Source: Mucilaginibacter sp. 14171R-50 (GTDB taxonomy: Bacteria > Bacteroidota > Bacteroidia > Sphingobacteriales > Sphingobacteriaceae). Taken from it: a DNA stretch of 64,000 nucleotides. Position 1 is the first letter of the stretch. Each line of letters starts with the position of its first letter. Positions 1-64,000 of the stretch are shown piece after piece. Under the pieces are notes generated by a model. That model searched no databases, was not told the origin of the DNA, and was given only the letters and a program-made list of their open reading frames with translations. The stretch is taken from contig NZ_CP048115.1 of the NCBI RefSeq assembly GCF_010093045.1, forward strand, positions 3,162,001 to 3,226,000, given 5' to 3'. Both the position numbers and the translations under genes were made by a program.

Positions 1-890
1 CCGAAAATGTTGGTGAGCAATTTATGCGCGTCCTGTATTTCGGCAACCTCGTGATAGCCGCGGCCAAAAAATGCGCTGGCAGCCAGTATCAATATTGCCG
101 CGTTTACAAAAAAGGCCAGGTTAAGTGCAATGGTGGTATCCCAAAAATTATATCGTATAGCATTTTTTACGCCTGCTTCGCTGCGGTCTATCTTGCGCGT
201 TTGCACCAGCGACGAGTGCAGGTACAGGTTATGCGGCATTACCGTAGCGCCAATAATGCCTATAGCAATGTAAAGTGCCTGGTTATTCAGCGTGGTGGGG
301 ATAAAGCCCCTTGCAATATCTACCACATCGGGCTTTACAATAAACATTTGAGCCAAAAATGCTATGCCTACCACAAATATCAGCGATATGATAAAGCCTT
401 CCAGTTTTCGCATGCCCTTATTTAACAGGAAAAGTAGCAACAAGGTGTCGAGCAAGGTTATGGATACGCCCCAGATCAACGGCAGGCCAAACAGCAGGTT
501 TAAGCCGATGGCCATACCAATGATCTCGGCCAGGTCGCAAGCGATGATGGCTATCTGGGCCAATATGTAAAGGCAAAAATTAATAAAGCGCGGATAGGTA
601 TGTTTTGATGCCTGTGCAAGATCCAGCCCCCTGACGATACCCAGCCTAACCGCCAGATTTTGTAAAAGCAGCGCAATCATGTTTGACAACAGCAAAACCC
701 AGATCAATTTATACCCAAACTGGCTGCCCGCGGCCAGGTCGGTTGCCCAGTTACCCGGATCCATGTAACCAACGCTTACCAGGTAAGCAGGCCCTAAAAA
801 CGAGAGTAATTTGCGCCAGCCGGTCTTGTTTTCGGTTGTTACGGTATTGTGAACATTTCCTAACGAATGGTTATCGTGTGTTGTTGTCAT
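1..890 (-). CDS. mntH: Nramp-family Mn2+/Fe2+ transporter MntH (3' end outside window)
   Basis: Proton-coupled divalent metal (Mn2+/Fe2+) importer of the inner membrane. Reading the minus strand from the ATG at 890 gives 296 residues before the window ends. The metal-site motif DPGN lies near residue 44 and the second signature MPHNLYLHSS near residue 226, and several hydrophobic helices follow each other as in Nramp proteins. About 100-150 C-terminal residues should lie outside the window. The start codon overlaps the stop of the upstream regulator gene in an ATGA, so the two are translationally coupled. Manganese rather than iron is inferred from the pairing with a DtxR/MntR-type regulator. 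Confidence 0.95.
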   Translation of the reverse strand, partial: MTTTHDNHSLGNVHNTVTTENKTGWRKLLSFLGPAYLVSVGYMDPGNWATDLAAGSQFGYKLIWVLLLSNMIALLLQNLAVRLGIVRGLDLAQASKHTYPRFINFCLYILAQIAIIACDLAEIIGMAIGLNLLFGLPLIWGVSITLLDTLLLLFLLNKGMRKLEGFIISLIFVVGIAFLAQMFIVKPDVVDIARGFIPTTLNNQALYIAIGIIGATVMPHNLYLHSSLVQTRKIDRSEAGVKNAIRYNFWDTTIALNLAFFVNAAILILAASAFFGRGYHEVAEIQDAHKLLTNIF

Positions 891-1537
891 AAAGCTATCA
901 GCAGGTTGTTTGCCACATCGCGGCTAATTTGTATTTCCTTGTTATCTATATCCAGTATCACGGCGTTATCGTACTTTATTATTTCTTTTACGGTAACCCT
1001 TTTGCCGATGGTAAGCCCCTGTTTCTCCAGGTATTGTAAAAATGCCGAAGAATGCTCCCTAACGCCCGATATTGTGCCACTGGCATTAACAGCAATTGCA
1101 GAAATGGGTTTCAGATCGTTCTTTTTAAAGTTGCCGTTGCTATCGGGTATGGGGTCGCCATGCGGGTCGCGGGTGGGGAAGCCCATGAAGGCATCGAGGC
1201 GGTCAATTAACTCGTTCGAGGAAATGTGTTCCATTTCTTCGGCCATTTCATGCACCTCATCCCATTTGAAGTTTAGCTTTTCAACTAAAAAGTATTCCCA
1301 TAGCCGATGCCGCCGGATAATGTTTACCGCAACCTTTTCGCCGGTTTTGGTTAACGTAACCCCCTGGTAGCGGGTGTAATTGATCAGTAGCTTTTCGGCA
1401 AGCTTCCTCAGCATATCGGTTACCGACGATGCTTTGGTGGCCAGCTCGGCCGCTATTTGGTTAGTGCTTACACTTTCGGCTATCATTGATAGCTTATAAA
1501 TAGCTTTCAGGTAGTTTTCTTCTGCTAAAGTATACAT
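887..1537 (-). CDS. mntR: DtxR/MntR-family metal-dependent transcriptional repressor
   Basis: Metal-responsive DNA-binding repressor of 216 residues, the normal length for DtxR-type proteins. The N-terminal winged helix (about residues 1-65) is followed by the dimerisation and metal domain with HRLWE near residue 77 and DPHGDPIP near 124, and a C-terminal FeoA/SH3-like domain. It sits directly upstream of mntH with a 4-base stop/start overlap, so it very likely controls that transporter and itself. A 20-bp palindrome (1557-1576) and a -7 box (1543-1550) lie just upstream. Whether it senses Mn or Fe cannot be told from sequence alone. Confidence 0.92.
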   Translation of the reverse strand: MYTLAEENYLKAIYKLSMIAESVSTNQIAAELATKASSVTDMLRKLAEKLLINYTRYQGVTLTKTGEKVAVNIIRRHRLWEYFLVEKLNFKWDEVHEMAEEMEHISSNELIDRLDAFMGFPTRDPHGDPIPDSNGNFKKNDLKPISAIAVNASGTISGVREHSSAFLQYLEKQGLTIGKRVTVKEIIKYDNAVILDIDNKEIQISRDVANNLLIAL

Positions 1538-1542
1538 TTATA

Positions 1543-1550
1543 CAAATCTA
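1543..1550 (-). promoter_or_regulatory. -7 promoter box of mntR, 5 nt before ATG
   Basis: Exact TAnnTTTG (TAGATTTG) on the minus strand, separated from the mntR ATG by only TATAA. The transcript would start at or within a few bases of the start codon. No convincing -33 TTTG at the usual distance was seen. Confidence 0.6.
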
Positions 1551-1556
1551 ATAATT

Positions 1557-1576
1557 TTTTTAGTTGTGTCTAAAAA
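1557..1576. promoter_or_regulatory. Putative MntR/DtxR operator palindrome
   Basis: Perfect 7-bp arms TTTTTAG and CTAAAAA separated by 6 bases, located just upstream of the mntR -7 box. DtxR-family operators typically have the form TTAGG-N-CCTAA, so half-sites ending in TAG/CTA fit. Its position in the promoter spacer suits autorepression of mntR-mntH. The assignment is inference. Confidence 0.55.
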
Positions 1577-1629
1577 TACAAATTAAAATCAAATAAGTTT
1601 TGCATAAATAGTTTTAAAAAAAATTATAT

Positions 1630-1658
1630 TTTGTGAGATGCATAATGCTTTATATTTG
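1630..1658 (+). promoter_or_regulatory. Bacteroidota promoter of the lrp-like gene
   Basis: TTTG at 1630-1633 and TATATTTG at 1651-1658 with a 17-base spacer match the -33/-7 consensus of the phylum. The ATG follows 8 bases after the -7 box, so the leader is about 0-4 bases. Confidence 0.7.
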
Positions 1659-1666
1659 CACGTACC

Positions 1667-2137
1667 ATGGCTCAAGAATTAGACAAAATAGACCTTCAGA
1701 TACTAAAAATTTTACAGGAGAACGGCCGCATAACAAACTTGCAGCTTTCAAATGAAATAGGCTTATCGCCCGCGCCAACTTTAGAAAGAGTGCGTAAACT
1801 GGAAAATGCCGCGTTTATAAAAAGCTATCATGCCCTGGTAGATGAAGAAAAACTTGGGCTGGGTATTAAAACCTTTATACAGATATCCCTGGATTTTCAT
1901 CAAAAAAATACTATTCAAACTTTTTTAGATGAAATACAAACCATTAAAGAAATAACAGAGTGTCATCATGTTACGGGCCAGTGCGACTTTTTACTGAAGG
2001 TGTATGTACGGGACATTAAATCGTACGAACAACTGATCATGGAAAAGATAAGCCGTATTACAGTGGTTAAAACTTTCCAAACCATGATGATCATGAGCAC
2101 CAGCAAAAAAGAACCGATAGTGCCGCTTGAATATTAG
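1667..2137 (+). CDS. Lrp/AsnC-family transcriptional regulator
   Basis: Amino-acid-responsive global or local regulator of 156 residues, the standard family length. The N-terminal helix-turn-helix (about residues 5-60, with the segment around NLQLSNEIGLSPAPTLERV) is followed by a RAM effector-binding and oligomerisation domain (about residues 70-145). It has its own promoter directly in front of the ATG and is transcribed divergently from mntR. No neighbouring amino-acid gene identifies its target. Confidence 0.93.
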   Translation: MAQELDKIDLQILKILQENGRITNLQLSNEIGLSPAPTLERVRKLENAAFIKSYHALVDEEKLGLGIKTFIQISLDFHQKNTIQTFLDEIQTIKEITECHHVTGQCDFLLKVYVRDIKSYEQLIMEKISRITVVKTFQTMMIMSTSKKEPIVPLEY

Positions 2138-2167
2138 TTTTGAATGTGCAGATATGCAGATTTCAGA

Positions 2168-2198
2168 TGTGCAGGTGAACTCAAAACTCGCCTGCACA
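2168..2198. terminator. Bidirectional terminator between lrp-like gene and ung
   Basis: TGTGCAGG and CCTGCACA arms, extendable by three more pairs, followed by TTTTTAG on the plus strand. It lies between two convergent genes. Confidence 0.6.
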
Positions 2199-2259
2199 TT
2201 TTTAGTTTTATAGCTCTTAACCCCGCATCTGCATATTTGAACATTTGAAATTCGCACAT

Positions 2260-2940
2260 CTACAATTGCCAATCAATCGGCTTTTTCCCCTGTTTTACCA
2301 GGAAATCATTAGTTTTTGAGAACGGTTTCGACCCAAAGAACCCGCCGTGGCTAACCGCTAATGGTGATGGGTGAGTGGATTTAATGATCAGGTGGTTGTT
2401 GTCAGGGTTGATTAGGGCGGCTTTTGATTGGGCGTAGGCCCCCCAAAGTATAAACACTATACCTTTCTTCTCGTCGGATAAGGTTTTGATAGCTGCGTCA
2501 GTAAACTTTTCCCAACCCTTTTTTTGGTGTGAGCCGGCCGTTGCAGCCCTAACTGTTAAGGTAGCGTTTAATAACAGCACGCCTTGCTCGGCCCATTTGG
2601 TGAGGTCGCCGGTTTGGGGGATATGGAAGCCCGGGATATCGGTTGATAGTTCCTTATATATGTTTTTTAACGACGGCGGCACGGCCACTCCCTGTTGTAC
2701 CGAAAACGACAAGCCGTGTGCCTGGTGCGGGCCATGATAGGGATCCTGGCCCAATATCACAACCTTAACATCGTCAAAAGGTGTAATGTTAAAGGCGTTA
2801 AAAATGTCGGCATTTTTGGGGTAAATAATGTGGCCGTTGTCTTTCTCGGTTTTAAGGAAAGCTTTAAGGGTGTGCATGTACGGCTTTTCAAACTCTGCGC
2901 TTAAATGTTCCTTCCAAGATGGGTGTAATTCTCCTGCCAT
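2260..2940 (-). CDS. ung: Uracil-DNA glycosylase
   Basis: Removes uracil from DNA as the first step of base-excision repair. The 226 residues contain the family-1 catalytic motif GQDPYHG (residues 64-70, with the water-activating Asp66) and the DNA-intercalating motif HPSPLA starting at His190. Length and motifs are those of a complete enzyme. It is a single gene converging on the Lrp-like gene with a hairpin between them; the start is the ATG at 2940. Confidence 0.97.
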   Translation of the reverse strand: MAGELHPSWKEHLSAEFEKPYMHTLKAFLKTEKDNGHIIYPKNADIFNAFNITPFDDVKVVILGQDPYHGPHQAHGLSFSVQQGVAVPPSLKNIYKELSTDIPGFHIPQTGDLTKWAEQGVLLLNATLTVRAATAGSHQKKGWEKFTDAAIKTLSDEKKGIVFILWGAYAQSKAALINPDNNHLIIKSTHPSPLAVSHGGFFGSKPFSKTNDFLVKQGKKPIDWQL

Positions 2941-3014
2941 AAATATTAATACTGGTGTTTTATTTAGCTTACAAATAACGATATTTGCACACTGTTTTTA
3001 TACTAATACAAATT

Positions 3015-3569
3015 ATGTCGAATATAGTTAGGTTAATTGTTGCTTGTGTTATAATGGGTGCCGGGGTTACATTCTGCGCCTTTGGTTTTTGGGGATGGGG
3101 GATACTGATATTTTTATTAGGCGGTATTACGTTGCTTACCTTCTTTTTTAATGAGAATATGCTGCTTGCCCAATTTTATCTGCGCCGCGAAAACTCAGAA
3201 AAGGCCGAAGCAGCCCTGCTTAAAATAACCGACTATGAAAAACAACTTTACAAAAGCCAGCATGGTTATTACAACCTGTTAATTGGTTTAATAGAATCGC
3301 GCAAGGCTCCGTTAAAATCAGAGAAATACTTCAAGAAAGCCCTTCAACTGGGCATGGGCATGTCGCACAATATTGCGCTGGCCAAATTAAGCCTTGCTGG
3401 TATATCAATGGCAAAACGCAACAAACGCGAGGCCGAGATGTATTTGAAAGAGGCAGCAAAGGATGACAAGAACAAGCTACTTGCCGACCAGATAAAGATG
3501 ATGAAGGGCCAGATGTCGCAAATGGATAAGCAGCAGGTAGTGCGCGGCGGGTTCCGTCAAAAATTCTAA
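3015..3569 (+). CDS. Membrane-anchored TPR-like protein of unknown function
   Basis: I do not recognise a named family. The 184 residues begin with two adjacent hydrophobic helices (about residues 5-45, rich in Gly and aromatic residues), followed by a soluble helical part with repeated Glu/Lys/Ala-rich helices (around EKAEAALLKI, SEKYFKKALQLG and EAEMYLKEAAK) spaced like tetratricopeptide repeats. This suggests an inner-membrane protein with a cytoplasmic TPR-like scaffold. The ATG at 3015 is preferred over an upstream in-frame TTG at 2985. It is divergent from ung. Confidence 0.8.
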   Translation: MSNIVRLIVACVIMGAGVTFCAFGFWGWGILIFLLGGITLLTFFFNENMLLAQFYLRRENSEKAEAALLKITDYEKQLYKSQHGYYNLLIGLIESRKAPLKSEKYFKKALQLGMGMSHNIALAKLSLAGISMAKRNKREAEMYLKEAAKDDKNKLLADQIKMMKGQMSQMDKQQVVRGGFRQKF

Positions 3570-3586
3570 AAAGAAACAATAAACGC

Positions 3587-3817
3587 TTATTTTTCGTTCA
3601 GGTGGCTGAAGTAATCAGGCTCTGATGAGCTGGTTTTCGATGGCTCGATGTGCCTGTCGATGATATGGCTGTAATAACCATGATCTGCATCTGGTTCGGC
3701 AGGTTTTGATACCTCAACTATTTTTAGCAGGCTGCGGATAAACGACAGGTCGAAATTGCTCCTGTTCAGTTTTATCAGGTATTCGTTTTCGGTTATTTCA
3801 AGGATTGAATTAGTCAT
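3587..3817 (-). CDS. Small hypothetical protein (76 aa)
   Basis: A 76-residue polar protein without signal peptide or membrane segment. The N-terminal half (ILEITENEYLIKLNR) looks like a short beta-alpha fold, and the C-terminal half is rich in Ser, Pro, His and Tyr. It converges on the TPR-like gene, with 17 bases between the two stop codons. The ATG at 3817 is preferred over an upstream TTG. Function unknown; coding status rests on length and position only. Confidence 0.55.
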   Translation of the reverse strand: MTNSILEITENEYLIKLNRSNFDLSFIRSLLKIVEVSKPAEPDADHGYYSHIIDRHIEPSKTSSSEPDYFSHLNEK

Positions 3818-4060
3818 GGTATTCAATTATAGTGTGTACGGTATAAAATTCAATAACTACTATTAATTGAAAGTTGTGCTTGCTTTACCTTTTTGTTAAG
3901 AAATTTGGAAAATCTGGGGAGTTCATATTGATGGTTCATAGTTCATAGCCAATAGCCTCATTACTGTGGAGCGATAGGGACGTGGCAATCTTCGACGTGC
4001 ATATCGCCGACTTTTCTATCGAAGATGCTACGCACGCAACGACGCGCGGAGAGTTAAAAC
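3818..4060. other. Intergenic region with a decayed repeat
   Basis: No gene seen. Around 3968-4050 is a degenerate sequence (GCGATAGGGACGTGGCAATCTT and the mirrored part near 4015-4030) that resembles the dispersed hairpin repeats found elsewhere in the window, but the arms no longer pair well. Confidence 0.4.
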
Positions 4061-4090
4061 AAAAAAGTGCGCTGTTTAGCGCACTTTTTT
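4061..4090. terminator. lysS terminator
   Basis: Perfect 13-bp arms (AAAAAAGTGCGCT and its complement) around a 4-base loop, giving a T-run on both strands. It lies just downstream of the lysS stop. Confidence 0.85.
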
Positions 4091-4126
4091 GTTTTATAAA
4101 GTTCTTACTATGAATCTAGAACTAAT

Positions 4127-5848
4127 CTATTCAAACCACTTCATTACCTCTTCTTTTGTCGGCATGGCGATGTCCAGCTTTAGTTTCTTGCGCATCCCGC
4201 CAAGATCGTTGAACACCTTGTTTGGGTTGCCGGCTTTGAGTTCTTCAACGCTGTTAAAGCCCATTTTATTAAGCACGGGCACCCATCCTGCGGGCACGCC
4301 TATCTTAATAAAATCTTCCGGGGTGGCTACTTTGGCTTTCTTTTCCGGGCGCATCTGAGGGAAGAACAACACTTCCTGTATGGTGCTTTGATTGGTCATC
4401 AGCATCACTAAACGGTCGATACCAATGCCCAGGCCCGATGTTGGCGGCATCCCGTATTCAAGGGCGCGTAAAAAGTCGTCGTCCATGGCCATAGCCTCGT
4501 CATCGCCGCGGCCGGCCAGTACCAGTTGTTCTTCTAAACGCTCGCGCTGGTCGATCGGGTCATTTAACTCCGAATAAGCGTTAGCTATCTCTTTACCATT
4601 AACAAACAACTCAAAACGCTCTACCAAACCGTCTTTAGTACGGTGCTTTTTAGCAAGCGGCGTCATCTCAATGGGATAGTCGGTAATATAGGTTGGCTGT
4701 ATCAGGTTATGCTCAACCTTAGCGCTGAATATCTCGTCTATCAGTTTGCCTTTGCCCATGCTGGCATCCACCTCGATGGCCAAATCAGCGCATACTTTAC
4801 GCAGGCCTGTTTCGTCCATGGCAGATACATCTATACCGGTATATTTCAAGATAGAATCGTACATCGACAGCTTTTCGTACGGGCCCGCAAAGTTTATCTC
4901 ATTTTGGCCTACCTGTACCACGGGCACGCCGTGCACAGCTTTAGCAACGGTTTCTAAACATTCTTCAACCATGGCCATCATCCATACATAATCTTTGTAA
5001 GCTACGTATATCTCCATGGCGGTAAACTCGGGGTTGTGGGTGCGGTCCATACCCTCGTTACGGAACATCTTACCAAATTCATATACCCCATCAAAACCGG
5101 CTACAATAAGGCGTTTCAGGTAAAGTTCGTTGGCGATGCGTAAAAACAGCGGCATATCCAGCGTGTTGTGATGCGTGGCAAAAGGCCGCGCTGCAGCACC
5201 GCCGTGCACAGGCTGTAGTATAGGCGTTTCAACCTCCATCCAGCCCTGCGCGTTAAAATAGGCACGCATGCTGCTGATCACCTTTGAGCGGTTGATAAAG
5301 ATGTTTTTATATTCAGGATTAACCGTTAAATCTACATAACGCTGGCGGTAACGCATTTCGGGGTCGGTAAAGCCGTCGTGTATGGTGCCGTCGTCTTCGC
5401 GTTTTACAACCGGCAGCGGCTTCAACGACTTAGAAAGTACAGTAAGCTCTTCTGTATGTACCGATATTTCGCCGGTTTGCGTTAAAAAAACAAACCCTTT
5501 AACGCCTACATAATCGCCTATATCCAAAAGCTTTTTAAATACGGTATTATAAAGCGTTTTATCTTCGCCGGGACAAATATCATCTCGTTTAATATAGATC
5601 TGAACGCGGCCGGTACTGTCCTGCAATTCAAAAAAGGAGGCACTGCCCATAATGCGGCGAGTCATGATACGGCCTGCAATTACAACCTGTTTATACTTAT
5701 CCGGCTCGGCTTCAAAATTGTCATTAATGTCCTGTGCCCATGCGGTCACATCAAAAGCTTCGGCAGGATAGGGATTTATGCCCAGTTCGCGTAGATCATT
5801 TAACGATTTGCGACGTTGTATCTCCTGTTCGGATAGTGCATTACTCAT
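4127..5848 (-). CDS. lysS: Lysyl-tRNA synthetase, class II
   Basis: Charges tRNA-Lys in the cytoplasm. The 573 residues hold an N-terminal OB-fold anticodon-binding domain (about 55-160), class II motif 2 ([15 protein letters not shown]) and motif 3 ([13 protein letters not shown]). About 65 residues follow motif 3, including a helical segment ([18 protein letters not shown]) that looks like a helix-hairpin-helix; E. coli LysS lacks it, and I recall it as usual in Bacteroidota (unverified). A TATTTTTG -7 box lies at 5877-5884, giving a leader of about 25 bases. Confidence 0.97.
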
Positions 5849-5966
5849 ATTGTAAAAAGGGTATTTATTAAGGCTGCAAAAATAGGATTTTTAGGTGAGA
5901 TATGTGAGGCGGGTTATAAGATTGGGCAAAGCAAATTTACTCACCCCGACATCGCTCCGCTTGCCG

Positions 5967-5991
5967 ACCCTCTCTGCTGCGCAAAGAGGGT
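5967..5991. repeat. Intergenic inverted repeat
   Basis: ACCCTCT and AGAGGGT arms around an 11-base loop, with outer CTCAC/GTGAG pairing. It resembles G/C-rich hairpins at 46.1 and 59.9 kb but is too short to assign to a family with confidence. Confidence 0.45.
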
Positions 5992-6033
5992 GTGAGAAGG
6001 CGAAAAAGCAGCTTATCTAATTCACTAATTGAC

Positions 6034-6041
6034 TAAATTTG
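6034..6041 (+). promoter_or_regulatory. -7 box 5 nt before the HAD gene ATG
   Basis: TAAATTTG followed by CACCC and the ATG at 6047, a leaderless arrangement. The in-frame TTG at 6029 lies upstream of this box and so cannot be the start if the box is used. Confidence 0.6.
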
Positions 6042-6046
6042 CACCC

Positions 6047-6730
6047 ATGAATATTAAAGTGATCGCTTTTGATGCCGATGATACCCTCTGGGTTAACGAA
6101 CCTTATTTCAGGCAAACTGAAGAGCAATTTTGCACGCTGTTATCATCGTATGCGTCGCAGCACGAACTGGAGCGCGAATTGCTGAAGATAGAAATAGCCA
6201 ACCTGTCGCTTTATGGATATGGCATAAAGGGATTTGTGCTGTCGATGATTGAAGCGGCCATGAAGATCACCCAAAATACGTTAAGCATTGAAGTGGTGGG
6301 AGAGATCATAGAACTGGGAAGGCAAATGCTTAATCAGCCCATAGAACTGCTTGACGGGGTGGAAGAAGTGCTTGAAACGTTGAAAAGTAAATACCGGCTG
6401 GTAGTGGCCACTAAAGGCGACCTGCTCGACCAGGAACGAAAACTCAAAAAATCGGGACTTAATCCATACTTTCATCATATCGAAATTATGAGCGAAAAGG
6501 ATGATGCCAACTTTCTTAAACTGATAAAACACCTGGATATTAAACCCGACGAACTATTAATGGTGGGCAACTCTCTAAAAAGCGATGTTATGCCGGTGCT
6601 TAATATCGGCGGCCATGCGGTGCACGTGCCTTATCATATCACCTGGGCCCATGAGCAAATTGAGCATAGTATAGATAACGAGCGCTTTAAGAGTGCTGTT
6701 ACTATTAAGGATATCTTAGCGTACCTGTAA
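6047..6730 (+). CDS. HAD-superfamily hydrolase (YjjG-like phosphatase)
   Basis: A 227-residue haloacid-dehalogenase-type phosphatase. Motif I (DADDTLW) carries the nucleophile Asp, motif II is near VVATKGD, and motif IV is MVGNSLKSD. A helical cap (about residues 20-90) marks a type C1 enzyme. Its substrate is probably a small phosphorylated metabolite or nucleotide, which cannot be specified. One base separates its stop from the next gene, so the two form an operon. Confidence 0.88.
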   Translation: MNIKVIAFDADDTLWVNEPYFRQTEEQFCTLLSSYASQHELERELLKIEIANLSLYGYGIKGFVLSMIEAAMKITQNTLSIEVVGEIIELGRQMLNQPIELLDGVEEVLETLKSKYRLVVATKGDLLDQERKLKKSGLNPYFHHIEIMSEKDDANFLKLIKHLDIKPDELLMVGNSLKSDVMPVLNIGGHAVHVPYHITWAHEQIEHSIDNERFKSAVTIKDILAYL

Positions 6731-6731
6731 C

Positions 6732-7355
6732 ATGAAGACAAAAATTGACCTGGAAACCTGGTCCCGCAAACACCATTTCGAATTTTTTAACGCTTTTGAC
6801 GAACCCTTGTTCGGCGCTACTGTAAACATCGATGTAACCATTGCCTACCAAAAGGCTAAGCAACGCGGCATATCATTTTTTTTGTATTATCTGCACTGTA
6901 TTTTAACAGCGGCCAACAAGGTGGAAGAGTTTAAGTATCGTGTGGAAGATGGCGAGGTATATTTATATGATGTGGTGAATACATCAACAACCATTAGCAG
7001 GCCCGATACCACCTTTGGATTTTCGTATATAGATCATCACCCCGATCTGGACCAATTTATTATTGGCGCGCAGGCCGAAATCAAGCGTGTAAAAAGCACC
7101 GTAGGCCTTGAATTGCGGCCTGTATATAATGTTTTACATGTATCGGCTATACCATGGGTAAATTTTACAGCGTTAACGCATGCCCGTAACTTCGCGTTTA
7201 AGGACAGCATGCCCAAGATATCTTTAGGTAAAATAACCGAACTGAACGGTAGAAAGACTATGCCTGTTTCGGTTACGGTACATCACGGCCTGATGGACGG
7301 GCGCCACGTAGGCGAGTTTATTGATACTTTCCAGGAATTGCTTAACAGGCAGTAA
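6732..7355 (+). CDS. Chloramphenicol acetyltransferase-like protein (CatA fold)
   Basis: A 207-residue acetyl-CoA-dependent O-acetyltransferase of the trimeric CAT fold. The family catalytic motif HHxxxDG is present as VHHGLMDGRH near the C-terminus, and PWVNFTALTHA matches the substrate-tunnel region. Such chromosomal CatA homologues are common in Bacteroidota and need not give resistance; the natural acceptor is unknown. It follows the HAD gene after one base, which suggests a shared pathway. Confidence 0.85.
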   Translation: MKTKIDLETWSRKHHFEFFNAFDEPLFGATVNIDVTIAYQKAKQRGISFFLYYLHCILTAANKVEEFKYRVEDGEVYLYDVVNTSTTISRPDTTFGFSYIDHHPDLDQFIIGAQAEIKRVKSTVGLELRPVYNVLHVSAIPWVNFTALTHARNFAFKDSMPKISLGKITELNGRKTMPVSVTVHHGLMDGRHVGEFIDTFQELLNRQ

Positions 7356-7520
7356 CAGCTGCGCAGGTGGGAAAGATCCATCAATGAACCAATGACAGCG
7401 AAGCGAATGATCAATGAGCTCAATAAGCAACCGAAGCGCATAAAGCCGCGTAATACCTTCGCAAGTGCGATATAGATTGTGAAATGTAAATGATATATTT
7501 ACGTATCTGCACCAGTCCAC

Positions 7521-8534
7521 ATGATACTTAAAAGAACCTTTGCTGTAATTTTAATTGCATTAACACTATGGTCCTGTAAAAAGGATGTGGTTTTTGTGCC
7601 CAACTCCGAAAACGGGTTGCCCGGCTTGTGGGAGCAATTAAACGATTTTGAAGGGGTAGGCCGGGTGCGTTCTTTCGGGTTCACTATAGGTAGCAAGGGG
7701 TATGTAATTGGTGGCAATGCCGCCAGCGGTTTTAACTCGGAACTGATCAATGATTTTTGGGAATATAACCCGGCCAATGACAAATGGAAACGCAGGGCGG
7801 ATTACCCCGGCCAGGCAGGCGAATACCTAAAGGGTTTTAGCATTAATGGTAAGGGGTATGTAGGTACGGGCTTTGGCAGGCGTTTAGCTATACCCGGAGA
7901 CGATAAACCACAAAACAACGATTTTTGGGAATACAACCCCGCAACCAATAAGTGGACCCGGAAAGCCGATTTTGCCGGGGGGGAGCGTGAAAACGTAATA
8001 GCTTTTGAAATAGATGGTAAGGGATATATGGGTTTAGGCACTGATAACGACTATAACGCCAGCTTTAAAGATATGTGGAGCTATGACGCTGTAGCGGATA
8101 AGTGGACCCGCGTTGCCGATTACCCGGGAAGCGGAAGCTTTGGCGTAGCAGCGTTTGCCTGTAACGGCAAAGGCTATGCAGGTACAGGCGGGGCGTACCC
8201 TAACATAGCTGCAAAGGATTTCTGGCAATACGACCCTGTTGGCGATAAGTGGACGAAGATGGCCGATTTTCCGGGGAAAGGGAGGGCTTTTAGCGGCCAG
8301 TTTGTGATAGGCGAAAAAGGCTATGTTGGGTTCGGATCTACCCTGACCGAAACCGCTGGCGATTGGTACATGTATGACACGGGCAAAAACAGTTGGCAGA
8401 AGATCACTAATTTTACCGGACCTATCCGTTACGATATGGTTAGCTTCGCGATAAACGGTGTGGGTTACATCGGTACAGGCAACCCCGGCCTGCTAACGGA
8501 TTTTTGGAAATACACCCCCCGCAAAACAGATTAG
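7521..8534 (+). CDS. Kelch-repeat lipoprotein
   Basis: Secreted lipoprotein of 337 residues. The signal peptide ends in a lipobox (LTLWSC, Cys19), and the protein is then built of about six kelch units of about 50 residues, each with a GKGYxGxG strand and a WxYxPxxxKWxxxADxPG segment. It should fold into a six-bladed beta-propeller on the periplasmic or outer surface. Kelch propellers bind partners or sugars; the ligand here is unknown. It faces the convergent CPBP gene with a one-base gap. Confidence 0.88.
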   Translation: MILKRTFAVILIALTLWSCKKDVVFVPNSENGLPGLWEQLNDFEGVGRVRSFGFTIGSKGYVIGGNAASGFNSELINDFWEYNPANDKWKRRADYPGQAGEYLKGFSINGKGYVGTGFGRRLAIPGDDKPQNNDFWEYNPATNKWTRKADFAGGERENVIAFEIDGKGYMGLGTDNDYNASFKDMWSYDAVADKWTRVADYPGSGSFGVAAFACNGKGYAGTGGAYPNIAAKDFWQYDPVGDKWTKMADFPGKGRAFSGQFVIGEKGYVGFGSTLTETAGDWYMYDTGKNSWQKITNFTGPIRYDMVSFAINGVGYIGTGNPGLLTDFWKYTPRKTD

Positions 8535-8535
8535 C

Positions 8536-9258
8536 TTAATGCCTGAAAGCCGTGTATATCAGCATGGATACGCTGTTAACCAGGGCATGCAGGGCTATGC
8601 CCCAGAAAAAGCCGTTTTTAAAACGGATGTAAGTTAGAAACCAACCCATGAGCAACTGGGGGATCACAAAGAATGGATATAGGTAGATGATACTCCATTG
8701 CAGCGGCACGTAGTTGAAAATATGCATGAGCCCAAAACCAAGGATGGATATGATTATTAGCCGGCTTTGCAGTTTTTCGCCGGGCGACTTAACCCGGGGT
8801 AAAACCCGGTTAAAAATTAAATAACCCACAACAAATAGTATCGCCCTTGCCAACAGGTTTACTGCGAGGCCTTGTTGTTGAAGACGGGGCAGGATTTTTG
8901 CAGCCAGCACCAGTGCAAAACCAAGCGACAAAGCGATATGCTGCCTTTTAAAAGATAGCGGCAAACGGAAGATGCTTTCCTCAATTACAGGCGCGGCGAT
9001 GCAGATATATAATACTGCCTTGAAGTACCCAAATTTTTCGAAAAACCTCAGCATCGAAACATGGTACTGTTTGGTTATACTTTTAAAATGCAGCACGTGG
9101 GTTGCAAAAAAGTCAACCGCCAAAGCTATTGGCGCTGTTAACAGGTTAAACAAAAATATAATGCCATAAATTTGCAGCAGCAATACCAGCTTTTGTTGAC
9201 AACGGCGCTCTGTACCTAATGTGGGATAAGCCCGAATAGCGAAGAATTCTTTTAACAT
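8536..9258 (-). CDS. CPBP-family intramembrane metalloprotease
   Basis: A 240-residue multi-pass membrane protein of the CAAX/Abi (CPBP) family. The signature EExxxR is present as EESIFR (Glu93, Glu94, Arg98), followed by FxxMH (FGLMHIFNY) and a third motif with His (ALHALVNS). It has six to seven hydrophobic segments. The family includes prenyl endopeptidases and bacteriocin self-immunity proteins; the role here is unknown. It starts 18 bases after the acyl-CoA ligase gene and is probably co-transcribed with it. Confidence 0.85.
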   Translation of the reverse strand: MLKEFFAIRAYPTLGTERRCQQKLVLLLQIYGIIFLFNLLTAPIALAVDFFATHVLHFKSITKQYHVSMLRFFEKFGYFKAVLYICIAAPVIEESIFRLPLSFKRQHIALSLGFALVLAAKILPRLQQQGLAVNLLARAILFVVGYLIFNRVLPRVKSPGEKLQSRLIIISILGFGLMHIFNYVPLQWSIIYLYPFFVIPQLLMGWFLTYIRFKNGFFWGIALHALVNSVSMLIYTAFRH

Positions 9259-9276
9259 GTGATGATAACCCCGGCA

Positions 9277-11190
9277 CTATTCGGTGTCATCTTCCCAATT
9301 ATACAGGTCGTCAATGGCATCGGCATATTTCTTTTCTATTACTTTGCGTTTGGCTTTAAGCGTTGGGGTAATTTCACCGGCCTCCATGCTGAACGGGGTG
9401 CGCTTTACCTTAAAGTTTTTAATACGCTCAAACTTGGCCAGCTCGTTTGATAAACGCTTCACGTCCTGAGCTATCCAGTCAACAATTTCCTTTTCCTCGA
9501 TAAAAAGCTCAGGTTTTTCAAAAAAGTCGTCCCCCATATTAAAGGCATCCTGCAAGGTTTCGCGGCCCGGCACCAGTATGGCGGTAATGTATTCGCGTTT
9601 ATCGCCAATTAAAAATACCTGTTCAATTTTTGGGCTTTTTAAATAAGTGTTCTCTACCGGGGTGGGGTAAACATTTTTACCATAGGCATTTACAAGCATA
9701 TTTTTTAACCTGTCGGTAATCTGCAGGTTTCCGCGGTGAAAACGACCAATGTCGCCAGTATGAAACCACCCCTCGGTGTCGATAACGGAGGCGGTCTCTT
9801 CGGGCTTTTTCCAGTACCCTTTCATTACGCAATGCCCCCGCACAATGATCTCGCCCTCTTCTGATTCAAAATTTGGGTTAAAGCTTTCGTGAGTTTGTAT
9901 GGTGTATATTTTTTTGGTATCCACGTTTTGTATGCCCACCTCAATGCCTGGTATAATGCGGCCAACGGTGCCGTATATAATGCGGTCATTCTCGGTAACC
10001 GCCATAACGGGAGAGGTCTCCGTAAGGCCGAAACCTTCCAGTAGTTTTATACCGATATCACCAAAAAACTCACCGATATTTTTGGGCAGCGCGCCGCCGC
10101 CTGATAACAGCACTTTTAAACGGCCGCCTGTTTTTTCTTTTATTTTACTGAATACCAGCTTGTCCGCCAGTTTCTGCTGTGCGCTGAGTATAATGCCGGG
10201 CTTTTTACCGGCCTCTTGTTCCAATCGATATTGGCGCCCAATTTTAAGGGCCCAGGTAAATATTTTTGTTTTAACACCGCCGGCCGCAAGGCCGTTCTTC
10301 ATGGCCTTGTCATGTATACGCTCAAGCAGCCGCGGCACACAGCACATAACGGTTGGCTTAACCTCGGCCATGTTACGGGCCAACAATTCAAGGCTTTGGG
10401 CAAAGGCGATGGCGCAGCCCTTATTCATGCAGATGTAGTAGGTAGCCATACGTTCAAACACATGCGAAAGCGGCAGGAAAGACAGAAACATATCCGTCTT
10501 TTCAATTATCGGTATCTGAATCAAACTTGTGCGACAGTTTTCTGTAAGGTTGTAATGGGTAAGCATTACACCTTTTGGCGTACCCGTAGTGCCCGACGTA
10601 TAGATGAGGCAGGAAAGATCAGACGGCAGGATGGCTTCGCGGGCGGCATTTATGGCCATGCGGTATTCATCTACAATAGCTAAACCTTCTTCTATTACTT
10701 TTTTAAAGCCCACAACGCCGGCATTTAGCTGCAGGCCTTCAGTAAACTTTTCGAAGCCCTCAAAAGCCGGGATAATGCGGATAAGCGAGGGGCAATTATT
10801 GGCAATCTTCAAAACTTTGCGGCATAAAAACGGATTGCCCGTGATGATGGTGCGTGATTCCGAATCGTTAAGTATGTATTCTATTTCGTTTTCAGAAAGG
10901 GTGGGGTATATCGATGTATTTACCGCGCCTATTTGCTGTAACGCCTGGTCGTAATAAATATAATCGGGGCCGTTCTCGATGATCAGGGCAAGGCGGTCGC
11001 CTTTTTTGATGCCTATATTCAAGAACCAGGCCGATAAGGCATCGATCTTCTCAAGCGCTTGTTTATAGGATATTTCAACCCAGGTATCCTTTACCTTATG
11101 GATCAGGAAAGTCTGGTCTTCGGGGTGTATGTTAGCAACAATATTACGGATCAGTTCCGGTATAGTTGATTGCTCAGCTACAATGTTCAT
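9277..11190 (-). CDS. Long-chain fatty-acid-CoA ligase (AMP-forming)
   Basis: Activates fatty acids to acyl-CoA through an acyl-adenylate in the cytoplasm. The 637 residues contain the P-loop YTSGTTGTPKG near 195-205, the adenylation motif GFGLTETSP, and the C-terminal GWFHTGDIG and LKNMLVNAYGKNVYP motifs, as in FadD15-type synthetases. A TAGCTTTG -7 box lies at 11217-11224. The downstream CPBP gene is 18 bases away. Confidence 0.95.
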   Translation of the reverse strand: MNIVAEQSTIPELIRNIVANIHPEDQTFLIHKVKDTWVEISYKQALEKIDALSAWFLNIGIKKGDRLALIIENGPDYIYYDQALQQIGAVNTSIYPTLSENEIEYILNDSESRTIITGNPFLCRKVLKIANNCPSLIRIIPAFEGFEKFTEGLQLNAGVVGFKKVIEEGLAIVDEYRMAINAAREAILPSDLSCLIYTSGTTGTPKGVMLTHYNLTENCRTSLIQIPIIEKTDMFLSFLPLSHVFERMATYYICMNKGCAIAFAQSLELLARNMAEVKPTVMCCVPRLLERIHDKAMKNGLAAGGVKTKIFTWALKIGRQYRLEQEAGKKPGIILSAQQKLADKLVFSKIKEKTGGRLKVLLSGGGALPKNIGEFFGDIGIKLLEGFGLTETSPVMAVTENDRIIYGTVGRIIPGIEVGIQNVDTKKIYTIQTHESFNPNFESEEGEIIVRGHCVMKGYWKKPEETASVIDTEGWFHTGDIGRFHRGNLQITDRLKNMLVNAYGKNVYPTPVENTYLKSPKIEQVFLIGDKREYITAILVPGRETLQDAFNMGDDFFEKPELFIEEKEIVDWIAQDVKRLSNELAKFERIKNFKVKRTPFSMEAGEITPTLKAKRKVIEKKYADAIDDLYNWEDDTE

Positions 11191-11302
11191 TAAGTTTATA
11201 TCAGGTTATATACTAACAAAGCTAATTATTTTGCTTTTAATTAAAAACGCCCCAATAACCAACCGCTAGATACGCCAGCCGCGTTAATCCGGTACGCCCA
11301 GG

Positions 11303-11348
11303 GTGTTCACGTTCGACACACGTGAACACCGTGAACATTCATGAACAC
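11303..11348. repeat. Cluster of GTGAACA/TGTTCAC words
   Basis: GTGTTCACG (11303-11311) pairs with CGTGAACAC (11321-11329), followed at once by CGTGAACA (11330) and ATGAACAC (11341). One inverted and two further direct half-sites occur in 46 bases of otherwise AT-rich spacer. Confidence 0.6.
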
Positions 11349-11446
11349 TTGATAATCAGATGATTGACATTTTAGTGTTTTTCAATCATTAAATTAAAAC
11401 TTTCACATCAATAATGATGTGGCGAAAGATCTACGCAATTATTTGT

Positions 11447-12193
11447 TTATAGTCCAAGTTGTTTTATAGTTGAAATGGTCAAGTCATATTGTTCCTGCAA
11501 AGGAACAATAGTTCGTAATGATTTACTGATATCTTTACCCTCTTTACTCCATAAGTAAGGATAAAAGCTAAAAACGTTGTCCCCGTTTAAAGTGGCGACA
11601 TCTTTTTGCCAGCCTTCCCATTTATCGCCTTTATAAAAAAGATCAAGGTTACCGTTTAAGCAAAAATCTAAAAACTCAGAATAACCCTGGCCAAGCGATT
11701 CCCATTTCAGGGTTTCAGGCGCCAGGTAATAAACTTTACCCAATTCTTGGCCCAATGCCCCGCCATTTATAGCGAACAGTCCGCCTATGGCATCGTCACC
11801 AATAAGCAGGTACGTGGGTTTTTTTCCAAACTCTTTAAAGGTTTTGCCTTTATTCCATTTTGGTAGGCTTCTATTCATTTTGCTGTCACTCCCACATCCA
11901 AGTATACGTATCCAACCGTTGTCAATTAAAATACCACCTGTAAAATAAATTACAGCGCCCATTAAAGAGCGTGTTGTTACTTGAGTTTGATAAAGAGCTT
12001 CGTCCGCTTTTTCCTGATTCGCCGGCAATATAGTTACCGGGTTTTTAGCTGCTTTAACCAGTTGTTTTAGAATAGTTTGCCCGCTTTTATCTGCTGTGAG
12101 AATATTTATTGGGCGCATTGCCGTTTGGGCAGATGAAACACATATACTTATAATTAAACATACTACCGTGCTAAAAACTGACCTTAGATTCAT
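11447..12193 (-). CDS. DUF2625 family secreted protein
   Basis: A 248-residue protein recognised as DUF2625 from the start MRPINILTADKSG, the segment ALYQTQVTTRS and MGAVIYFTGGILIDNGWIR. An N-terminal hydrophobic stretch ending in SSAQ looks like a signal peptide, so export is likely; this choice requires the ATG at 12193 rather than the open frame running further upstream. The function of the family is not known to me. It is monocistronic and separated from iscA by a strong terminator. Confidence 0.82.
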   Translation of the reverse strand: MNLRSVFSTVVCLIISICVSSAQTAMRPINILTADKSGQTILKQLVKAAKNPVTILPANQEKADEALYQTQVTTRSLMGAVIYFTGGILIDNGWIRILGCGSDSKMNRSLPKWNKGKTFKEFGKKPTYLLIGDDAIGGLFAINGGALGQELGKVYYLAPETLKWESLGQGYSEFLDFCLNGNLDLFYKGDKWEGWQKDVATLNGDNVFSFYPYLWSKEGKDISKSLRTIVPLQEQYDLTISTIKQLGL

Positions 12194-12340
12194 TAGATTT
12201 TTGTTAGACGCTAATTTAGGTTTTAGTTGCGAAATAATATATCTCGGTTTGTAGCAACGTTTTGCGTGTTCTCGATCAGGTGTTCTTTTACGTTTATTAT
12301 ACAGCATTGTTATCAGGCTATCTATATGTTACTAAACAAA

Positions 12341-12370
12341 AAAGGCTGATTATATTTATAATCAGCCTTT
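12341..12370. terminator. iscSUA operon terminator
   Basis: Perfect 13-bp arms (AAAGGCTGATTAT and complement) with a 4-base loop, 22 bases downstream of iscA. Confidence 0.85.
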
Positions 12371-12392
12371 GATAATGTCGTTAAATAAAATT

Positions 12393-12719
12393 TTATACCG
12401 AGAAGCTTTCACCACAGCCGCAGGTGCGGGTGGCGTTGGGGTTGTGGAAATTAAAGCCCTTGCCGTTCAGTCCGTCGCTAAAATCAAGCTCGGTACCGGC
12501 CAGGTATAAAAACGATTTCATATCCAGGGCAAAGCGTACGCCGCGGTCTTCAAAAAACTGGTCGCCCTTTTTTTCCTCGTTATCAAAATCGAGGTTGTAA
12601 GATAAACCGGAACAGCCGCCGCCCTGTACAGATACACGCAAAAAGTACGAGCTATCCAGCCCGCTATCGCGCATCAATGCATCTATTTTAGCTTTTGCTT
12701 TATCAGTTACAGTTACCAT
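12393..12719 (-). CDS. iscA: IscA/HesB-type iron-sulfur carrier
   Basis: A-type carrier that accepts and delivers Fe-S clusters. The 108 residues carry the three conserved cysteines in GGGCSGLSY and the C-terminal CGCGESF. The ATG at 12719 is the natural start; a longer frame upstream would read into the duplicated spacer. It is the last gene of iscS-iscU-iscA. Confidence 0.95.
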   Translation of the reverse strand: MVTVTDKAKAKIDALMRDSGLDSSYFLRVSVQGGGCSGLSYNLDFDNEEKKGDQFFEDRGVRFALDMKSFLYLAGTELDFSDGLNGKGFNFHNPNATRTCGCGESFSV

Positions 12720-12978
12720 TGTTTTTGATTTGAGATCTGAGATATTAGATTTGAGACAAGCTCGAAACATTATACCTCAAACATTAATAATTTACCAGAT
12801 GCAAGTATCTCAAATCTCACATCTAATATCTTACATCTCTAAATTAGCATTGTTTTTGATTTGAGATCTGAGATATTAGATTTGAGACAAGCTCGAAACA
12901 TTATACCTCAAACATTAATAATTTACCAGATGCAAGTATCTCAAATCTCACATCTAATATCTTACATCTCTAAATTAG
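12717..12978. repeat. Perfect 131-bp tandem duplication between iscU and iscA
   Basis: Bases 12717-12847 and 12848-12978 appear identical throughout. The unit runs from the iscA start codon to the iscU stop codon, so the whole intercistronic spacer has been copied once. The unit is itself an imperfect dyad made of words such as GATTTGAGA and TCTCAAATC. Confidence 0.95.
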
Positions 12979-13388
12979 TGATGTGATTTTTCCAGCGCGA
13001 TCGGCTCCATGCCGTTTTTAACGCGGAAATCGTTAATAGCTGCTTTTATAGCATCTTCTGCCAAAACCGAGCAGTGGATCTTTACCGGTGGCAAAGCCAG
13101 TTCTTCAACGATATCCATGTTATCTATCTTCATGGCGTCGTCAACGCTTTTGCCCTTTAACCACTCGGTAGCTAAAGATGAAGAAGCGATTGCCGAACCG
13201 CAGCCAAAGGTTTTAAATTTTGCATCGGTGATGATGTTGTTATCATCAACCTGTATCTGCAAGCGCATAACGTCGCCGCACTCTGGCGCACCAACAAGGC
13301 CGGTACCAACCTTGTGGCTGCTCTTATCTAACGTACCCACATTGCGGGGGTTAGTATAATGGTCAATTACTTTATCTGAATAAGCCAT
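12975..13388 (-). CDS. iscU: IscU Fe-S cluster scaffold
   Basis: Scaffold on which IscS-derived sulfur and iron are assembled. The 137 residues contain the three cluster cysteines (APECGD, FGCGSA and KIHCSVL) and the HscA-binding motif LPPVK directly before the last one. Length is typical. It lies 120 bases downstream of iscS in a spacer of A/T-rich repeated words, and its stop codon lies inside the second unit of the duplicated spacer. Confidence 0.97.
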   Translation of the reverse strand: MAYSDKVIDHYTNPRNVGTLDKSSHKVGTGLVGAPECGDVMRLQIQVDDNNIITDAKFKTFGCGSAIASSSLATEWLKGKSVDDAMKIDNMDIVEELALPPVKIHCSVLAEDAIKAAINDFRVKNGMEPIALEKSHH

Positions 13389-13508
13389 TTTTTTAAGTAT
13401 TAAGTCAAAAGTAAAAAGTCAAAAGCTTTAGTACTTTTTGCGTTTTAAATTCTAAACTCTAAATTCTAAAATAAATCCGAAATCGAAAATCGTAAATCCG
13501 AAATCAGT

Positions 13509-14720
13509 TTAGTGTTCTGCCCACTCTATCGAGTCAAGGTCAATGCCTTCTTTAAACATTTCCCAAAGCGGTGACAGTTCGCGCAGGTGAGTAACCGCTT
13601 TTTTGGTTACTTCAACAGCGTAATCAACTTCCTCTTCGGTTGTAAAGCGGCCCAGGCCAAAACGTATAGACGAGTGCGCCAGGTCGTCAGATAATCCTAA
13701 GCTTTTTAAAACGTAAGATGGCTCTAACGATGCCGATGTACAAGCCGAACCCGACGATACTGCCAGGTCTTTCATGGCCATCATCAAACCTTCGCCTTCA
13801 ACATATTTAAATGATATATTGGCAACATGCGGCAAGCGGTGTTCTACATTACCATTCACGTAGCTTTCTTCCAATACAGTTAAAGCACTTTCCAGCTTAT
13901 CGCGCAGGGCCGAAAGGCGTTTGGCTTCGCTTTCCATTTCTAAACCGGCAATTTCGCAGGCTTTGCCCAGGCCAACAATGCCCGGTACGTTTAACGTACC
14001 CGAACGCATGCCGCGTTCGTGGCCGCCGCCATCCATTTGCGCGGTCACCTTAACACGCGGACCTTTACGGCGTACGTATAAAGCGCCAACCCCCTTAGGG
14101 CCGTACATTTTATGTGCCGATAAGGCCAGCAGGTCGATACCATCAGCAATAACGTTAACCGGTATTTTACCAACAGCCTGTGTAGCATCCGTCATGAATA
14201 GTGCACCGTATTTATGCGCTATGGCAGCAATTTCTTTTATAGGTTGTATAACGCCAATTTCGTTATTGCCATACATGATGGATACCAGGATGGTTTCGCT
14301 GGTCATGGCTGCTTCAAGGGTGGCAAGGTCAACCAGGCCGTCCGGTTTAACCGGCAGGTAAGTAACCCGTCCGCCAAGCTTTTCAACGTGCTTGCAGGCA
14401 TCTAAAACGGCCTTATGCTCGGTAACGGCAGTAATAATATGATTGCCTTTTTCTTTATACATTTCAAATACACCCTTAATAGCAAGGTTGTCAGATTCGG
14501 TAGCGCCCGATGTAAAGATGATCTCTTTTTCAGAAGCGCCGATAAGTTTTGCAACCTGCTCGCGTGCATAATCAACGCCCTCTTCGGCTACCCAGCCAAA
14601 CGGGTGGTTACGGCTTGCAGCATTACCAAACTTTTGGGTAAAGTAAGGCAGCATAGCATCAAGCACCCTTGGGTCCATAGGGGTAGTGGCGTTATTATCT
14701 AAATAAATTGGGATGTTCAT
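13509..14720 (-). CDS. iscS: Cysteine desulfurase IscS
   Basis: PLP enzyme that takes sulfur from cysteine for Fe-S assembly and tRNA thiolation. The 403 residues start [14 protein letters not shown], carry the PLP lysine in [11 protein letters not shown], and the mobile-loop catalytic cysteine in [14 protein letters not shown]. It is the first gene of iscS-iscU-iscA. A TATATTTG -7 box lies at 14739-14746. No IscR-like gene is adjacent. Confidence 0.97.
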
Positions 14721-14738
14721 GGTAAAAAATTAACATTA

Positions 14739-14746
14739 CAAATATA
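14739..14746 (-). promoter_or_regulatory. -7 box of iscS
   Basis: TATATTTG on the minus strand, 18 bases before the iscS ATG. Confidence 0.55.
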
Positions 14747-14820
14747 CGTAAACTTTTACTTTAATAGCTTTGGTTAGCTATAAATTGCATTTTGATGCCA
14801 AGAATTTACAATATTTGGAC

Positions 14821-15237
14821 ATGAATAAGATAGAGCACATAGGCATTGCGGTTAACAGTGTTAAACAGGCGGGCGATATCTACCAGAAATTGCTTAACAC
14901 AACTGTTTATAAAACAGAAGATGTGGCCACCGAGGGGGTTAAAACCGCGTTTTTGCAGGCCGGGCCAAATAAGATAGAACTGCTGGAAGCCACCAATACG
15001 GATAGTCCTATTGCTAAATTTATTGAAAAACGCGGCGAAGGCATCCACCATATAGCCTTTGATGTAACCGATATTGCTGCCGAAATGGCCCGCCTTAAAG
15101 CAGAAGGCTTTGTTTTATTGAATGATGTACCAAAAAAGGGCGCCGATAATAAGCTGGTTTGCTTTGTGCACCCAAAGGGAATGAATGGGGTTTTGGTAGA
15201 GTTGTGCCAGGAGGACACCCGAAGCGCCCCGAAGTAG
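14821..15237 (+). CDS. mce: Methylmalonyl-CoA epimerase
   Basis: Interconverts (R)- and (S)-methylmalonyl-CoA between propionyl-CoA carboxylation and succinyl-CoA. The 138 residues form a vicinal-oxygen-chelate fold with metal-ligand candidates His in IEHIGIA, His in GIHHIAFD and Glu in VLVELCQE. The ATG at 14821 is preferred over upstream TTG codons; the sequence AATATTTG stands 3 bases before it, one base off the -7 consensus. It is divergent from iscS. Confidence 0.92.
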   Translation: MNKIEHIGIAVNSVKQAGDIYQKLLNTTVYKTEDVATEGVKTAFLQAGPNKIELLEATNTDSPIAKFIEKRGEGIHHIAFDVTDIAAEMARLKAEGFVLLNDVPKKGADNKLVCFVHPKGMNGVLVELCQEDTRSAPK

Positions 15238-15454
15238 GGGCCGGAGTTTGAAATTATATCAAATAGTTTGCTGTTGATAACCACATTAAGACGAGTAAGC
15301 AGTGTTATAAGTAGTGGCTTTATATGGGGGGCGGACGATATGGCGTTGAAGGATGTTTGCATCCCATTTTAACAGCCCTCCAAAAAAAAAATTGTTAAAC
15401 AACCAATAAACCATAAACAACGTATAAAGGTCGTTGCATTTTATTAACTCTTTA

Positions 15455-16834
15455 ATGACAAGTTATCTGTTACGCGGCATAGCGGCTATGCTGGTGGTGT
15501 CATCCTTTGCGATGTGCACAAAAAAAACAATTATTCAGCCTAAGAACGACCCACCGGCGAGTGATACTCTATCGGTAAAAGAATCTGATAGCGCCAACGC
15601 GGGTTTTACATATACTGTACACCCCTCCGAATGGTTTATTGATGGCACTAATATCCCTCCGGGCGCTGTTGTTTACGTGCCGGCCGGAACGCGGGGCTCT
15701 TTGCTGTTAAAAAATTTCAAAGGCACTGCCGCAAATCCAATCATCATCATTAATAAAGGCGGTAAAGTAACGTTTTCTGCACCAACCGCGGCTTCATACG
15801 GCTTTAAAACCCAAAACTGTCAATTCTTTAAAATATCGGGTAACGGCCAATCGGGTGTTAAATACGGATTTGATGTGAACGGCGGAAACATTGGCATGAC
15901 GATGGACGACCTGAGCTCGGATTTTGAGATCACAAATGTTGAGGTACGCAACAGCGGCTTTGCCGGTATTATGGCAAAAACCGACCCTTCATGCGATATA
16001 GCAACCCAGCGCGGCCACTTTACCATGAAGAACATCAAAATTCACAGGAACTATATTCATAAAACAGGCGGTGAGGGCGTATACGTGGGTAACTCCTTTT
16101 ATGCCGAAGGGGTTTCGCTTGCGTGCGGCACAGTACTGCCGCACGATATAAAAGCGGTTTATATATACAGCAACGTCGTGGACTCTACCGGTTGCGAAGG
16201 CATACAGGTTGGCAGCGCGGTTTCGGGATGTAAGGTGTATAATAATACCATCACATCGCCCGGATTATCGCCTTTTGCCAGCGGACAGAACAATGGCATA
16301 CAAATAGGCGAGGGCACAGGCGGTACTTGTTACAACAACCTGATAAAAAATGCACCGGGCAACGGCATCATTGTTTTGGGGCTTGGGGATAACCTGGTTT
16401 ATAATAACTACATTATTAACGCGGGCAATAACGGTATTTTTGCAGATTCGCGGTACACACCGGGCCCAAATTTTCAGTTTATAAACAATACTATCATCTC
16501 GCCCGGAGACGACGGGATAAAGTTAAATTCGGTATTTATCCCCATGAATACGGTTATCAATAACGTGATCATCAACCCCGGTACGGGCGTAGCCATCCAC
16601 CGGATGAATGGCGATGTGAAGCTTAGCACCGCTAATAATTATGTTAACATTGATGTTAATGCCTGCGGGTTTGTAAACTTTAACAGCGGTAACTATCGTT
16701 TAAAAGCGTCGTCGCCGCTTATTAATGCCGGCAGCAATGTTTCGGCGTATGGCATAAATACCGATTATTACGGCGGCGTACGCCCTTCGGGAAGTGGTTT
16801 TGATATTGGTGCAGCCGAATTTCAGGAGCCGTGA
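15455..16834 (+). CDS. Right-handed parallel beta-helix lipoprotein
   Basis: A 459-residue exported lipoprotein: the signal peptide ends at VVSSFAMC with the lipid-bearing Cys. The rest is rich in short Asn/Gly turns (VYNN, INNT, NNGI, FINNTI), typical of coils of a parallel beta-helix, and ends with GFDIGAAEF, a pattern seen in many Bacteroidota polysaccharide-related beta-helix proteins. A polysaccharide lyase or binding role is possible, but no catalytic site can be pointed to. The ATG at 15455 gives the best signal peptide. Confidence 0.85.
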   Translation: MTSYLLRGIAAMLVVSSFAMCTKKTIIQPKNDPPASDTLSVKESDSANAGFTYTVHPSEWFIDGTNIPPGAVVYVPAGTRGSLLLKNFKGTAANPIIIINKGGKVTFSAPTAASYGFKTQNCQFFKISGNGQSGVKYGFDVNGGNIGMTMDDLSSDFEITNVEVRNSGFAGIMAKTDPSCDIATQRGHFTMKNIKIHRNYIHKTGGEGVYVGNSFYAEGVSLACGTVLPHDIKAVYIYSNVVDSTGCEGIQVGSAVSGCKVYNNTITSPGLSPFASGQNNGIQIGEGTGGTCYNNLIKNAPGNGIIVLGLGDNLVYNNYIINAGNNGIFADSRYTPGPNFQFINNTIISPGDDGIKLNSVFIPMNTVINNVIINPGTGVAIHRMNGDVKLSTANNYVNIDVNACGFVNFNSGNYRLKASSPLINAGSNVSAYGINTDYYGGVRPSGSGFDIGAAEFQEP

Positions 16835-16950
16835 TAGGTATTATCATCAACCAATCGTTTGCTTTTGTATAAGATACTAACCAAATAAAACCTCTCAACA
16901 CCCTGTTAAAAACTTTTTACGTTAAGCTTTTTACTTTAAACTTTTATTGT

Positions 16951-16958
16951 TACATTTG
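16951..16958 (+). promoter_or_regulatory. -7 box of rpmE2
   Basis: TACATTTG 35 bases upstream of the rpmE2 ATG, giving a leader of about 30 bases with a purine-rich stretch (AAGAAAGAAAG). Confidence 0.6.
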
Positions 16959-16993
16959 CACCTCTTTTATAAGAAAGAAAGTATACAATAGCA

Positions 16994-17242
16994 ATGAAAA
17001 AAGATCTGCATCCATCAAACTATAGGTTAGTTGTTTTCAAGGATATGTCAAACGACTATTCTTTCATAACCAAATCATGCATCGATAGCCGCGAAACCGT
17101 AAAATGGGAAGATGGCAACGAGTATCCATTGATCAAATTAGAAATTTCGCACACTTCGCACCCGTTTTACACAGGTAAGATGAAGTTAGTTGATACAGCC
17201 GGGCGTATTGATAAATTCCGTACCCGTTACAACAAAAAATAA
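16994..17242 (+). CDS. rpmE2: 50S ribosomal protein L31 type B
   Basis: Ribosomal protein of 82 residues starting [11 protein letters not shown] and ending FRTRYNKK. It lacks the CxxC zinc motifs of type A L31, so it belongs to the zinc-independent type B class. It has its own promoter and a strong terminator directly downstream. Confidence 0.96.
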
Positions 17243-17268
17243 GTGTTTTTTCAATAAAATATTGATGA

Positions 17269-17296
17269 GTTCCCCGCAAAACGGGGGACTTTTTTT
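17269..17296 (+). terminator. rpmE2 terminator
   Basis: GTTCCCCG and CGGGGGAC arms (one G-T pair) followed by seven T. The last T is also the first base of the -7 box of the next gene. Confidence 0.85.
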
Positions 17297-17303
17297 ATTT
17301 TTG
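17296..17303 (+). promoter_or_regulatory. -7 box 4 nt before the glmU-like gene
   Basis: TATTTTTG, then GCCC and the ATG at 17308. It begins in the T-tract of the upstream terminator. Confidence 0.6.
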
Positions 17304-17307
17304 GCCC

Positions 17308-18489
17308 ATGGCAATCATTCTTTTTGACGACGATGCTCGTAACACCCTTCTGCCGTTAACATACACCCGCCCGGTTGCCGATCTGCGAATAGGGATATTA
17401 ACCATAGCCGAAAAGTGGGCCGAATATTTAAAATCAACGTTCTCTTTTCGTACCGAAGCATACCTGCAAGTTAAGTTTCCGCTCGCTATTCACGACGATA
17501 ATATATTTATCAATGGTTCGGTTTGTCCGGATGATGCGGTTGTTGAAGCCATCAAGAATTTAAGCAGCGGGCAAGCGCTGCGCTGCGGGAATATTTTGGT
17601 GGCAGTGAAGCTTATTGATGTTTACGCTGCAGCTTTTAACCCACTTGCCACGTATTCAAACGAAATAGTTTACAACAATGAGTTGGTGATGATTCGCCAC
17701 CCTGAAGATATTTTTCGTAAAAACGACACCGAACTTCGCAAGGATTTTAAATTGCTTACCAAAGGCCGCAAAAGCGCCAATATCAGCAGTACAAATACGA
17801 TAATAGGTGATGATTTTTTCGCGGAAGAGGGTGCGCAAGCCGAGTGTTGCAGCTTCAGCACATTGAACGGACCGATTTACCTGGCAGCCAATAGCGAAGT
17901 TTGGGAAGGTACCAATATACGCGGGCCGTTTGCTTTGTGCGAGCACTCGCAGATAAAAATGGGCACCAAGATATACGGCGCCACTACGGTTGGCCCGTAT
18001 TGCCGCGTGGGCGGCGAGGTAAACAACGCGGTTATCTGGGGCTATTCTAACAAAGGCCACGAAGGTTATCTGGGTAATGCCGTGGTAGGCGAGTGGTGTA
18101 ACATTGGCGCCGACAGCAATAACTCGAACCTGAAAAATAACTATGGCGAGGTGAAACTTTGGGATTACCCGACGAAGAGCATGCGCCCAACCGGTTTGCA
18201 ATTTTGTGGCTTAATTATGGCCGACCACGCCAAATGTGGTATAAATACAATGTTTAATACGGGTACGGTTGTTGGCGTAAGCGCTAATGTTTTTGGTGGG
18301 GGATACCCGCCCAATTATATCCCCGACTTTTCGTGGGGCGGCGCTAACGGCTTTGAAGAATATGCTTTTGATAAAATGATAGATACCGCTGCTAAGGCAG
18401 TGGCCCGGCGCCCGCACCGCAAATTTGATGATGCTGAAAAAGCTATTTTGACGGCAGCCTATGAGCTTACAAAGGGAGTTAAAAAATAA
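17308..18489 (+). CDS. GlmU-like putative sugar nucleotidyltransferase/acetyltransferase (Bacteroidota type)
   Basis: A 393-residue protein resembling the alternative GlmU family of Bacteroidota. The N-terminal part (about 1-180, with LLPLTYTRPVADLRIGI) is a degenerate nucleotidyltransferase fold lacking the classical LxxGxGTRM loop. The C-terminal part (about 190-340) is a left-handed beta-helix with hexapeptide-like repeats. It probably makes UDP-GlcNAc for peptidoglycan, inferred from the family. It heads a run of plus-strand genes with tpiA and prmA. Confidence 0.82.
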   Translation: MAIILFDDDARNTLLPLTYTRPVADLRIGILTIAEKWAEYLKSTFSFRTEAYLQVKFPLAIHDDNIFINGSVCPDDAVVEAIKNLSSGQALRCGNILVAVKLIDVYAAAFNPLATYSNEIVYNNELVMIRHPEDIFRKNDTELRKDFKLLTKGRKSANISSTNTIIGDDFFAEEGAQAECCSFSTLNGPIYLAANSEVWEGTNIRGPFALCEHSQIKMGTKIYGATTVGPYCRVGGEVNNAVIWGYSNKGHEGYLGNAVVGEWCNIGADSNNSNLKNNYGEVKLWDYPTKSMRPTGLQFCGLIMADHAKCGINTMFNTGTVVGVSANVFGGGYPPNYIPDFSWGGANGFEEYAFDKMIDTAAKAVARRPHRKFDDAEKAILTAAYELTKGVKK

Positions 18490-18589
18490 GCAGGCGCCGA
18501 AATGGCTGGCAGCTATGCATGAAATACAAATAGAATATTAATCAATACTATGGACTATTGACTATGGCCCATGGACTAAACAAACTGAG

Positions 18590-19354
18590 ATGAGAAAAAA
18601 AATTGTAGCCGGAAACTGGAAAATGAACCTTGATTATACGGAAGGCCTTGGCCTTTTTACCGAAGTGATAAACATGGTAAAAGACGAAGCAACCGGCAAC
18701 CAGGAAGTGGTGGTTTGCAGCCCGTTCATTCATCTGCATAGCCTGGCGCAACTGGCCAAAGGATATCATAAAGTAACGGTTGGCGCGCAAAATGCCCATC
18801 AGGCCGAAAGCGGCGCTTATACAGGCGAGATATCTGCAAGGCAGATCAAATCTGTTGGTGCCGAATATGTTATTTTAGGCCACTCGGAGCGCCGCCACTA
18901 CTTTGGCGAAAGCAACGGCCTTTTAGCTAAAAAAACTGATACAGCTTTAGCCAACGGTTTAAAACCTATCTTCTGCATCGGCGAAACCTTACAGGAGCGC
19001 GAAGCAGGTCAGCATTTTGATGTAATAAAAAGTCAGTTGGCCGAAGGTGTTTTTCACCTTGATGCCGAAAAATTTGGACAACTGGTATTGGCTTACGAGC
19101 CGGTTTGGGCTATTGGTACCGGCGTAACCGCAACGTCAGACCAGGCGCAGGAGATCCACGCATTTATCCGTAAGGAAATTGCCGCAAAATATCATCAGCA
19201 GGTTGCTGATGATACAACGATACTTTACGGCGGCAGCTGCAACCCTAAAAACGCGGCCGAGCTTTTTGCCTGCGCGGATATCGACGGCGGCCTTATCGGT
19301 GGTGCATCCCTGAAATCGCGCGACTTTACGGATATTGTTAAGGCGTTTAATTAG
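18590..19354 (+). CDS. tpiA: Triosephosphate isomerase
   Basis: Glycolytic interconversion of dihydroxyacetone phosphate and glyceraldehyde 3-phosphate. The 254 residues include the catalytic Lys in GNWKMN (near residue 11), the His in LGHSERR and the Glu in AYEPVWAIGTG, plus the phosphate-binding end GGASL. Complete length. It stands 100 bases downstream of the GlmU-like gene. Confidence 0.98.
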   Translation: MRKKIVAGNWKMNLDYTEGLGLFTEVINMVKDEATGNQEVVVCSPFIHLHSLAQLAKGYHKVTVGAQNAHQAESGAYTGEISARQIKSVGAEYVILGHSERRHYFGESNGLLAKKTDTALANGLKPIFCIGETLQEREAGQHFDVIKSQLAEGVFHLDAEKFGQLVLAYEPVWAIGTGVTATSDQAQEIHAFIRKEIAAKYHQQVADDTTILYGGSCNPKNAAELFACADIDGGLIGGASLKSRDFTDIVKAFN

Positions 19355-19448
19355 TCTTTTAGATTTGAGATGTTAGATATGAGATTTGAGACAAGCTACA
19401 CAGGTTGTTGAGTCTCATATCTCACATCTCAATACTCAAATCTACACC
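19355..19448. repeat. Dyad repeat of GATTTGAGA words, second copy of the isc spacer family
   Basis: The spacer between tpiA and prmA contains AGATTTGAGATGTTAGATAT and GATTTGAGACAAGCT on one side and TCTCATATCTCACATCTC on the other. The GATTTGAGACAAGCT word and overall plan are shared with the iscU-iscA spacer at 12.7-13.0 kb. Confidence 0.7.
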
Positions 19449-20285
19449 ATGAACTACTACGAACTCCTTTTTACCACTATTACCACGGAAGATTACCAGC
19501 AGGACCTGCTGATAGGCGCTTTGGGTGAAATTGGTTTTGATACTTTTGAAGAAATTGACCTGGGCTTTAAGGCATATATCCCGGTAGACGACTTTAACCA
19601 GCAACTATTAGATGAGACGCTGGCTGCTTACCGCGACATGTTCACTTTTAGTTATGACATCACCCTTATCCCTCAAAAAAACTGGAACGAGGTGTGGGAG
19701 GGAAACTTTGAACCCATACAAATAGGCGCCCAGGTATTTGTTCGTGCGACGTTTCATGAGCCGAAGCCCGAGTTTCCGTACGAGATCGTCATCGACCCAA
19801 AAATGGCTTTCGGGACCGGCCATCACCAAACCACGGCCATGATGATGGGCCTGATGCTGGAAAATGATTTTGCGGGCAAAAAGGTACTGGATATGGGCTG
19901 CGGAACAGGTATATTGGCCATCCTCGCGGCCAAACTTGGCGCCGAAGATATTACAGCTATTGATTACGACGTGGTATGCTACGAGAGCACTATTGAAAAT
20001 TCCGCACTGAATAACATCGGAAACATCAAAGCGCTGTGCGGTTCAAAAGAAGTTATCCCTGATGAGCAATATGATATTATCCTGGCCAACATCAACCGCA
20101 ACATCCTGACAGACCAGATGCAGCGCTACGCCGAAACGCTTAAACCCGGCGGCGAGATCTATTTTAGCGGGTTTTATGAATCGCCTGACCTTGATATCAT
20201 TACCGAAGAAGCACGCAAATACAACCTGAAGTACATTACCCACAAAAAAGATAAAGAGTGGGTAGCTGCTAAGTTTGTTTTATAG
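19449..20285 (+). CDS. prmA: Ribosomal protein L11 methyltransferase
   Basis: SAM-dependent enzyme that methylates ribosomal protein L11. The 278 residues have an N-terminal substrate-recognition domain and a C-terminal Rossmann methyltransferase with motif I DMGCGTGILAILAAKLGA and the catalytic-loop motif LANINRNIL. The start is the ATG at 19449; an upstream extension would run into the repeat. It converges on an oxidoreductase gene across a hairpin. Confidence 0.94.
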   Translation: MNYYELLFTTITTEDYQQDLLIGALGEIGFDTFEEIDLGFKAYIPVDDFNQQLLDETLAAYRDMFTFSYDITLIPQKNWNEVWEGNFEPIQIGAQVFVRATFHEPKPEFPYEIVIDPKMAFGTGHHQTTAMMMGLMLENDFAGKKVLDMGCGTGILAILAAKLGAEDITAIDYDVVCYESTIENSALNNIGNIKALCGSKEVIPDEQYDIILANINRNILTDQMQRYAETLKPGGEIYFSGFYESPDLDIITEEARKYNLKYITHKKDKEWVAAKFVL

Positions 20286-20303
20286 GATTACACCTGTTTT
20301 TAA

Positions 20304-20341
20304 AATGATTACACCGGTTCATCAAGACTGGTGTAATCATT
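20304..20341. terminator. Bidirectional terminator between prmA and the NmrA-like gene
   Basis: 15-bp arms starting AATGATTACACC with one G-T mismatch and an 8-base loop, between two convergent genes. Confidence 0.65.
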
Positions 20342-20364
20342 CTTAAACTTTTGGAATTACAAAA

Positions 20365-21003
20365 TCAATAACCCAACGTAAACCTCGCTTTAACAAACTG
20401 ATTATTTTCCAGTTCGTTAAATATTGCAACGGCCAGGTCAGCGGTGCTTATCTCGCTTTTACCTTCCGTATTAAACACCGGGTTCTCGGTACCTAAACGG
20501 AATTTCGCGGTCCTTTCACCTGGATGCAGGTTTATCGCAGGGCTTACAAAGGTCCAATCCAAATCCGTTTCCTTACGAAGTTCGGTCAAATAATCGCGTG
20601 CTGACGACGCACCAGGGTAATATTCTTTCGGGAATTCGGGCGAATCTACCAACTGCTTACCGTCGATAAATAAGCTGCCGGCACCGCCAATGGTTATAAA
20701 ACGTTTTACACCAGCCTTCTTTACTGCTTGCTGAATGTTTTTCGATCCGTTCATGAAATCGTTGTAAAGGTTAGGGTTTGTCCAACCTGCATTAAACGAA
20801 CTGATCACCGCATCGTGCCCGCTTAACGCCGATGCCAAAGCTTCTGCATCATTTACATCGGCTGCCACAGGGGTTATACCTGCTGCTTTTTCCACTTTAT
20901 CAGTATTCCGGGCAATAGCTGTTATCTCATAACCACGGGATAAACCCTCTTTTACCAGGGCCGGGCCTACAAATCCGGTAGCGCCTATTATCGCAATTTT
21001 CAT
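20365..21003 (-). CDS. NAD(P)-binding oxidoreductase (NmrA/YwnB-like)
   Basis: A 212-residue Rossmann-fold protein of the atypical SDR (NmrA-like) type: the nucleotide-binding motif GATGFVGPA at the N-terminus, IGGAGSL mid-sequence, and no classical YxxxK pair in the usual place. Similar proteins (YwnB type) act as NAD(P)H-dependent sensors or reductases. It follows the Rrf2 gene by 51 bases, and both genes carry the same palindrome upstream, so it is the likely target of that regulator. Confidence 0.85.
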   Translation of the reverse strand: MKIAIIGATGFVGPALVKEGLSRGYEITAIARNTDKVEKAAGITPVAADVNDAEALASALSGHDAVISSFNAGWTNPNLYNDFMNGSKNIQQAVKKAGVKRFITIGGAGSLFIDGKQLVDSPEFPKEYYPGASSARDYLTELRKETDLDWTFVSPAINLHPGERTAKFRLGTENPVFNTEGKSEISTADLAVAIFNELENNQFVKARFTLGY

Positions 21004-21019
21004 AATGTTATTTGTTATA

Positions 21020-21038
21020 TGTAATTAAATTTGTTACA
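21020..21038. promoter_or_regulatory. Putative Rrf2 operator upstream of the oxidoreductase gene
   Basis: TGTAA-N9-TTACA, 16 bases before the start codon. The same arms and spacing occur at 21467-21485. Confidence 0.65.
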
Positions 21039-21054
21039 GTTTAGTGTAAATTTT

Positions 21055-21459
21055 TTAATTGAACTTTTTGCAAAACTCAGCCAGGTTCGTGGTACCCAAC
21101 TTATTCATCATAGTTTGTTCAATTTCGTTATCCAGGCCATTTAAATGTTCGTTGATCTGTTTACCAACCGGGCAGGCGGGGTTAGGCTCGTTTTTAGCCT
21201 GCCCCAATACTTGATTTGGCTTAACCGCCTTGTAAATACTCGCAAGGCTAATTTCGCGGGCGGGTTTACTTAAACTGTACCCTCCGTTTTTGCCCTCGCG
21301 GCTTGTTACCATTTGATGCTTATTTAGGTTGCTCAGTTCTTTACGCACCAATGCCGGGTTAACATTGATGCTACCCGCCATGTAGTCAGATGATAACAAA
21401 CCGTCAGCTTTACAAAGCAGGGTCATGATGTGCATTGCAATAGGAAACCGGCCATTCAT
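21055..21459 (-). CDS. Rrf2-family transcriptional regulator (YwnA-like)
   Basis: A 134-residue Rrf2 protein with an N-terminal winged helix (about 10-65, wing at SREGKNGGYSLSKPA). Only one cysteine (PACPVG) lies in the region where cluster-binding Rrf2 proteins have three, besides Cys near 17 and Cys near 129, so it is more like redox- or electrophile-sensing YwnA/Hypr-type members than IscR. Tandem with an NAD(P)-binding protein as in ywnA-ywnB pairs. Confidence 0.88.
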   Translation of the reverse strand: MNGRFPIAMHIMTLLCKADGLLSSDYMAGSINVNPALVRKELSNLNKHQMVTSREGKNGGYSLSKPAREISLASIYKAVKPNQVLGQAKNEPNPACPVGKQINEHLNGLDNEIEQTMMNKLGTTNLAEFCKKFN

Positions 21460-21466
21460 AATTAAT

Positions 21467-21485
21467 TGTAATGTTTTTTATTACA
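21467..21485. promoter_or_regulatory. Putative Rrf2 autoregulatory operator
   Basis: TGTAA-N9-TTACA, 7 bases upstream of the Rrf2 ATG. Identical half-sites and spacing to 21020-21038. Confidence 0.65.
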
Positions 21486-21544
21486 GTACAAACATAGGTG
21501 TGTTTTGAGTCAAATGCAATTATTCTATGTTAATATGAAGGATA

Positions 21545-21578
21545 TTTGACAATTAAAACTTCAACATTGTTAAATTTA
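21545..21578 (+). promoter_or_regulatory. Promoter of the universal stress protein gene
   Basis: TTTG at 21545-21548 and TAAATTTA (one mismatch) at 21571-21578. The first ATG (21578) overlaps the -7 box, which favours the later ATG at 21623 as start. Confidence 0.5.
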
Positions 21579-21622
21579 TGGAGCTATCTGTTTCAGATAG
21601 ATTAAACAGCCAATTCGCAAAT

Positions 21623-22471
21623 ATGAAAACCTATCTTGTACCCGTCGATTTTTCTGAAGCCGCATTGAATGCCGCTCATTTTGCTGCCAGTTTAAGTCAT
21701 CAAAGCGATGTAACAACCATTATCCTGATGAATGCTTATTACATATCGCCATACGAGACAATGCTCCCTGATACAAATATGGTAATGCTGCGCCAGGAGG
21801 AGATAGAAGAGGAAGCAAGAGACCGCGTGGAGGGATTAAAAAAACTACGCGACAAACTTAGCAAGCAGGTTAAGGAAGGCGTTAAGATAAACATACGTTT
21901 AAACCGGTCGCACTTGTTGCGCGCGGTGGTTGATGTGATTGCCGAAGATGACGCCGACCTGGTGATATTAGGCAGTATCGGCAACAGTACCGTACGCGAA
22001 GGAAGCGCCGGTATTGGCGATCATGTTATCAAAATTTCAAAGGCGAGTGCGGTGCCGGTTATTGTAGTACCGCCTGATTACCGGTACCACTTAATTAATG
22101 AAGCTGTTTTAGCGTGCGATTTTAAGAAGGTTAAAGAAAATATACCAATGGATGTTTTGCACAAACTATTAGGCAAACAGATGGTTAAGTTATTGGTGGT
22201 GAATATAAATCCTTCGGGCAAGGATGCCGATACCGAACAATTGGCGCAGCAAACGGCGGTGCATGGCATGTTAAAAAGTTTCCGGCCTAAGTATTTTTAC
22301 GTAAACAACCCCGATGTTATTACCGGAATACTGAATTTTGCCGCGGAACAAAAAGCCCAGATGGTTATCGCTCTGCCACACACCTATAGTTTCCTGCAAT
22401 CCATATTACATAACAGCATATCACAACAGTTAGCAAAAAACTCCACTATACCCGTTTTGTTGCTTAAATGA
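21623..22471 (+). CDS. Universal stress protein, two UspA domains
   Basis: A 282-residue tandem UspA protein. The first domain starts at MKTYLVPVDFSEAAL and includes the ATP-loop-like segment LGSIGNSTVREGSAGIGDH. The second (about 145-282) is more divergent and has lost the clear G-rich loop. It probably has a stress or dormancy role in the cytoplasm. An in-frame ATG 45 bases upstream is possible but overlaps the predicted promoter. Confidence 0.88.
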   Translation: MKTYLVPVDFSEAALNAAHFAASLSHQSDVTTIILMNAYYISPYETMLPDTNMVMLRQEEIEEEARDRVEGLKKLRDKLSKQVKEGVKINIRLNRSHLLRAVVDVIAEDDADLVILGSIGNSTVREGSAGIGDHVIKISKASAVPVIVVPPDYRYHLINEAVLACDFKKVKENIPMDVLHKLLGKQMVKLLVVNINPSGKDADTEQLAQQTAVHGMLKSFRPKYFYVNNPDVITGILNFAAEQKAQMVIALPHTYSFLQSILHNSISQQLAKNSTIPVLLLK

Positions 22472-22555
22472 TAATTTATTGGGTTATAGTTTGCAAAATT
22501 GTTGTTCCGACAGGTATTTTTTACGTTAATTTGCTGCGCAATTGCCAATATACTT

Positions 22556-23911
22556 ATGAACGTACATTTTATTGCAATAGGCGGTAGTGCTATGCATAAC
22601 CTTGCTATTGCCCTTCATAAAAAAGGATTTAACGTAACAGGTTCTGATGATGTACTGTTTGAGCCTTCGGCTTCGAGATTGGCCAAATATGGCATATTGC
22701 CGGCGGAGGTGGGATGGTTCCCTCAAAAGATAACAACCAGCCTTGATGCTGTTATATTAGGCATGCATGCCCGCATAGATAATCCTGAATTGCTTAAAGC
22801 GCAGGATCTCGGTGTTAAGATATATTCCTATCCCGATTATATTTACGAGCAATCAAAAGATAAATTGCGTGTGGTTATAGGCGGCAGCCACGGCAAAACC
22901 ACCATTACCAGCATGATTTTGCACGTGCTGCAGCAGGCCGGTAAAAAGTTTGATTACCTGGTAGGCGCACAACTGGAAGGCTTTGAAACCATGGTTGGCC
23001 TTACGCGCGATGCACCGGTGATGATTATTGAAGGAGACGAATATCTGGCCTCGCCTATAGACAGGCGCCCGAAATTTCATATTTATAAAGCGGATATCGG
23101 TGTAATAAGCGGCATAGCCTGGGACCATATTAACGTATTCCCCACATTTGATAATTATATAGATCAGTTTAGGATATTTGCTGAAACCATACAACCCAAC
23201 GGCAGGCTTATTTACAGCCAAACCGATGAGGTATTGAACAAGATGGTTGCAAACCTAACTGTGGCTATCGAAAAAATACCCTATGACCTGCCCGAATACA
23301 GCATTCATAACGGTATAACCAGCATTATCGCCGATGGTGAAAAGTGCGCGCTCGAAGTATTTGGGCAGCATAATTTATTGAACATGCAGGCCGCCCGGTT
23401 AGTATGCGAGGCGCTGGACATCGGCAGCGCTGATTTTTATACGTATATCACCACATTTAAAGGTGCGGCACGCAGGCTGGAAGTGGTTGGCAAAAATGAT
23501 AATGCTACTATATTTAAAGATTTTGCGCACTCGCCATCGAAGCTTACAGCAACTATCCGTGCAGTTAAGGCCCAGTTTCCTGACAGGCAGCTGATCGCGT
23601 GTATCGAGCTGCATACTTTTAGCAGTTTAAATAAGGATTTTTTGAACGAGTATGCCGGGACTATGGATCAGGCTGATCGCGCGATCGTGTTTATCGACAA
23701 AAAAACATTTGAACAGAAAAAGATCGATCCGTATGCGGCTGAGGCTGTAAAAGAAGCCTTTGCGAACAAAAACCTGTTGTTTTTTAATGACCCGGCGGAG
23801 TTATTGAAACACCTTGAAAACCTGAATATTAACCATAGTAACCTGCTGATGATGAGTTCGGGCAATTTCGGCGGCATTAATTTAATAGAATTAAAAAATA
23901 TTTTACTATAA
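22556..23911 (+). CDS. mpl: UDP-N-acetylmuramate:L-Ala-gamma-D-Glu-meso-DAP ligase (Mpl)
   Basis: Recycles murein tripeptide by joining it to UDP-MurNAc in the cytoplasm. The 451 residues have the Mur-ligase layout: N-terminal Rossmann domain (FIAIGGSAMHNLA), the ATP loop GGSHGKTT at 109-116, and the C-terminal domain. An N-terminus lacking the MurC-type GIGGxGM motif and the overall pattern favour Mpl over MurC. Start chosen at ATG 22556 because the upstream extension is not Mur-like. Confidence 0.9.
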   Translation: MNVHFIAIGGSAMHNLAIALHKKGFNVTGSDDVLFEPSASRLAKYGILPAEVGWFPQKITTSLDAVILGMHARIDNPELLKAQDLGVKIYSYPDYIYEQSKDKLRVVIGGSHGKTTITSMILHVLQQAGKKFDYLVGAQLEGFETMVGLTRDAPVMIIEGDEYLASPIDRRPKFHIYKADIGVISGIAWDHINVFPTFDNYIDQFRIFAETIQPNGRLIYSQTDEVLNKMVANLTVAIEKIPYDLPEYSIHNGITSIIADGEKCALEVFGQHNLLNMQAARLVCEALDIGSADFYTYITTFKGAARRLEVVGKNDNATIFKDFAHSPSKLTATIRAVKAQFPDRQLIACIELHTFSSLNKDFLNEYAGTMDQADRAIVFIDKKTFEQKKIDPYAAEAVKEAFANKNLLFFNDPAELLKHLENLNINHSNLLMMSSGNFGGINLIELKNILL

Positions 23912-23993
23912 AATTTATTGATTATTAGTTTGTTGATAAAAAATGTTGTAACTTTATTAACTATTGAGAAACCTTACCTAATTAACGTTATAT

Positions 23994-24338
23994 ATGAAGA
24001 CACTTGGAAAAAAGATCCGGTTATTGCGCCATCAAAAAGGATGGAGCCAGGAAGAAGTTGCTAAACGCTTAGACATTTCTATCCCTGCTTTTTCTAAAAT
24101 TGAAACCGGTATTACCGATATCAACCTTTCGCGCCTTGAGCAGATAGCGGTTTTGTTCGAAATGTCGGTAGTTCAGCTGCTTACCTATAACGAGGTTGAG
24201 CAAGACCAGAAGATAGCCACCGAGCTTGAAAATGTGAACAAGAAGCTGATGGACCGTGAAACTGAAGTTATTGACCTGCAGAAGAAGGTTATTGAGCTCT
24301 TTGAAGAGCTACGTCATAAAAAAATAGCCAACGCGTAA
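23994..24338 (+). CDS. XRE-family regulator with C-terminal coiled coil
   Basis: A 114-residue protein: a helix-turn-helix of the XRE/Cro type at residues 5-60 (KIRLLRHQKGWSQEEVAKRL), then a heptad-rich segment (70-112, around ENVNKKLMDRETEVIDLQKK) predicted to be a coiled coil for oligomerisation. Targets unknown. It has its own terminator and converges on the GNAT-like gene. Confidence 0.88.
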   Translation: MKTLGKKIRLLRHQKGWSQEEVAKRLDISIPAFSKIETGITDINLSRLEQIAVLFEMSVVQLLTYNEVEQDQKIATELENVNKKLMDRETEVIDLQKKVIELFEELRHKKIANA

Positions 24339-24340
24339 TT

Positions 24341-24365
24341 AAAAGCCCGATTTATTCGGGCTTTT
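24341..24365. terminator. Bidirectional terminator
   Basis: AAAAGCCCGA and TCGGGCTTTT arms around TTTAT, directly after the XRE gene and touching the stop codon of the opposing gene. Confidence 0.85.
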
Positions 24366-25482
24366 AAAATATATACCGCATTGTTAAGTGCTTTTTGCCA
24401 AATACCGCGCCAACGGCAGCATGTATGGCGAGCATTTTATCGTTAAAATCGCCAACCCACGATAGTTCCAACTCATCGTATTGCTTTAGTGGCAATACAT
24501 ATTCTTTTAGTTTAATGAACAGGCACGACTCTAACCCGTGCTTTTGAAACTTTTGTTTGGTGCCCATTACAATGGCGCGCATACGCGATACGCCCCGCCA
24601 TTTGCGGTATAAAAAAATCAGCTTGCCCCACAGGTTAAGTTTGCCATTAAGCGACTTTATCATTTGGTTTGCATCTGGCAGTATCACCAGGAACGACGCC
24701 GGTTCGTTATCTACATATGCAAACCATATCAGTTTCTCATCCATAATGGCCTTCATCTTTTCGAAGCTTTCCAATATAGTGGCCTGGGTTATGGGCGCAA
24801 AGTTATCAAAGCCCTGCCAGGCATCGTTATAGATCTCGATAAAATCAGCAGCAAATTTATTTATTTCAGACGCATTAAAATGTGCAAAGGTATAGCCTGG
24901 TTTTTGCATAACCCAATTGGCTATCCTGGTAAACCGTTCTGAAAAAGGCTTGTGCACATCTAAATGATTTGTTATTTGCTCATACAGCGTTGTAAAACCA
25001 TATTCTGAAAACAGCTGTTGGTAATAAGGTGGGTTGTAATTCATCCCGTAGGAAGGGGGCGTAAAGCCTTCAACAAGCAAACCCCAGAAATTGTCGTTCT
25101 CGCCGAAATTTATCGGGCCGTCCATTGCCTGCATGCCATTTTGCACAAGCCAGCTTTTAGCCGTATCAAATAACAAAAACGCGGCTTGCCTGTCATCAAT
25201 ACATTCAAAAAAACCGCAGCCCCCGGTAGCTTGTGGATATTGGTAAGCTTTATTATCGTTAATAAAGGCAGCTATCCGGCCAATCAGCTCGCCCTTATCG
25301 TTTTTTAATATCCACCGGGTTGCTTTGCCATGGCTATGGAAATTGTTCTTCAACGGATCAAAAACCGCTTCGATATCGTTATCCAACGGGCAAACCCAAT
25401 TATGATCATCCTTGTAGATAATGCGCGCAACATCCAAAAAAGCTTTTTTATCAGCCTTGCTTTTTACTTCGGTAAGTATCAT
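24364..25482 (-). CDS. GNAT-fold protein of unknown substrate
   Basis: A 372-residue cytoplasmic protein. The C-terminal part (LIWFAYVDNEPASFLVILPD, then KHGLESCLFIKL and ELSWVGDFNDKM) has the strand order of a GNAT acetyltransferase; the N-terminal part (VCPLDNDIEAVFDPLKN, GPINFGENDNFWG) is typical of a Bacteroidota family usually left as hypothetical. The catalytic activity is unproven. It ends within the bidirectional terminator. Confidence 0.7.
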   Translation of the reverse strand: MILTEVKSKADKKAFLDVARIIYKDDHNWVCPLDNDIEAVFDPLKNNFHSHGKATRWILKNDKGELIGRIAAFINDNKAYQYPQATGGCGFFECIDDRQAAFLLFDTAKSWLVQNGMQAMDGPINFGENDNFWGLLVEGFTPPSYGMNYNPPYYQQLFSEYGFTTLYEQITNHLDVHKPFSERFTRIANWVMQKPGYTFAHFNASEINKFAADFIEIYNDAWQGFDNFAPITQATILESFEKMKAIMDEKLIWFAYVDNEPASFLVILPDANQMIKSLNGKLNLWGKLIFLYRKWRGVSRMRAIVMGTKQKFQKHGLESCLFIKLKEYVLPLKQYDELELSWVGDFNDKMLAIHAAVGAVFGKKHLTMRYIF

Positions 25483-25508
25483 AGGTAATTGGTTGGCCAG
25501 CTATAAAA

Positions 25509-25537
25509 AAAGCATTCAGCGTATTACTGAATGCTTT
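25509..25537 (-). terminator. Terminator of the acidic-protein gene
   Basis: Perfect 11-bp arms AAAGCATTCAG/CTGAATGCTTT with a 7-base loop; reading the minus strand it ends in seven T. Confidence 0.8.
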
Positions 25538-25563
25538 ACATGTATAATTTACACCATCAAGTG

Positions 25564-25767
25564 TTAATCGTCGTCATCATCGTCGTACGGGTCGTACGAG
25601 TCAAAGCCGGCAACACCTAAGTCGTCATCCAGGGGGATGTCCTCATCAAAATCGTCATCGTCATCCACCACTTTCTTGCCCGGCTTCGGGTCGTCATCAA
25701 AATCGTCATCCTCCTCATCGCTGATCTTTTTGGTAGAGGTGTTCAAAGGTTTTTTTGGAGCTGCCAT
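25564..25767 (-). CDS. Small highly acidic Asp-rich protein
   Basis: A 67-residue protein in which more than 40 percent of residues are Asp or Glu, in runs of up to six, with an N-terminal Lys-rich segment (MAAPKKPLNTSTKK). No signal peptide or membrane segment. It is probably disordered and may bind cations or basic proteins, but nothing identifies a function. It has its own terminator, which supports it being a real gene. Confidence 0.72.
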   Translation of the reverse strand: MAAPKKPLNTSTKKISDEEDDDFDDDPKPGKKVVDDDDDFDEDIPLDDDLGVAGFDSYDPYDDDDDD

Positions 25768-25862
25768 TTTAATAAATGTTTGTTAAAACTTATATCAGAT
25801 AAACCTGCTTGTTTTATTATTCGTTTGCTGCGTTATAATCAGCATTATTTACCAGTAAAAAT

Positions 25863-25894
25863 AATTAAAATCATTTTTAATTAAAATCATTTTT
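25863..25894. repeat. 16-bp tandem duplication
   Basis: AATTAAAATCATTTTT occurs twice in direct tandem just downstream of scpB. Confidence 0.85.
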
Positions 25895-25898
25895 AAAT

Positions 25899-26459
25899 TT
25901 ATTCAACTTGCTCACCAATAGCCGAACTATTGTCGGTAATCTCCTTTAACTGTGGAAGTTCAGCAATACTGTTTATGCCGAAATAATCCATAAAAAGGCT
26001 GCTGGTGCCGTATAATATCGGCTTACCCACACTTTCCGACTTCCCTGTTATGGCTATCAGTTCCTTTTCCAGCAGTTTTTGTATCGAGTAATCGCAGTTT
26101 ACACCGCGTATTTGCTCCACATCGGTTTTGGTAACAGGTTGTTTATAGGCAATAATAGCCAGCGTTTCCAGTGCGGCCTGGCTTAGTTTCTTTTTTGAAC
26201 GTTGTAATTGAAGCAGGCTGATAGCTGCATGGTATTTTTTTTTTGTAAGAAATTGATAGCCGTTATTGATCTTTACTACTTCAATTGCGAAAGCATCATC
26301 AAGGTACTTTTGGGTGATGGTGTTTACGTGTTCCGTAACCTCATCAACGGTGTAGTCATGCTCGAACGATGCTTGCAGGCAATAAATAATTTCCTCGGTA
26401 CGGATGCCCTGTTCAGATGCAAAAATAAGCGCCTCGATGTATTGCTCGATGTTTTCCAT
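25899..26459 (-). CDS. scpB: Segregation and condensation protein B
   Basis: Kleisin-interacting subunit of the SMC-ScpAB condensin complex. The 186 residues form two winged-helix domains, with the family segment LSQAALETLAIIAYKQPVT and the following EQIRGVN. Length is typical. No scpA lies nearby in the window. Confidence 0.93.
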   Translation of the reverse strand: MENIEQYIEALIFASEQGIRTEEIIYCLQASFEHDYTVDEVTEHVNTITQKYLDDAFAIEVVKINNGYQFLTKKKYHAAISLLQLQRSKKKLSQAALETLAIIAYKQPVTKTDVEQIRGVNCDYSIQKLLEKELIAITGKSESVGKPILYGTSSLFMDYFGINSIAELPQLKEITDNSSAIGEQVE

Positions 26460-26461
26460 AA

Positions 26462-26596
26462 TAGTCCGAAGTCGGGAAAGTCAGTGACGTCCGAAAGTAG
26501 TAAAAATGTCCGAAAGTCCGGAAGACGGATTTATAATGAGGAGGAAAATTGTAAAGCCGGTTCGTCTTTCGGACTTACCGACTAAAAAACTTTCTG
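26462..26596. repeat. Intergenic dyad of AGTCCGAAAG words
   Basis: Left part has AGTCCGAAGTCGGGAAAGTC and GTCCGAAAG; right part has CTTTCGGACTTACCGACT and AACTTTCTGACTT, which are near-complements. A half-copy (TTCCGGACTTTCCGACT) occurs at 37069-37098. Confidence 0.6.
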
Positions 26597-26598
26597 AC

Positions 26599-27723
26599 TT
26601 AATAGTCTATCACCTGTTCTTCTATCTCGGCCGGTATATCACGCCAGTCGTATTTTTGGGTGCGCAACTGCGGCTCGAAACCAGCTTCTTTGATAGAGTC
26701 CTGTATGCCCTTTGCGGTGAAGCGGTGAGGCGCGCCGGCGGCAGATACCACATTCTCCTCGATCATGATAGACCCGAAATCGTTAGCGCCGGCATGCAGG
26801 CAAAGCTGGGCTACCTGTTTGCCCACAGTTAGCCACGATGCCTGGATATTTTTAATATTAGGCAGCATAATGCGGCTCAGGGCAATCATGCGTATATACT
26901 CGTCGCCTGTTACGTTGTTGGTGATGCCTCGAACTTTCCTTAACAGGGTGCCATCATCCTGGAATGGCCATGGTATAAAGGCCACGAAGCCATAATGGCC
27001 TTCGGGTTTTTCTGATTGCACTTCGCGGATCCAAACCAGGTGTTCAAAGCGTTCTTCAATGGTTTCGATATGGCCAAACATCATGGTGGCCGAGGTAGGC
27101 AGGTTTAGCTGGTGCGCCGCGCGCATCACATCGAGCCATTCCTGGCCGCCGCATTTACCTTTTGATATCAGGCGGCGTACGCGGTCGTTCAGTATCTCGG
27201 CGCCCGCACCGGGTAATGAGTCGAGCCCGGCATCTTTCATAGCCTTTAACACGTCGTAATGGCTCATCCCGTCCAGTTTAGATACGTGGGCAATTTCGGG
27301 CGGGCCTAATGAATGCAGTTTTAATTTAGGATAGAGCTGTTTAAGCTGGCGGAACAGATCGGTATAGAACTGCAGGCCAAGCTCTGGGTGGTGGCCGCCT
27401 TGTAACAAAAGCTGGTCGCCGCCATACTTAAAGGTTTCCTCAATCTTCTTTTTATAGGTCTCGATATCGGTAATGTAAGCATCCTCGTGCCCCGGGCGAC
27501 GGAAGAAATTACAGAACTTGCAGTTGGCAATACAAACGTTGGTAGTGTTTACGTTACGATCTATCTGCCAGGTAACTTTGCCATGCGGCACCTGTATCTT
27601 GCGCAGCTCGTTCGCTACGTACATCAGGTCCGCCGTTGAGGCATTGTTGTAAAGGTAAACCCCCTCATCAATGCTCAAAAAATCAAAAGCTAAAGCACGC
27701 TGCAACAGTTCGGCTGTATTCAT
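26599..27723 (-). CDS. mqnC: Cyclic dehypoxanthinyl futalosine synthase MqnC (radical SAM)
   Basis: Radical SAM enzyme that closes the ring of dehypoxanthine futalosine in the alternative menaquinone pathway. The 374 residues contain the cluster motif CxxxCxxC as CIANCKFC, the MqnC/CofH-like segment GGHHPELGL, and SAAGAPH near the C-terminus. The ATG at 27723 is preferred over a TTG two codons upstream because a -7 box ends three bases before it. Confidence 0.93.
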   Translation of the reverse strand: MNTAELLQRALAFDFLSIDEGVYLYNNASTADLMYVANELRKIQVPHGKVTWQIDRNVNTTNVCIANCKFCNFFRRPGHEDAYITDIETYKKKIEETFKYGGDQLLLQGGHHPELGLQFYTDLFRQLKQLYPKLKLHSLGPPEIAHVSKLDGMSHYDVLKAMKDAGLDSLPGAGAEILNDRVRRLISKGKCGGQEWLDVMRAAHQLNLPTSATMMFGHIETIEERFEHLVWIREVQSEKPEGHYGFVAFIPWPFQDDGTLLRKVRGITNNVTGDEYIRMIALSRIMLPNIKNIQASWLTVGKQVAQLCLHAGANDFGSIMIEENVVSAAGAPHRFTAKGIQDSIKEAGFEPQLRTQKYDWRDIPAEIEEQVIDY

Positions 27724-27726
27724 ACA

Positions 27727-27734
27727 CAAATATA
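27727..27734 (-). promoter_or_regulatory. -7 box 3 nt before the mqnC ATG
   Basis: TATATTTG, then TGT and the ATG; predicted leaderless start. Confidence 0.6.
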
Positions 27735-27810
27735 CGTTGTTGTGGCTTAAAGGTGAAAGGGTAGAGGTGAAAGGTGTTGTTGGGTTGACAAATGTGCTAA
27801 CTGCACACCG

Positions 27811-29319
27811 TTAACTGCCGACTACCAACCCTTTATCCAATCTTAAAACCCTATCCACGCTATCAGGTATCTCGTGCTGGTAATGTGTAACATATATCAG
27901 CGTTACGTTGCTTATGCTGCAAATGGCATCAACCACGGCCTTAAAATGCTGTTGCTGGTGATCATCCAGTCCCTGGCAGGGTTCGTCAAATATGAGCAGG
28001 GCAGGGGCTTTGATCAGCGCGCGGGCCAGCAGGCAAAGGCGCTGTGCGCTGGCGGGGATATTTTTCAATAGCTGTCGCGCATATTGGTCTATCTCTAAAG
28101 CTTTCATCCAGTTCAACGCCAGGTGGGCGTTGGTTTGGCTGCTGGGTCTAAACAAACCCAATGTATCGTAAAAGCCACTCTCAATAACCTGCAGGCACGA
28201 GTTATCGGTAGGGAAATACTGGTAAAGCTCAGGCGATACAAAACCAATTTTACTTTTAATGTCCCAGATACTTTCGCCGGTGCCGCGCTTTTTATCAAAT
28301 AGTGTAATATTATTGGCATAGGCTTGTGGGTTGTCGCCGTTTATCAAACTCAGCAGGGTTGATTTACCCGCACCGTTGGGGCCAAGCAGCGCCCAGCGCT
28401 CGCCGGGGTTTATTTGCCAGTTTATTTTATTCAGGATAACCTTGTCGCCGTACTTAACTAAAACATCGGTCATGCTTACTATTTTATTGTAACGATGGGT
28501 TACTGCCGGGCTGTTAAGCAATTGCCCTAATACCCCGGCGTCGACGAATGCTTTCGGCGCGGTAAAGTGCTCGCTTGCTTCATATTCCTGTTTGCTCAGG
28601 CTTTGGCTCACGCAGCCATTATCTAACATGGCCACATTGGTAATACAATCCGGAATTTCAAAAGCAGATGTTGCCATAATGATACTGATACCCGAGGCTG
28701 ATACCTCGCTTAGCAGATCGTTAAACGCTTTGCGGGTTGCTGTGTCCAGGCCCGTTAGCGGATTATCTAATAGTAATATAATTGGATTTTTTAGCAAAGC
28801 GGCTGCTATCATCAGGCGTTTAGTTTCGCCGTTTGATAGTTTAATGGTTTGCTTATCGCATAGTGCGGTTAAATTCAGGGATGCTACAGTTTTATCAAAC
28901 GTCCAGTATGGAGGTCGATGGTTGTTAACCTTAACGGATTGCAGGTATTGGCGTACGGTAAGGCTATCTTCAGCGTCGGACGAATTATACCGTTGCTGGT
29001 AATAAAATTCGGAAGTATTTGATAGTGTTTTAAAATGGTGCTTAGCGCCTGCAAAAGCAATAAAGCGATGAAACGTGAGCAAATCATATGTAAGTGGCAT
29101 CTGCTGATGCACCTCATCCATAAAGCCATAAGTAATGTTGCCACCGCTTATGGCCATGTTACCTGCGATAACCTGCAGCAGCACACTTTTACCCGAGCCG
29201 CTTTTACCTATAAGCGCCCAGTTTTGGCCGGGATGCAGCACAAAATTCAAATTAGTGGATAGGAATTTTTCCGGGAGTTTTATCGATGCGTTATGAATGT
29301 TGATCAGAGGCAGTGTCAT
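27811..29319 (-). CDS. Two-domain ABC ATPase (ModF/PhrA-like)
   Basis: A 502-residue soluble protein with two ABC cassettes and no membrane segment. Walker A sequences are GKSGSGKS and GPNGAGKS; Walker B sequences are IILLLDNP and ALLIFDEP; the first signature is LSNGETKR. This layout matches ModF/PhrA proteins, whose exact role (molybdate-related or other) is not settled. No permease lies beside it. Confidence 0.85.
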   Translation of the reverse strand: MTLPLINIHNASIKLPEKFLSTNLNFVLHPGQNWALIGKSGSGKSVLLQVIAGNMAISGGNITYGFMDEVHQQMPLTYDLLTFHRFIAFAGAKHHFKTLSNTSEFYYQQRYNSSDAEDSLTVRQYLQSVKVNNHRPPYWTFDKTVASLNLTALCDKQTIKLSNGETKRLMIAAALLKNPIILLLDNPLTGLDTATRKAFNDLLSEVSASGISIIMATSAFEIPDCITNVAMLDNGCVSQSLSKQEYEASEHFTAPKAFVDAGVLGQLLNSPAVTHRYNKIVSMTDVLVKYGDKVILNKINWQINPGERWALLGPNGAGKSTLLSLINGDNPQAYANNITLFDKKRGTGESIWDIKSKIGFVSPELYQYFPTDNSCLQVIESGFYDTLGLFRPSSQTNAHLALNWMKALEIDQYARQLLKNIPASAQRLCLLARALIKAPALLIFDEPCQGLDDHQQQHFKAVVDAICSISNVTLIYVTHYQHEIPDSVDRVLRLDKGLVVGS

Positions 29320-29543
29320 AGGACGGTGAATTTACACATCGGCTGCAGATTATTGCGTTCTAACTTACATTTTGTGCCCCAAACTTAACTTTGATACACT
29401 TGTAACATTTTTATTAACTTATTAACATTTCTTGGTTTTTTCAGAAAACAATATTTAGCTTTAAGCAACCTGAATGAAAAATACCAATTTGAGCTGCGGC
29501 AAGAATTAACCAGTTTTAATTATTACCCCCCAATAATTTAAGT
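29320..29543. other. Intergenic region upstream of small membrane-protein genes
   Basis: No gene seen. TAACTTTG at 29386-29393 fits a -7 box pointing to the small gene at 29544, which would give a leader of about 150 bases. Confidence 0.4.
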
Positions 29544-29681
29544 ATGGAACTATTGTTAGTTGCTGTTGAAGCCCTTGTACCCATGAGCCTGTTAGCAATC
29601 TTTATTGTATTGATTGCTGTACAATTTTTACCAAACGAGAATACAGAAACGGAAGAATCTGATTCGAATTTATTACTGTAA
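29544..29681 (+). CDS. Small single-TM protein (45 aa)
   Basis: A 45-residue protein with a hydrophobic helix at about residues 10-29 (PMSLLAIFIVLIAVQFL) and an acidic tail (NENTETEESDSN). A perfect hairpin (29680-29700) overlaps and follows its stop codon. Unknown function; support comes from codon-like composition, a clear membrane helix and a downstream hairpin. Confidence 0.55.
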   Translation: MELLLVAVEALVPMSLLAIFIVLIAVQFLPNENTETEESDSNLLL

Positions 29682-29740
29682 TAATCAAGGTCTGATTATT
29701 GTACTAAGATTTACAATCATAAATCTTACAATGATCTACC

Positions 29741-29908
29741 ATGAAAAAAATTAACTTATTTTTGATCGCATTGGCAATGGTTGCCTTTAGCGGATGTTCT
29801 GTTATCGGCGGTATTTTTAAAGCCGGGGCAGCTGTAGGCGTTATAGCCGTAATTGTAGTGATCCTGTTGGTCATCTGGATAATATCAGCGTTCAGAGGAA
29901 GATCATAA
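29741..29908 (+). CDS. Small lipoprotein with C-terminal membrane helix (55 aa)
   Basis: A 55-residue protein with a signal peptide and lipobox VAFSGC (Cys19), then a second hydrophobic helix (30-49) and a basic end FRGRS. I recall very similar short proteins in many Sphingobacteriaceae, often mislabelled as phosphatidate cytidylyltransferase; it is far too short for that. It is followed by a strong terminator, which supports a monocistronic gene. Confidence 0.7.
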   Translation: MKKINLFLIALAMVAFSGCSVIGGIFKAGAAVGVIAVIVVILLVIWIISAFRGRS

Positions 29909-29937
29909 GCCGTACTTATTATATCATAACCTACTGG

Positions 29938-29969
29938 AAAATATTGTTTTTTAACTAAAACAATATTTT
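29938..29969 (+). terminator. Terminator of the 55-aa lipoprotein gene
   Basis: Perfect 13-bp arms AAAATATTGTTTT/AAAACAATATTTT with a 6-base loop and a run of T. Confidence 0.8.
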
Positions 29970-30136
29970 TTTTGCAGTTTTATTGCCCGCGGGACTGTTT
30001 AGGGAAGCTTATGCAGGCAGTCATGATCGCAGAACTAATCTTGATGCCGGCGTTATCTTATGTTTACAGCATCAAACGATGCAAACTAAGCCACTGCTCG
30101 CTGATGCAAGGCGCAAAACTAACGGGAATAGCCGCG

Positions 30137-30574
30137 TTAGCGGTTTATACGCATATCAACAACGTTCCAGCTCTTTTTATCGGCCCAGTCGCCCCCCTTA
30201 TATGATAGGCTTACCCGCCAAGTGGTTTTAACTATTTTTCCGGCGCTGTCTGCCGCGTCAACATACGATGATATATTGTAGGTGTTGCGGGCGGTATCAA
30301 TATCAGATTCGAACCTGCTTTTTGGGAAGCTGGCCGTACCCGGCTGACGCAGTTTATCGTTAATAAATACCTTGGCTATAGCAAACGCTTCTTTAGCATT
30401 TGGTTTCCGGTTTACATGTACGCGCCGGTTTTGCAGCACACGTAGCATTACCACAAAAAACAGGAGCGCAAACAGGAAGGTGAATATTGTAGCGATCCTG
30501 ATGCGGGGGTGATGTCGCCAGTGGGTATTCTTCTTGTCTTCGTCGCTAAGGTTTTTCCATTCAGAATATTTCAT
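30137..30574 (-). CDS. Single-pass membrane protein, unknown
   Basis: A 145-residue protein: a charged N-terminal cytoplasmic segment (EWKNLSDEDKKNTHWRHHPR), one membrane helix (about 26-46, TIFTFLFALLFFVVML) and a periplasmic domain of about 95 residues (KEAFAIAKVFINDKLRQPGT, then beta-rich). Family not recognised. It stands alone between two terminators. Confidence 0.7.
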   Translation of the reverse strand: MKYSEWKNLSDEDKKNTHWRHHPRIRIATIFTFLFALLFFVVMLRVLQNRRVHVNRKPNAKEAFAIAKVFINDKLRQPGTASFPKSRFESDIDTARNTYNISSYVDAADSAGKIVKTTWRVSLSYKGGDWADKKSWNVVDMRINR

Positions 30575-30638
30575 GTGTACGCTTTTCCATCAATAAACAA
30601 ACTTCCACTCGAATGTTTTCACGTAAATAAAAGGCAAA

Positions 30639-30671
30639 AAAAAACGCCCCTGAAAACCAGGGGCGTTTTTT
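30639..30671. terminator. Terminator of the small lipoprotein gene 30686-30895
   Basis: Perfect 14-bp arms AAAAAACGCCCCTG and complement with a 5-base loop. Confidence 0.88.
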
Positions 30672-30685
30672 ACCAAAAAAAGTTA

Positions 30686-30895
30686 TTACATTTTTTTAGC
30701 AGCAGTATCAGTTGCAGCAGAATCCATTTTAGTTGAATCTGTCATAGTAGAAGTTGAATCCATTTTAGCCGAATCCATTTTAGCTGAGTCCATAGCAGCT
30801 GAATCAGCAGCAGATGATGAACCAGAACCTTTACAAGCAGCAGTTGAAACAGCGATAGCTAAAGCTAAAAAGCCAATTTTGAATGCATTTTTCAT
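30686..30895 (-). CDS. Small Asp/Ser/Met-rich lipoprotein (69 aa), paralogue 1
   Basis: Signal peptide MKNAFKIGFLALAIAVSTAA with lipobox ending at Cys21 (STAACKGSGS), then a low-complexity tail of DSAKM/DSTKM units. Nearly identical in its first 27 residues to the gene at 31059-31268, so they are tandem duplicates. Probably an abundant small outer- or inner-membrane lipoprotein; function unknown. Confidence 0.78.
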   Translation of the reverse strand: MKNAFKIGFLALAIAVSTAACKGSGSSSAADSAAMDSAKMDSAKMDSTSTMTDSTKMDSAATDTAAKKM

Positions 30896-30954
30896 TGTTT
30901 GTTTTTTTTAAGTGATTTAATAGTTTTTCGTTAGTTAATACCCAAAACAAAAAA

Positions 30955-30990
30955 AGGTAACCCACTTTTTAAAAAAAATGCAGGTTACCT
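30955..30990 (-). terminator. Terminator of paralogue 2
   Basis: GGTTACCT and AGGTAACC arms; on the minus strand the hairpin ends in a T-run. The word AAAAAGGTAACCCACT recurs at 31331-31346 downstream of the decayed copy, so the terminator was duplicated with the gene. Confidence 0.65.
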
Positions 30991-31058
30991 CTTTAAAAAA
31001 TTAAAAAACTTAAAAAATTAACAATGTAATTTTTTAGTATTTAACGGGTTACGTTAAA

Positions 31059-31268
31059 TTATTTTTTAGTTGAATCAGCTTTAGCTGAATCAGCTGGAGC
31101 AGCAGTAGAGTCAACTTTAACAGTAGAATCAACTTTAACAGTAGAGTCAACTTTAACAGTAGTATCAGCAGCAGAATCAGCTGAAGATGCAGAACCAGAA
31201 CCTTTACAAGCAGCAGCTGAAACAGCGATAGCTAAAGCTAAAAATGCGATTTTGAATGAATTTTTCAT
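31059..31268 (-). CDS. Small Asp/Ser/Thr-rich lipoprotein (69 aa), paralogue 2
   Basis: Signal peptide and lipobox like paralogue 1 (VSAAACKGSGSA), then three copies of the six-residue unit TVKVDS followed by TAAPADSAKADSTKK. The repeat at DNA level is 18 bases long, so copy number could change by slippage. Function unknown. Confidence 0.78.
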   Translation of the reverse strand: MKNSFKIAFLALAIAVSAAACKGSGSASSADSAADTTVKVDSTVKVDSTVKVDSTAAPADSAKADSTKK

Positions 31269-31344
31269 TTTTTGTTGTTTGATGATTTGTAAGTTATTTT
31301 ATTCTTATCGGTTGTTAATACGCCGATCTGAAAAAGGTAACCCA

Positions 31345-31460
31345 CTAATTTAAATTATTTTTTACGCTGTCGTTTTTTGTTGAATCAACAGGCGCGGCGG
31401 TCGAATCAACTTTTACAGTACTGTCTACCCCGTTTGTAGCTTTTTGACTTTCGCAAGGTA
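31345..31460 (-). pseudogene. Decayed C-terminal fragment of a fourth lipoprotein paralogue
   Basis: On the minus strand, out of frame with the end of the next gene, the translation contains VDSTVKVDSTAAPVDSTK and ends in TAG. That matches the tail of paralogue 2 almost exactly, and the terminator word follows it. No signal peptide or start codon remains, so this is a remnant or a frameshifted extension of 31461-31715. Confidence 0.65.
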
Positions 31461-31715
31461 TTAATGGTCAAATTCTTTTCGCTTCTTACTTTGTTTTACG
31501 CTATCCGTACCGCCCGATCCGGATTTATCCATCCCGCTGTCGATTGCAGATGGCGCGCCGTTAGCTTCGGCGCCGCCGGCATCAGGAGCATTCTTGTTTA
31601 CCGGGGTATCTACCCGCGTACTATCCGGAACGTGCGTAGAATTGTTTCCGCTGCACGCGGCAAATGTTGTAGCGATAAAAAACGCTAAAAAACTTGTCTT
31701 TATTAAATTTTTCAT
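31461..31715 (-). CDS. Small lipoprotein (84 aa), paralogue 3
   Basis: Signal peptide MKNLIKTSFLAFFIATTFAA with lipobox Cys21 (FAACSGNNS), then a Gly/Ala/Asp/Ser-rich tail ending KKRKEFDH. It shares the N-terminal plan of paralogues 1 and 2 but is more diverged. The frame directly after its stop encodes the paralogue-like fragment, so a recent frameshift is possible. It is divergent from the sigma factor gene. Confidence 0.72.
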   Translation of the reverse strand: MKNLIKTSFLAFFIATTFAACSGNNSTHVPDSTRVDTPVNKNAPDAGGAEANGAPSAIDSGMDKSGSGGTDSVKQSKKRKEFDH

Positions 31716-31883
31716 ACTAAGCTGTTTATGTTATGCCATACCTAACTCAAATTTAATGCCGCTCTGTGCTAATAAATATTTACCGATATTGCGGCAAGAT
31801 GCGGAATACAGCATGCTATTAACATAAACCGAAAAAATAAAAAATATAATTGGGTTACAATTGAGTATAAAAAGTATTAAGTA

Positions 31884-32450
31884 GTGAATAATCAGTTAAA
31901 TGTGGAAGCACCATCGGATAGGGAAGTGATCATTGGGATACTTAATAACTCTGATAGTGTTTTAAAAAAATTATACCTGGCTTATTTTCCAATGGTTTTA
32001 CAACTCGTTATCAGTAACAATGGCGACGAGGATGAAGCTAAGGATATTTACCAGGAAGCGATAATAGTTCTTTATAATAAGGTTAAGCGGGGCGATTTTG
32101 AGCTGAGCAGCAAATTAAAAACGTACATATATTCGATATGCAGGCGTTTATGGTTAAAGCGGCTTAAGCAACTGAACAGGTACGGCGGCGATATAAAAGA
32201 TTTTCAGGAGTACCTGCCGGTTGAGGATGAGGTGGAGATGCACGAGGAACGCGATATGCAGCTTAACAAAATGGGCGACGCGCTAAAGTTACTCGGCGAA
32301 CCCTGCAAAACTATTATGGAGGATTTTTACATGCATAACAGATCGATGCAGGATATCTGCGAACGGTTTGGCTATACCAATGCTGATAACGCGAAGACAC
32401 AGAAGTACAAGTGCTTGCAAAGGCTGAAGAAATTATTTTTTCAGCAGTAA
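31884..32450 (+). CDS. ECF-type RNA polymerase sigma factor
   Basis: A 188-residue sigma-70 family member with only regions 2 and 4. Region 2 includes DEDEAKDIYQEAIIVLYNKV and LKTYIYSICRRLWLK; region 4 is an HTH around MQDICERFGYTNADNAK. The start is a GTG at 31884. The next gene, 20 bases later, encodes a membrane protein with an anti-sigma-like N-terminus, the usual ECF operon arrangement. Confidence 0.9.
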   Translation: MNNQLNVEAPSDREVIIGILNNSDSVLKKLYLAYFPMVLQLVISNNGDEDEAKDIYQEAIIVLYNKVKRGDFELSSKLKTYIYSICRRLWLKRLKQLNRYGGDIKDFQEYLPVEDEVEMHEERDMQLNKMGDALKLLGEPCKTIMEDFYMHNRSMQDICERFGYTNADNAKTQKYKCLQRLKKLFFQQ

Positions 32451-32470
32451 TATAAGGAAGGGGCGACGAA

Positions 32471-33571
32471 ATGAAAGATAACCAACTTTTAGAAATGATA
32501 GAGAGCTACCTGAGCGGCGAAATGCCCGAGGGTGAACGCGCTCAGTTTGAGGCATTGCGCAAAAAGGATGCGACCATTGATGCAAAAATAACAGAGTACA
32601 AACATTTTACAGGCCTGTTAAAACAATATAACGACCGCTTGAGCATGCAGGCCCGTTTAGACGAGATACACGAGGAAATTGATGTGCATACCCTTAAAGA
32701 CGACCTGATGGCGCATCCATCGTGGGTGGTACAAATGTGGCGTAACCATCACTCAAAAATATCAGTTGCAGCGTCGGTAGCTATATTTGCGGTTTTGCTT
32801 ATACTTTACGCCACCGGCGACCTGAGCAACAAGGATCCCCGTTTCCAGCAATTGAGCAGGGAGGTTAAACTGGTTAAAGACCAGCAGCGCCAGTTGGGGC
32901 AGCAGCAGGATAATATTATTAAAAGCACTAAAACAGGTCCCAGCATTTCTGCACGGTTCAGAGGTACAGGTTTCGCCCTTACCGGTAACGGGTACATTGT
33001 TACCAATTATCATGTGATAAACGGTGGCGACAGCGTGTATGTTCAAAATGCTGCCGGCGAATCGTACCACACCAAAGTGGTTTATACCGATCCGGCGTAT
33101 GATGTAGCCATTTTACAGATCAACGATACGTTGTTCAAAAATATCGGCCCGGTGCCGTATACCTTTAAAAAATCGAAAAGCGATTTAGGTGAAGTAGTAT
33201 ATACATTGGGTTACCCCGGCGATGACATCAAGTTTGGCCCCGGCGCGCTAACCGCCAGCACCGGTTTCCGCGGCGATACCACCGAATATGAAGTATTTAT
33301 ACCCGTTAACCCCGGCAACAGCGGTGGCCCCTTACTTGATGATAAGGGCAATATCATTGGTGTGATAAACGGTAAGCAAACCCAAACAACCGGAGCGGCT
33401 TTCGCGGTAAAATCAAATTACCTGCTAAAGGCCATTCAAAACATCCCTGCCGATTCGTTAAGCAAATCGCTTACACTTAACACCAAAAACACCCTGGCCG
33501 GCCTTAGCCGTACCCAGCAAATAAAAAAGCTGCGTAACTATGTGTTTATGGTGAAGGTTTACAACCAGTAA
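32471..33571 (+). CDS. Membrane-anchored trypsin-like serine protease with anti-sigma-like N-terminus
   Basis: A 366-residue fusion. Residues 1-85 are cytoplasmic and helical, starting like Bacteroidota anti-sigma proteins (LLEMIESYLSGEMPEGERAQFEAL); residues 97-114 form one membrane helix; a coiled-coil-like linker (125-150) leads to an S1C-type protease domain with His181 (TNYHVI), Asp211 (YDVAI) and Ser284 (GNSGGP). No PDZ domain. A purine-rich AAGGAAGGGG precedes the ATG, unusual for this genome. It probably controls the sigma factor and senses periplasmic stress; this is inference. Confidence 0.88.
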   Translation: MKDNQLLEMIESYLSGEMPEGERAQFEALRKKDATIDAKITEYKHFTGLLKQYNDRLSMQARLDEIHEEIDVHTLKDDLMAHPSWVVQMWRNHHSKISVAASVAIFAVLLILYATGDLSNKDPRFQQLSREVKLVKDQQRQLGQQQDNIIKSTKTGPSISARFRGTGFALTGNGYIVTNYHVINGGDSVYVQNAAGESYHTKVVYTDPAYDVAILQINDTLFKNIGPVPYTFKKSKSDLGEVVYTLGYPGDDIKFGPGALTASTGFRGDTTEYEVFIPVNPGNSGGPLLDDKGNIIGVINGKQTQTTGAAFAVKSNYLLKAIQNIPADSLSKSLTLNTKNTLAGLSRTQQIKKLRNYVFMVKVYNQ

Positions 33572-33641
33572 AAAATCAACAATTTATATAGCGAAGAGGG
33601 ATGCGGGAAACTGCCTCCCTTTTTTTGGCTCACTTCATCAA

Positions 33642-33749
33642 CGCGTCATTGCGAGGAGCGATAGCGACAAAGCAATCTCTTTGAGCCATTCGTTGATGTA
33701 AGGTGTTGAATTGTCCTAAAGAGATTGCTTCGTACCTCGCAATGACGCG
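33642..33749. repeat. Dispersed hairpin repeat, copy A (TGC type)
   Basis: Arms begin CGCGTCATTGCGAGG and end CCTCGCAATGACGCG. The left arm has a longer middle (AGCGATAGCGACAA) than the right. The central 45 bases resemble those of copy C. It lies between the convergent protease and nuoD genes. Confidence 0.9.
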
Positions 33750-33804
33750 AGGACAGGTAGTTGTCAACCTACCCACTAATCACAAACCTCTTATCTCTAA
33801 AATC

Positions 33805-35058
33805 CTACCTATCCACCTCGCCCAATACAAAATCCAGTGAGCCGATAATTGCCACCAGGTCGGCTATCATGATGTTTTTGCCTATTTCGGGCAATACAGA
33901 TAGGTTGTTGAAGCTTGGGCCACGTACTTTAGCGCGGAATGGAATTTCGGAACGTTCGTTATTATGCACAAAGTAAAAGCCCAGCTCGCCTTTGGCGCCT
34001 TCGCAGCGGGCGTAATAATCCTGCACTTTTGGAGTTAGTTTGCGGGGCATTTTAGCGCGGGGGTCAAAATCGGGGGTACGTTTTAATTCGTTTTGCAAAC
34101 GGTTAAGGCACTGCTCAACAATATGCAGCGATTGTTGAATCTCGTCAACGCGCACTTTGTACCTGTCCCAGCAATCGCCGGTTGTGCCCATTTCGCCTTT
34201 ACCTACCGGGATGTCAAATTCCAGTTCGGGGTAAACCGAGTAATTATCAATACGGCGAAGATCGTACTTAAGCCCCGAGCCACGCAGCACAGGGCCGCTG
34301 CAGCCGCAGTTAATGGCCACATCCATAGGCAACACCCCAACATTGGCAGTGCGGCTTATAAATATCTGGTTATCGGTTAAAAGCTGGTTAAGCTCAACCA
34401 TTTTTGGTTTAAAGTAATCTACAAACTCGCGGCAGCGCTCTTCAAACCCGACGGGTAAATCGTAAAATAAACCACCTACCCAAATATAGTTATACAACAT
34501 GCGCGAGCCCGAGGCCCATTCCAGCATGCCCATAATATGTTCGCGGTCGCGGAAGCACCACAGGAAAGGGGTGAAAGCCCCAATATCAATACCGTAGGTA
34601 CCAATGGCGATCAGGTGCGATGCAATGCGGTTAAGCTCGCATACCAGTACGCGGATGTATTCTATCCGTTTTGGAATATCCTGATCAATGCCCAGCATTT
34701 TCTCCACGCCCATTACCCAGGCATGGCTGTTGTTCATTGATGCAAGGTAGTCCAGCCTGTCGGTAAAAGGGATGGTTTGCTGATAGGTGAGCGATTCGGC
34801 ATGTTTTTCGAAACAACGGTGCAGGTACCCTACATGGGGGATCACTTCCTTCACTATCTCGCCGTCGGTTATCAGCTCCAGCCGCAAAACCCCGTGTGTT
34901 GACGGATGCTGCGGCCCCATGTTAAGCACCATATCCTCTACGGCGGCGTCCGCTATCTTTTTGTGATAGGCTTCTAAAGCACGGTTATATTTTGATGTCT
35001 CTGTGTTCAATGTTTTATCCGTGTCGTCATTGCGAGGTACGAAGCAATCTCTTCCCAT
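33805..35058 (-). CDS. nuoD: NADH-quinone oxidoreductase subunit D
   Basis: 49-kDa-type subunit of the peripheral arm of complex I, lining the quinone site. It contains [29 protein letters not shown] and a C-terminal [12 protein letters not shown]. The ATG at 35058 lies inside a dispersed repeat and would add the repeat-derived residues [12 protein letters not shown]; a TTG at 35010 would give a more ordinary N-terminus (401 residues). It follows nuoC in an operon with pdxH; nuoE and later genes are not downstream. Confidence 0.95.
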
Positions 35059-35108
35059 GCAAATCTAACCTGCAAAGTCAGGAGATTGCTTCGTGCCTCG
35101 CAATGACG
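35025..35108. repeat. Dispersed hairpin repeat, copy B (TGC type), inside the nuoC-nuoD operon
   Basis: 27-bp arms CGTCATTGCGAGGTACGAAG... with one mismatch (GTACG versus GCACG) around a 30-base centre. It fills the gap between the nuoC stop (35119) and the nuoD frame. Confidence 0.9.
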
Positions 35109-35118
35109 GTTATTATTT

Positions 35119-35616
35119 TTAGTCAACTTTTATCCCCTTATAATATTCTGCTGCTTTATAATCCTTCCTTAACGGATAACCTTCCCAATCATCGGGCAGT
35201 AAAATTCTCCTCAGATCAGGGTGGCCTTCAAAATATATCCCTACCAGGTCGTAAGCTTCGCGCTCGTGCCAGTCCGCAGTGCGGTAAACCGACGTGATAC
35301 TCGGGAACGATGGCAAATTATCCGCCGTGCGGTCATTTTCCTTACTTATTTTAAGTGTAAGCTGTAAATGGTAGGGGATAGAGGACAGGTGATACACCAC
35401 ACCAAACCGGCCGACTTCTGCCCCGTAGTCCATTCCTGTTAAGCACGAAAGAAAATCGAAATAAGTTTTTGGGTTATTGCGCAGCTCTAAACAAACACCG
35501 GCAATATGGTCCGGGTTTATCAGCAGTGCGGGTTGCAGTCCGGTACGTTCTTCGCCGATAATTACAGTTTCGCCAAACTTTTGGATAAGCAATAATTTGA
35601 TATCATCAAAACTCAT
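35119..35616 (-). CDS. nuoC: NADH-quinone oxidoreductase subunit C
   Basis: 30-kDa-type subunit of complex I, 165 residues, with the family signature in ERE(A)YDLVGIYFEGHPDLRR followed by LPDDWEGYPLRKDY. The start ATG overlaps the pdxH stop in ATGA, so translation is coupled. It is separate from nuoD, not fused as in Enterobacteria. Confidence 0.95.
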   Translation of the reverse strand: MSFDDIKLLLIQKFGETVIIGEERTGLQPALLINPDHIAGVCLELRNNPKTYFDFLSCLTGMDYGAEVGRFGVVYHLSSIPYHLQLTLKISKENDRTADNLPSFPSITSVYRTADWHEREAYDLVGIYFEGHPDLRRILLPDDWEGYPLRKDYKAAEYYKGIKVD

Positions 35617-36260
35617 GGTGCCAGCCGAACAATTTTCCAGTTTTTATTATCCGTTTTCTTATAAACTATCCTGTCGTGCAGGCGGCTGCGGCGGCCCTGC
35701 CAAAACTCTATCAGGCGGGGCTTTAAAATGTAACCGCCCCAGTACGATGGTTTTGGCACTTCGCTATCAGCGTATTCAACTTCCAACGCTGCCATCTTTT
35801 GTTCAAGCTCTTCGCGGCTGTCAATTTCCCTGCTTTGCGGCGATGCTGCCGCGCCGATCTGGCTAAGCTTGGGGCGCGAGTGGAAATACTTTTCAGAATA
35901 AGCTTTATCCAGTTTTTCGATAGTGCCTTCAATACGTATCTGGCGTTCCATATCCCCCCAAAAGAATACAAGGGCGCCTAACGGGTTTTTACTTAGCTCT
36001 TTACCCTTTCGGCTAAGGTAATTGGTGTAAAATTTAAAGCCATCATCGCTAAAGCCTTTAAGCAGCACTATCCTTGCCGATGGCCGGCCATCCTGTGTTG
36101 CGGTGGCCAATGTCATGGCGTTGGGCTCGTGTATCTTAAAATTAATAGCTTCGTTAAACCACTTGTCAAACTGGCGTATGGGGTTGGCGTCAACGTCGGT
36201 TTCGTTCAGCGAAGCCGCGGTATAGTCCTGCCGTAAGTTTTCTATATCTTTTTGGTCCAT
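35613..36260 (-). CDS. pdxH: Pyridoxamine 5'-phosphate oxidase
   Basis: FMN enzyme that makes pyridoxal 5'-phosphate from PNP or PMP. The 215 residues contain the FMN/PLP-binding segments SARIVLLKGFSDDGFKFYTN and the C-terminal signature EFWQGRRSRLHDR. Complete length. First gene of pdxH-nuoC-nuoD, divergent from yqgE. Confidence 0.97.
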   Translation of the reverse strand: MDQKDIENLRQDYTAASLNETDVDANPIRQFDKWFNEAINFKIHEPNAMTLATATQDGRPSARIVLLKGFSDDGFKFYTNYLSRKGKELSKNPLGALVFFWGDMERQIRIEGTIEKLDKAYSEKYFHSRPKLSQIGAAASPQSREIDSREELEQKMAALEVEYADSEVPKPSYWGGYILKPRLIEFWQGRRSRLHDRIVYKKTDNKNWKIVRLAP

Positions 36261-36371
36261 CGACGCAAACTTACAAATTAATTATACCGTACATATCTAC
36301 AGGCAGTTCATTTTGACGATTAAAGAACATATTTTTAAATTTACTGTTAATCATATGTAAATATACCACCC

Positions 36372-36935
36372 ATGCTAAGTCAAATTTCGGCGGCTGCGGG
36401 CCGTTTGCTCATATCAGAACCTTTTATGCCCGATCCTAATTTTAAGCGGTCGGTTATCCTGCTTACTGAGTACTCAGAGGCGGGCGCTATGGGTTTTATT
36501 CTTAATCACCAAACCGAGTATTTGCTGGGCGATATATTGCCGGATATTTCGTACTCAGAGATACCTGTGTACATGGGCGGGCCGGTTGCGGGCAATACAC
36601 TGCATTACATACATCGCTGCCCCGACGAGATAGACAATGGTATTGAGATATGGGACGGTATTTACTGGGGCGGTGAGTTTGAGCAGATCAAAGAACTCAT
36701 AAGCAATTATCAGTTAAAAGAAGACGAGGTGAAATTTTTTATGGGTTACTCAGGTTGGACACCCGGACAGCTTGATGATGAGCTTCGCGAAGACGCCTGG
36801 ATAGTGGCCAATAAATTTGAAGCCGATAATATATTCAGCAATAACGAGCAAAACCTGTGGAAAGAGATAGTGATCAGCCTTGGCCAGCGCTACGCCCATA
36901 TTGCCAATTTTCCGGAAAACCCGATGTTAAATTAA
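36372..36935 (+). CDS. YqgE/AlgH family protein (DUF179)
   Basis: A 187-residue cytoplasmic protein with the family start GRLLISEPFMPDPNFKRSVI and the motifs GFILNH and YMGGPV, FMGYSGWTPGQLDDEL. A biochemical role is not established. It is divergent from pdxH across 110 bases. Confidence 0.92.
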   Translation: MLSQISAAAGRLLISEPFMPDPNFKRSVILLTEYSEAGAMGFILNHQTEYLLGDILPDISYSEIPVYMGGPVAGNTLHYIHRCPDEIDNGIEIWDGIYWGGEFEQIKELISNYQLKEDEVKFFMGYSGWTPGQLDDELREDAWIVANKFEADNIFSNNEQNLWKEIVISLGQRYAHIANFPENPMLN

Positions 36936-36970
36936 GTGATTCCGGATTCCGGATTTGTGATCTCCCATTT

Positions 36971-37056
36971 GTCATCCTGAATATACTGAAGGATCTAACC
37001 ACCGAAACGGTCACGAACTCTTCGTTAGTGAATACTTCGCTATTGCTCCGTATGAC
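36971..37056. repeat. Dispersed hairpin repeat (CCT type)
   Basis: Left arm GTC-ATCCT-GAATATACTGA-AGGAT-CT contains its own stem ATCCT/AGGAT. The right arm, ending GTATGAC, is a degenerate complement. It follows yqgE. Confidence 0.7.
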
Positions 37057-37068
37057 AGCGCGTTCTCT

Positions 37069-37098
37069 TCCGGACTTTCCGACTAAAAACTTCCGACT
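37069..37098. repeat. Half-copy of the AGTCCGAAAG dyad family
   Basis: TTCCGGACTTTCCGACT then AAAAACTTCCGACT, matching the right side of 26462-26596. It abuts the 3' end of purE. Confidence 0.6.
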
Positions 37099-37589
37099 CA
37101 CTTCTCCATTTCTGCTGCCGAGGCTTCAACAATCTGCTTTAACTTTTCTTTAAAGGCGATAAGGTTTTGAACCAGATATTCATCAGCGGTCGAGAGGATC
37201 TGCGCTGCCAGGATGCCTGCATTTTTAGCCGCATTAAGGGCAACGGTAGCCACCGGGATACCGTTTGGCATTTGCAGGATAGACAGGATAGAGTCCCAGC
37301 CATCAATTGAGTTGCTTGATTTTACGGGTACGCCAATAACAGGTAAGTGGGTTAACGAGGCCACCATGCCCGGCAAATGCGCGGCACCACCGGCACCTGC
37401 AATAATTACTTTTATGCCCCGGTCGGCAGCGGCACGGGCGTAGCTGAACATCCTGTCGGGTGTGCGGTGTGCCGATACCACAGTTATTTCATATTCCACA
37501 CCCAGTTCTTTTAAAACATCCGCGGCATCCTGCATAACGTTCAGGTCCGATTTGCTGCCCATTATAATGGCAATTTTTGGTTGGCTCAT
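37098..37589 (-). CDS. purE: 5-(Carboxyamino)imidazole ribonucleotide mutase PurE
   Basis: Converts N5-CAIR to CAIR in purine synthesis. The 163 residues carry [13 protein letters not shown] and [12 protein letters not shown], the class I PurE signatures. It follows purK on the same strand; a hairpin repeat sits between the two cistrons. Confidence 0.97.
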
Positions 37590-37612
37590 TGGTTGTATTG
37601 TTTATTTCAAAC

Positions 37613-37707
37613 CGTCATTGCGAGGTACGAAGCAATCTCTTTGAGCAAATCCTTTAGACAGGGCGTCTAATTGTCCTAAAGAGATTGCTTCGTACCTCGC
37701 AATGACG
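37613..37707. repeat. Dispersed hairpin repeat, copy C (TGC type), between purK and purE
   Basis: Perfect 30-bp arms (37613-37642 and 37678-37707) starting CGTCATTGCGAGGTACGAAG. The centre holds a further TTAGAC/GTCTAA hairpin and the words TTTGAGC and AATTGTCCT shared with copy A. Confidence 0.95.
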
Positions 37708-37731
37708 TGGGTTTAATTTTTTGTTTAACTT

Positions 37732-38871
37732 TTATGCAATCACTTTTAGCGTTTGCTGCACATACCTTGCCTTTTCTATCGCTCTTTCTCTGTCGTTATC
37801 TATAACGGTAACGTGCCCCATCTTGCGGAAAGGCTTAGTTAGCGCTTTACCGTACAGGTGCACATAAACACCATCGCATTTTAATATTTTTTCGATGCCC
37901 TGGTAAATGGCAGGGCCTTCGTAGCCTGCTTCACCTAAAATATTTACCATAATGGCGTTGCTCAGGCAGGCGGTATCGCCCAGTGGCTGGTTAAATATCG
38001 CACGTAAATGCTGCTCAAACTGCGACACCACGTTACCTTCAATACTTTGGTGGCCGCTGTTGTGCGGGCGTGGGGCCAACTCGTTCACCAGTATCTTACC
38101 ATCTTTGGTCAGGAACATTTCTACTGCCAGTATGCCAACAATGTTCAGTGTTTCGGCTATACGTTTAGCAATATTTTCGGCCTCCATCTGCACCTCAAAA
38201 GCGAACGTAGAGGGGGTGATCAAAAATTCTACGAGGTTAGCTTCGGGGTTAAACTCCATCTCAACCAACGGAAAGGTCTTTACTTCGCCACTTTCGTTAC
38301 GGGCTACAATTACGCCAATCTCTTTCTCAAAATCAACCATCCTTTCAATAATGCTCGGCTCCGTAAAGGCGCTGGGCAAATAGCTTTCATCGTTTACCCG
38401 GTAAACGCCCTTGCCGTCGTAACCATCGCGGCGCAGCTTTTGAATGTAGGGAAAGGGGATATGACTTTGCGCCAGTTGCTCGGGCGATGATATCACCTGG
38501 AACTCGGCGGTTGGTATGTCGTTCTCTTTAAAAAACTGTTTTTGCAGGCCTTTGTCCTGTATCAGCCTAATAATACGCGACTGCGGGTAAACCAGCACCC
38601 CTTCTTTCTCCAGTTGCTCCAGCGCGTCAACGTTTACCTTTTCTATCTCGATGGTTAACAGGTCAACCTTTTTACCAAAGTTGTAAACCGTTTCGTAGTC
38701 CCCCAGCGATCCCACAACAAACTCGTTGCAAAGCTTGCGGCAGGGCGCCTCGCGGTCGGGGTCCAGTACCTTAACGGTAACGTTATAGTTTATTGCCTGC
38801 TGTATAAGCATGCGGCCCAACTGGCCGCCGCCTAAAATCCCTAATTTTAAATCGCCGTAAAATGCTTTCAT
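37732..38871 (-). CDS. purK: N5-carboxyaminoimidazole ribonucleotide synthase PurK
   Basis: ATP-grasp enzyme that carboxylates AIR with bicarbonate. The 379 residues start MKAFYGDLKLGILGGGQLGRM, with the substrate-site segment GYDGKGVYRV and the metal-site segment NELAPRPHNSGH. The ATG at 38871 is chosen over an in-frame TTG that overlaps the promoter box. Confidence 0.96.
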   Translation of the reverse strand: MKAFYGDLKLGILGGGQLGRMLIQQAINYNVTVKVLDPDREAPCRKLCNEFVVGSLGDYETVYNFGKKVDLLTIEIEKVNVDALEQLEKEGVLVYPQSRIIRLIQDKGLQKQFFKENDIPTAEFQVISSPEQLAQSHIPFPYIQKLRRDGYDGKGVYRVNDESYLPSAFTEPSIIERMVDFEKEIGVIVARNESGEVKTFPLVEMEFNPEANLVEFLITPSTFAFEVQMEAENIAKRIAETLNIVGILAVEMFLTKDGKILVNELAPRPHNSGHQSIEGNVVSQFEQHLRAIFNQPLGDTACLSNAIMVNILGEAGYEGPAIYQGIEKILKCDGVYVHLYGKALTKPFRKMGHVTVIDNDRERAIEKARYVQQTLKVIA

Positions 38872-38880
38872 TGTAGGCTG

Positions 38881-38888
38881 CAAATTTA
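38881..38888 (-). promoter_or_regulatory. -7 box 9 nt before the purK ATG
   Basis: TAAATTTG on the minus strand, then nine bases to the ATG. Confidence 0.55.
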
Positions 38889-39027
38889 CCTAAATCTTTT
38901 AAATAGCGGTTGAAGAATTATTGCTTGTAAAAATATACCATCAAACTATCTGCAAACAAAGCTGTTTTAATTGTCACAAATTAAGTGCAATAGGTAGGCT
39001 GTTGGCTAAAAATACCCTTAAAAAGCC

Positions 39028-39035
39028 TATCTTTG
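39028..39035 (+). promoter_or_regulatory. -7 box of icd
   Basis: TATCTTTG, 30 bases upstream of the ATG at 39066. The in-frame TTG at 39033 is part of this box and so is not the start. Confidence 0.55.
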
Positions 39036-39065
39036 CGCTGTTTTTACTTACCTCTATACAACTTC

Positions 39066-40523
39066 ATGAAAACCAAAATAGCAGTAGCAAAAGGTGACGG
39101 CATAGGCCCCGAAATTATGGCAGCCGTTCTCCGCATATTTGAAGCCGCCAATGTACAGCTCGATTACGAGTTTGTAGAAATGGGCAAATCTTATTTTGAT
39201 GCAGGCCACTCTACCGGCATGACCGCCCTGGCTAAAGAAACTATTGAGCGCTTAGGCCTGCTTTTTAAAGGCCCTATGGAAACCCCTAAGGGCAAAGGCG
39301 TAAAAAGTATTAACGTAACCGCCCGGAAGGTGTGGAATACTTATGCCAACCAACGCGATTTTAGATCTTTAAATGGTGTTGATACTGTTTTTTCAAAAGC
39401 AGGTATCCCCATTAACCTGACCATAGTACGCGAAAATATTGAAGATACCTACGGTGGTATAGAGCATTTGCTAACTAACGACGTTGCTGTTGGCCGCCGT
39501 ATCATCACCCGCCCCGGTTCGGCGCAGGTAATACGGTATGCTTTTGAAATGGCGCGCCGTAAGGGTTATACCAAACTGGCCTGCGGCCACAAGGCCAATA
39601 TCATGAAACTTACCGATGGCATGTTCTTGGAAACATTTTATGAGATAGCACGTGAATATCCGGATATCGAATCATCAGATATTATTGTGGACGATTTGTG
39701 TATGAAGCTGGTATCAAGGCCGGAGATGTTCCAATCTATCGTGTTAACCAATTTGCAGGGCGATATTGTATCTGACCTGTGCGCAGGTTTGGTTGGCGGC
39801 CTTGGCTTTGCCCCATCTGCCAACATTGGCGATAATATATCTATCTTCGAGGCCGTACACGGTACCGCGCCTGATATTGCTGGTCGTGGTATTGCCAACC
39901 CTACGGCTTTACTGCTATCGGGTATATCCATGCTGCGCTATCTTGGTTTTACTACCGCTGCCGCGACTATCGAAAACTCGCTGCTTTACACCCTTGAACA
40001 AGGGGTACATACCGGTGATTTTGGCGACAAAGCAACCCCATCGGTTAATACCGAAGCGTTTGCCGACGCGGTGATAAGCAACCTGGGACAAACCCCTGCA
40101 AAGGGCGCCGTGGTGGGGCAGCCGGATATGGAAGTGAAAGCCAACCACGATCATCCTTCAAAAAATAAGCTTACCGTTACCAACGCTAACACAAAAGAGG
40201 AGATGATAGGGGTAGATGTGTTTGTACAATCTAACAAGCAACCAAACGAACTTGCCGAAATAGCCCAGCGTAAACTGATAGATAACTTTCATTTGGTGAT
40301 GATATCAAACCGGGGTACACAGGTATGGCCAACCGGGTCCATTTTTACCGAGTTGGTGAACGAATATCGTATGCGTTTTGAAAAGAAGGAAGGTACCGAT
40401 ATTACCCAAAAAGAGATACTGCATATCGCTGCCGACTTGTCGGAAGATTTTAAAGTATGCTCGGTAGAGTTCCTGATGAAATTTGATGGTAAAATAGGAT
40501 ACACCCTGGCGCAAGGGCAATAG
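39066..40523 (+). CDS. icd: Isocitrate dehydrogenase, long type (Thermus-like)
   Basis: TCA-cycle oxidation of isocitrate to 2-oxoglutarate. The 485 residues have the dehydrogenase core with the signature NLQGDIVSDLCAGLVGGLGF and the substrate-site segment VRENIEDTYGG, followed by a C-terminal extra domain of about 140 residues (from about 345). This long form resembles the Thermus/Rickettsia group rather than the E. coli type. NADP specificity is likely but not certain. A strong terminator follows. Confidence 0.92.
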   Translation: MKTKIAVAKGDGIGPEIMAAVLRIFEAANVQLDYEFVEMGKSYFDAGHSTGMTALAKETIERLGLLFKGPMETPKGKGVKSINVTARKVWNTYANQRDFRSLNGVDTVFSKAGIPINLTIVRENIEDTYGGIEHLLTNDVAVGRRIITRPGSAQVIRYAFEMARRKGYTKLACGHKANIMKLTDGMFLETFYEIAREYPDIESSDIIVDDLCMKLVSRPEMFQSIVLTNLQGDIVSDLCAGLVGGLGFAPSANIGDNISIFEAVHGTAPDIAGRGIANPTALLLSGISMLRYLGFTTAAATIENSLLYTLEQGVHTGDFGDKATPSVNTEAFADAVISNLGQTPAKGAVVGQPDMEVKANHDHPSKNKLTVTNANTKEEMIGVDVFVQSNKQPNELAEIAQRKLIDNFHLVMISNRGTQVWPTGSIFTELVNEYRMRFEKKEGTDITQKEILHIAADLSEDFKVCSVEFLMKFDGKIGYTLAQGQ

Positions 40524-40563
40524 TTAAGTCTAAAGTCTAAAGTTTTAAGTTAAAAGTCAAAAT

Positions 40564-40600
40564 AAAAAGGCCTGTCCGTTAGTTACGGACAGGCCTTTTT
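40564..40600. terminator. icd terminator
   Basis: Perfect 16-bp arms AAAAAGGCCTGTCCGT and complement with a 5-base loop. Confidence 0.92.
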
Positions 40601-40613
40601 ATTCCGGATATTT

Positions 40614-40648
40614 GCCAACTGCCAACTGCCAACTGCCAACCGCCAACT
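40614..40648. repeat. Heptanucleotide tandem repeat (GCCAACT)x5
   Basis: Five consecutive units of GCCAACT (fourth is GCCAACC), immediately 3' of the AI-2E-type permease gene. Confidence 0.9.
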
Positions 40649-40651
40649 GCT

Positions 40652-41740
40652 TCAATCGCTGTCGACCGTACGTTTACCAACCTTGTTATCGTTAGCTTCT
40701 TCGGGATTGATCTTTTTGATATACAGTTCGTCTACCAGGATTATACAAATCGAAAGCAGCGGTACCGCTAATATTATACCCAACACGCCCGATAATACCC
40801 CCATAATAACCTGGCTGATAATGGTTAAAGCAGGGGGTATGTTGATCATCTTTTTTTGAATGAGCGGTGTAACGATATTACTCACTATGGTTTGCGACAC
40901 CATATAAAGCAACGCGGTAATAATAGCAGTATTAACGTCCTTTGTTAATGCCAGCAGTACGCCGGGTATCATCGCGGCCAATGAGCCAAAGTTTGGTATC
41001 AATTTTAACAAGCCGGTTAAAAGCGCCAGTACCAGGGCTACCGGTATGCCAATGATGTACAAACCGATGCTTATCATGATAAATATAAGCACCATAGAAA
41101 GCATTGTGCCTTTTAACCAGCCCTTTAAAGCCTGGCTGGTACGGTCTATTACCTGCCGGGCCATAGGCTTATTCTGAACCGGAAAAAGTTTAATGATGCC
41201 ATCTTTATACAACGAGGGATGTGTGGTGAAGAATATCCCCAGAAACAGTATGATGTAAATATTGCCCAGCACACCAAAGCTGGTGCTAAAGAAACTGCGC
41301 GCGGTAGAAAATACCTTGTCGCCGTTGTCATCATTAAAATATTCGAGCACCTTGGCGCCGAGGGGACTTTCGCCAAGCTTTAACTTTAAATTGCTGATGG
41401 TTTGGGGCAGGCTTTCGCTAAGGATGGCAATTTGCCCCTGTATGGTAGTGCCCATAAACCAAAACAATGCGCCCAAAAGTAAAAACGACCCCCCAACGGA
41501 TATGGTCATGCACCATTTGCGGTTCCACTTGGTGCGGCGTTCAATAATATCGCCCAGGCCATGAAAGTATACCGCAATTAACGACCCGGCAAGTATCATC
41601 AGCAGCACATTAAAGGCTACCCGGGCTATTAAAATAGCCACCACCAGCAAGGCTACTATGGCTACTGTGTGCCATACCTTTTCGATATAGGTAAGCTCTT
41701 TTTTGGGGTGTTTTGGCGCTTCTGGATGTTTTTCGGGCAT
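40652..41740 (-). CDS. AI-2E family transporter (UPF0118)
   Basis: A 362-residue inner-membrane protein with seven to eight hydrophobic segments and the family C-terminal region (GLLKLIPNFGSLAAMIPGVL, VTPLIQKKMINIPPAL, LGIILAVPLL). The family exports diverse small solutes, and AI-2 export is only one proposed role. The stop lies a few bases from the heptanucleotide repeat. The downstream region is shared with the convergent icd gene. Confidence 0.88.
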   Translation of the reverse strand: MPEKHPEAPKHPKKELTYIEKVWHTVAIVALLVVAILIARVAFNVLLMILAGSLIAVYFHGLGDIIERRTKWNRKWCMTISVGGSFLLLGALFWFMGTTIQGQIAILSESLPQTISNLKLKLGESPLGAKVLEYFNDDNGDKVFSTARSFFSTSFGVLGNIYIILFLGIFFTTHPSLYKDGIIKLFPVQNKPMARQVIDRTSQALKGWLKGTMLSMVLIFIMISIGLYIIGIPVALVLALLTGLLKLIPNFGSLAAMIPGVLLALTKDVNTAIITALLYMVSQTIVSNIVTPLIQKKMINIPPALTIISQVIMGVLSGVLGIILAVPLLSICIILVDELYIKKINPEEANDNKVGKRTVDSD

Positions 41741-41797
41741 AAGGCTGCAATATTATGTACTAACGACACACAGCACACCTAAAAAGTTTTAAGAATT

Positions 41798-42517
41798 TTA
41801 CCTGTGCGAAGCCTTTACTTTATAAAAGTACGCTATCAATTTTTCTATGCTGCCCAGGCTAAAGCGGTTGTTGCGTATCTGCTCAACCACTTCGGGTTCA
41901 TCGGCCATTACCTCGCTCATGATATCGTTAAAGTTTTCGCTGGTGAGGTGCTGCATATTAGCCGTGTTGCTGCCATAATAATAGCTTAGCTTGGTATTGT
42001 TGCTGCCGCCCTCGCCGCCACCTATGCTTATACCTAAACCGCCGCCGTACGATGCGCCGTAAGTGCCCGCGCCAACGCCCATTGATGGTGCTACCCGCAC
42101 CTTTTTGCCGCCGCTGCCACCGCTGCCTGCGCCGCGGGTAGCATAAATTTTCATTTCCTCGTTAACGGCTACGCGTACAAAATCAAAGTCCTTTTTGGCC
42201 CAGGTTTCGTTGCCGGGCGCGTGCGCCACCACAAAGCTATCCTTACCTGCTACAAACGACTGCAGGTCGCTGGTGCTCAAAAAATACGGGGTGGATTTTT
42301 CCTCGTCCTTAAACTCAATAAAGCCTTCGTCTTTTATCGGCCCCTTACCGCCGGGGTTAGGGTGGATGAAGCCTTCGGTTTTTACGCCTTTTATATCGAT
42401 AAAAAAGCCCGGCAGCCATTTTTGTGCCATAACGCTGCTACTTGTTATCAGTATCAATAACAAGGCAAGTGCGGCCTTAAAAATATGTTTAACGGGAAGT
42501 ATATAATTAATAGTCAT
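41798..42517 (-). CDS. Secreted protein of unknown function, trio member 3
   Basis: A 239-residue exported protein with a signal peptide ending near VMAQ. It shares with its two upstream neighbours the segment DSFVVAHAPGN, a long Gly-rich stretch (about 128-175), YYYGSN, and a C-terminal module MSEVMADEPEVVEQI...GSIEKLIAYFYK. It is the most diverged of the three. Its start overlaps the previous gene by 11 bases. Confidence 0.75.
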   Translation of the reverse strand: MTINYILPVKHIFKAALALLLILITSSSVMAQKWLPGFFIDIKGVKTEGFIHPNPGGKGPIKDEGFIEFKDEEKSTPYFLSTSDLQSFVAGKDSFVVAHAPGNETWAKKDFDFVRVAVNEEMKIYATRGAGSGGSGGKKVRVAPSMGVGAGTYGASYGGGLGISIGGGEGGSNNTKLSYYYGSNTANMQHLTSENFNDIMSEVMADEPEVVEQIRNNRFSLGSIEKLIAYFYKVKASHR

Positions 42518-43157
42518 ATGATCTTTTTGGCATTTGCCCTGTTTTATAATAGGTCAGCAGGTCTTCCATATCACCATAACGAAATGTTTTATCTTTAATT
42601 TTGGCCACCACCTCGGGCTTGTCGGCCATAATATCGCTCATCACCTCAATAAACTGTTTCTTCTCCAGTTTGGTAACGTTATCCTTATTGGTGCCATAAT
42701 AATAAGTAGTGCGGGTGCCGCCGCCAACAGTGGTAGCTATGCCCACGCCTACGCCAAAATTGCCGCCGCCGCCACCGGTGTTAAGCATCAGCGGGAAGCC
42801 GTTCTTAGCTGTTTTAACCGTAAAAAGTTTAGTAGGGTTATCAAGCGATACGATCATGAACGGGTTGTTTTTAAACAGCACGTTGTGCGATACCACAAAG
42901 CTATCGGCACCCATTACAAACGATTTTATTTTATAATAGGGGATAGGGAATACCTCCGAGTGCTCGTTGGCGGTGTACAGTATCTGGTCGCCATCGGCGT
43001 ACTCGCCTTTGTGGGGCGGTTGCCATGATATCAGCCCGTCGAATATCTCGCCGCTGGTATGGTAAACCGTACCCTCGAACCATTTGCGTTGTGGCCCCTG
43101 AGCGTTGGCAGTAAGCCAGCCGGTAAGGATAAAAAGTATCAGTGTTATTTTACGCAT
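42507..43157 (-). CDS. Secreted protein of unknown function, trio member 2
   Basis: A 216-residue exported protein (signal peptide ends TANAQ). It contains GLISWQPP, ADSFVVSHN, the Gly-rich run GGGGGNFGVGVG, TTYYYGTN and MSDIMADKPEVVAKIKDK then RYGDMEDLLTYYK. Closest to member 1. Three bases separate it from member 1, so the three form one operon. No known family recognised. Confidence 0.77.
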   Translation of the reverse strand: MRKITLILFILTGWLTANAQGPQRKWFEGTVYHTSGEIFDGLISWQPPHKGEYADGDQILYTANEHSEVFPIPYYKIKSFVMGADSFVVSHNVLFKNNPFMIVSLDNPTKLFTVKTAKNGFPLMLNTGGGGGNFGVGVGIATTVGGGTRTTYYYGTNKDNVTKLEKKQFIEVMSDIMADKPEVVAKIKDKTFRYGDMEDLLTYYKTGQMPKRSYDY

Positions 43158-43160
43158 GGT

Positions 43161-43820
43161 TTAATTATTTGAACCGCTGAATGGATCAGGGGCCTGTGCC
43201 GGAGGCATTACATCGTATTTATAAAAATAAAGCAGGTCGTCCATGTCACCATAACGCAGTTTCTTATTTTTTATTCTTGCAACAGCTTCGGGCTTGTTTG
43301 CCATTATCTGGCTCATAATTTCGATGAAATTCTTTTTATTAAGTTCGGTGAGATCTTCGGGACCATTACCGAAAAAATAAGTTGTTTTGCCGCCTGAAAC
43401 ACCGGCCCCTACAGAAAAGCCTGTGCCCATTGACATTCCGGATGACTGGGACATGGTAGTCCAACTGTACAGTTTTACCTCATTTGCAATTACCACCTTT
43501 AAAAACGGAGCCTTTTCAAATTTTTTATTTTGGGAAACAACAAAGCTATCAACGGTTTCCTCATTTCGCCTCATGGTAAACGAAGTAAGGGCAGTAGAGT
43601 TAATCTTAACGTCATCAGCGTTTTTATTGGGTTTGTAATATATATGATCGCCTTTCTTTTTAAAAATTGAAGGGGCTGGAACTTCCCATGAAATTAGTCC
43701 TGCATGTTTTACACCAACTGAATCATAGTAAGCTCCTTCGTCGTAATGTTTGCCAAATAATTGCGCCTTCGCGCCAATTGTAATGCTTAAAATACAAAGC
43801 AGGAGTAATATTTTCCTCAT
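43161..43820 (-). CDS. Secreted protein of unknown function, trio member 1
   Basis: A 219-residue exported protein (signal peptide ends IGAKAQ). It contains GLISWEVP, VDSFVVSQN, a Gly/Ser-rich centre (SSGMSMGTGFSVGAGVSGG), TTYFFGNG and MSQIMANKPEAVARIKNK then RYGDMDDLLYFYK. The true start is the ATG at 43820; a -7 box TATATTTG lies at 43841-43848. It is divergent from the threonine aldolase gene. Confidence 0.77.
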   Translation of the reverse strand: MRKILLLLCILSITIGAKAQLFGKHYDEGAYYDSVGVKHAGLISWEVPAPSIFKKKGDHIYYKPNKNADDVKINSTALTSFTMRRNEETVDSFVVSQNKKFEKAPFLKVVIANEVKLYSWTTMSQSSGMSMGTGFSVGAGVSGGKTTYFFGNGPEDLTELNKKNFIEIMSQIMANKPEAVARIKNKKLRYGDMDDLLYFYKYDVMPPAQAPDPFSGSNN

Positions 43821-43840
43821 AAATGGTTTAGATTTGAAAC

Positions 43841-43848
43841 CAAATATA
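43841..43848 (-). promoter_or_regulatory. -7 box of the secreted trio operon
   Basis: TATATTTG on the minus strand, 20 bases before the ATG at 43820. Confidence 0.55.
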
Positions 43849-43862
43849 ATGGAATTTTTGAC

Positions 43863-44876
43863 ATGATAACAGTTGATCTGCGCAGCGATACCGTAACTAA
43901 ACCGACCCCGGGAATGCTTGAGGCCATGTGGAGCGCCAAAGTGGGCGACGACGTGTTTGGCGAGGACGAAACCGTTAATGCGCTGGAGCAAAAAGCCGCC
44001 GCTATGTTTGGTATGGAAGATGCCATATTCTGCCCCTCGGGCACCATGACCAACCAGATAGCAATTAAATGTTTTACCCAGCCGCTTGACGAACTGATAG
44101 CCGACCAAACCGCGCATGTTTACCGTTACGAGGGTGGGGGCATCGCCTTTAACTCAGGGGTATCAACGCGCTTGCTTAACGGTTACCGGGGCATCCTTAC
44201 CGCCGAAATGATAGCGCCCGAAATAAACGCCGAAAACATTCATTATCCGCATACCAGCCTGGTAGTGCTGGAAAATACGGTGAACAAGGGCGGCGGCAGC
44301 TGCTATACATTAGAACATATAAAGCCCATCGCCGAACTGTGCCAACAGCAAAACTTAAAGCTGCATTTGGATGGCGCGCGTATCTTTAACGCCCTTGCCC
44401 ACACGGGCGACAACGCTTTAGATTACGGCAAATACTTCGATGGTATTTCGGTATGTTTATCAAAAGGACTGGGCGCGCCGGTAGGCTCTGTTTTGCTGGC
44501 GGATAAGCCTACCATAAAATATGCCCGCCGCATACGCAAGGTATTGGGCGGCGGGATGCGCCAGGCGGGTTTCCTGGCAGCAGCAGGTATATACGCGCTC
44601 GACCATCACGTAGAGCGATTAAAGATAGACCACGCCCACGCGCGCATACTGGGCGAAGAACTGGCCCAATGCCCCTGGGTAACAAACGTAGTGCCCGTTG
44701 AAACCAACATCGTTTTATTTGACACCGCCGAACCTGCTGATGCCGTGCTTGCCAAATTAGAATTAAAAGGTATAAAGGCTAACAACACCGATACTCACCG
44801 CATCCGTTTTGTAACGCATTTGGATGTACACCCGGGTCAGGTAGAGTATGTGGTGGATGTGCTGAAAAGTCTCTAG
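43863..44876 (+). CDS. ltaE: Low-specificity L-threonine aldolase
   Basis: PLP enzyme that cleaves threonine to glycine and acetaldehyde. The 337 residues start with DLRSDTVTKPT and carry the PLP lysine in CLSKGLGAPVGS. Complete length. AATTTTTG stands two bases before the ATG, one mismatch from the -7 consensus. Confidence 0.93.
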   Translation: MITVDLRSDTVTKPTPGMLEAMWSAKVGDDVFGEDETVNALEQKAAAMFGMEDAIFCPSGTMTNQIAIKCFTQPLDELIADQTAHVYRYEGGGIAFNSGVSTRLLNGYRGILTAEMIAPEINAENIHYPHTSLVVLENTVNKGGGSCYTLEHIKPIAELCQQQNLKLHLDGARIFNALAHTGDNALDYGKYFDGISVCLSKGLGAPVGSVLLADKPTIKYARRIRKVLGGGMRQAGFLAAAGIYALDHHVERLKIDHAHARILGEELAQCPWVTNVVPVETNIVLFDTAEPADAVLAKLELKGIKANNTDTHRIRFVTHLDVHPGQVEYVVDVLKSL

Positions 44877-44967
44877 TTTAAAGTCCTAAGTCTAAAGTAA
44901 GAGGTTATTTTTTACTTAGGACTGCGGACTTAAAACTTTCGACTTACACGCATGTTGTATCATACAC

Positions 44968-46053
44968 ATGAACCGCCTGTTAAAAAAACTCGAAAAAATT
45001 GGCCGCGACCCAAAAATAACCGCTAAGGCAGTGGGTCTGCGCTATGTATCAGACTCGGTGCCCGGCTACACACGCAAAAAGGCCGGGAAGGGCTGGCGTT
45101 ATATTGATGCCGACGGTAATACGGTTAAAGATAAAGAGCTTATCTCGCGTTTCAACAAACTGGTAATACCGCCTGCGTACACCAATGTATGGATATCGCC
45201 GTACGAGAATGGCCACCTGCAGTTTACGGGTACTGACGCGGCAGGGCGCAAGCAATACCGTTATCACACCTATTGGAACCAGATACGCAATCAATCCAAA
45301 TATCACCGCCTGCAAACGTTTGCTGCGCATTTGCCTGCCATACGCCAGCAGGTTGACCAGGACCTGGCCCGCCGAAACCTCGACCACGAAAAGGTGGTAG
45401 CCCTGGTGGTACGCCTGATGGAGCTGACCAGCATTCGCGTGGGTAACGAGTCGTATAAAAAACTGTATGGATCGTTTGGCTTGACCACTTTGATGGATAA
45501 GCATGTGAAGATAGAGGGAAGCAAGCTTAATTTTCAGTTTAAGGGTAAAAAAGGCGTGATGCATAAAATTGCCCTGCAAAGTAAAAAGCTGGCCAAACTG
45601 GTTAAGCAATGCCGCGATATACCCGGTAAAGAGCTGTTTCAGTATTATAACCAGGACGGCAGCAGGTGCACCATAGGCTCTGGCGATATAAACGCTTACT
45701 TAAAAGAAATTACCGGCGAAGATTTTACCGCTAAAGATTTTCGTACCTGGGCGGGCAGTGTAAGCGCTTTGTACGCCTTTAAAGACCAGGGTGGTTTTGA
45801 TACCATAGCCGAATGTAAAAGGAAGATAGTGAGCGTGCTCGACGAGGTTGCCATAAACCTTGGCAATACCCGCACGGTATGCAAAAAATATTATGTGCAC
45901 CCTACTGTTATAAAAAGCTACGAAGAACGCACCATATTTAAGTACATCGAGGCGCTTGATGAAGATAAGGATATTAAGGCCGCCGAACTTAATAAAGCCG
46001 AAAAAGCCCTACTGGAAATTTTAGAGAACGAGAAGCTGGCGGCAGCAAGTTAA
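44968..46053 (+). CDS. DNA topoisomerase IB
   Basis: A 361-residue type IB topoisomerase of the bacterial/poxvirus kind, which relaxes supercoils through a 3'-phosphotyrosine intermediate. Catalytic-domain motifs: RVGNESY, KDFRTWAGS (catalytic Arg and Trp region) and the C-terminal tyrosine region CKKYYVHP. It stands alone downstream of ltaE, with AAGTCTAAAG-type repeat words between them. Confidence 0.92.
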   Translation: MNRLLKKLEKIGRDPKITAKAVGLRYVSDSVPGYTRKKAGKGWRYIDADGNTVKDKELISRFNKLVIPPAYTNVWISPYENGHLQFTGTDAAGRKQYRYHTYWNQIRNQSKYHRLQTFAAHLPAIRQQVDQDLARRNLDHEKVVALVVRLMELTSIRVGNESYKKLYGSFGLTTLMDKHVKIEGSKLNFQFKGKKGVMHKIALQSKKLAKLVKQCRDIPGKELFQYYNQDGSRCTIGSGDINAYLKEITGEDFTAKDFRTWAGSVSALYAFKDQGGFDTIAECKRKIVSVLDEVAINLGNTRTVCKKYYVHPTVIKSYEERTIFKYIEALDEDKDIKAAELNKAEKALLEILENEKLAAAS

Positions 46054-46089
46054 TGCAGGACTCGTGCGATTCTCTCCCGGCGGGAGGCT

Positions 46090-46115
46090 GCAGGGAAGGG
46101 TTAACCCTTCCCTGC
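46090..46115. repeat. Perfect 26-bp palindrome
   Basis: GCAGGGAAGGGTT and AACCCTTCCCTGC with no loop, flanked by CTCCCGGCGGGAG and CCCTCCCC words. Related to the repeat at 59833-59942. Confidence 0.95.
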
Positions 46116-46173
46116 CGTTACACAGCTCTCAGCGCCCCTCCCCGAGGAGGAAAATTAAGCTTCTGGTTATTAA

Positions 46174-46199
46174 AGATGCTTCACCATCTTCAGCATGAC
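46174..46199. repeat. Dispersed hairpin repeat (GCT type), single arm
   Basis: On the minus strand: GTC-ATGCT-GAAGATGGTGA-AGCAT-CT, with the compensated stem ATGCT/AGCAT. Confidence 0.75.
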
Positions 46200-46272
46200 A
46201 AATATTTTCAACCAAAAAAGGTCGATCGGGCTTGCCCCAACCAACCTGATGGTTAACTATTAACTGATCTGA

Positions 46273-48162
46273 TTATTTTCCTTTTTTGGTATAGATATAA
46301 ACCACACCATATTTAGCCTTCTCGCCATACTTTTTCAGGGTATCCGCATCGTTATCCCTGCTCACGCTCATCCTGTCGATATCAAAGGCTGATAACTTTT
46401 TCATTTCTTTTTCACTGGCCACTTTACCATCAATAACGATCAGCTTATCTGATATCCTGTCGATAGTACTGCTGCGCTTTAAGTTTATTGCTGACGGGTA
46501 ATATACTGAACCATTCCGTGTCGCCACTGTATAGCGTTTTGAAGGTACGCCGGTTACATAAACTTCTTTTGCAATTTTTGAAGGATAGCCTTTAACTACC
46601 ACGGCGGTATCGTTTGTTAAAATGTTTGTACCATAGCCCTGTACCACAACTTCATTTAGTTTGTCGGTAGTTTGGGCCGGGCTGCCGTTAATTACAACTA
46701 CATCATTCAGCGTACCCTTTAGGCCCGGCAACGAATTTACCAACGCTGTTTCCTTTAAGGTTAGGTTGTTGCGGTCTTTTGTTACACCGTTTATCCTGAT
46801 GTTGGTTATCTGGCGGTTTACGCCCAGTTTTTCGGCAAGTTCTTTTCCTTCTTTCGAATCTTTTGTGGTAACAAAAATAACCTGGTCGTTATTATCGAAG
46901 GTGTAATTTGGATTGGCATCCAGCAGGCTTTTTATTTTGCTGGCGCTAACAATGTTAACACTCGATATTGTTTCAGGGTCAATTTCCGAGAATTTTCCGT
47001 TAGTTATCTTTTTGCCGTTTAATACCACGTTCATCGAGTCGATATTATTTGTTGTGGATGTCCTGATGTATAACTTTCGTTTTTTGCCGGTATCGGCTTT
47101 TGTAACCGTAAATACCTGGTTTATGGTTACTTTTTCATTGTCGTTTTGTATAACCGGCGCTGATTTTGCCTTTTTAACCGGCACAGTATCGGTCAAAGTA
47201 ATGGTCATCGCGGTTTTAGCCGCCTCTTTTATAGCTGCGGTAACCGGTTTTATTGCAACAGCTATTTTATGGGTAATTGGTTTGGCAACATCAGCTTTTG
47301 ACAGTGTAAATACCAGCAGCAGGGCAATAACAGCAGGCACCACAAACGCATACCGCGTAAGTGTAAACCTCGAAGATCTTTTAGCGTTCATCATAATTAT
47401 ACGTTTTTTTATAGTTGAAATATTAAAATGGTTTACAATGCCGGGGGTAGTGGCGTTAAAACTCACGTTTACCAGGCTATATTGGTAGGTTTTACTATCA
47501 ATACCATTGTTTAAAATTTTTCTGTCGGTTATAAACTCGATATTTTCGCGCACAGCCTTTTTCATGAGCCATATACCGGGGTTAAACCAATAAAATATGC
47601 TGCTTAGCTCGGCCAGTAAAATATCAATAGTATGCCAGCCATTTACGTGTACCTGCTCGTGCAGTAATATAGCTTTCAGGTCGGTAGGGGTATGGTTGGC
47701 AGGGTTTACATAAATGCTCCTCCAAAAAGAGAATGGCGCGGCTTCGCCCTCAATAACCCTTACATCATGATCAAGGATGCGCGCCGGCCGCGACCTGCGG
47801 TACAACTGGAACAGCGAAAATAACTGCATCATTAGCCTGAAGGCCAAAAAAATAGCCCCGATCCAGAATATAGCTGTTGCCCATTGCCAGTAATTAGGCT
47901 GGGTTAACGGTTTTATAAGTGTTTGGGCAGGCGCTTGCCAATTTAATACCACTGTTTGCACCGGCCTGGTCAATGTTTCGTGGCGCAATGCAAAATCGCT
48001 CAGGTCTATTTTTGGGTAAAGGGTTGCAAACAATATGGCAACCATTAAATAAGCCCTGTTAAGCGTATAAAAGGTTAGATGGCGTAGCACCAGGTAGTAG
48101 CCTGCGCAAAACAGCAGCAGTGCAATATTTACTTTAAATAAAAAGACAAATAAGGCTGGCAT
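46273..48162 (-). CDS. BlaR1-type M56 peptidase with C-terminal TonB-plug-like region
   Basis: A 629-residue membrane sensor-protease. The N-terminal part has four hydrophobic helices and the zinc motif HEQVH (168-172) with downstream NPGIWLMKKAVRENIEF. After a further membrane helix (about 273-290) comes a 330-residue periplasmic part that resembles the plug region of SusC-like receptors (VVVQGYG, then SAFDIDRMSVSRDNDA and KYGVVYIYTKKGK at the end). It is co-transcribed with the BlaI-type repressor. The inducing signal is unknown; a beta-lactamase is not adjacent. Confidence 0.9.
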   Translation of the reverse strand: MPALFVFLFKVNIALLLFCAGYYLVLRHLTFYTLNRAYLMVAILFATLYPKIDLSDFALRHETLTRPVQTVVLNWQAPAQTLIKPLTQPNYWQWATAIFWIGAIFLAFRLMMQLFSLFQLYRRSRPARILDHDVRVIEGEAAPFSFWRSIYVNPANHTPTDLKAILLHEQVHVNGWHTIDILLAELSSIFYWFNPGIWLMKKAVRENIEFITDRKILNNGIDSKTYQYSLVNVSFNATTPGIVNHFNISTIKKRIIMMNAKRSSRFTLTRYAFVVPAVIALLLVFTLSKADVAKPITHKIAVAIKPVTAAIKEAAKTAMTITLTDTVPVKKAKSAPVIQNDNEKVTINQVFTVTKADTGKKRKLYIRTSTTNNIDSMNVVLNGKKITNGKFSEIDPETISSVNIVSASKIKSLLDANPNYTFDNNDQVIFVTTKDSKEGKELAEKLGVNRQITNIRINGVTKDRNNLTLKETALVNSLPGLKGTLNDVVVINGSPAQTTDKLNEVVVQGYGTNILTNDTAVVVKGYPSKIAKEVYVTGVPSKRYTVATRNGSVYYPSAINLKRSSTIDRISDKLIVIDGKVASEKEMKKLSAFDIDRMSVSRDNDADTLKKYGEKAKYGVVYIYTKKGK

Positions 48163-48166
48163 TTTA

Positions 48167-48529
48167 TTATGATTTAGGTTTTTCTATCAGGTTTAGGATC
48201 TCTTTTAACTCCGTAGCGCTTATCTTTTTTTCGTTGGCGAAAAAGGTAACCAGGTCTTTGTACGAGTTTTTAAAATAGTCGCTCACAAAGCCGCTCATAA
48301 AGCGTTTTTTATACTCTTCTTCAGCAATGGCCGGTGTGTAGCGGTACGAGTTACCCAGTTTTTCGCCCTTTACAAAACCTTTGCGTTCAAGATTTTTTAT
48401 GGTGGATGCAAGGGTGGTATAGGGCGGTTTCGGTTCGTTCATCTGGTCAAGAAAATCTTTAATAAAACCGGTACCCGCAAGCCAAACTGCCTGCATTGCT
48501 TCTTCTTCCTGTTGTGATAATTTCTCCAT
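48167..48529 (-). CDS. BlaI/MecI-family transcriptional repressor
   Basis: A 120-residue winged-helix repressor that should be cleaved by the adjacent M56 peptidase. It begins MEKLSQQEEEAMQAVW and includes PPYTTLASTIKNLERKGFV (recognition helix) and a C-terminal dimerisation helix. The ATG at 48529 is preferred because a longer frame runs through the operator sites. Two operator palindromes lie directly upstream, so it should repress itself and the peptidase gene 4 bases downstream. Confidence 0.92.
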   Translation of the reverse strand: MEKLSQQEEEAMQAVWLAGTGFIKDFLDQMNEPKPPYTTLASTIKNLERKGFVKGEKLGNSYRYTPAIAEEEYKKRFMSGFVSDYFKNSYKDLVTFFANEKKISATELKEILNLIEKPKS

Positions 48530-48534
48530 GCTTC

Positions 48535-48568
48535 TACGATTATTTCGTAAACATACGACTATTTCGTA
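48535..48568. promoter_or_regulatory. Two tandem BlaI-type operators
   Basis: TACGA-N5-TCGTA at 48535-48549 and again at 48554-48568, 19 bp apart, 5 bases upstream of the repressor ATG. Known BlaI/MecI operators are TACA-type short palindromes in pairs; these are a variant. Confidence 0.75.
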
Positions 48569-48739
48569 ACAATGCAAATTGTTTAACAAAATTTAACAAA
48601 AAGAATTTTCGGCAAAAACCGATACCGTAAAAGATTTTGGCATATTTCCCGTTTAAACATCAGTTAGCAGGTTTTACGCAGGTTTGCCTTTTGACCGAAT
48701 TATTTTAGTTTTACAACAGCAACCTATTAATAATTAGCT

Positions 48740-49585
48740 ATGCCTATCACAACTACAGTTATAACGGGCGCAACATCCGGTATAGGAAAAGAGACCGCAA
48801 TTGCCCTTGCCAAAAAAGACCATGCGCTTTACTTGCTGGTGCGCGATACCGTACGCGGCGAGGAACTTAAGCAGGATATTATAGCTATCACAAAAAACAA
48901 AAGTGTTTACGTGGTGCATTGCGACCTTGCCGACCTGGAAAGCGTCAGGAACGCCGCAGGTATATTAAAAAGCAGTTTGTTGGCTATTAATGTATTGATA
49001 AACAACGCGGGCGGCATTTTTAACCAACGAAGCGAAAGTAAGGACGGTTTTGAAATGACCTTTGCAGTAAATCACCTTGGGCACTTTTTATTGGTACAAA
49101 ACCTTTTGCCATTGTTAGAGAAAGGCCAGGCCCGGATTATCAATGTAAGCTCGGAAGCGCATCGCATGGCTAAACCAAACTTTAACGACCTGCAATGGAC
49201 AAAGCGGCCTTACGCTGCGTGGAAGGCGTATGGCACCGCCAAGTTATTTAATATTTATTTTACACGGTCGCTGGCGTTAAAATATGGCCCTAAGGGAATA
49301 AGTGCATTTGCGGTGCATCCGGGATTGGTTAACACCCGCTTTGGTACAGGGCTTACCGGTATTGGTAAAACATTAATGTGGCTGGCACGGCCGTTTATGA
49401 TATCGGCCGAAACAGGTGCCCAAACCAGTATTTACCTGGCATCGGCCTCCCGAATTGATGCTAAAAGCGGCAAGTATTTTAAAAACAGGCATCCGGCAAA
49501 TACTTCGGCGGCAGCCACAAACGAAGTAGGGCGCGACAGGCTGTGGGAGTTGAGCATGGAACTTATAGCGCCCTTTTTAACCTGA
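48740..49585 (+). CDS. Short-chain dehydrogenase (retinol-dehydrogenase-like)
   Basis: A 281-residue NAD(P)-dependent oxidoreductase with TGATSGIGKET (cofactor loop), NNAGG, SSEAHR and the catalytic pair in YGTAK. It is closest to the eukaryote-like retinol/WW-domain oxidoreductase branch by its N-terminus and HLGHFLL motif. Substrate unknown. Divergent from the BlaI gene across 210 bases. Confidence 0.9.
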   Translation: MPITTTVITGATSGIGKETAIALAKKDHALYLLVRDTVRGEELKQDIIAITKNKSVYVVHCDLADLESVRNAAGILKSSLLAINVLINNAGGIFNQRSESKDGFEMTFAVNHLGHFLLVQNLLPLLEKGQARIINVSSEAHRMAKPNFNDLQWTKRPYAAWKAYGTAKLFNIYFTRSLALKYGPKGISAFAVHPGLVNTRFGTGLTGIGKTLMWLARPFMISAETGAQTSIYLASASRIDAKSGKYFKNRHPANTSAAATNEVGRDRLWELSMELIAPFLT

Positions 49586-49675
49586 GGTTAGTAAAAAACA
49601 TGCTACGTATTGTTAATATTAATAAAATAATCTAGTTTAGAAGTTTAAACACACAACCTGAATATTTGTATGACA

Positions 49676-50176
49676 ATGAATAAAAAATTACTGGCCACAA
49701 TAGGGCTGCTGTCGGCAGTAGTATTTATGGCTATGTCGCCGGCAGCGGTACCGGCTGATGGCGATAAGTTTGTAAACCTTAAGGTTTTGCCAAAAGATAT
49801 ATCAGATAAAGAGTTGCATAAGGTAATGGAGGAGTGGGAGCATGCTTTAGGCGCGCGTTGCAGCTTTTGCCATGTACGCAACGAGGATACCAAAAAAATG
49901 GATTGGGCCAACGATGCCAAGCCTGAGAAAGAAATGGCCCGCAACATGTATAAAATGACCCAAGCTATCAACAAAAAGTATTTTCACTCCAAAAAAGACA
50001 GCACCAACATGGTGGTTGAGAGCAATGTTAACTGCTATACCTGCCACCGCGGCGTACAGCACCCCGAAGTAGTAAGGGCTTCTGAACTGCCCCGCCCGCC
50101 GCGTAACGGCCAGGCACCGGGTGGTAGCAAACCTGCCGAAGGACAGCAGCAGCCTGCCCCGGAAACAAAACCGTAA
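49676..50176 (+). CDS. Periplasmic dihaem c-type cytochrome
   Basis: A 166-residue exported protein with signal peptide and two CxxCH haem sites (CSFCH and CYTCH). The spacing and the sequence around NCYTCHRG resemble the photosynthetic-reaction-centre cytochrome c domain found in many non-phototrophic Bacteroidota. A Pro/Gln-rich tail follows. AATATTTG lies seven bases before the ATG at 49676 and one base before another ATG at 49670, so the later ATG is preferred. Confidence 0.87.
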   Translation: MNKKLLATIGLLSAVVFMAMSPAAVPADGDKFVNLKVLPKDISDKELHKVMEEWEHALGARCSFCHVRNEDTKKMDWANDAKPEKEMARNMYKMTQAINKKYFHSKKDSTNMVVESNVNCYTCHRGVQHPEVVRASELPRPPRNGQAPGGSKPAEGQQQPAPETKP

Positions 50177-50194
50177 TTTTGCTGAACCGAAATT

Positions 50195-50229
50195 AAAAGG
50201 CCACAAAGATTTTTTCTTTGTGGCCTTTT
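50195..50229 (+). terminator. Terminator of the cytochrome gene
   Basis: Perfect 15-bp arms AAAAGGCCACAAAGA and complement around five T. Confidence 0.9.
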
Positions 50230-50764
50230 AATTTATACCTAACTCCGAGCTCATTCCAAGCTATACTTGGCAATTTTAGATGAATCGTTTGCTATCAGTA
50301 TTTCATTAGGAATGGTAGTAAATGGTATTGATCGTCAGTGGATGTTCATTTCTTTTGTGTCGCAAAAAAGAAACGAACCAAAGAAAAAACACGCGGCTGT
50401 ACCGCCTTGCTTTTAAAGGATGTGATAAGGCAGGGCCTGTGCCATCCGCAATGCGCTAAGGCCGCATTAGGACGGCGACGTGCGAGGCCAGTATTGAGGA
50501 GCGATGGACCGACAAAAAACCGGGGCCGATGGGTACGGCCTGTGTGGCGAAGGATTTTTTTGTCTTGATTTTTGAGTACTTTGTATCAAGACAAAGTTAT
50601 AGCCCTCCGCGGCGAATGAGCGGGCTAACGTTCATTTAAGCACTTAAGAGCAACATACACGCACGAGCCCTGTGAAGGGTACCTGTGCGGGAAGACGGGA
50701 ACAACTATGATTGCAAGTTCTTTGTGTCCTCTGTGCTTTTCCTTTGCACCCTTTGCAGTTAAAA
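50230..50764. other. Long intergenic region with repeats
   Basis: No credible gene in 535 bases. It holds copy 1 of a dispersed repeat (50306-50399), an 11-bp hairpin TTTGTCTTGAT/ATCAAGACAAA (50559-50569 and 50585-50595), and near 50730-50760 a run of CTTTG words (TTCTTTGTGTCC, CCTTTGCACC, CTTTGCAG). An open frame at 50338-50568 is repeat-derived and not believed. Confidence 0.6.
50306..50399 (+). repeat. Dispersed repeat family, copy 1
   Basis: Starts TTAGGAATGG, then GTATTGATCGTCAGTGGATG, a TTTCTTTT/AAAAGAAA-type hairpin and ends CGCGGCTG. Copy 2 on the other strand is at 55045-55135. Confidence 0.7.
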
Positions 50765-51979
50765 CTACAAATTCTGCGCTATCACAAAGCCGCTTGCCCA
50801 TGCCCATTGAAAATTATAGCCGCCCAGCCAGCCGGTAACATCCACACATTCGCCGCCAAAGAACATGCCGGGCACCTTTTTACTTTCAAGGGTTTTAGAT
50901 GATAGTTCGTTGGTATCTACGCCGCCTGTCATTACTTCGGCCTTATCATAACCCTTGGTACCGGCAGGTTTCACCTTAAACTGGTGCAGCAGCGCACTAA
51001 GGTCTTCCAGTTCTGTTTTTGTTAACGAGGCCAGGTTTTTATCGGCAGGGATATGGTCCATCAAAGCCTCGGCAAATTTGCGGGTAAACAAATTAGACAA
51101 ATAAGCCAGCAGCATCTTTTTGCCATTTTGCTCGCGTTCCTGTAGTATCAGTTCAGTAATATTCTTGCCGGGCAGCAGGTCGATATAGATGTGTTCGCCG
51201 GGTTTCCAGTACGATGAGATCTGAAGGATGGCCGGTCCGCTTAATCCCCAGTGGGTAAACAGGATATTTTCTTCAAAGCTTGCCCTGTCGTTCCAAACCC
51301 GGCAAAAAATACTGTTACCCGATAATTGTTCATACCAGGGCTGGTCTTTACCCGTAATGGTAAGCGGCACCAGGGCCGGAGAGGTATCGGTAACCCTAAT
51401 ATCAAACTTGCGCGCTATTCGCAGGCCAAAATCGGTAGCGCCCATTTTAGGTATAGGCAACCCGCCGCTGGCTACAACCACTTTGGGCGAGAACAATAGT
51501 TGCTGTTTACCATTTTTGTTAATGGCGATATTGAAACCATTTTCAGCCTTTTCAATATTTATAACCTCTGTATCGCACCAAATTTCCTGTTCAAGATCGG
51601 CGCAAAGGCTTGTAAACGCATTTACTACATCTTTAGCCCTATCTGTTACCGGGAACAGCTGGCCCAGGGTTTTTTCCTTGCCTTCAATCCCATAGGTTTC
51701 AAAAAAACTGATGGTATCCTCCACCGTCCATTGCGCCAGGGCCGAGCGGCTAAAGTGCTCGTTCTGCGAAATGAATTGTTTATGAGTGGTGTACAGGTTG
51801 GTATAGTTGCACCTGCCGCCGCCGCTGATCAGTATCTTGGCGCCAACCTTATCGTTCTTCTCCAATACCAAAGTTCGCTTGCCCAAAAAGCCGGCTTGTA
51901 CCGCGCACATTAATCCGCAGGCGCCGCCGCCAATAATTATAGCGTCAAAGTTTGATTGTTTTGTTAAATTTGCTGTCAT
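50765..51979 (-). CDS. HI0933/YhiN-family FAD-dependent oxidoreductase
   Basis: A 404-residue flavoprotein with the dinucleotide-binding motif IIGGGACGLMCAVQAG, the family motif ISGGGRCNYTN and the C-terminal FAD segment GMFFGGECVDVTGWLGGYNFQ. A physiological substrate is not known. The ATG at 51979 overlaps the nuoA start codon on the other strand within one CATG. Confidence 0.9.
   Translation of the reverse strand: MTANLTKQSNFDAIIIGGGACGLMCAVQAGFLGKRTLVLEKNDKVGAKILISGGGRCNYTNLYTTHKQFISQNEHFSRSALAQWTVEDTISFFETYGIEGKEKTLGQLFPVTDRAKDVVNAFTSLCADLEQEIWCDTEVINIEKAENGFNIAINKNGKQQLLFSPKVVVASGGLPIPKMGATDFGLRIARKFDIRVTDTSPALVPLTITGKDQPWYEQLSGNSIFCRVWNDRASFEENILFTHWGLSGPAILQISSYWKPGEHIYIDLLPGKNITELILQEREQNGKKMLLAYLSNLFTRKFAEALMDHIPADKNLASLTKTELEDLSALLHQFKVKPAGTKGYDKAEVMTGGVDTNELSSKTLESKKVPGMFFGGECVDVTGWLGGYNFQWAWASGFVIAQNL
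51965..51972 (+). promoter_or_regulatory. -7 box 5 nt before the nuoA ATG
   Basis: TAAATTTG, then CTGTC and the ATG at 51978. It lies inside the coding sequence of the opposing flavoprotein gene. Confidence 0.6.
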
Positions 51980-52598
51980 GGATGGTGTGGCGCAAATATC
52001 AGAATTTGGAAAGATACTTATCTTTTTAATTACGGGCATTGTGGCAATAGGCGGATTATTTTTTACCAACCGCCTTTTATCGCCCCGCAACCCAACCCCC
52101 GAAAAGCTTACCACCTACGAATGCGGCGAAGAGCCTACAGGCAGCGCCTGGCTGCCGTTCAATTCGCGCTTTTATGTTATAGCCCTTGTATTTTTGTTGT
52201 TTGATGTAGAGATGGTGTTTGTTTTTCCGTGGGCAACGGTTTTCGGTAACCGCGAAATTATAGCCACAGATGCACGCTGGGGGTGGATCGCGCTTACGGA
52301 AATGTTTATCTTTTTAGGGATACTGATACTGGGCCTGGCCTATGTATGGCGCAAAGGCGACCTCAACTGGATAAAGCCGAACGTTACACTGCCGCAAACA
52401 GACGCGCGCATCCCGCGATCGTTATATGACGACCTGAACGCTAAACAGGGCAACTTTAAGGTAAAGCAATTTAGTTTGGAAGTAGCTGAGCCCGCCATCG
52501 CGGCAACCCCAACATCTCCAGGCATTACAGCCCCTGCAACCGAACCACGCAAGCCCATGTTTAAACCAGCATTTAAAAAACCAGCTAATGACGCCTGA
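51978..52598 (+). CDS. nuoA: NADH-quinone oxidoreductase subunit A with C-terminal extension
   Basis: Membrane subunit of complex I. Residues 1-120 are a normal NuoA (three membrane helices, [28 protein letters not shown]). After [10 protein letters not shown] come about 80 extra residues, ending in an Ala/Pro/Thr-rich tail ([15 protein letters not shown]); total 206 against about 120-150 usually. The stop overlaps the nuoB start by 11 bases. Confidence 0.93.
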
Positions 52599-53079
52599 CC
52601 TGACCAACGAAAGCGGTGGCATTGTTGTCACCAAGATGGATGACCTGCTTAACTGGGCAAGGCTGTCATCGTTATGGCCATTAAGCTTTGGTATTGCCTG
52701 CTGCGCGATAGAAATGATGGGCGCTATGGCGTCGACGTACGATCTGGACAGGTTTGGCGTTTTTCCGCGGCCCTCTGCACGTCAGGCCGATGTGATCATC
52801 ATCGCCGGCACGGTTACCTTTAAAATGGCCGAGCGCATTAAACGCCTGTACGAGCAAATGCCCGACCCCAAATACGTTATCTCGATGGGATCGTGCAGCA
52901 ACTGCGGCGGCCCGTACTGGCAGCACGGCTACCATGTGGTAAAAGGAGTAGACAGGGTTATCCCGGTTGATGTGTATGTGCAGGGCTGCCCGCCCCGCCC
53001 CGAGGCTTTGATAGGCTCGATCTTAGAACTGCAAAAGAAGATTGAAAAGGAGCATATTGTTGCGGGTGAGCAATCCTAA
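52588..53079 (+). CDS. nuoB: NADH-quinone oxidoreductase subunit B
   Basis: Carries cluster N2, the last Fe-S centre before quinone. The 163 residues include the ligands in [18 protein letters not shown] and GCPPRPE. Translationally coupled to nuoA by the overlap ATGACGCCTGA. No nuoC follows; nuoC and nuoD lie 17 kb away. Confidence 0.97.
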
Positions 53080-53141
53080 TCCAAATTTTTGAAAACCCAT
53101 AGCGTTTATTAATGTTTAGTTAATAAATTAAACTAAATACT

Positions 53142-53240
53142 ATGTTATTACCATTCGCATTTGTAGGCATCGCCATATTTGTGGTGCTTGCATTATTTCT
53201 TGTCATCAGAAAAAGCAGCGGCAAAAAAGAAAAACGTTAA
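53142..53240 (+). CDS. Small single-TM protein (32 aa)
   Basis: A 32-residue protein: one hydrophobic helix (about 4-22, PFAFVGIAIFVVLALFLVI) followed by a basic tail RKSSGKKEKR, the positive-inside pattern of a small inner-membrane protein. It lies between nuoB and the biotin carboxylase gene. Too short for homology by eye; coding status is inferred from its clean layout. Confidence 0.5.
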   Translation: MLLPFAFVGIAIFVVLALFLVIRKSSGKKEKR

Positions 53241-53278
53241 TACCCCGCGCCGATATTTCAGCCTTTCGATAGAATAAT

Positions 53279-53286
53279 TACATTTG
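53279..53286 (+). promoter_or_regulatory. -7 box 6 nt before the biotin carboxylase ATG
   Basis: TACATTTG, then TTACCT and the ATG at 53293. The in-frame TTG at 53284 is part of the box. Confidence 0.6.
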
Positions 53287-53292
53287 TTACCT

Positions 53293-54768
53293 ATGCAAAA
53301 AATATTGGTAGCAAACCGGGGCGAGATAGCTTTACGTGTAATGCGCTCGGCCCGTGAAATGGGCATAAAAACTGTAGCTGTTTATTCTGAAGCCGACCGT
53401 AACGCGCTTCATGTACGTTATGCTGACGAAGCCGTGTTCATTGGCGAAGCGCCGTCAAGTCAATCATACCTTGTAGGAGATAAAATAATTGCCGCCTGTA
53501 AACAAACAGGTGCAGAGGGTATCCATCCCGGTTACGGGTTTTTGAGCGAAAATGCCGCGTTTGCCCGTCAGGTGCGCGAGGCTGGGCTGATCCTTATAGG
53601 CCCATCGCCTGAGGCTATGGAAGTGATGGGCAACAAGCTATCTGCAAAAGCGGCCGCTTTAAAATACAACATACCTATGGTGCCCGGCACCGAAGAATCC
53701 ATTACCGATGTTGCCGAGGCTAAGCTGCGCGCCATTGAAGTGGGTTTCCCAATACTTATAAAAGCCGCTGCCGGCGGTGGCGGTAAAGGTATGCGCATAG
53801 TAGACGCGCCCGGAGATTTTGAAGAACAAATGAGCCTGGCTGTATCCGAAGCTATATCGGCCTTTGGCGATGGCTCGGTATTTATAGAGCGCTATGTTTC
53901 GTCGCCGCGCCATATTGAGATACAGGTGTTAGGCGATACACATGGCAATATCGTGCACTTGTTCGAGCGTGATTGCTCGGTACAGCGCCGCCACCAGAAG
54001 GTGGTGGAGGAAGCGCCATCGTCTGTACTTACACCCCAAATTCGCGAAGCGATGGGCAAATGCGCCGTAGATGTAGCACGCTCGGTTGCTTATACCGGCG
54101 CGGGTACCGTGGAGTTTATCATGGACGAAAAGCTTAACTTCTTTTTCCTGGAGATGAACACCCGGCTGCAGGTAGAGCACCCCGTAACCGAACTGATAAC
54201 CGGCATAGACCTGGTAAAAGAACAGATCCGTATTGCCCGCGGCGAAGCCATCAGTTTTAAACAAACAGATCTGGAGATACAGGGACACGCTATGGAACTG
54301 CGTGTTTACGCCGAAGACCCCGATAATAATTTTTTACCTGATATAGGCACCTTACAAACCTATGTTACCCCAAAAGGCCCCGGCGTTAGGGTTGACGATG
54401 GTTTTGAGCAGGGCATGGAGATACCTATCTATTACGACCCCATGATAGCCAAACTGATAACCTATGGTAAAGACCGTACTGAAGCCATTGAGCGAATGAT
54501 CCGCGCTATCGACGAGTATATGATCACCGGCATTACGACCACGCTGTCTTTTGGCAAATTTGTAATGCAGCATGAGGCGTTCACATCAGGTAATTTTGAT
54601 ACTCATTTTGTGAAAAAATATTTCACCCCCGAATCGCTGCAAACAGGTAACGAAACCGAAGCCCTTATAGCTGCATTGATAATGGAAAAGTTATTAAGCG
54701 CCAAAAAAATAGCCTTCACCGAAACTGCGGGAGTGGAAGAAAGTAATTGGGTGAGGAACAGGAGATAG
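53293..54768 (+). CDS. accC: Acyl-CoA carboxylase, biotin carboxylase subunit
   Basis: ATP-grasp enzyme that carboxylates the biotin of a separate carrier protein. The 491 residues start KILVANRGEIALRVMRSA, with the ATP loop AAAGGGGKGMR, and the catalytic segment FLEMNTRLQVEHPVTE. It has about 40 residues more than E. coli AccC and no biotin-carrier domain, so it may serve acetyl- or propionyl-CoA carboxylase. No carrier or transferase gene is adjacent. Confidence 0.93.
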   Translation: MQKILVANRGEIALRVMRSAREMGIKTVAVYSEADRNALHVRYADEAVFIGEAPSSQSYLVGDKIIAACKQTGAEGIHPGYGFLSENAAFARQVREAGLILIGPSPEAMEVMGNKLSAKAAALKYNIPMVPGTEESITDVAEAKLRAIEVGFPILIKAAAGGGGKGMRIVDAPGDFEEQMSLAVSEAISAFGDGSVFIERYVSSPRHIEIQVLGDTHGNIVHLFERDCSVQRRHQKVVEEAPSSVLTPQIREAMGKCAVDVARSVAYTGAGTVEFIMDEKLNFFFLEMNTRLQVEHPVTELITGIDLVKEQIRIARGEAISFKQTDLEIQGHAMELRVYAEDPDNNFLPDIGTLQTYVTPKGPGVRVDDGFEQGMEIPIYYDPMIAKLITYGKDRTEAIERMIRAIDEYMITGITTTLSFGKFVMQHEAFTSGNFDTHFVKKYFTPESLQTGNETEALIAALIMEKLLSAKKIAFTETAGVEESNWVRNRR

Positions 54769-54832
54769 GAAGATACTCATAAGTAAAGGACAAAAGTAAG
54801 GAAAAGCCCGACTTACCTTACACGTCATTGCG

Positions 54833-54861
54833 AGGTACGAAGCAATCTCTTTAGGACAGTT
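54833..54861. repeat. Dispersed hairpin repeat, half-copy D (TGC type)
   Basis: CGTCATTGCGAGGTACGAAG then CAATCTCTTTAGGACAGTT, equal to the complement of the right half of copy C. The other arm is missing. Confidence 0.85.
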
Positions 54862-55044
54862 ATCAAATATATTCGCCGCTGAACTTGTTTCAGTATCTCA
54901 TACTTAAGGTTGCGCTTTTATGAACGCCTGCGCTCTTAACTTTTATTTCGTGCCTGATGAACGGAACGTAACCGCCAACTGCGGCATTGGCCTGTTCGGG
55001 TAGCACAGACATTGTCTCGGCACACACATTCACAGAACAGGGCG

Positions 55045-55135
55045 CAGCCGCGATTTTTCTTTTTGGTACTTTTTCTGTTGAGAGAAAAGAAAAAGTACAT
55101 CCACTGACGGTCATACGACACAAGCCCGTTCCTAA
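55045..55135 (-). repeat. Dispersed repeat family, copy 2
   Basis: On the minus strand TTAGGAACGG, then GTATGACCGTCAGTGGATGT, a GTACTTTTTC/GAAAAAGTAC hairpin and CGCGGCTG. It corresponds to 50306-50399; the hairpin sequence differs but remains paired. Confidence 0.7.
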
Positions 55136-55178
55136 CGAAGAACAAAAAGAGGTTGCTTGGCACTGCGGTAATATCGGT

Positions 55179-55634
55179 TCATACAATCCCTTCCAATTCC
55201 TCTATCAAACCAACCTGCGCTGGTATTATCTTTAACCGGGCTTCGTCAATAGTAAACCATCCGGCACGGTCAACTTCGGGGAAGGTAGCTTTTTTGCCGG
55301 AGCGGGGCGGCCATTCTATTTCGAAAACATTGCTTATAATCTTTTCGTGATCAATATCGCCCTCAACAGCCCAGGCATGTACAGTTTTGCCGCTTTTTTG
55401 CTTTACAGGCTTTAGCTTTATAAAATTTCCGGTGAGGGTTTGCCCGGTCTCTTCTTCAAATTCCCGTTTGGCAGCGGTAAGCGGTTCTTCTCCGTCAACA
55501 TACTCACCTTTGGGTACCGACCACGAGCCGTTATCCTTATTACGGAAGAACGGGCCGCCGGGGTGTACCAGGAAAACCTGCAGTAAACCATTCGCCCGCC
55601 TGTACAGCAATATTCCCGCGCTTTGTTTTGGCAT
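55179..55634 (-). CDS. Nudix hydrolase
   Basis: A 151-residue Nudix protein with the box GEYVDGEEPLTAAKREFEEE followed by TGQ. The start MPKQSAGILLYRR is typical of the branch that hydrolyses dinucleoside polyphosphates or NTPs. The ATG at 55634 is preferred to an earlier one. Substrate not predictable. Confidence 0.92.
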   Translation of the reverse strand: MPKQSAGILLYRRANGLLQVFLVHPGGPFFRNKDNGSWSVPKGEYVDGEEPLTAAKREFEEETGQTLTGNFIKLKPVKQKSGKTVHAWAVEGDIDHEKIISNVFEIEWPPRSGKKATFPEVDRAGWFTIDEARLKIIPAQVGLIEELEGIV

Positions 55635-55715
55635 AAATTGTTTTGGTGGCAAATTACAAAACACAAAGTATTATGGTTAATTTTATATGCACACATTTCT
55701 ATTAACCTGGTAGCT

Positions 55716-56213
55716 ATGGAAGATACCCGCTGGAAAAAATTTAAATTATGCGGCGATTATAACGCTGATATGCGCAGCCTTTACCTAGCCTGGACAACCC
55801 CCGGCGGGCTCGAAAAATGGTTTCTGCGCAAAGCCGACTTTTATACCGTACCGCAGCGGCTGCGTGCGAATGACGAGCAAATAGCCAAGGAGGATACCTA
55901 TGTATGGTACTGGCACGGACACCACAACAATGTGTTTGAAAAAGGGAGGATACTTGAAGCAAACGGCCACGACTTACTGAGGTTCACCTTTACGGGCGGT
56001 ACTACCGTAAGCGTGTCTTTTTCAACCCGTAACGGGTTAACCATCATCGAACTTGAACAAACAGATATACCGCAGGAGAGCGACCCGGAAAAAAATTTAC
56101 TGGTGCAATGCCAGATAGGGTGGACTTTCTACCTGGCCAATTTAAAATCTGTTATAGAAGGAGGCAAGGACCTGCGCAACAAAAGGGTTGATCTGAATAC
56201 TTGTTTTAAATAG
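55716..56213 (+). CDS. SRPBCC/AHSA1-domain protein
   Basis: A 165-residue single-domain helix-grip protein with the AHSA1-type start (MEDTRWKKFKLCGDYNADM, RSLYLAWTTPGGLEKWF) and the end QCQIGWTFYLANLKSVIEGG. Such proteins bind hydrophobic ligands or act as Hsp90 co-factors; the ligand is unknown. The frame extends upstream, but the ATG at 55716 matches the family start. Confidence 0.88.
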   Translation: MEDTRWKKFKLCGDYNADMRSLYLAWTTPGGLEKWFLRKADFYTVPQRLRANDEQIAKEDTYVWYWHGHHNNVFEKGRILEANGHDLLRFTFTGGTTVSVSFSTRNGLTIIELEQTDIPQESDPEKNLLVQCQIGWTFYLANLKSVIEGGKDLRNKRVDLNTCFK

Positions 56214-56222
56214 TTAAAACTG

Positions 56223-56475
56223 ATGGAAAATGCAGGTAACAGCTATTTGGCAAGTGTAAAAAAGCTATTTGCTTATTATAACCGCTGGGCGATGCAGTGA
56301 TCTCCCGCCTGGAAAGCGACAGTTGAACCAGCCATACAATGCGGCTTCAAACAGCGTTGCCATCGAATGTATATAACGCCGCCAAGTTTCCTTCGGATAA
56401 ACATGATGCGTTTTTACAGATAACGCTCAAATCAGGCGATAAGCCTTTATTACATTTTTTGTGTATTAATGGTTA
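56223..56475 (+). pseudogene. Degraded DinB/DUF1572-like gene
   Basis: Three short stretches in different frames join into one DinB-like protein: ENAGNSYLASVKKLFAYY (frame 1, stop at 56298), LGDAVISRLESD (frame 2) and LNQPYNAASNSVAIECI (frame 3). The order and spacing match the N-terminal third of DUF1572 proteins, so at least two frameshifts have broken the gene; the C-terminal part is unrecognisable. Confidence 0.65.
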
Positions 56476-56632
56476 ATTAAACCTTTTATATTTAATCAAA
56501 GGGCAAACATAACGGCAATTTTTTCGCATTTCTTAAATTGAAATTTTGTTTCAGTAAAGTGAAAATTTTTTGTGTAAATGATTATAAATGAAGTACTTTT
56601 GGGATATATAAGTAACTTTATTACTATTTGTT
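56476..56632 (+). other. AT-rich upstream region
   Basis: No gene. AT-rich leader of the lipoprotein gene at 56633; no clear -7 box with the full consensus was found. Confidence 0.4.
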
Positions 56633-57382
56633 ATGATAATGAAATTTAAACCAATAGCTGTAGTAGCTTTATTAGCCACAGCTGTATTGTCGTACTCATC
56701 CTGCCAAAAAGATAATTCATCTAAATCAACAAAAGACGATAGCGCTGCAATCGCTAAAACTATAGCTGTAAGCTTATATCATTCGTTTGGTAGTACCATT
56801 GCCAGCAAAAACGCCCTTACAGGCCTGCCTGTTATAAACAGTGTGCGTAATGGCAAAAAGGTTAACGACCTTACCTGTGGTGAATATATAGAGCAGCCTT
56901 ACAATAATATTTACACCAAAGGGGATTCGGTTAAAGATGTAATGAACGGAACAAATAAGTATGTGATCAGCTGCGATGCAAACAACAATCCTAATGGCTA
57001 CACTTACAGCGGCAGCTATGTTAATACCGGCTTTAACCCTTTCAGTACCTACGATATAACCGTAAAAGAATTTTATACGCTGAAAGCCTTAGCACCCGAA
57101 TATGCAAGGATGCAGGTTGACGGTAACCAGGTTTCAGTTTATAAAACAGTAACCAAAAAAGATGGCGAGTATATGGTGCAGAATAACTCTTACACTTTAA
57201 CCGGATTGGTAGTAGACTCTACCACACAGCCTTTTGATATTACTGCCGGTACCGCAACTTTCGTTTCAAACGGCACCAACGCAGGTAAAGATTTCAGTTA
57301 CTCGGGTACTATCCAGTTTTTGGGCGGCCACAAAGCTAAAGTAACCTTTGGCGGCAAAACTTATGATGTTGAAATTTTATAG
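56633..57382 (+). CDS. Lipoprotein of unknown function
   Basis: A 249-residue lipoprotein with a signal peptide and lipobox VLSYSSC, then a Lys/Ser/Asp-rich linker and a beta-rich domain (YTYSGSYVNTG, YTLTGLVVDSTTQPFDI, FSYSGTIQFLGG, VTFGGKTYDVEIL). The repeated YSGS/YSGT strands suggest a beta-sandwich or barrel. No family recognised. It ends before a perfect terminator. Confidence 0.75.
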   Translation: MIMKFKPIAVVALLATAVLSYSSCQKDNSSKSTKDDSAAIAKTIAVSLYHSFGSTIASKNALTGLPVINSVRNGKKVNDLTCGEYIEQPYNNIYTKGDSVKDVMNGTNKYVISCDANNNPNGYTYSGSYVNTGFNPFSTYDITVKEFYTLKALAPEYARMQVDGNQVSVYKTVTKKDGEYMVQNNSYTLTGLVVDSTTQPFDITAGTATFVSNGTNAGKDFSYSGTIQFLGGHKAKVTFGGKTYDVEIL

Positions 57383-57402
57383 CATTTAGTTCTACCTTAC
57401 AC

Positions 57403-57432
57403 AAAAGCGGTTAACGAAGGTTAACCGCTTTT
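57403..57432 (+). terminator. Terminator of the lipoprotein gene
   Basis: Perfect 13-bp arms AAAAGCGGTTAAC and complement with a 4-base loop and T-run. Confidence 0.9.
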
Positions 57433-57473
57433 TTTATGATGTTTCTGTAACGCATGGCAAGCTTAAAAATCTG

Positions 57474-57481
57474 TACTTTTG
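57474..57481 (+). promoter_or_regulatory. -7 box 4 nt before the ribE ATG
   Basis: TACTTTTG, then CCGT and the ATG at 57486. There is no room for an FMN riboswitch in the leader. Confidence 0.6.
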
Positions 57482-57485
57482 CCGT

Positions 57486-58070
57486 ATGTTTACAGGAATT
57501 ATTGAAACGTTAGGTAAAGTGACCGACTTGCGCCGCGAACAGGGTAACTTGCACATTACGGTAGCATCGGCCATAGCCCACGAGCTTAAAATAGATCAGT
57601 CGGTAGCGCACAATGGTGTTTGCTTAACGGTTATTGCCCTTGGCGATGGCATGCACACCGTTACTGCGATTGATGAGACCCTTAATAAAACCAACCTGGG
57701 CCAGCTTAAGGTAGGCGAACCCATTAACCTGGAACGCTGTATGCAAATGAACGCCAGACTGGATGGCCATATTGTTCAGGGGCATGTTGACCAAACTGCT
57801 ACTTGTACAAGGTTTACAGCGTTGGATGGCAGCTGGGAGTACACTTTCAGATATGATCCCTCGGCAGGAAATGTGACCGTAGAAAAGGGTTCGATATGTG
57901 TTAATGGTATCAGTCTTACAGTTGTAAACTCCGGTCCGGATCATTTCTCTGTCGCTATAATACCATATACTTACGAGCATACCAACCTGCACAATGTGCG
58001 CGAGGGCAGCGTAGTAAACCTGGAGTTTGATATTATTGGTAAGTATGTTGCAAGATTGATGAACAGGTAA
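57486..58070 (+). CDS. ribE: Riboflavin synthase alpha chain
   Basis: Dismutates 6,7-dimethyl-8-ribityllumazine to riboflavin. The 194 residues consist of two similar lumazine-binding halves, each with the motif around MFTGIIETLG/ARLDGHIVQGHVDQ, and a C-terminal trimer helix. Complete. No other rib gene is adjacent and no riboswitch was seen. Confidence 0.96.
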   Translation: MFTGIIETLGKVTDLRREQGNLHITVASAIAHELKIDQSVAHNGVCLTVIALGDGMHTVTAIDETLNKTNLGQLKVGEPINLERCMQMNARLDGHIVQGHVDQTATCTRFTALDGSWEYTFRYDPSAGNVTVEKGSICVNGISLTVVNSGPDHFSVAIIPYTYEHTNLHNVREGSVVNLEFDIIGKYVARLMNR

Positions 58071-58077
58071 TTCAACT

Positions 58078-58139
58078 GTCAGTCTGAGCTTGTCGAAGAC
58101 CCGTACGCGCTAATAATGGTTCGACAGGCTCACCATGAC
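58078..58139. repeat. Dispersed hairpin repeat (GGT type)
   Basis: Left arm GTC-AGTCT-GAGCTTGTCGA-AGACC; right arm on the minus strand GTC-ATGGT-GAGCCTGTCGA-ACCAT. The stem of the right arm is fully compensated. Confidence 0.75.
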
Positions 58140-58155
58140 ATCTTACAATAACCCA

Positions 58156-58252
58156 GTCATTTGGAACTATAGTGAGAAATCTTGTCAAATTACAGGTCGT
58201 TGACATTGCATTTCGAATAAGATTTCCCTTCGTTATCGCTCGTCCGAAATGA
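58156..58252. repeat. Dispersed hairpin repeat (TTC type)
   Basis: Left arm GTC-ATTTG-GAACTATAGTGA-GAAAT-CTT; right arm on the minus strand TC-ATTTC-GGACGAGCGATAACGAAGG-GAAAT-CTT. Confidence 0.75.
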
Positions 58253-58271
58253 TGCGTGAGGGTCTTATATA

Positions 58272-59414
58272 TTATTTACTCAGCACCGCCACCCGGCTTT
58301 TCGAATACGCAATGAAGCTCTTCTGCTTATCAACCGGTGGCTTACTTGCCAGGTACTTTTTGTAGTATTTAACAGCGCTTCTTTTATCTTTCAGGTTGGT
58401 GTCGTAAACGTTTGCAAGCGAGTAATATACCATCGGCGTTTCATTAAACTGAAGGCTTTTTTGGTAGGCAGTCAGCGCATTTTTATAATGGCGCAGTTTT
58501 TCGTTGCTATCGGCCATTTCGCCGTAATAGGCTGCAGTGTTTGGCGATATACCTTCGGTAATGGCTTTATCCAGGTAAACTATAGCCATCCGTTGATCTT
58601 TAAGCGCTTTGTAGGCAAGCGCGGTATAGTAATAACTGGTTTCGCTACGGCCCTGTTCATCAATATCCATAAAGGCAGCTAAGCTGCATTCGTAACTTTT
58701 AATGTTATAATAGGCAATCCCCAGTTTAGTTAATACCAATCCGGATTGACTGCCCGCATTTACCAGTTTAAGGCAGGTGCTGATGGTTTCGGGCCATTTC
58801 TTTTGGGCATATTGTAACTTCATCAGGCTGTTCAACAAAACAATATTTTCTTTATCGTTGGCAATAGCCCGGTTTAATACCTTTTCGGCCTGCGTGTTGA
58901 GTTTCATGTTCACGTAAATATCGCTCAGGTCGGCTGCAACATCCGGTTCGGCCGGGTTTAGCAAGTTGGCCTTTTGCAGGTAAACAATATAGGATGTGAG
59001 ATCATTTTTGTCGCGACTGATGCTTGCAAGCTGCTTGTACACCATAAAGTTGGTGGTATCACGAGCTGTTATCTTTTTATAATAACCTTCGGCCTTTGTA
59101 ATATTGCCCCTGCGCATATTAAGCCCCCCAAGGCTGATCAATACCTTAGTGTTAGTCGAATCGATATTGTAAATACGCTGGTAATAATCTTCGGCAAAAG
59201 CCAGTCTGCCGGCCATGCTATTGGTATAAGCCAGCTGACCCAAAGCTTTTATATCTGTTACAGGTTCGGGGTAGGAGCTTTTAAGGTAGTCGGCAGCTTC
59301 GGCAAAACGCTGATTTTGGTAGTAGTCTAATAACAGGGCGTCGTCTACTTTCGACTGTGCAAAACTTACAACGCAATAAAGGCAAAAAAGGGCAGATGTA
59401 ACGATGGATTTCAT
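58272..59414 (-). CDS. Secreted tetratricopeptide-repeat protein
   Basis: A 380-residue exported protein (signal peptide ends CVVSFAQ) built of about nine TPR-like units from residue 30 on, for example AFAEDYYQRIYNIDSTNTKV and AEGYYKKITARDTTNF. It should form a periplasmic superhelical scaffold. Partner unknown. It stands alone next to two hairpin repeats. Confidence 0.85.
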   Translation of the reverse strand: MKSIVTSALFCLYCVVSFAQSKVDDALLLDYYQNQRFAEAADYLKSSYPEPVTDIKALGQLAYTNSMAGRLAFAEDYYQRIYNIDSTNTKVLISLGGLNMRRGNITKAEGYYKKITARDTTNFMVYKQLASISRDKNDLTSYIVYLQKANLLNPAEPDVAADLSDIYVNMKLNTQAEKVLNRAIANDKENIVLLNSLMKLQYAQKKWPETISTCLKLVNAGSQSGLVLTKLGIAYYNIKSYECSLAAFMDIDEQGRSETSYYYTALAYKALKDQRMAIVYLDKAITEGISPNTAAYYGEMADSNEKLRHYKNALTAYQKSLQFNETPMVYYSLANVYDTNLKDKRSAVKYYKKYLASKPPVDKQKSFIAYSKSRVAVLSK

Positions 59415-59502
59415 ATAACTAAATTATTAGTTATAAATCATATATCCAAATATTAAACAAATTGGCACTTTAACGGTTGTACCTGTATATAAACCAGATA
59501 CT

Positions 59503-59793
59503 ATGGATAAGATAAGGAAATTTGAATTGATGGAAAAAATCGTCCATGAATTAGAAGATTTAAAGAACAGTCAGCAGGCTATAGTGCAAAAGCTAACAAA
59601 GATAGAGGTAGATAATATTGACCTGGGCAACAAACGCCTGGAAAAGGATCTGCCGGATATGCACCAGCGCGTTAGCGATAACCTGGATACGATTGCAAGC
59701 ATCCTTGAGGACTTTGCATCGCAAACCAGCGAGTTCAACAGCAAAAATAATATCTCCGGTTTGAAAGAGCAGGAAGAAATAAGCAAATTGTAA
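59503..59793 (+). CDS. Small coiled-coil protein (96 aa)
   Basis: A 96-residue, charged, helical protein with heptad pattern (MEKIVHELEDLKNSQQAIVQ and following). No signal peptide, no membrane helix, no recognised family. The perfect terminator just after it supports a real gene. Confidence 0.68.
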   Translation: MDKIRKFELMEKIVHELEDLKNSQQAIVQKLTKIEVDNIDLGNKRLEKDLPDMHQRVSDNLDTIASILEDFASQTSEFNSKNNISGLKEQEEISKL

Positions 59794-59811
59794 GGCGAAT
59801 GCTAAACCGCG

Positions 59812-59834
59812 AAAAGCCCCGAATAGGGGCTTTT
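59812..59834 (+). terminator. Terminator of the coiled-coil gene
   Basis: AAAAGCCCC and GGGGCTTTT arms, 5-base loop, then T-run. Confidence 0.88.
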
Positions 59835-59942
59835 TTTTTTAAGTTCCCTCCTTGGGGAGGGGCGGGACAGGATGTGCGCTGGCAGGGAGGGGTTTGATAC
59901 CTTGCATGCGAATAACCCCTCCCTGCCCTCCCGAGGGAGGGA
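59833..59942. repeat. G/C-rich inverted repeat
   Basis: GGCAGGGAGGGGTT (59881-59894) pairs perfectly with AACCCCTCCCTGCC (59914-59927); outer TTCCCTCC and GGAGGGAA also pair. Same word family as the palindrome at 46090-46115. Confidence 0.85.
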
Positions 59943-59943
59943 A

Positions 59944-60972
59944 TTATAATTGCCACTTCAAACTCTCCTTAAAAAACTTCGCCGCCATATTACCAACCAG
60001 TTCATGAACGGCCGACCTGCTTACAGCAGGGTCATCATTAAAAATGATACCGCCTGTTTTTTTCACTTCAGGTATTGCTTCATTAAGAAATACGTAATGC
60101 CCTGCTTTGCCCCGCACAACATAAAGTTTTGACTTTGGCATAAGCCGATGGTAATGGGCCGCGTTGGTTTTAACGGGTGCAATGCTATCGCTTTGCGCGC
60201 TGATAATATACATTGGTATATCTACCTCTTTAAACTGCACCGGGCTTACAAACCCCTGGCCCACGGCCGGGCTCATGGCCAATACGGCTTTAATGCGCTT
60301 ATCTTTTAAGGGCGGGCTTTTTGCAAACAAAGCCGCCAGTTCTTTTTCATCCACCTTATTGATCAGGTCCGGAAATTCGGGGATGGTTATTTCCTTGATA
60401 CCCTGCGGTGTTTTGTTGAAGGCATCCATGGCATCTAAGCTCACCTTGGCTCCAGCCAAAGCAATTACCGTAAAGCCGCCGATAGAAAAGCCCGCCGCGC
60501 CAATGCGCTGCCTGTCTATTACTTTATCCAGAGCGGCATCATTCAATAATTGCGTTAACACAAAGCTGATATCCTGGGCGCGCTGCCAGGGTGTTAAAAA
60601 ATCAATGGCTATTTTGTTATCGTAAGTGTTACCCCAATGGTCAACCGCTGCTACAATAAAGCCTTGTTTTACAAGCGCGTCGGCAAGCCACTCCATGGTT
60701 AAGCGCCCCCCGCCGGTGCCGTGTGATATCATGATGAGCGGATGCTTTTCTGCCGGGAGTTTGGCATTACGTATGGTGGGTTCAACTATAAAGGGGAAAT
60801 TCTCTTTAAGTGCCGGTGTTTTGCGGTCAGCTGTAGGATACCATACTTCGGTAACTAACGGGCGTTTGCGTGCCGTATCGTTATATCTATAGGTTTGCTC
60901 ACCAATAGCGGTTTGTGCCAGGGCATAGGCCGGTAAAAACAGTGATATCAGTATAAGGTGTTTTAGTTTCAT
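59944..60972 (-). CDS. Secreted alpha/beta hydrolase (dienelactone/PAF-AH-like)
   Basis: A 342-residue exported hydrolase (signal peptide ends AYALAQ). The nucleophile elbow is GFSIGG, the oxyanion region ISHGTGGG and the His near GKAGHYVFLNE. It fits the chlorophyllase/platelet-activating-factor acetylhydrolase branch; the substrate is unknown. It lies downstream of a Crp-family gene, with a palindrome in its promoter. Confidence 0.88.
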   Translation of the reverse strand: MKLKHLILISLFLPAYALAQTAIGEQTYRYNDTARKRPLVTEVWYPTADRKTPALKENFPFIVEPTIRNAKLPAEKHPLIMISHGTGGGRLTMEWLADALVKQGFIVAAVDHWGNTYDNKIAIDFLTPWQRAQDISFVLTQLLNDAALDKVIDRQRIGAAGFSIGGFTVIALAGAKVSLDAMDAFNKTPQGIKEITIPEFPDLINKVDEKELAALFAKSPPLKDKRIKAVLAMSPAVGQGFVSPVQFKEVDIPMYIISAQSDSIAPVKTNAAHYHRLMPKSKLYVVRGKAGHYVFLNEAIPEVKKTGGIIFNDDPAVSRSAVHELVGNMAAKFFKESLKWQL

Positions 60973-61018
60973 GAGTATAAATTAATACACAAAACAAGGT
61001 ATTTACAAATTGCCGGGT

Positions 61019-61034
61019 ATTGACAAATGTCAAT
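61019..61034. promoter_or_regulatory. Putative Crp/Fnr-family operator
   Basis: ATTGACA-AA-TGTCAAT, a perfect 16-bp palindrome 46 bases upstream of the hydrolase ATG and 3 bases downstream of the regulator stop. Confidence 0.65.
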
Positions 61035-61037
61035 AAT

Positions 61038-61619
61038 TTATTTTTTTGATTTAAGGCGGCTAAGGGTTTCCTGCGATATGCCCAGGTAGTCGGCAATGAT
61101 CTTCGACGGCAGCCTTTGTATCAGGGCGGGGCTGGTTTCCATTAGCAGTTGGTAACGCTGCCTGGCATCCATGGTGATCAAACTTTCGATACGCTTGATG
61201 GAAGCGATGTAATCTTTTTCTAAACCTATCCGGTAGGTGTGTTCCCATCCGGGAAAATTAGCCAGCAGGTCGTTAAAGTCGTGGTGACAAATATAAAGTA
61301 TTTCGCCGGCCTCTATGCTTTGTATAGCAGCTAACGACGGTTCCTGTAAATTAAAACTGGGGAACGCTGTGCCGAACCGGCCCTCGGTAATCAGGAAACG
61401 GGTAGATTCTTTGCCATTTACATCCAGCATATACACCCGCAGGCAGCCCGAGTTTACAAAGTAGATGTAAGGGCAAACCTCATCAACGCGCAGCAGTACT
61501 TCGTTACGTTTAACCGTTTTATGCCTGAATTTTTTGCAAAACGCTTCTGCCTGCTGTTCATCAACCCGCATATTGTTGTTGATGTATTGTTTAAGCTGGT
61601 GGTAGGGCGTGGATGGCAT
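61038..61619 (-). CDS. Crp/Fnr-family transcriptional regulator
   Basis: A 193-residue protein with an N-terminal cyclic-nucleotide-binding-like beta-barrel (about 20-130) and a C-terminal HTH (IIADYLGISQETLSRLKSKK). It lacks the Fnr cysteines near the N-terminus and clear cAMP-site residues, so its ligand is unknown. It is upstream of the hydrolase gene on the same strand. Confidence 0.88.
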   Translation of the reverse strand: MPSTPYHQLKQYINNNMRVDEQQAEAFCKKFRHKTVKRNEVLLRVDEVCPYIYFVNSGCLRVYMLDVNGKESTRFLITEGRFGTAFPSFNLQEPSLAAIQSIEAGEILYICHHDFNDLLANFPGWEHTYRIGLEKDYIASIKRIESLITMDARQRYQLLMETSPALIQRLPSKIIADYLGISQETLSRLKSKK

Positions 61620-61639
61620 AAGCCAAATATAAAAAATAT

Positions 61640-61719
61640 GTCATTGCGAGGTACGAAGCAATCTCTTCATGCTAAGCGGCGATGCAAAGTCTTGAGATTG
61701 CTTCGTACCTCGCAATGAC
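61640..61719. repeat. Dispersed hairpin repeat, copy E (TGC type)
   Basis: Perfect 26-bp arms (61640-61665 and 61694-61719) around a 28-base centre, between hscA and the Crp-family gene. Confidence 0.95.
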
Positions 61720-61728
61720 GGTCAGAAG

Positions 61729-63585
61729 CTATTCTATACTCTTCCCTTTCATCGCGGTAGCTATGGCTACGTCCATTACCCTTTCGGCAAAGGGGCGGGT
61801 AAAGTCGTTCAGCTCATCTATCTTGGAGTGGATAAGGTCTTTATCGCCTGTGCTTAGCGCGGCTTTAAGGGCCTCTAACCGGATATTGGTTTCGGTTACC
61901 TCATCAGCATTTAACAATTGACCGTTCTTTTTTAAGAAACCTTCAACCGTGTAAACCATTTGTTCGGCCTCGGTTTTCGCTTCAATCAGCATGCGCGCGC
62001 TTACATCATCTTTAGCGTGGGTAATGCTGTCCATCAGCATTTGCTCAACCAGGTCGTCGGTAATGCCGTAGGCGGGTTTTACCTCCACTTCCTGCTTAAC
62101 GCCGCTGCGCAATTCAATGGCCTGTATCTTTAAAATACCATCTGCATTCAGTATAAAGTTAATATCAACCTTAGGGAAGCCGGCCGGCATGGCAGGTATG
62201 CCTTTCAGTTCAAACTCGGCCAGTTTTCGGTTCTCGCTGATCAGGTCGCGCTCACCCTGGTAAACGGCTATCTTCATGTTCACCTGGCCGTCTTTGCTGG
62301 TAGTGTATTGCCTGCCCGCCTTGGTAGGGATCTTAGAGTTTCGGGGAATAATGGTGTCCATTAAACCGCCCATGGTTTCAATACCCAAAGATAGCGGGGT
62401 AACATCAAGCAGTAAGATGTCGCTGCGGTTACCGGCCAGCACATCGGCCTGAATAGCCGCGCCAAGGGCAACCACTTCATCGGGGTTTAGATCGTCATGC
62501 ACCGGGCGGCCAAAAAACTCCGACACCATCTTTTTAACCAGGGCTGTGCGGGTACTGCCGCCAACCATCACTACCTCATCAATATCGGATGTGCTCAGTT
62601 TAGCGTCTTTAAGCGCGTTTTGGCAGGCGGTTATGGTTTGCTGTACTTTTGGAAGAATAAGTTCTTCAAAGGTATTGCGATCAATAGTGCACCATATATC
62701 GCCAATTTGCTCGTTAAAAAGACTTTGGTGGGCCAGCGCCTTTTTAGCTTCTTCGGCCTTTAACCGCAGCTGCTGGGTAAGTTCGCGGTTATCAGCCAGG
62801 GTAGTCTTATCAATATTGTTTTTATCTATCCAATAATCGGCAATGGCGCGGTCAAAATCATCGCCTCCTAAAAAAGTATCGCCGTTGGTAGATAATACTT
62901 CGAAAATGCCGTTTTGTATCTGCAGAACGGAAACATCAAATGTACCGCCGCCCAAGTCGTAAACGGCAATGGTTTTGGTTTCTTCGGGGTTCAGGCCAAT
63001 ACCGTAGGCAAGGCTTGCTGCGGTAGGCTCGTTCACAATACGTAAAACATCCAATCCGGCCAATTTGCCTGCATCGCGGGTTGCCTGGCGCTGCGAGTCG
63101 TTAAAATACGCGGGTACGGTTATCACCGCACGGTTAACGGGCGTTTTCAACACATGTTCGGCGCGTTCTTTCAGTTCTTTTAATATCAGGCCCGACAGTT
63201 CAATGGGGTTGTAAAATTTATCGCCAACCTTAATTTTTACCAGGTTTTCGCTGTCGTCGTCAATGATTTTGTACGAGAAAAAGTTTTGGTAGTTGGCTAC
63301 ATCCGCGTACGAGCGGCCAAGCAAACGCTTTACCGAAAATACGGTGTTCTGCGGGTCGGTAATTAAATATTCTTTAGCATCGTTACCCACGGTGATATCG
63401 CCCGTTTGGCCAAAATGCACCACTGAAGGTACCAGCACACCTTTGCCCGCATCGTTGATCACCCGAGGTTCTTTTTCGGGATTTATAAAAGCAACAAGCG
63501 AGTTGGTGGTGCCCAGGTCGATGCCTACAATAATATCTTCTTTTTGTATTGAACCTGTTGCCAGGTTGATGGAAACTTTAGCCAT
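61729..63585 (-). CDS. hscA: Hsp70-family Fe-S chaperone HscA
   Basis: A 618-residue Hsp70 with the ATPase signatures [19 protein letters not shown] and [13 protein letters not shown]. The N-terminus [18 protein letters not shown] and the short C-terminus without the long Glu/Asp-rich DnaK tail favour HscA, the chaperone that acts on IscU. It is 47 kb from iscSUA and has no hscB beside it in the window. The ATG at 63585 is preferred. Confidence 0.9.
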
Positions 63586-63604
63586 GGTATATAGTAACAA
63601 AGCG

Positions 63605-63612
63605 CAAATGTA
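63605..63612 (-). promoter_or_regulatory. -7 box of hscA
   Basis: TACATTTG on the minus strand, 19 bases before the ATG at 63585. Confidence 0.55.
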
Positions 63613-63703
63613 CTTAGTTTTAAGGCAAGGAGTGTCATGTGGATTTCGGATTTACGATTTTAGATTTCGGATTTGATTGTTTGATTTATTACTTTCATCC
63701 CTG

Positions 63704-64000
63704 ATGAAACGACTGCTGCTGCCGATTTTACTTTTTACAGCCACTTTTGTACAGGCACAGCAGTTTGGCGGTAACCCGCCATCCGTTAAATGGAAACAGG
63801 TGAATACGCCTGCTGCCCGTGTTATATTTTCGCGGGGGATGGACTCTGTTGCATTGCGGGTAGCCCAAACCATAGCTGCTATGAACCCGCTTATACAGCC
63901 AACTATTGGTTTTAAACAACAACAGGTTAGCATTGTGCTGCAAAATCAGACAACTATATCAAACGCCTACGTGGGGCTGGCGCCGTTCCGCAGCGAGTTT
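63704..64000 (+). CDS. Exported TolB-like protein (5' part only)
   Basis: The first 99 residues of a longer protein that runs past the window end. The signal peptide (ending VQAQQ) is followed by FGGNPPSVKWKQVNTPAARVIF, then QQQVSIVLQNQTTISNAYVG and LAPFRSEF. This start is familiar from long Bacteroidota proteins often labelled TolB-like or biopolymer-transport related; the assignment is from memory of the family and moderate. Confidence 0.75.
   Translation, partial: MKRLLLPILLFTATFVQAQQFGGNPPSVKWKQVNTPAARVIFSRGMDSVALRVAQTIAAMNPLIQPTIGFKQQQVSIVLQNQTTISNAYVGLAPFRSEF

Follow-up and report, generated by a model that had tools for sequence, protein, structure and literature searches.

A putative self-contained envelope-signalling locus in Mucilaginibacter: an ECF sigma factor, a protease-bearing membrane partner and tiny lipoproteins

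Introduction

How might an ECF sigma factor be controlled when the gene behind it encodes a candidate anti-sigma factor and a protease in a single chain? This question is raised by a locus of Mucilaginibacter sp. 14171R-50. The locus lies in the window, which is the whole stretch of 64,000 nucleotides analysed here; the host chromosome comprises 4.54 Mb. The original prediction, made from the letters of the window, described an ECF sigma factor gene and a downstream gene for a fusion of an anti-sigma-like cytoplasmic N-terminus, one membrane helix and a periplasmic trypsin-like protease. It proposed that this polypeptide could cleave itself or a neighbour and thereby free the sigma factor. After comparison with homologous loci, we incline, with reserve, to a self-contained envelope-signalling circuit composed of the ECF sigma factor, a protease-bearing membrane anti-sigma factor and tiny lipoproteins. 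The architecture of the locus, its conservation, the gene linkage, a promoter-like element and the genes behind this element are well supported by the sequences compared. The sigma factor appears to turn on little beyond itself and a few tiny lipoproteins. All parts, from the sigma factor, the sensor-anchor and the protease to the promoter-like elements and the targets, would fit into about 3 kb.

Architecture of the locus

The features of the locus are compiled in Table 1. Both ORFs are located where the original prediction had placed them. The sigma factor gene and the fusion gene are on the same strand, separated by 20 bases, and are probably part of one operon. The identification of an ECF sigma factor holds: The protein passes the curated ECF model TIGR02937 with 72.4 bits (cut-off 42.9) and Pfam Sigma70_r2 with 38.6 (cut-off 24). 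For region 4, no Pfam match was obtained at E up to 1; the TIGR02937 alignment covers the protein through residue 183. A GTG start is found in 30/30 complete sigma factor genes of 31 loci (L034-L064). The original prediction had also taken a purine-rich spacing between the two genes as a sign of efficient coupled translation. The spacer is purine-rich in the window, but its length is not a constant feature: Among 86 distinct loci, the intergenic distance ranges from -17 to +84 bases with a median of 12, and 12 of the 86 gene pairs overlap. A scan for sigma-70-type promoters yielded matches not above those of shuffled sequence, and a search of window positions 30000-34000 with Rfam had zero matches. 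The coiled-coil stalk, the promoter-like element and the divergent lipoprotein genes were not part of the original prediction.

Table 1. Features of the sigma factor/protease locus and of the region upstream of it (positions in the window; residues refer to the fusion protein).
Feature	Position	Strand	Basis
ECF sigma factor gene, 188 aa, GTG start	31884..32450	+	ORF, Pfam, TIGR02937
Anti-sigma-like/transmembrane/stalk/HtrA-like protease fusion gene, 366 aa, ATG start	32471..33571	+	
Sigma-linked helical module, predicted cytoplasmic, residues 1-95	32471..32755	+	profile, AlphaFold2
Single membrane helix, residues 97-115, VAAS at 99-102	32759..32815	+	sequence, AlphaFold2 helix
Putative heptad coiled-coil stalk, residues 122-150, polar core layer at 139	32834..32920	+	conservation, permutations
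HtrA-like serine protease, residues 156-366	32936..33568	+	Trypsin_2, triad, profile and structure comparison
GGGTTAC-N15-GTATTAA before the sigma factor gene	31852..31880	+	exact match
Divergent promoter-like element, lipoprotein 1	31315..31343	-	exact match
Tiny lipoprotein 1, 69 aa, MKNSFKIAFLALAIAVSAAAC...	31059..31268	-	behind exact divergent element
Divergent promoter-like element, lipoprotein 2	30935..30963	-	exact match
Tiny lipoprotein 2, 69 aa, MKNAFKIGFLALAIAVSTAAC...	30686..30895	-	behind exact divergent element
Terminator-like hairpin after tiny lipoprotein 2	30671-30639	-	
84-aa lipoprotein-like ORF	31461..31715	-	without exact element

A membrane-anchored HtrA-like protease with a putative stalk

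The C-terminal part of the fusion protein is HtrA-like. Pfam Trypsin_2 covers residues 165-298 with 85.5 bits (cut-off 27.6). The triad named in the original prediction, His181, Asp211 and Ser284, was found at exactly these positions and is invariant in 86/86 distinct homologues. A profile matches DegP-like chains with E 7.3e-22. Structure comparison of the model retrieves HtrA-type proteases with, at best, Z 8.4 (59 residues, 2.2 A) and Z 8.5 (117 residues, 5.4 A); these alignments lie mostly on residues 166-225 and 156-230 and barely cover the N-terminal module. Like HtrA proteases (S1C), the fusion has a trypsin-like domain with a His-Asp-Ser triad. Unlike them, it has no Pfam match for a PDZ domain, and just 36 residues follow beyond residue 330. 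The C-terminal segment YVFMVKVYN resembles the first strand of HtrA proteins, and the AlphaFold2 model of the protease alone has a strand at residues 358-364; a circular permutation is conceivable. The fusion stays far under the cut-off of every NCBIfam model matched. The best match by E-value is the MarP family serine protease NF033740, but it reaches 97.4 bits vs a cut-off of 250, and the curated HtrA model TIGR02037 is not passed either (95.2 bits vs 416.2). MarP has several membrane helices, and we know of no link between MarP and a sigma factor gene.

The protease is preceded by a single membrane helix. A hydrophobic stretch at about residues 97-115, read from the sequence, directly follows the residues WRNHHSK, and VAAS is present at its start in 69/86 members. 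AlphaFold2 puts a helix at residues 99-114, in an overall model that is poor. The pTM values are weak both for the whole fusion (0.24) and for the protease alone (0.58). The underlying alignments consist of 32 Mucilaginibacter-type sequences; in the models, the N-terminal helices are usable and the protease part is poor. The original prediction holds in that the sigma-linked N-terminus, the membrane anchor and the HtrA-like protease with its intact triad all belong to one polypeptide.

Between helix and protease, hydrophobic residues recur in 3-4 spacing. At each of the positions 125, 128, 132, 135 and 142, a hydrophobic residue is found in 94-99% of those sequences that are not gapped there, and 73/86 sequences have all five. 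Residue 149 is hydrophobic in each of the 42 members (of 86) having one, and position 139 is Gln or Thr in 68/86. The best heptad window of the entire fusion starts at residue 122. The observed heptad score was reached by 1 of 20000 permutations, computed for columns 123-150 of a segment that was picked after inspection. We read this stalk as a coiled coil that would make the protease oligomeric. HtrA proteases are oligomeric, and a polar core layer in a coiled coil is compatible with a trimer.

In the alignment of homologues, a conserved cut-site motif was not found at residues 119-124. This bears on the main rival of self-cleavage, in which the protease is output and not trigger: It would be an effector, i.e. 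a quality-control enzyme produced on demand, or a conformational sensor in which substrate load or a conformational change loosens the N-terminal module without any self-cut. Besides the absence of such a conserved motif, the location of the protease gene right behind the sigma factor gene, probably in one operon, and the invariant triad agree with such a role, and the stalk could transmit a conformational change. The titration of CpxP would be a parallel. However, single-helix membrane anti-sigma factors are often released by proteolysis, and the genome encodes an RseP homologue (PF02163, 189.9 bits). We consider the output role a serious alternative, albeit a rather doubtful one.

Conservation and linkage to ECF sigma factor genes

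The fusion is present in about 234 of the 251 genomes of the family, the window's own counted (match at E about 1e-79 or better). This number is a reading of the family search, in which match coverage is given for the best matches only. The remaining 17 genomes have no match or a weak or partial one. All 31 named relatives that were retrieved are Mucilaginibacter, with 58-84% identity. In a class search of 396 genomes, full-length or nearly full-length matches are distributed over 10 family labels. Outside the family, at least 49 of 378 genomes have, among the matches listed, one that begins at or before residue 94.

The pairing with an ECF gene foreseen in the original prediction recurs throughout this set. 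Among 101 full-length loci (L004-L104), a sigma factor gene is located directly upstream on the same strand in 100. The sole locus without it, L095, stops at a contig end; L058, whose sigma factor gene is cut by a contig end, is counted among the 100. A sigma profile detects the ORF in 99/101 loci. The loci sampled comprised 20 from other genera of the family, 20 from other families and 19 protease-only loci plus L124, and L034-L064 and L004-L033 originate partly from the same genomes. With L095 left out of the sigma counts and L058 out of the upstream counts, removal of duplicates among the 100 full loci leaves 86 proteins and 85 upstream regions. In the protease-only loci, neither an ECF gene nor the N-terminal module was found (0/19).

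The N-terminal module occurs independently of the protease. A profile of residues 1-93, built from 27 members, has matches at E up to 0.01 in 101 of 197 genomes searched in the class, and many of the matched proteins are devoid of a protease. In 40 such non-protease loci (L182-L221), a hand-picked subset of a longer match list, an ECF ORF is located upstream on the same strand in 39; the exception, L191, has just 176 bases to the contig edge. Residues 1-95 are hence conserved near ECF genes, a point on which the original prediction depended. The ECF stop codon in these sister loci precedes the start used by up to 126 bases or lies up to 110 bases beyond it. The sister proteins span 89-957 residues and consist of either the bare module or the module combined with a hydrophobic stretch and an outer part that differs in length. 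The sigma factor of the window and many of those of the sister loci have in common a signature like AK-QKYKC in region 4. In the window's genome, a second such sigma factor gene is followed by a gene for an 89-aa protein, which is the module alone (E 2e-7 by profile, pairwise E 0.003). The module profile also indicates a larger, sigma-linked protein group whose outer parts differ.

The matches under 10 family labels and the upstream sigma factor gene in 100/101 full-length and 39/40 sister loci make it hardly credible that two unrelated neighbour genes were fused by accident. The strong evidence of this comparison is for a functional link between module and ECF sigma factor and does not extend to direct binding or to the sign of regulation. 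The occurrence of the module on non-protease proteins behind ECF genes in 39/40 loci makes an anti-sigma module probable. AlphaFold2 predicts helices at residues 3-15, 20-32, 34-69, 72-81 and 83-93 in a model from a shallow alignment, with pLDDT block means of 75-82 up to residue 50 and of 66 and 51 thereafter.

Alternatively, the module might recruit or activate the sigma factor at the membrane rather than inhibit it. Co-occurrence reflects linkage and is silent on the sign of regulation, and three members that lack helices 1-2 of the module (L085, L086 and L090) still have the sigma factor gene. On the other hand, most helical membrane partners whose genes directly follow an ECF gene are inhibitors. 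Furthermore, the start of the module resembles zf-HC2 anti-sigma N-termini, though with 14.0 bits it misses the cut-off of 22.2; 7/32 members show this resemblance at E up to 0.1. A recruiting or activating module is therefore regarded as unlikely. Among the PDB matches listed for the module profile (60 of 137, E up to 10), an anti-sigma factor was not found; PPAR and the other PDB matches are chance-like and were discarded.

A promoter-like element upstream of the sigma factor gene

The sequence GGGTTAC-N15/16-GTATTAA, with at most two changes in the second box, is found upstream of the sigma factor gene in 84/85 distinct loci; in loci with two copies the first was taken, so this count shows presence and not position. 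The boxes are separated by 15 bases in 74 loci and by 16 bases in 10. In the exception, L098, AGGTTAC replaces GGGTTAC. The exact element occurs three times in the 4.5-Mb genome of the window, always less than 1 kb from the sigma factor gene, vs 0 matches for a backwards control. When two mismatches are allowed, 50 genome matches face 25 for the control, so that weaker targets cannot be called. The two genome sites with one mismatch (L245, L246) have no small lipoprotein gene behind them.

Across genomes, the element follows the fusion gene. In 101 family genomes, 235 exact sites were counted vs 27 for the backwards control, and 97 of these genomes have at least one site. In the four site-less genomes (G007, G010, G033 and G049), the fusion matches are weak with E about 1e-13; three of the four belong to one genus, and the losses therefore do not count as four independent events. 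Beyond the family, 16/32 fusion-bearing genomes, defined by a class-search match starting at or before residue 94, have an exact site vs 13/205 other genomes (p = 6e-9; since the compared genomes are related, p values overstate independence). Among the 16, the site is located at the fusion locus in 11 and elsewhere in 5. The backwards control has matches in 32/237 genomes, 3 of them fusion-bearing, and 13/205 is therefore at chance level. A related element was found at sister locus L213, whose sigma factor closely resembles that of the window in region 4 and is paired with a protein other than a protease: GGGTTAC-N16-GTATAAA is located upstream, before a different small gene.

Given the tracking of the fusion by the element across genomes, the sites before distant lipoprotein genes (see below) and L213, the sigma factor itself likely reads GGGTTAC/GTATTAA. 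Alternatively, a different regulator could bind the element, in which case the targets of the sigma factor would lie elsewhere; what ties the two together is sequence evidence alone. Yet ECF promoters are composed of two boxes with a spacing of 15-16 bases, as is the element, its presence tracks that of the fusion gene, and L213 has the related GGGTTAC-N16-GTATAAA despite the non-protease partner. A foreign regulator is thus considered very unlikely.

A few sites precede other genes. In six genomes of genus label g21, an extra site is located before a gene for a secreted-looking protein of about 205 aa, in which a DUF4294 domain was detected (one piece checked). Among 20 sampled sites, which are a chosen part of the family-genome site list, L241 and L244 have neither a tiny lipoprotein gene nor a gene for a DUF4294 protein behind the element.

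Tiny lipoproteins behind the element

Upstream of the sigma factor gene and divergent from it, two exact elements each precede a gene for a tiny lipoprotein. Lipoproteins 1 and 2 have the same signal peptide and begin alike in their mature part; their tails differ. The 84-aa ORF is probably a degraded third lipoprotein copy. A divergent element (GTATTAA or GTATAAA as second box) plus lipoprotein gene was found in 52/69 loci (L034-L104 minus L058 and L095), and rescanning 16 of the other 17 under relaxed conditions added 12, which yields 64/69. The loci without a divergent lipoprotein gene are L040, with 450 bases to the contig end, L078, L079, L097 and L104. In the genome of L078 (G016), an exact element is located 1.9 Mb from the fusion gene and 45 bases before a lipoprotein match.

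Behind divergent elements, 80 ORFs were collected (79 distinct, as one of L049 was counted twice; a 100-aa ORF of L084 with N letters was excluded). All of them have a lipobox-like cysteine, and their length is 60-84 aa with a median of 68. In the tails, T, A, K, S and D account for 81% of the residues, and 0 of 3797 are aromatic. A filter blind to the element detected a lipoprotein gene at most 1.5 kb upstream of the sigma factor gene in 62/69 loci. The same filter found none in the controls, i.e. in 0/19 whole protease-only loci, 0/40 window tiles and 0/40 whole sister loci, many of whose stretches contain less than 1.5 kb upstream of their sigma factor gene.

The element and the lipoprotein gene also occur together far from the fusion gene. 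In 9/9 fetched genomes of genus label g4, one site is located some 0.6 kb before the fusion gene and a second one on another contig, except in G045, where the second site is 543 kb away on the same contig. The distant g4 site is followed by a tiny lipoprotein gene 44-48 bases on. G019 resembles the g4 genomes, and G022 has a distant site plus a local pair.

None of the three lipoprotein ORFs of the window has a Pfam match over a cut-off. Their best NCBIfam match is the PG1828 family NF050142 with 20.2, 26.8 and 24.3 bits, which is below the cut-off of 50. Across the class, NF050142 matches 161/247 genomes at E up to 1e-4, only 10 of them over the cut-off, and it was rejected as a specific marker: Many matches are located in longer frames and thus look like lipoprotein signal peptides in general. 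In the accessible part of one source, PG1828 is reported to be triacylated (PMC10126205). In that of another, PG1827 is the ECF gene SigH (PMC4800418); that PG1828 is adjacent to it would follow from the locus numbers only.

A putative signalling circuit and related systems

From these data, we infer a circuit that involves sigma factor binding, a particular oligomer state, proteolytic release, recognition of the element and feedback by lipoproteins. In the resting state, the cytoplasmic helices of the fusion would tether the sigma factor to the inner membrane. The oligomeric periplasmic protease atop the coiled-coil stalk would respond to an envelope signal. The protease would then cut its own chain or that of a neighbour near the membrane, which would correspond to site 1. 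The second cut could come from the RseP-type protease of the genome, and this would release the sigma factor. Once free, the sigma factor would use GGGTTAC-N15-GTATTAA promoters to express its own operon together with the genes of the lipoproteins. The third part of the circuit would be these tiny lipoproteins, one or several in number, whose tails would be disordered.

For these lipoproteins, it can be speculated, though we consider it doubtful, that they are the signal: The disordered tail might be ligand or substrate of the protease that is linked to their own sigma factor, so that the lipoprotein would act as a sentinel. A failure of lipoprotein export to the outer membrane or a change in envelope spacing might bring the tail to the protease at the inner membrane. 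This contact would free the sigma factor, and more sentinel and more protease would be made.

The proposed circuit is similar in logic to the sigmaE-RseA-DegS-RseP pathway of E. coli. The sigmaE factor has a large regulon, unlike the sigma factor of the window with three exact promoter-like sites in its genome. Common to both systems are an ECF sigma factor, a membrane sigma-linked partner, a periplasmic HtrA-like protease and an RseP homologue (for DegS, see the accessible part of PMC8103513). In contrast to the E. coli system, where a separate site-1 protease cuts the anti-sigma factor, protease and anti-sigma module of the window are one polypeptide with a coiled-coil stalk and no PDZ match. 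The window system is not a member of the sigmaE-RseA-DegS pathway, because the defining feature of that pathway, separate proteins and a PDZ domain, is not what is found here.

A second comparison concerns anti-sigma domains of class I. In the accessible part of PMC7406223, these are helical N-termini encoded directly behind an ECF gene and in most cases combined with a membrane helix, as in the fusion. Unlike them, the fusion has no Hx3Cx2C zinc motif and carries an HtrA-like protease as its outer part. That part of the account names no protease fusion and finds class I anti-sigma domains associated with no more than 6% of Bacteroidetes ECFs (PMC7406223). The class I fold comprises three helices plus a fourth and binds sigma regions 2 and 4; for the module of the fusion, five AlphaFold2 helices were obtained from a shallow alignment. 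In a broad sense, the fusion may belong to the class I group.

A third system is RsgI of Clostridium thermocellum, which to our knowledge has no trypsin-like protease domain of its own. According to the accessible part of PMC12203970, RsgI is a membrane anti-sigma factor that is released by stepwise proteolysis, with RseP at the membrane step.

Conclusions and perspectives

Among the matches listed in the open-licence literature (titles and abstract starts), no account of the fusion or the element was found; an earlier mention is possible. The GGGTTAC/GTATTAA motif is not present in the main text of PMC9723704. The element and the divergent lipoprotein genes are new here and seem to complete the circuit. 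The control of ECF sigma factors in Bacteroidota is an open matter, and the locus provides a compact case that is found in most genomes of one family. It lends itself to a clean test of two points, whether a site-1 protease can be built into an anti-sigma factor and what role the tiny lipoproteins have. If the sentinel reading were true, lipoprotein traffic or envelope geometry would be gauged by a closed circuit that has hardly any other target.

Start of the sigma gene and copies of the promoter-like element

Only 3 bases separate the GTATTAA half of the promoter-like element from the GTG start of the ECF sigma factor gene (window 31874-31890). The assumed sigma start lies 2 or 3 bases past GTATTAA in at least 50 of the 84 loci that carry the element upstream of this gene. 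Because of this short distance, the sigma messenger may be leaderless, or the true sigma start may be located further in. A second forward element was found 124-131 bases 5' of the sigma gene in a group of Mucilaginibacter loci (L051-L056, L059 and L064). Two more fusion loci have one as well, at a distance of 71 bases from the sigma gene in L083 and of 209 bases in L084.

Surroundings of the sigma/fusion operon

Upstream, the region behind the lipoprotein-like ORF (see table) contains a stretch that resembles another lipoprotein tail, and the whole is probably a decayed third lipoprotein copy. In the fusion locus L035, three tandem lipoprotein copies are present, all intact. The inverted repeats downstream of the operon may belong to an interspersed repeat or could form a terminator. 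They are followed by a nuoD-like gene at 33805-35058. The 13 residues at its listed start may be a translated repeat; its true start is probably further in than listed.

Features in the window and in the rest of the same genome (G000)
Feature	Coordinates	Strand	Remark
Lipoprotein-like ORF, 84 aa, without exact element	within 31345-31715	-	see text
Pair of nested inverted repeats, one of 20 nt (90%), the other of 16 nt (94%)	33642-33749		directly 3' of sigma/fusion operon
Second sigma gene with QKYKC region-4 signature, then 89-aa protein	G000:C1:2690788-2691475		locus L219

N-terminal module and conserved segments of the fusion protein

The N-terminal sigma-linked module also occurs outside the protease fusion. 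The 89-aa protein behind the second sigma gene consists of this module alone, and two congeneric genomes encode similar pairs (L220, L221). In 20 other loci (L182-L201), the module forms the N-terminus of proteins that are 329-957 aa long, and 19 of these loci have an ECF gene upstream. A Pfam scan of two of these proteins yielded no domain above the cut-off.

Within the fusion protein, the conserved C-terminal YVFMVKVYN (residues 357-365), into which the matches of many protease-only homologues also extend, may be the first HtrA strand relocated to the C-terminus. Where the membrane helix begins on its inner side (residues 99-102, 32765-32776), 69 of 86 distinct homologues have VAAS and 9 IAAS. 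This motif could mark an intramembrane cleavage site.
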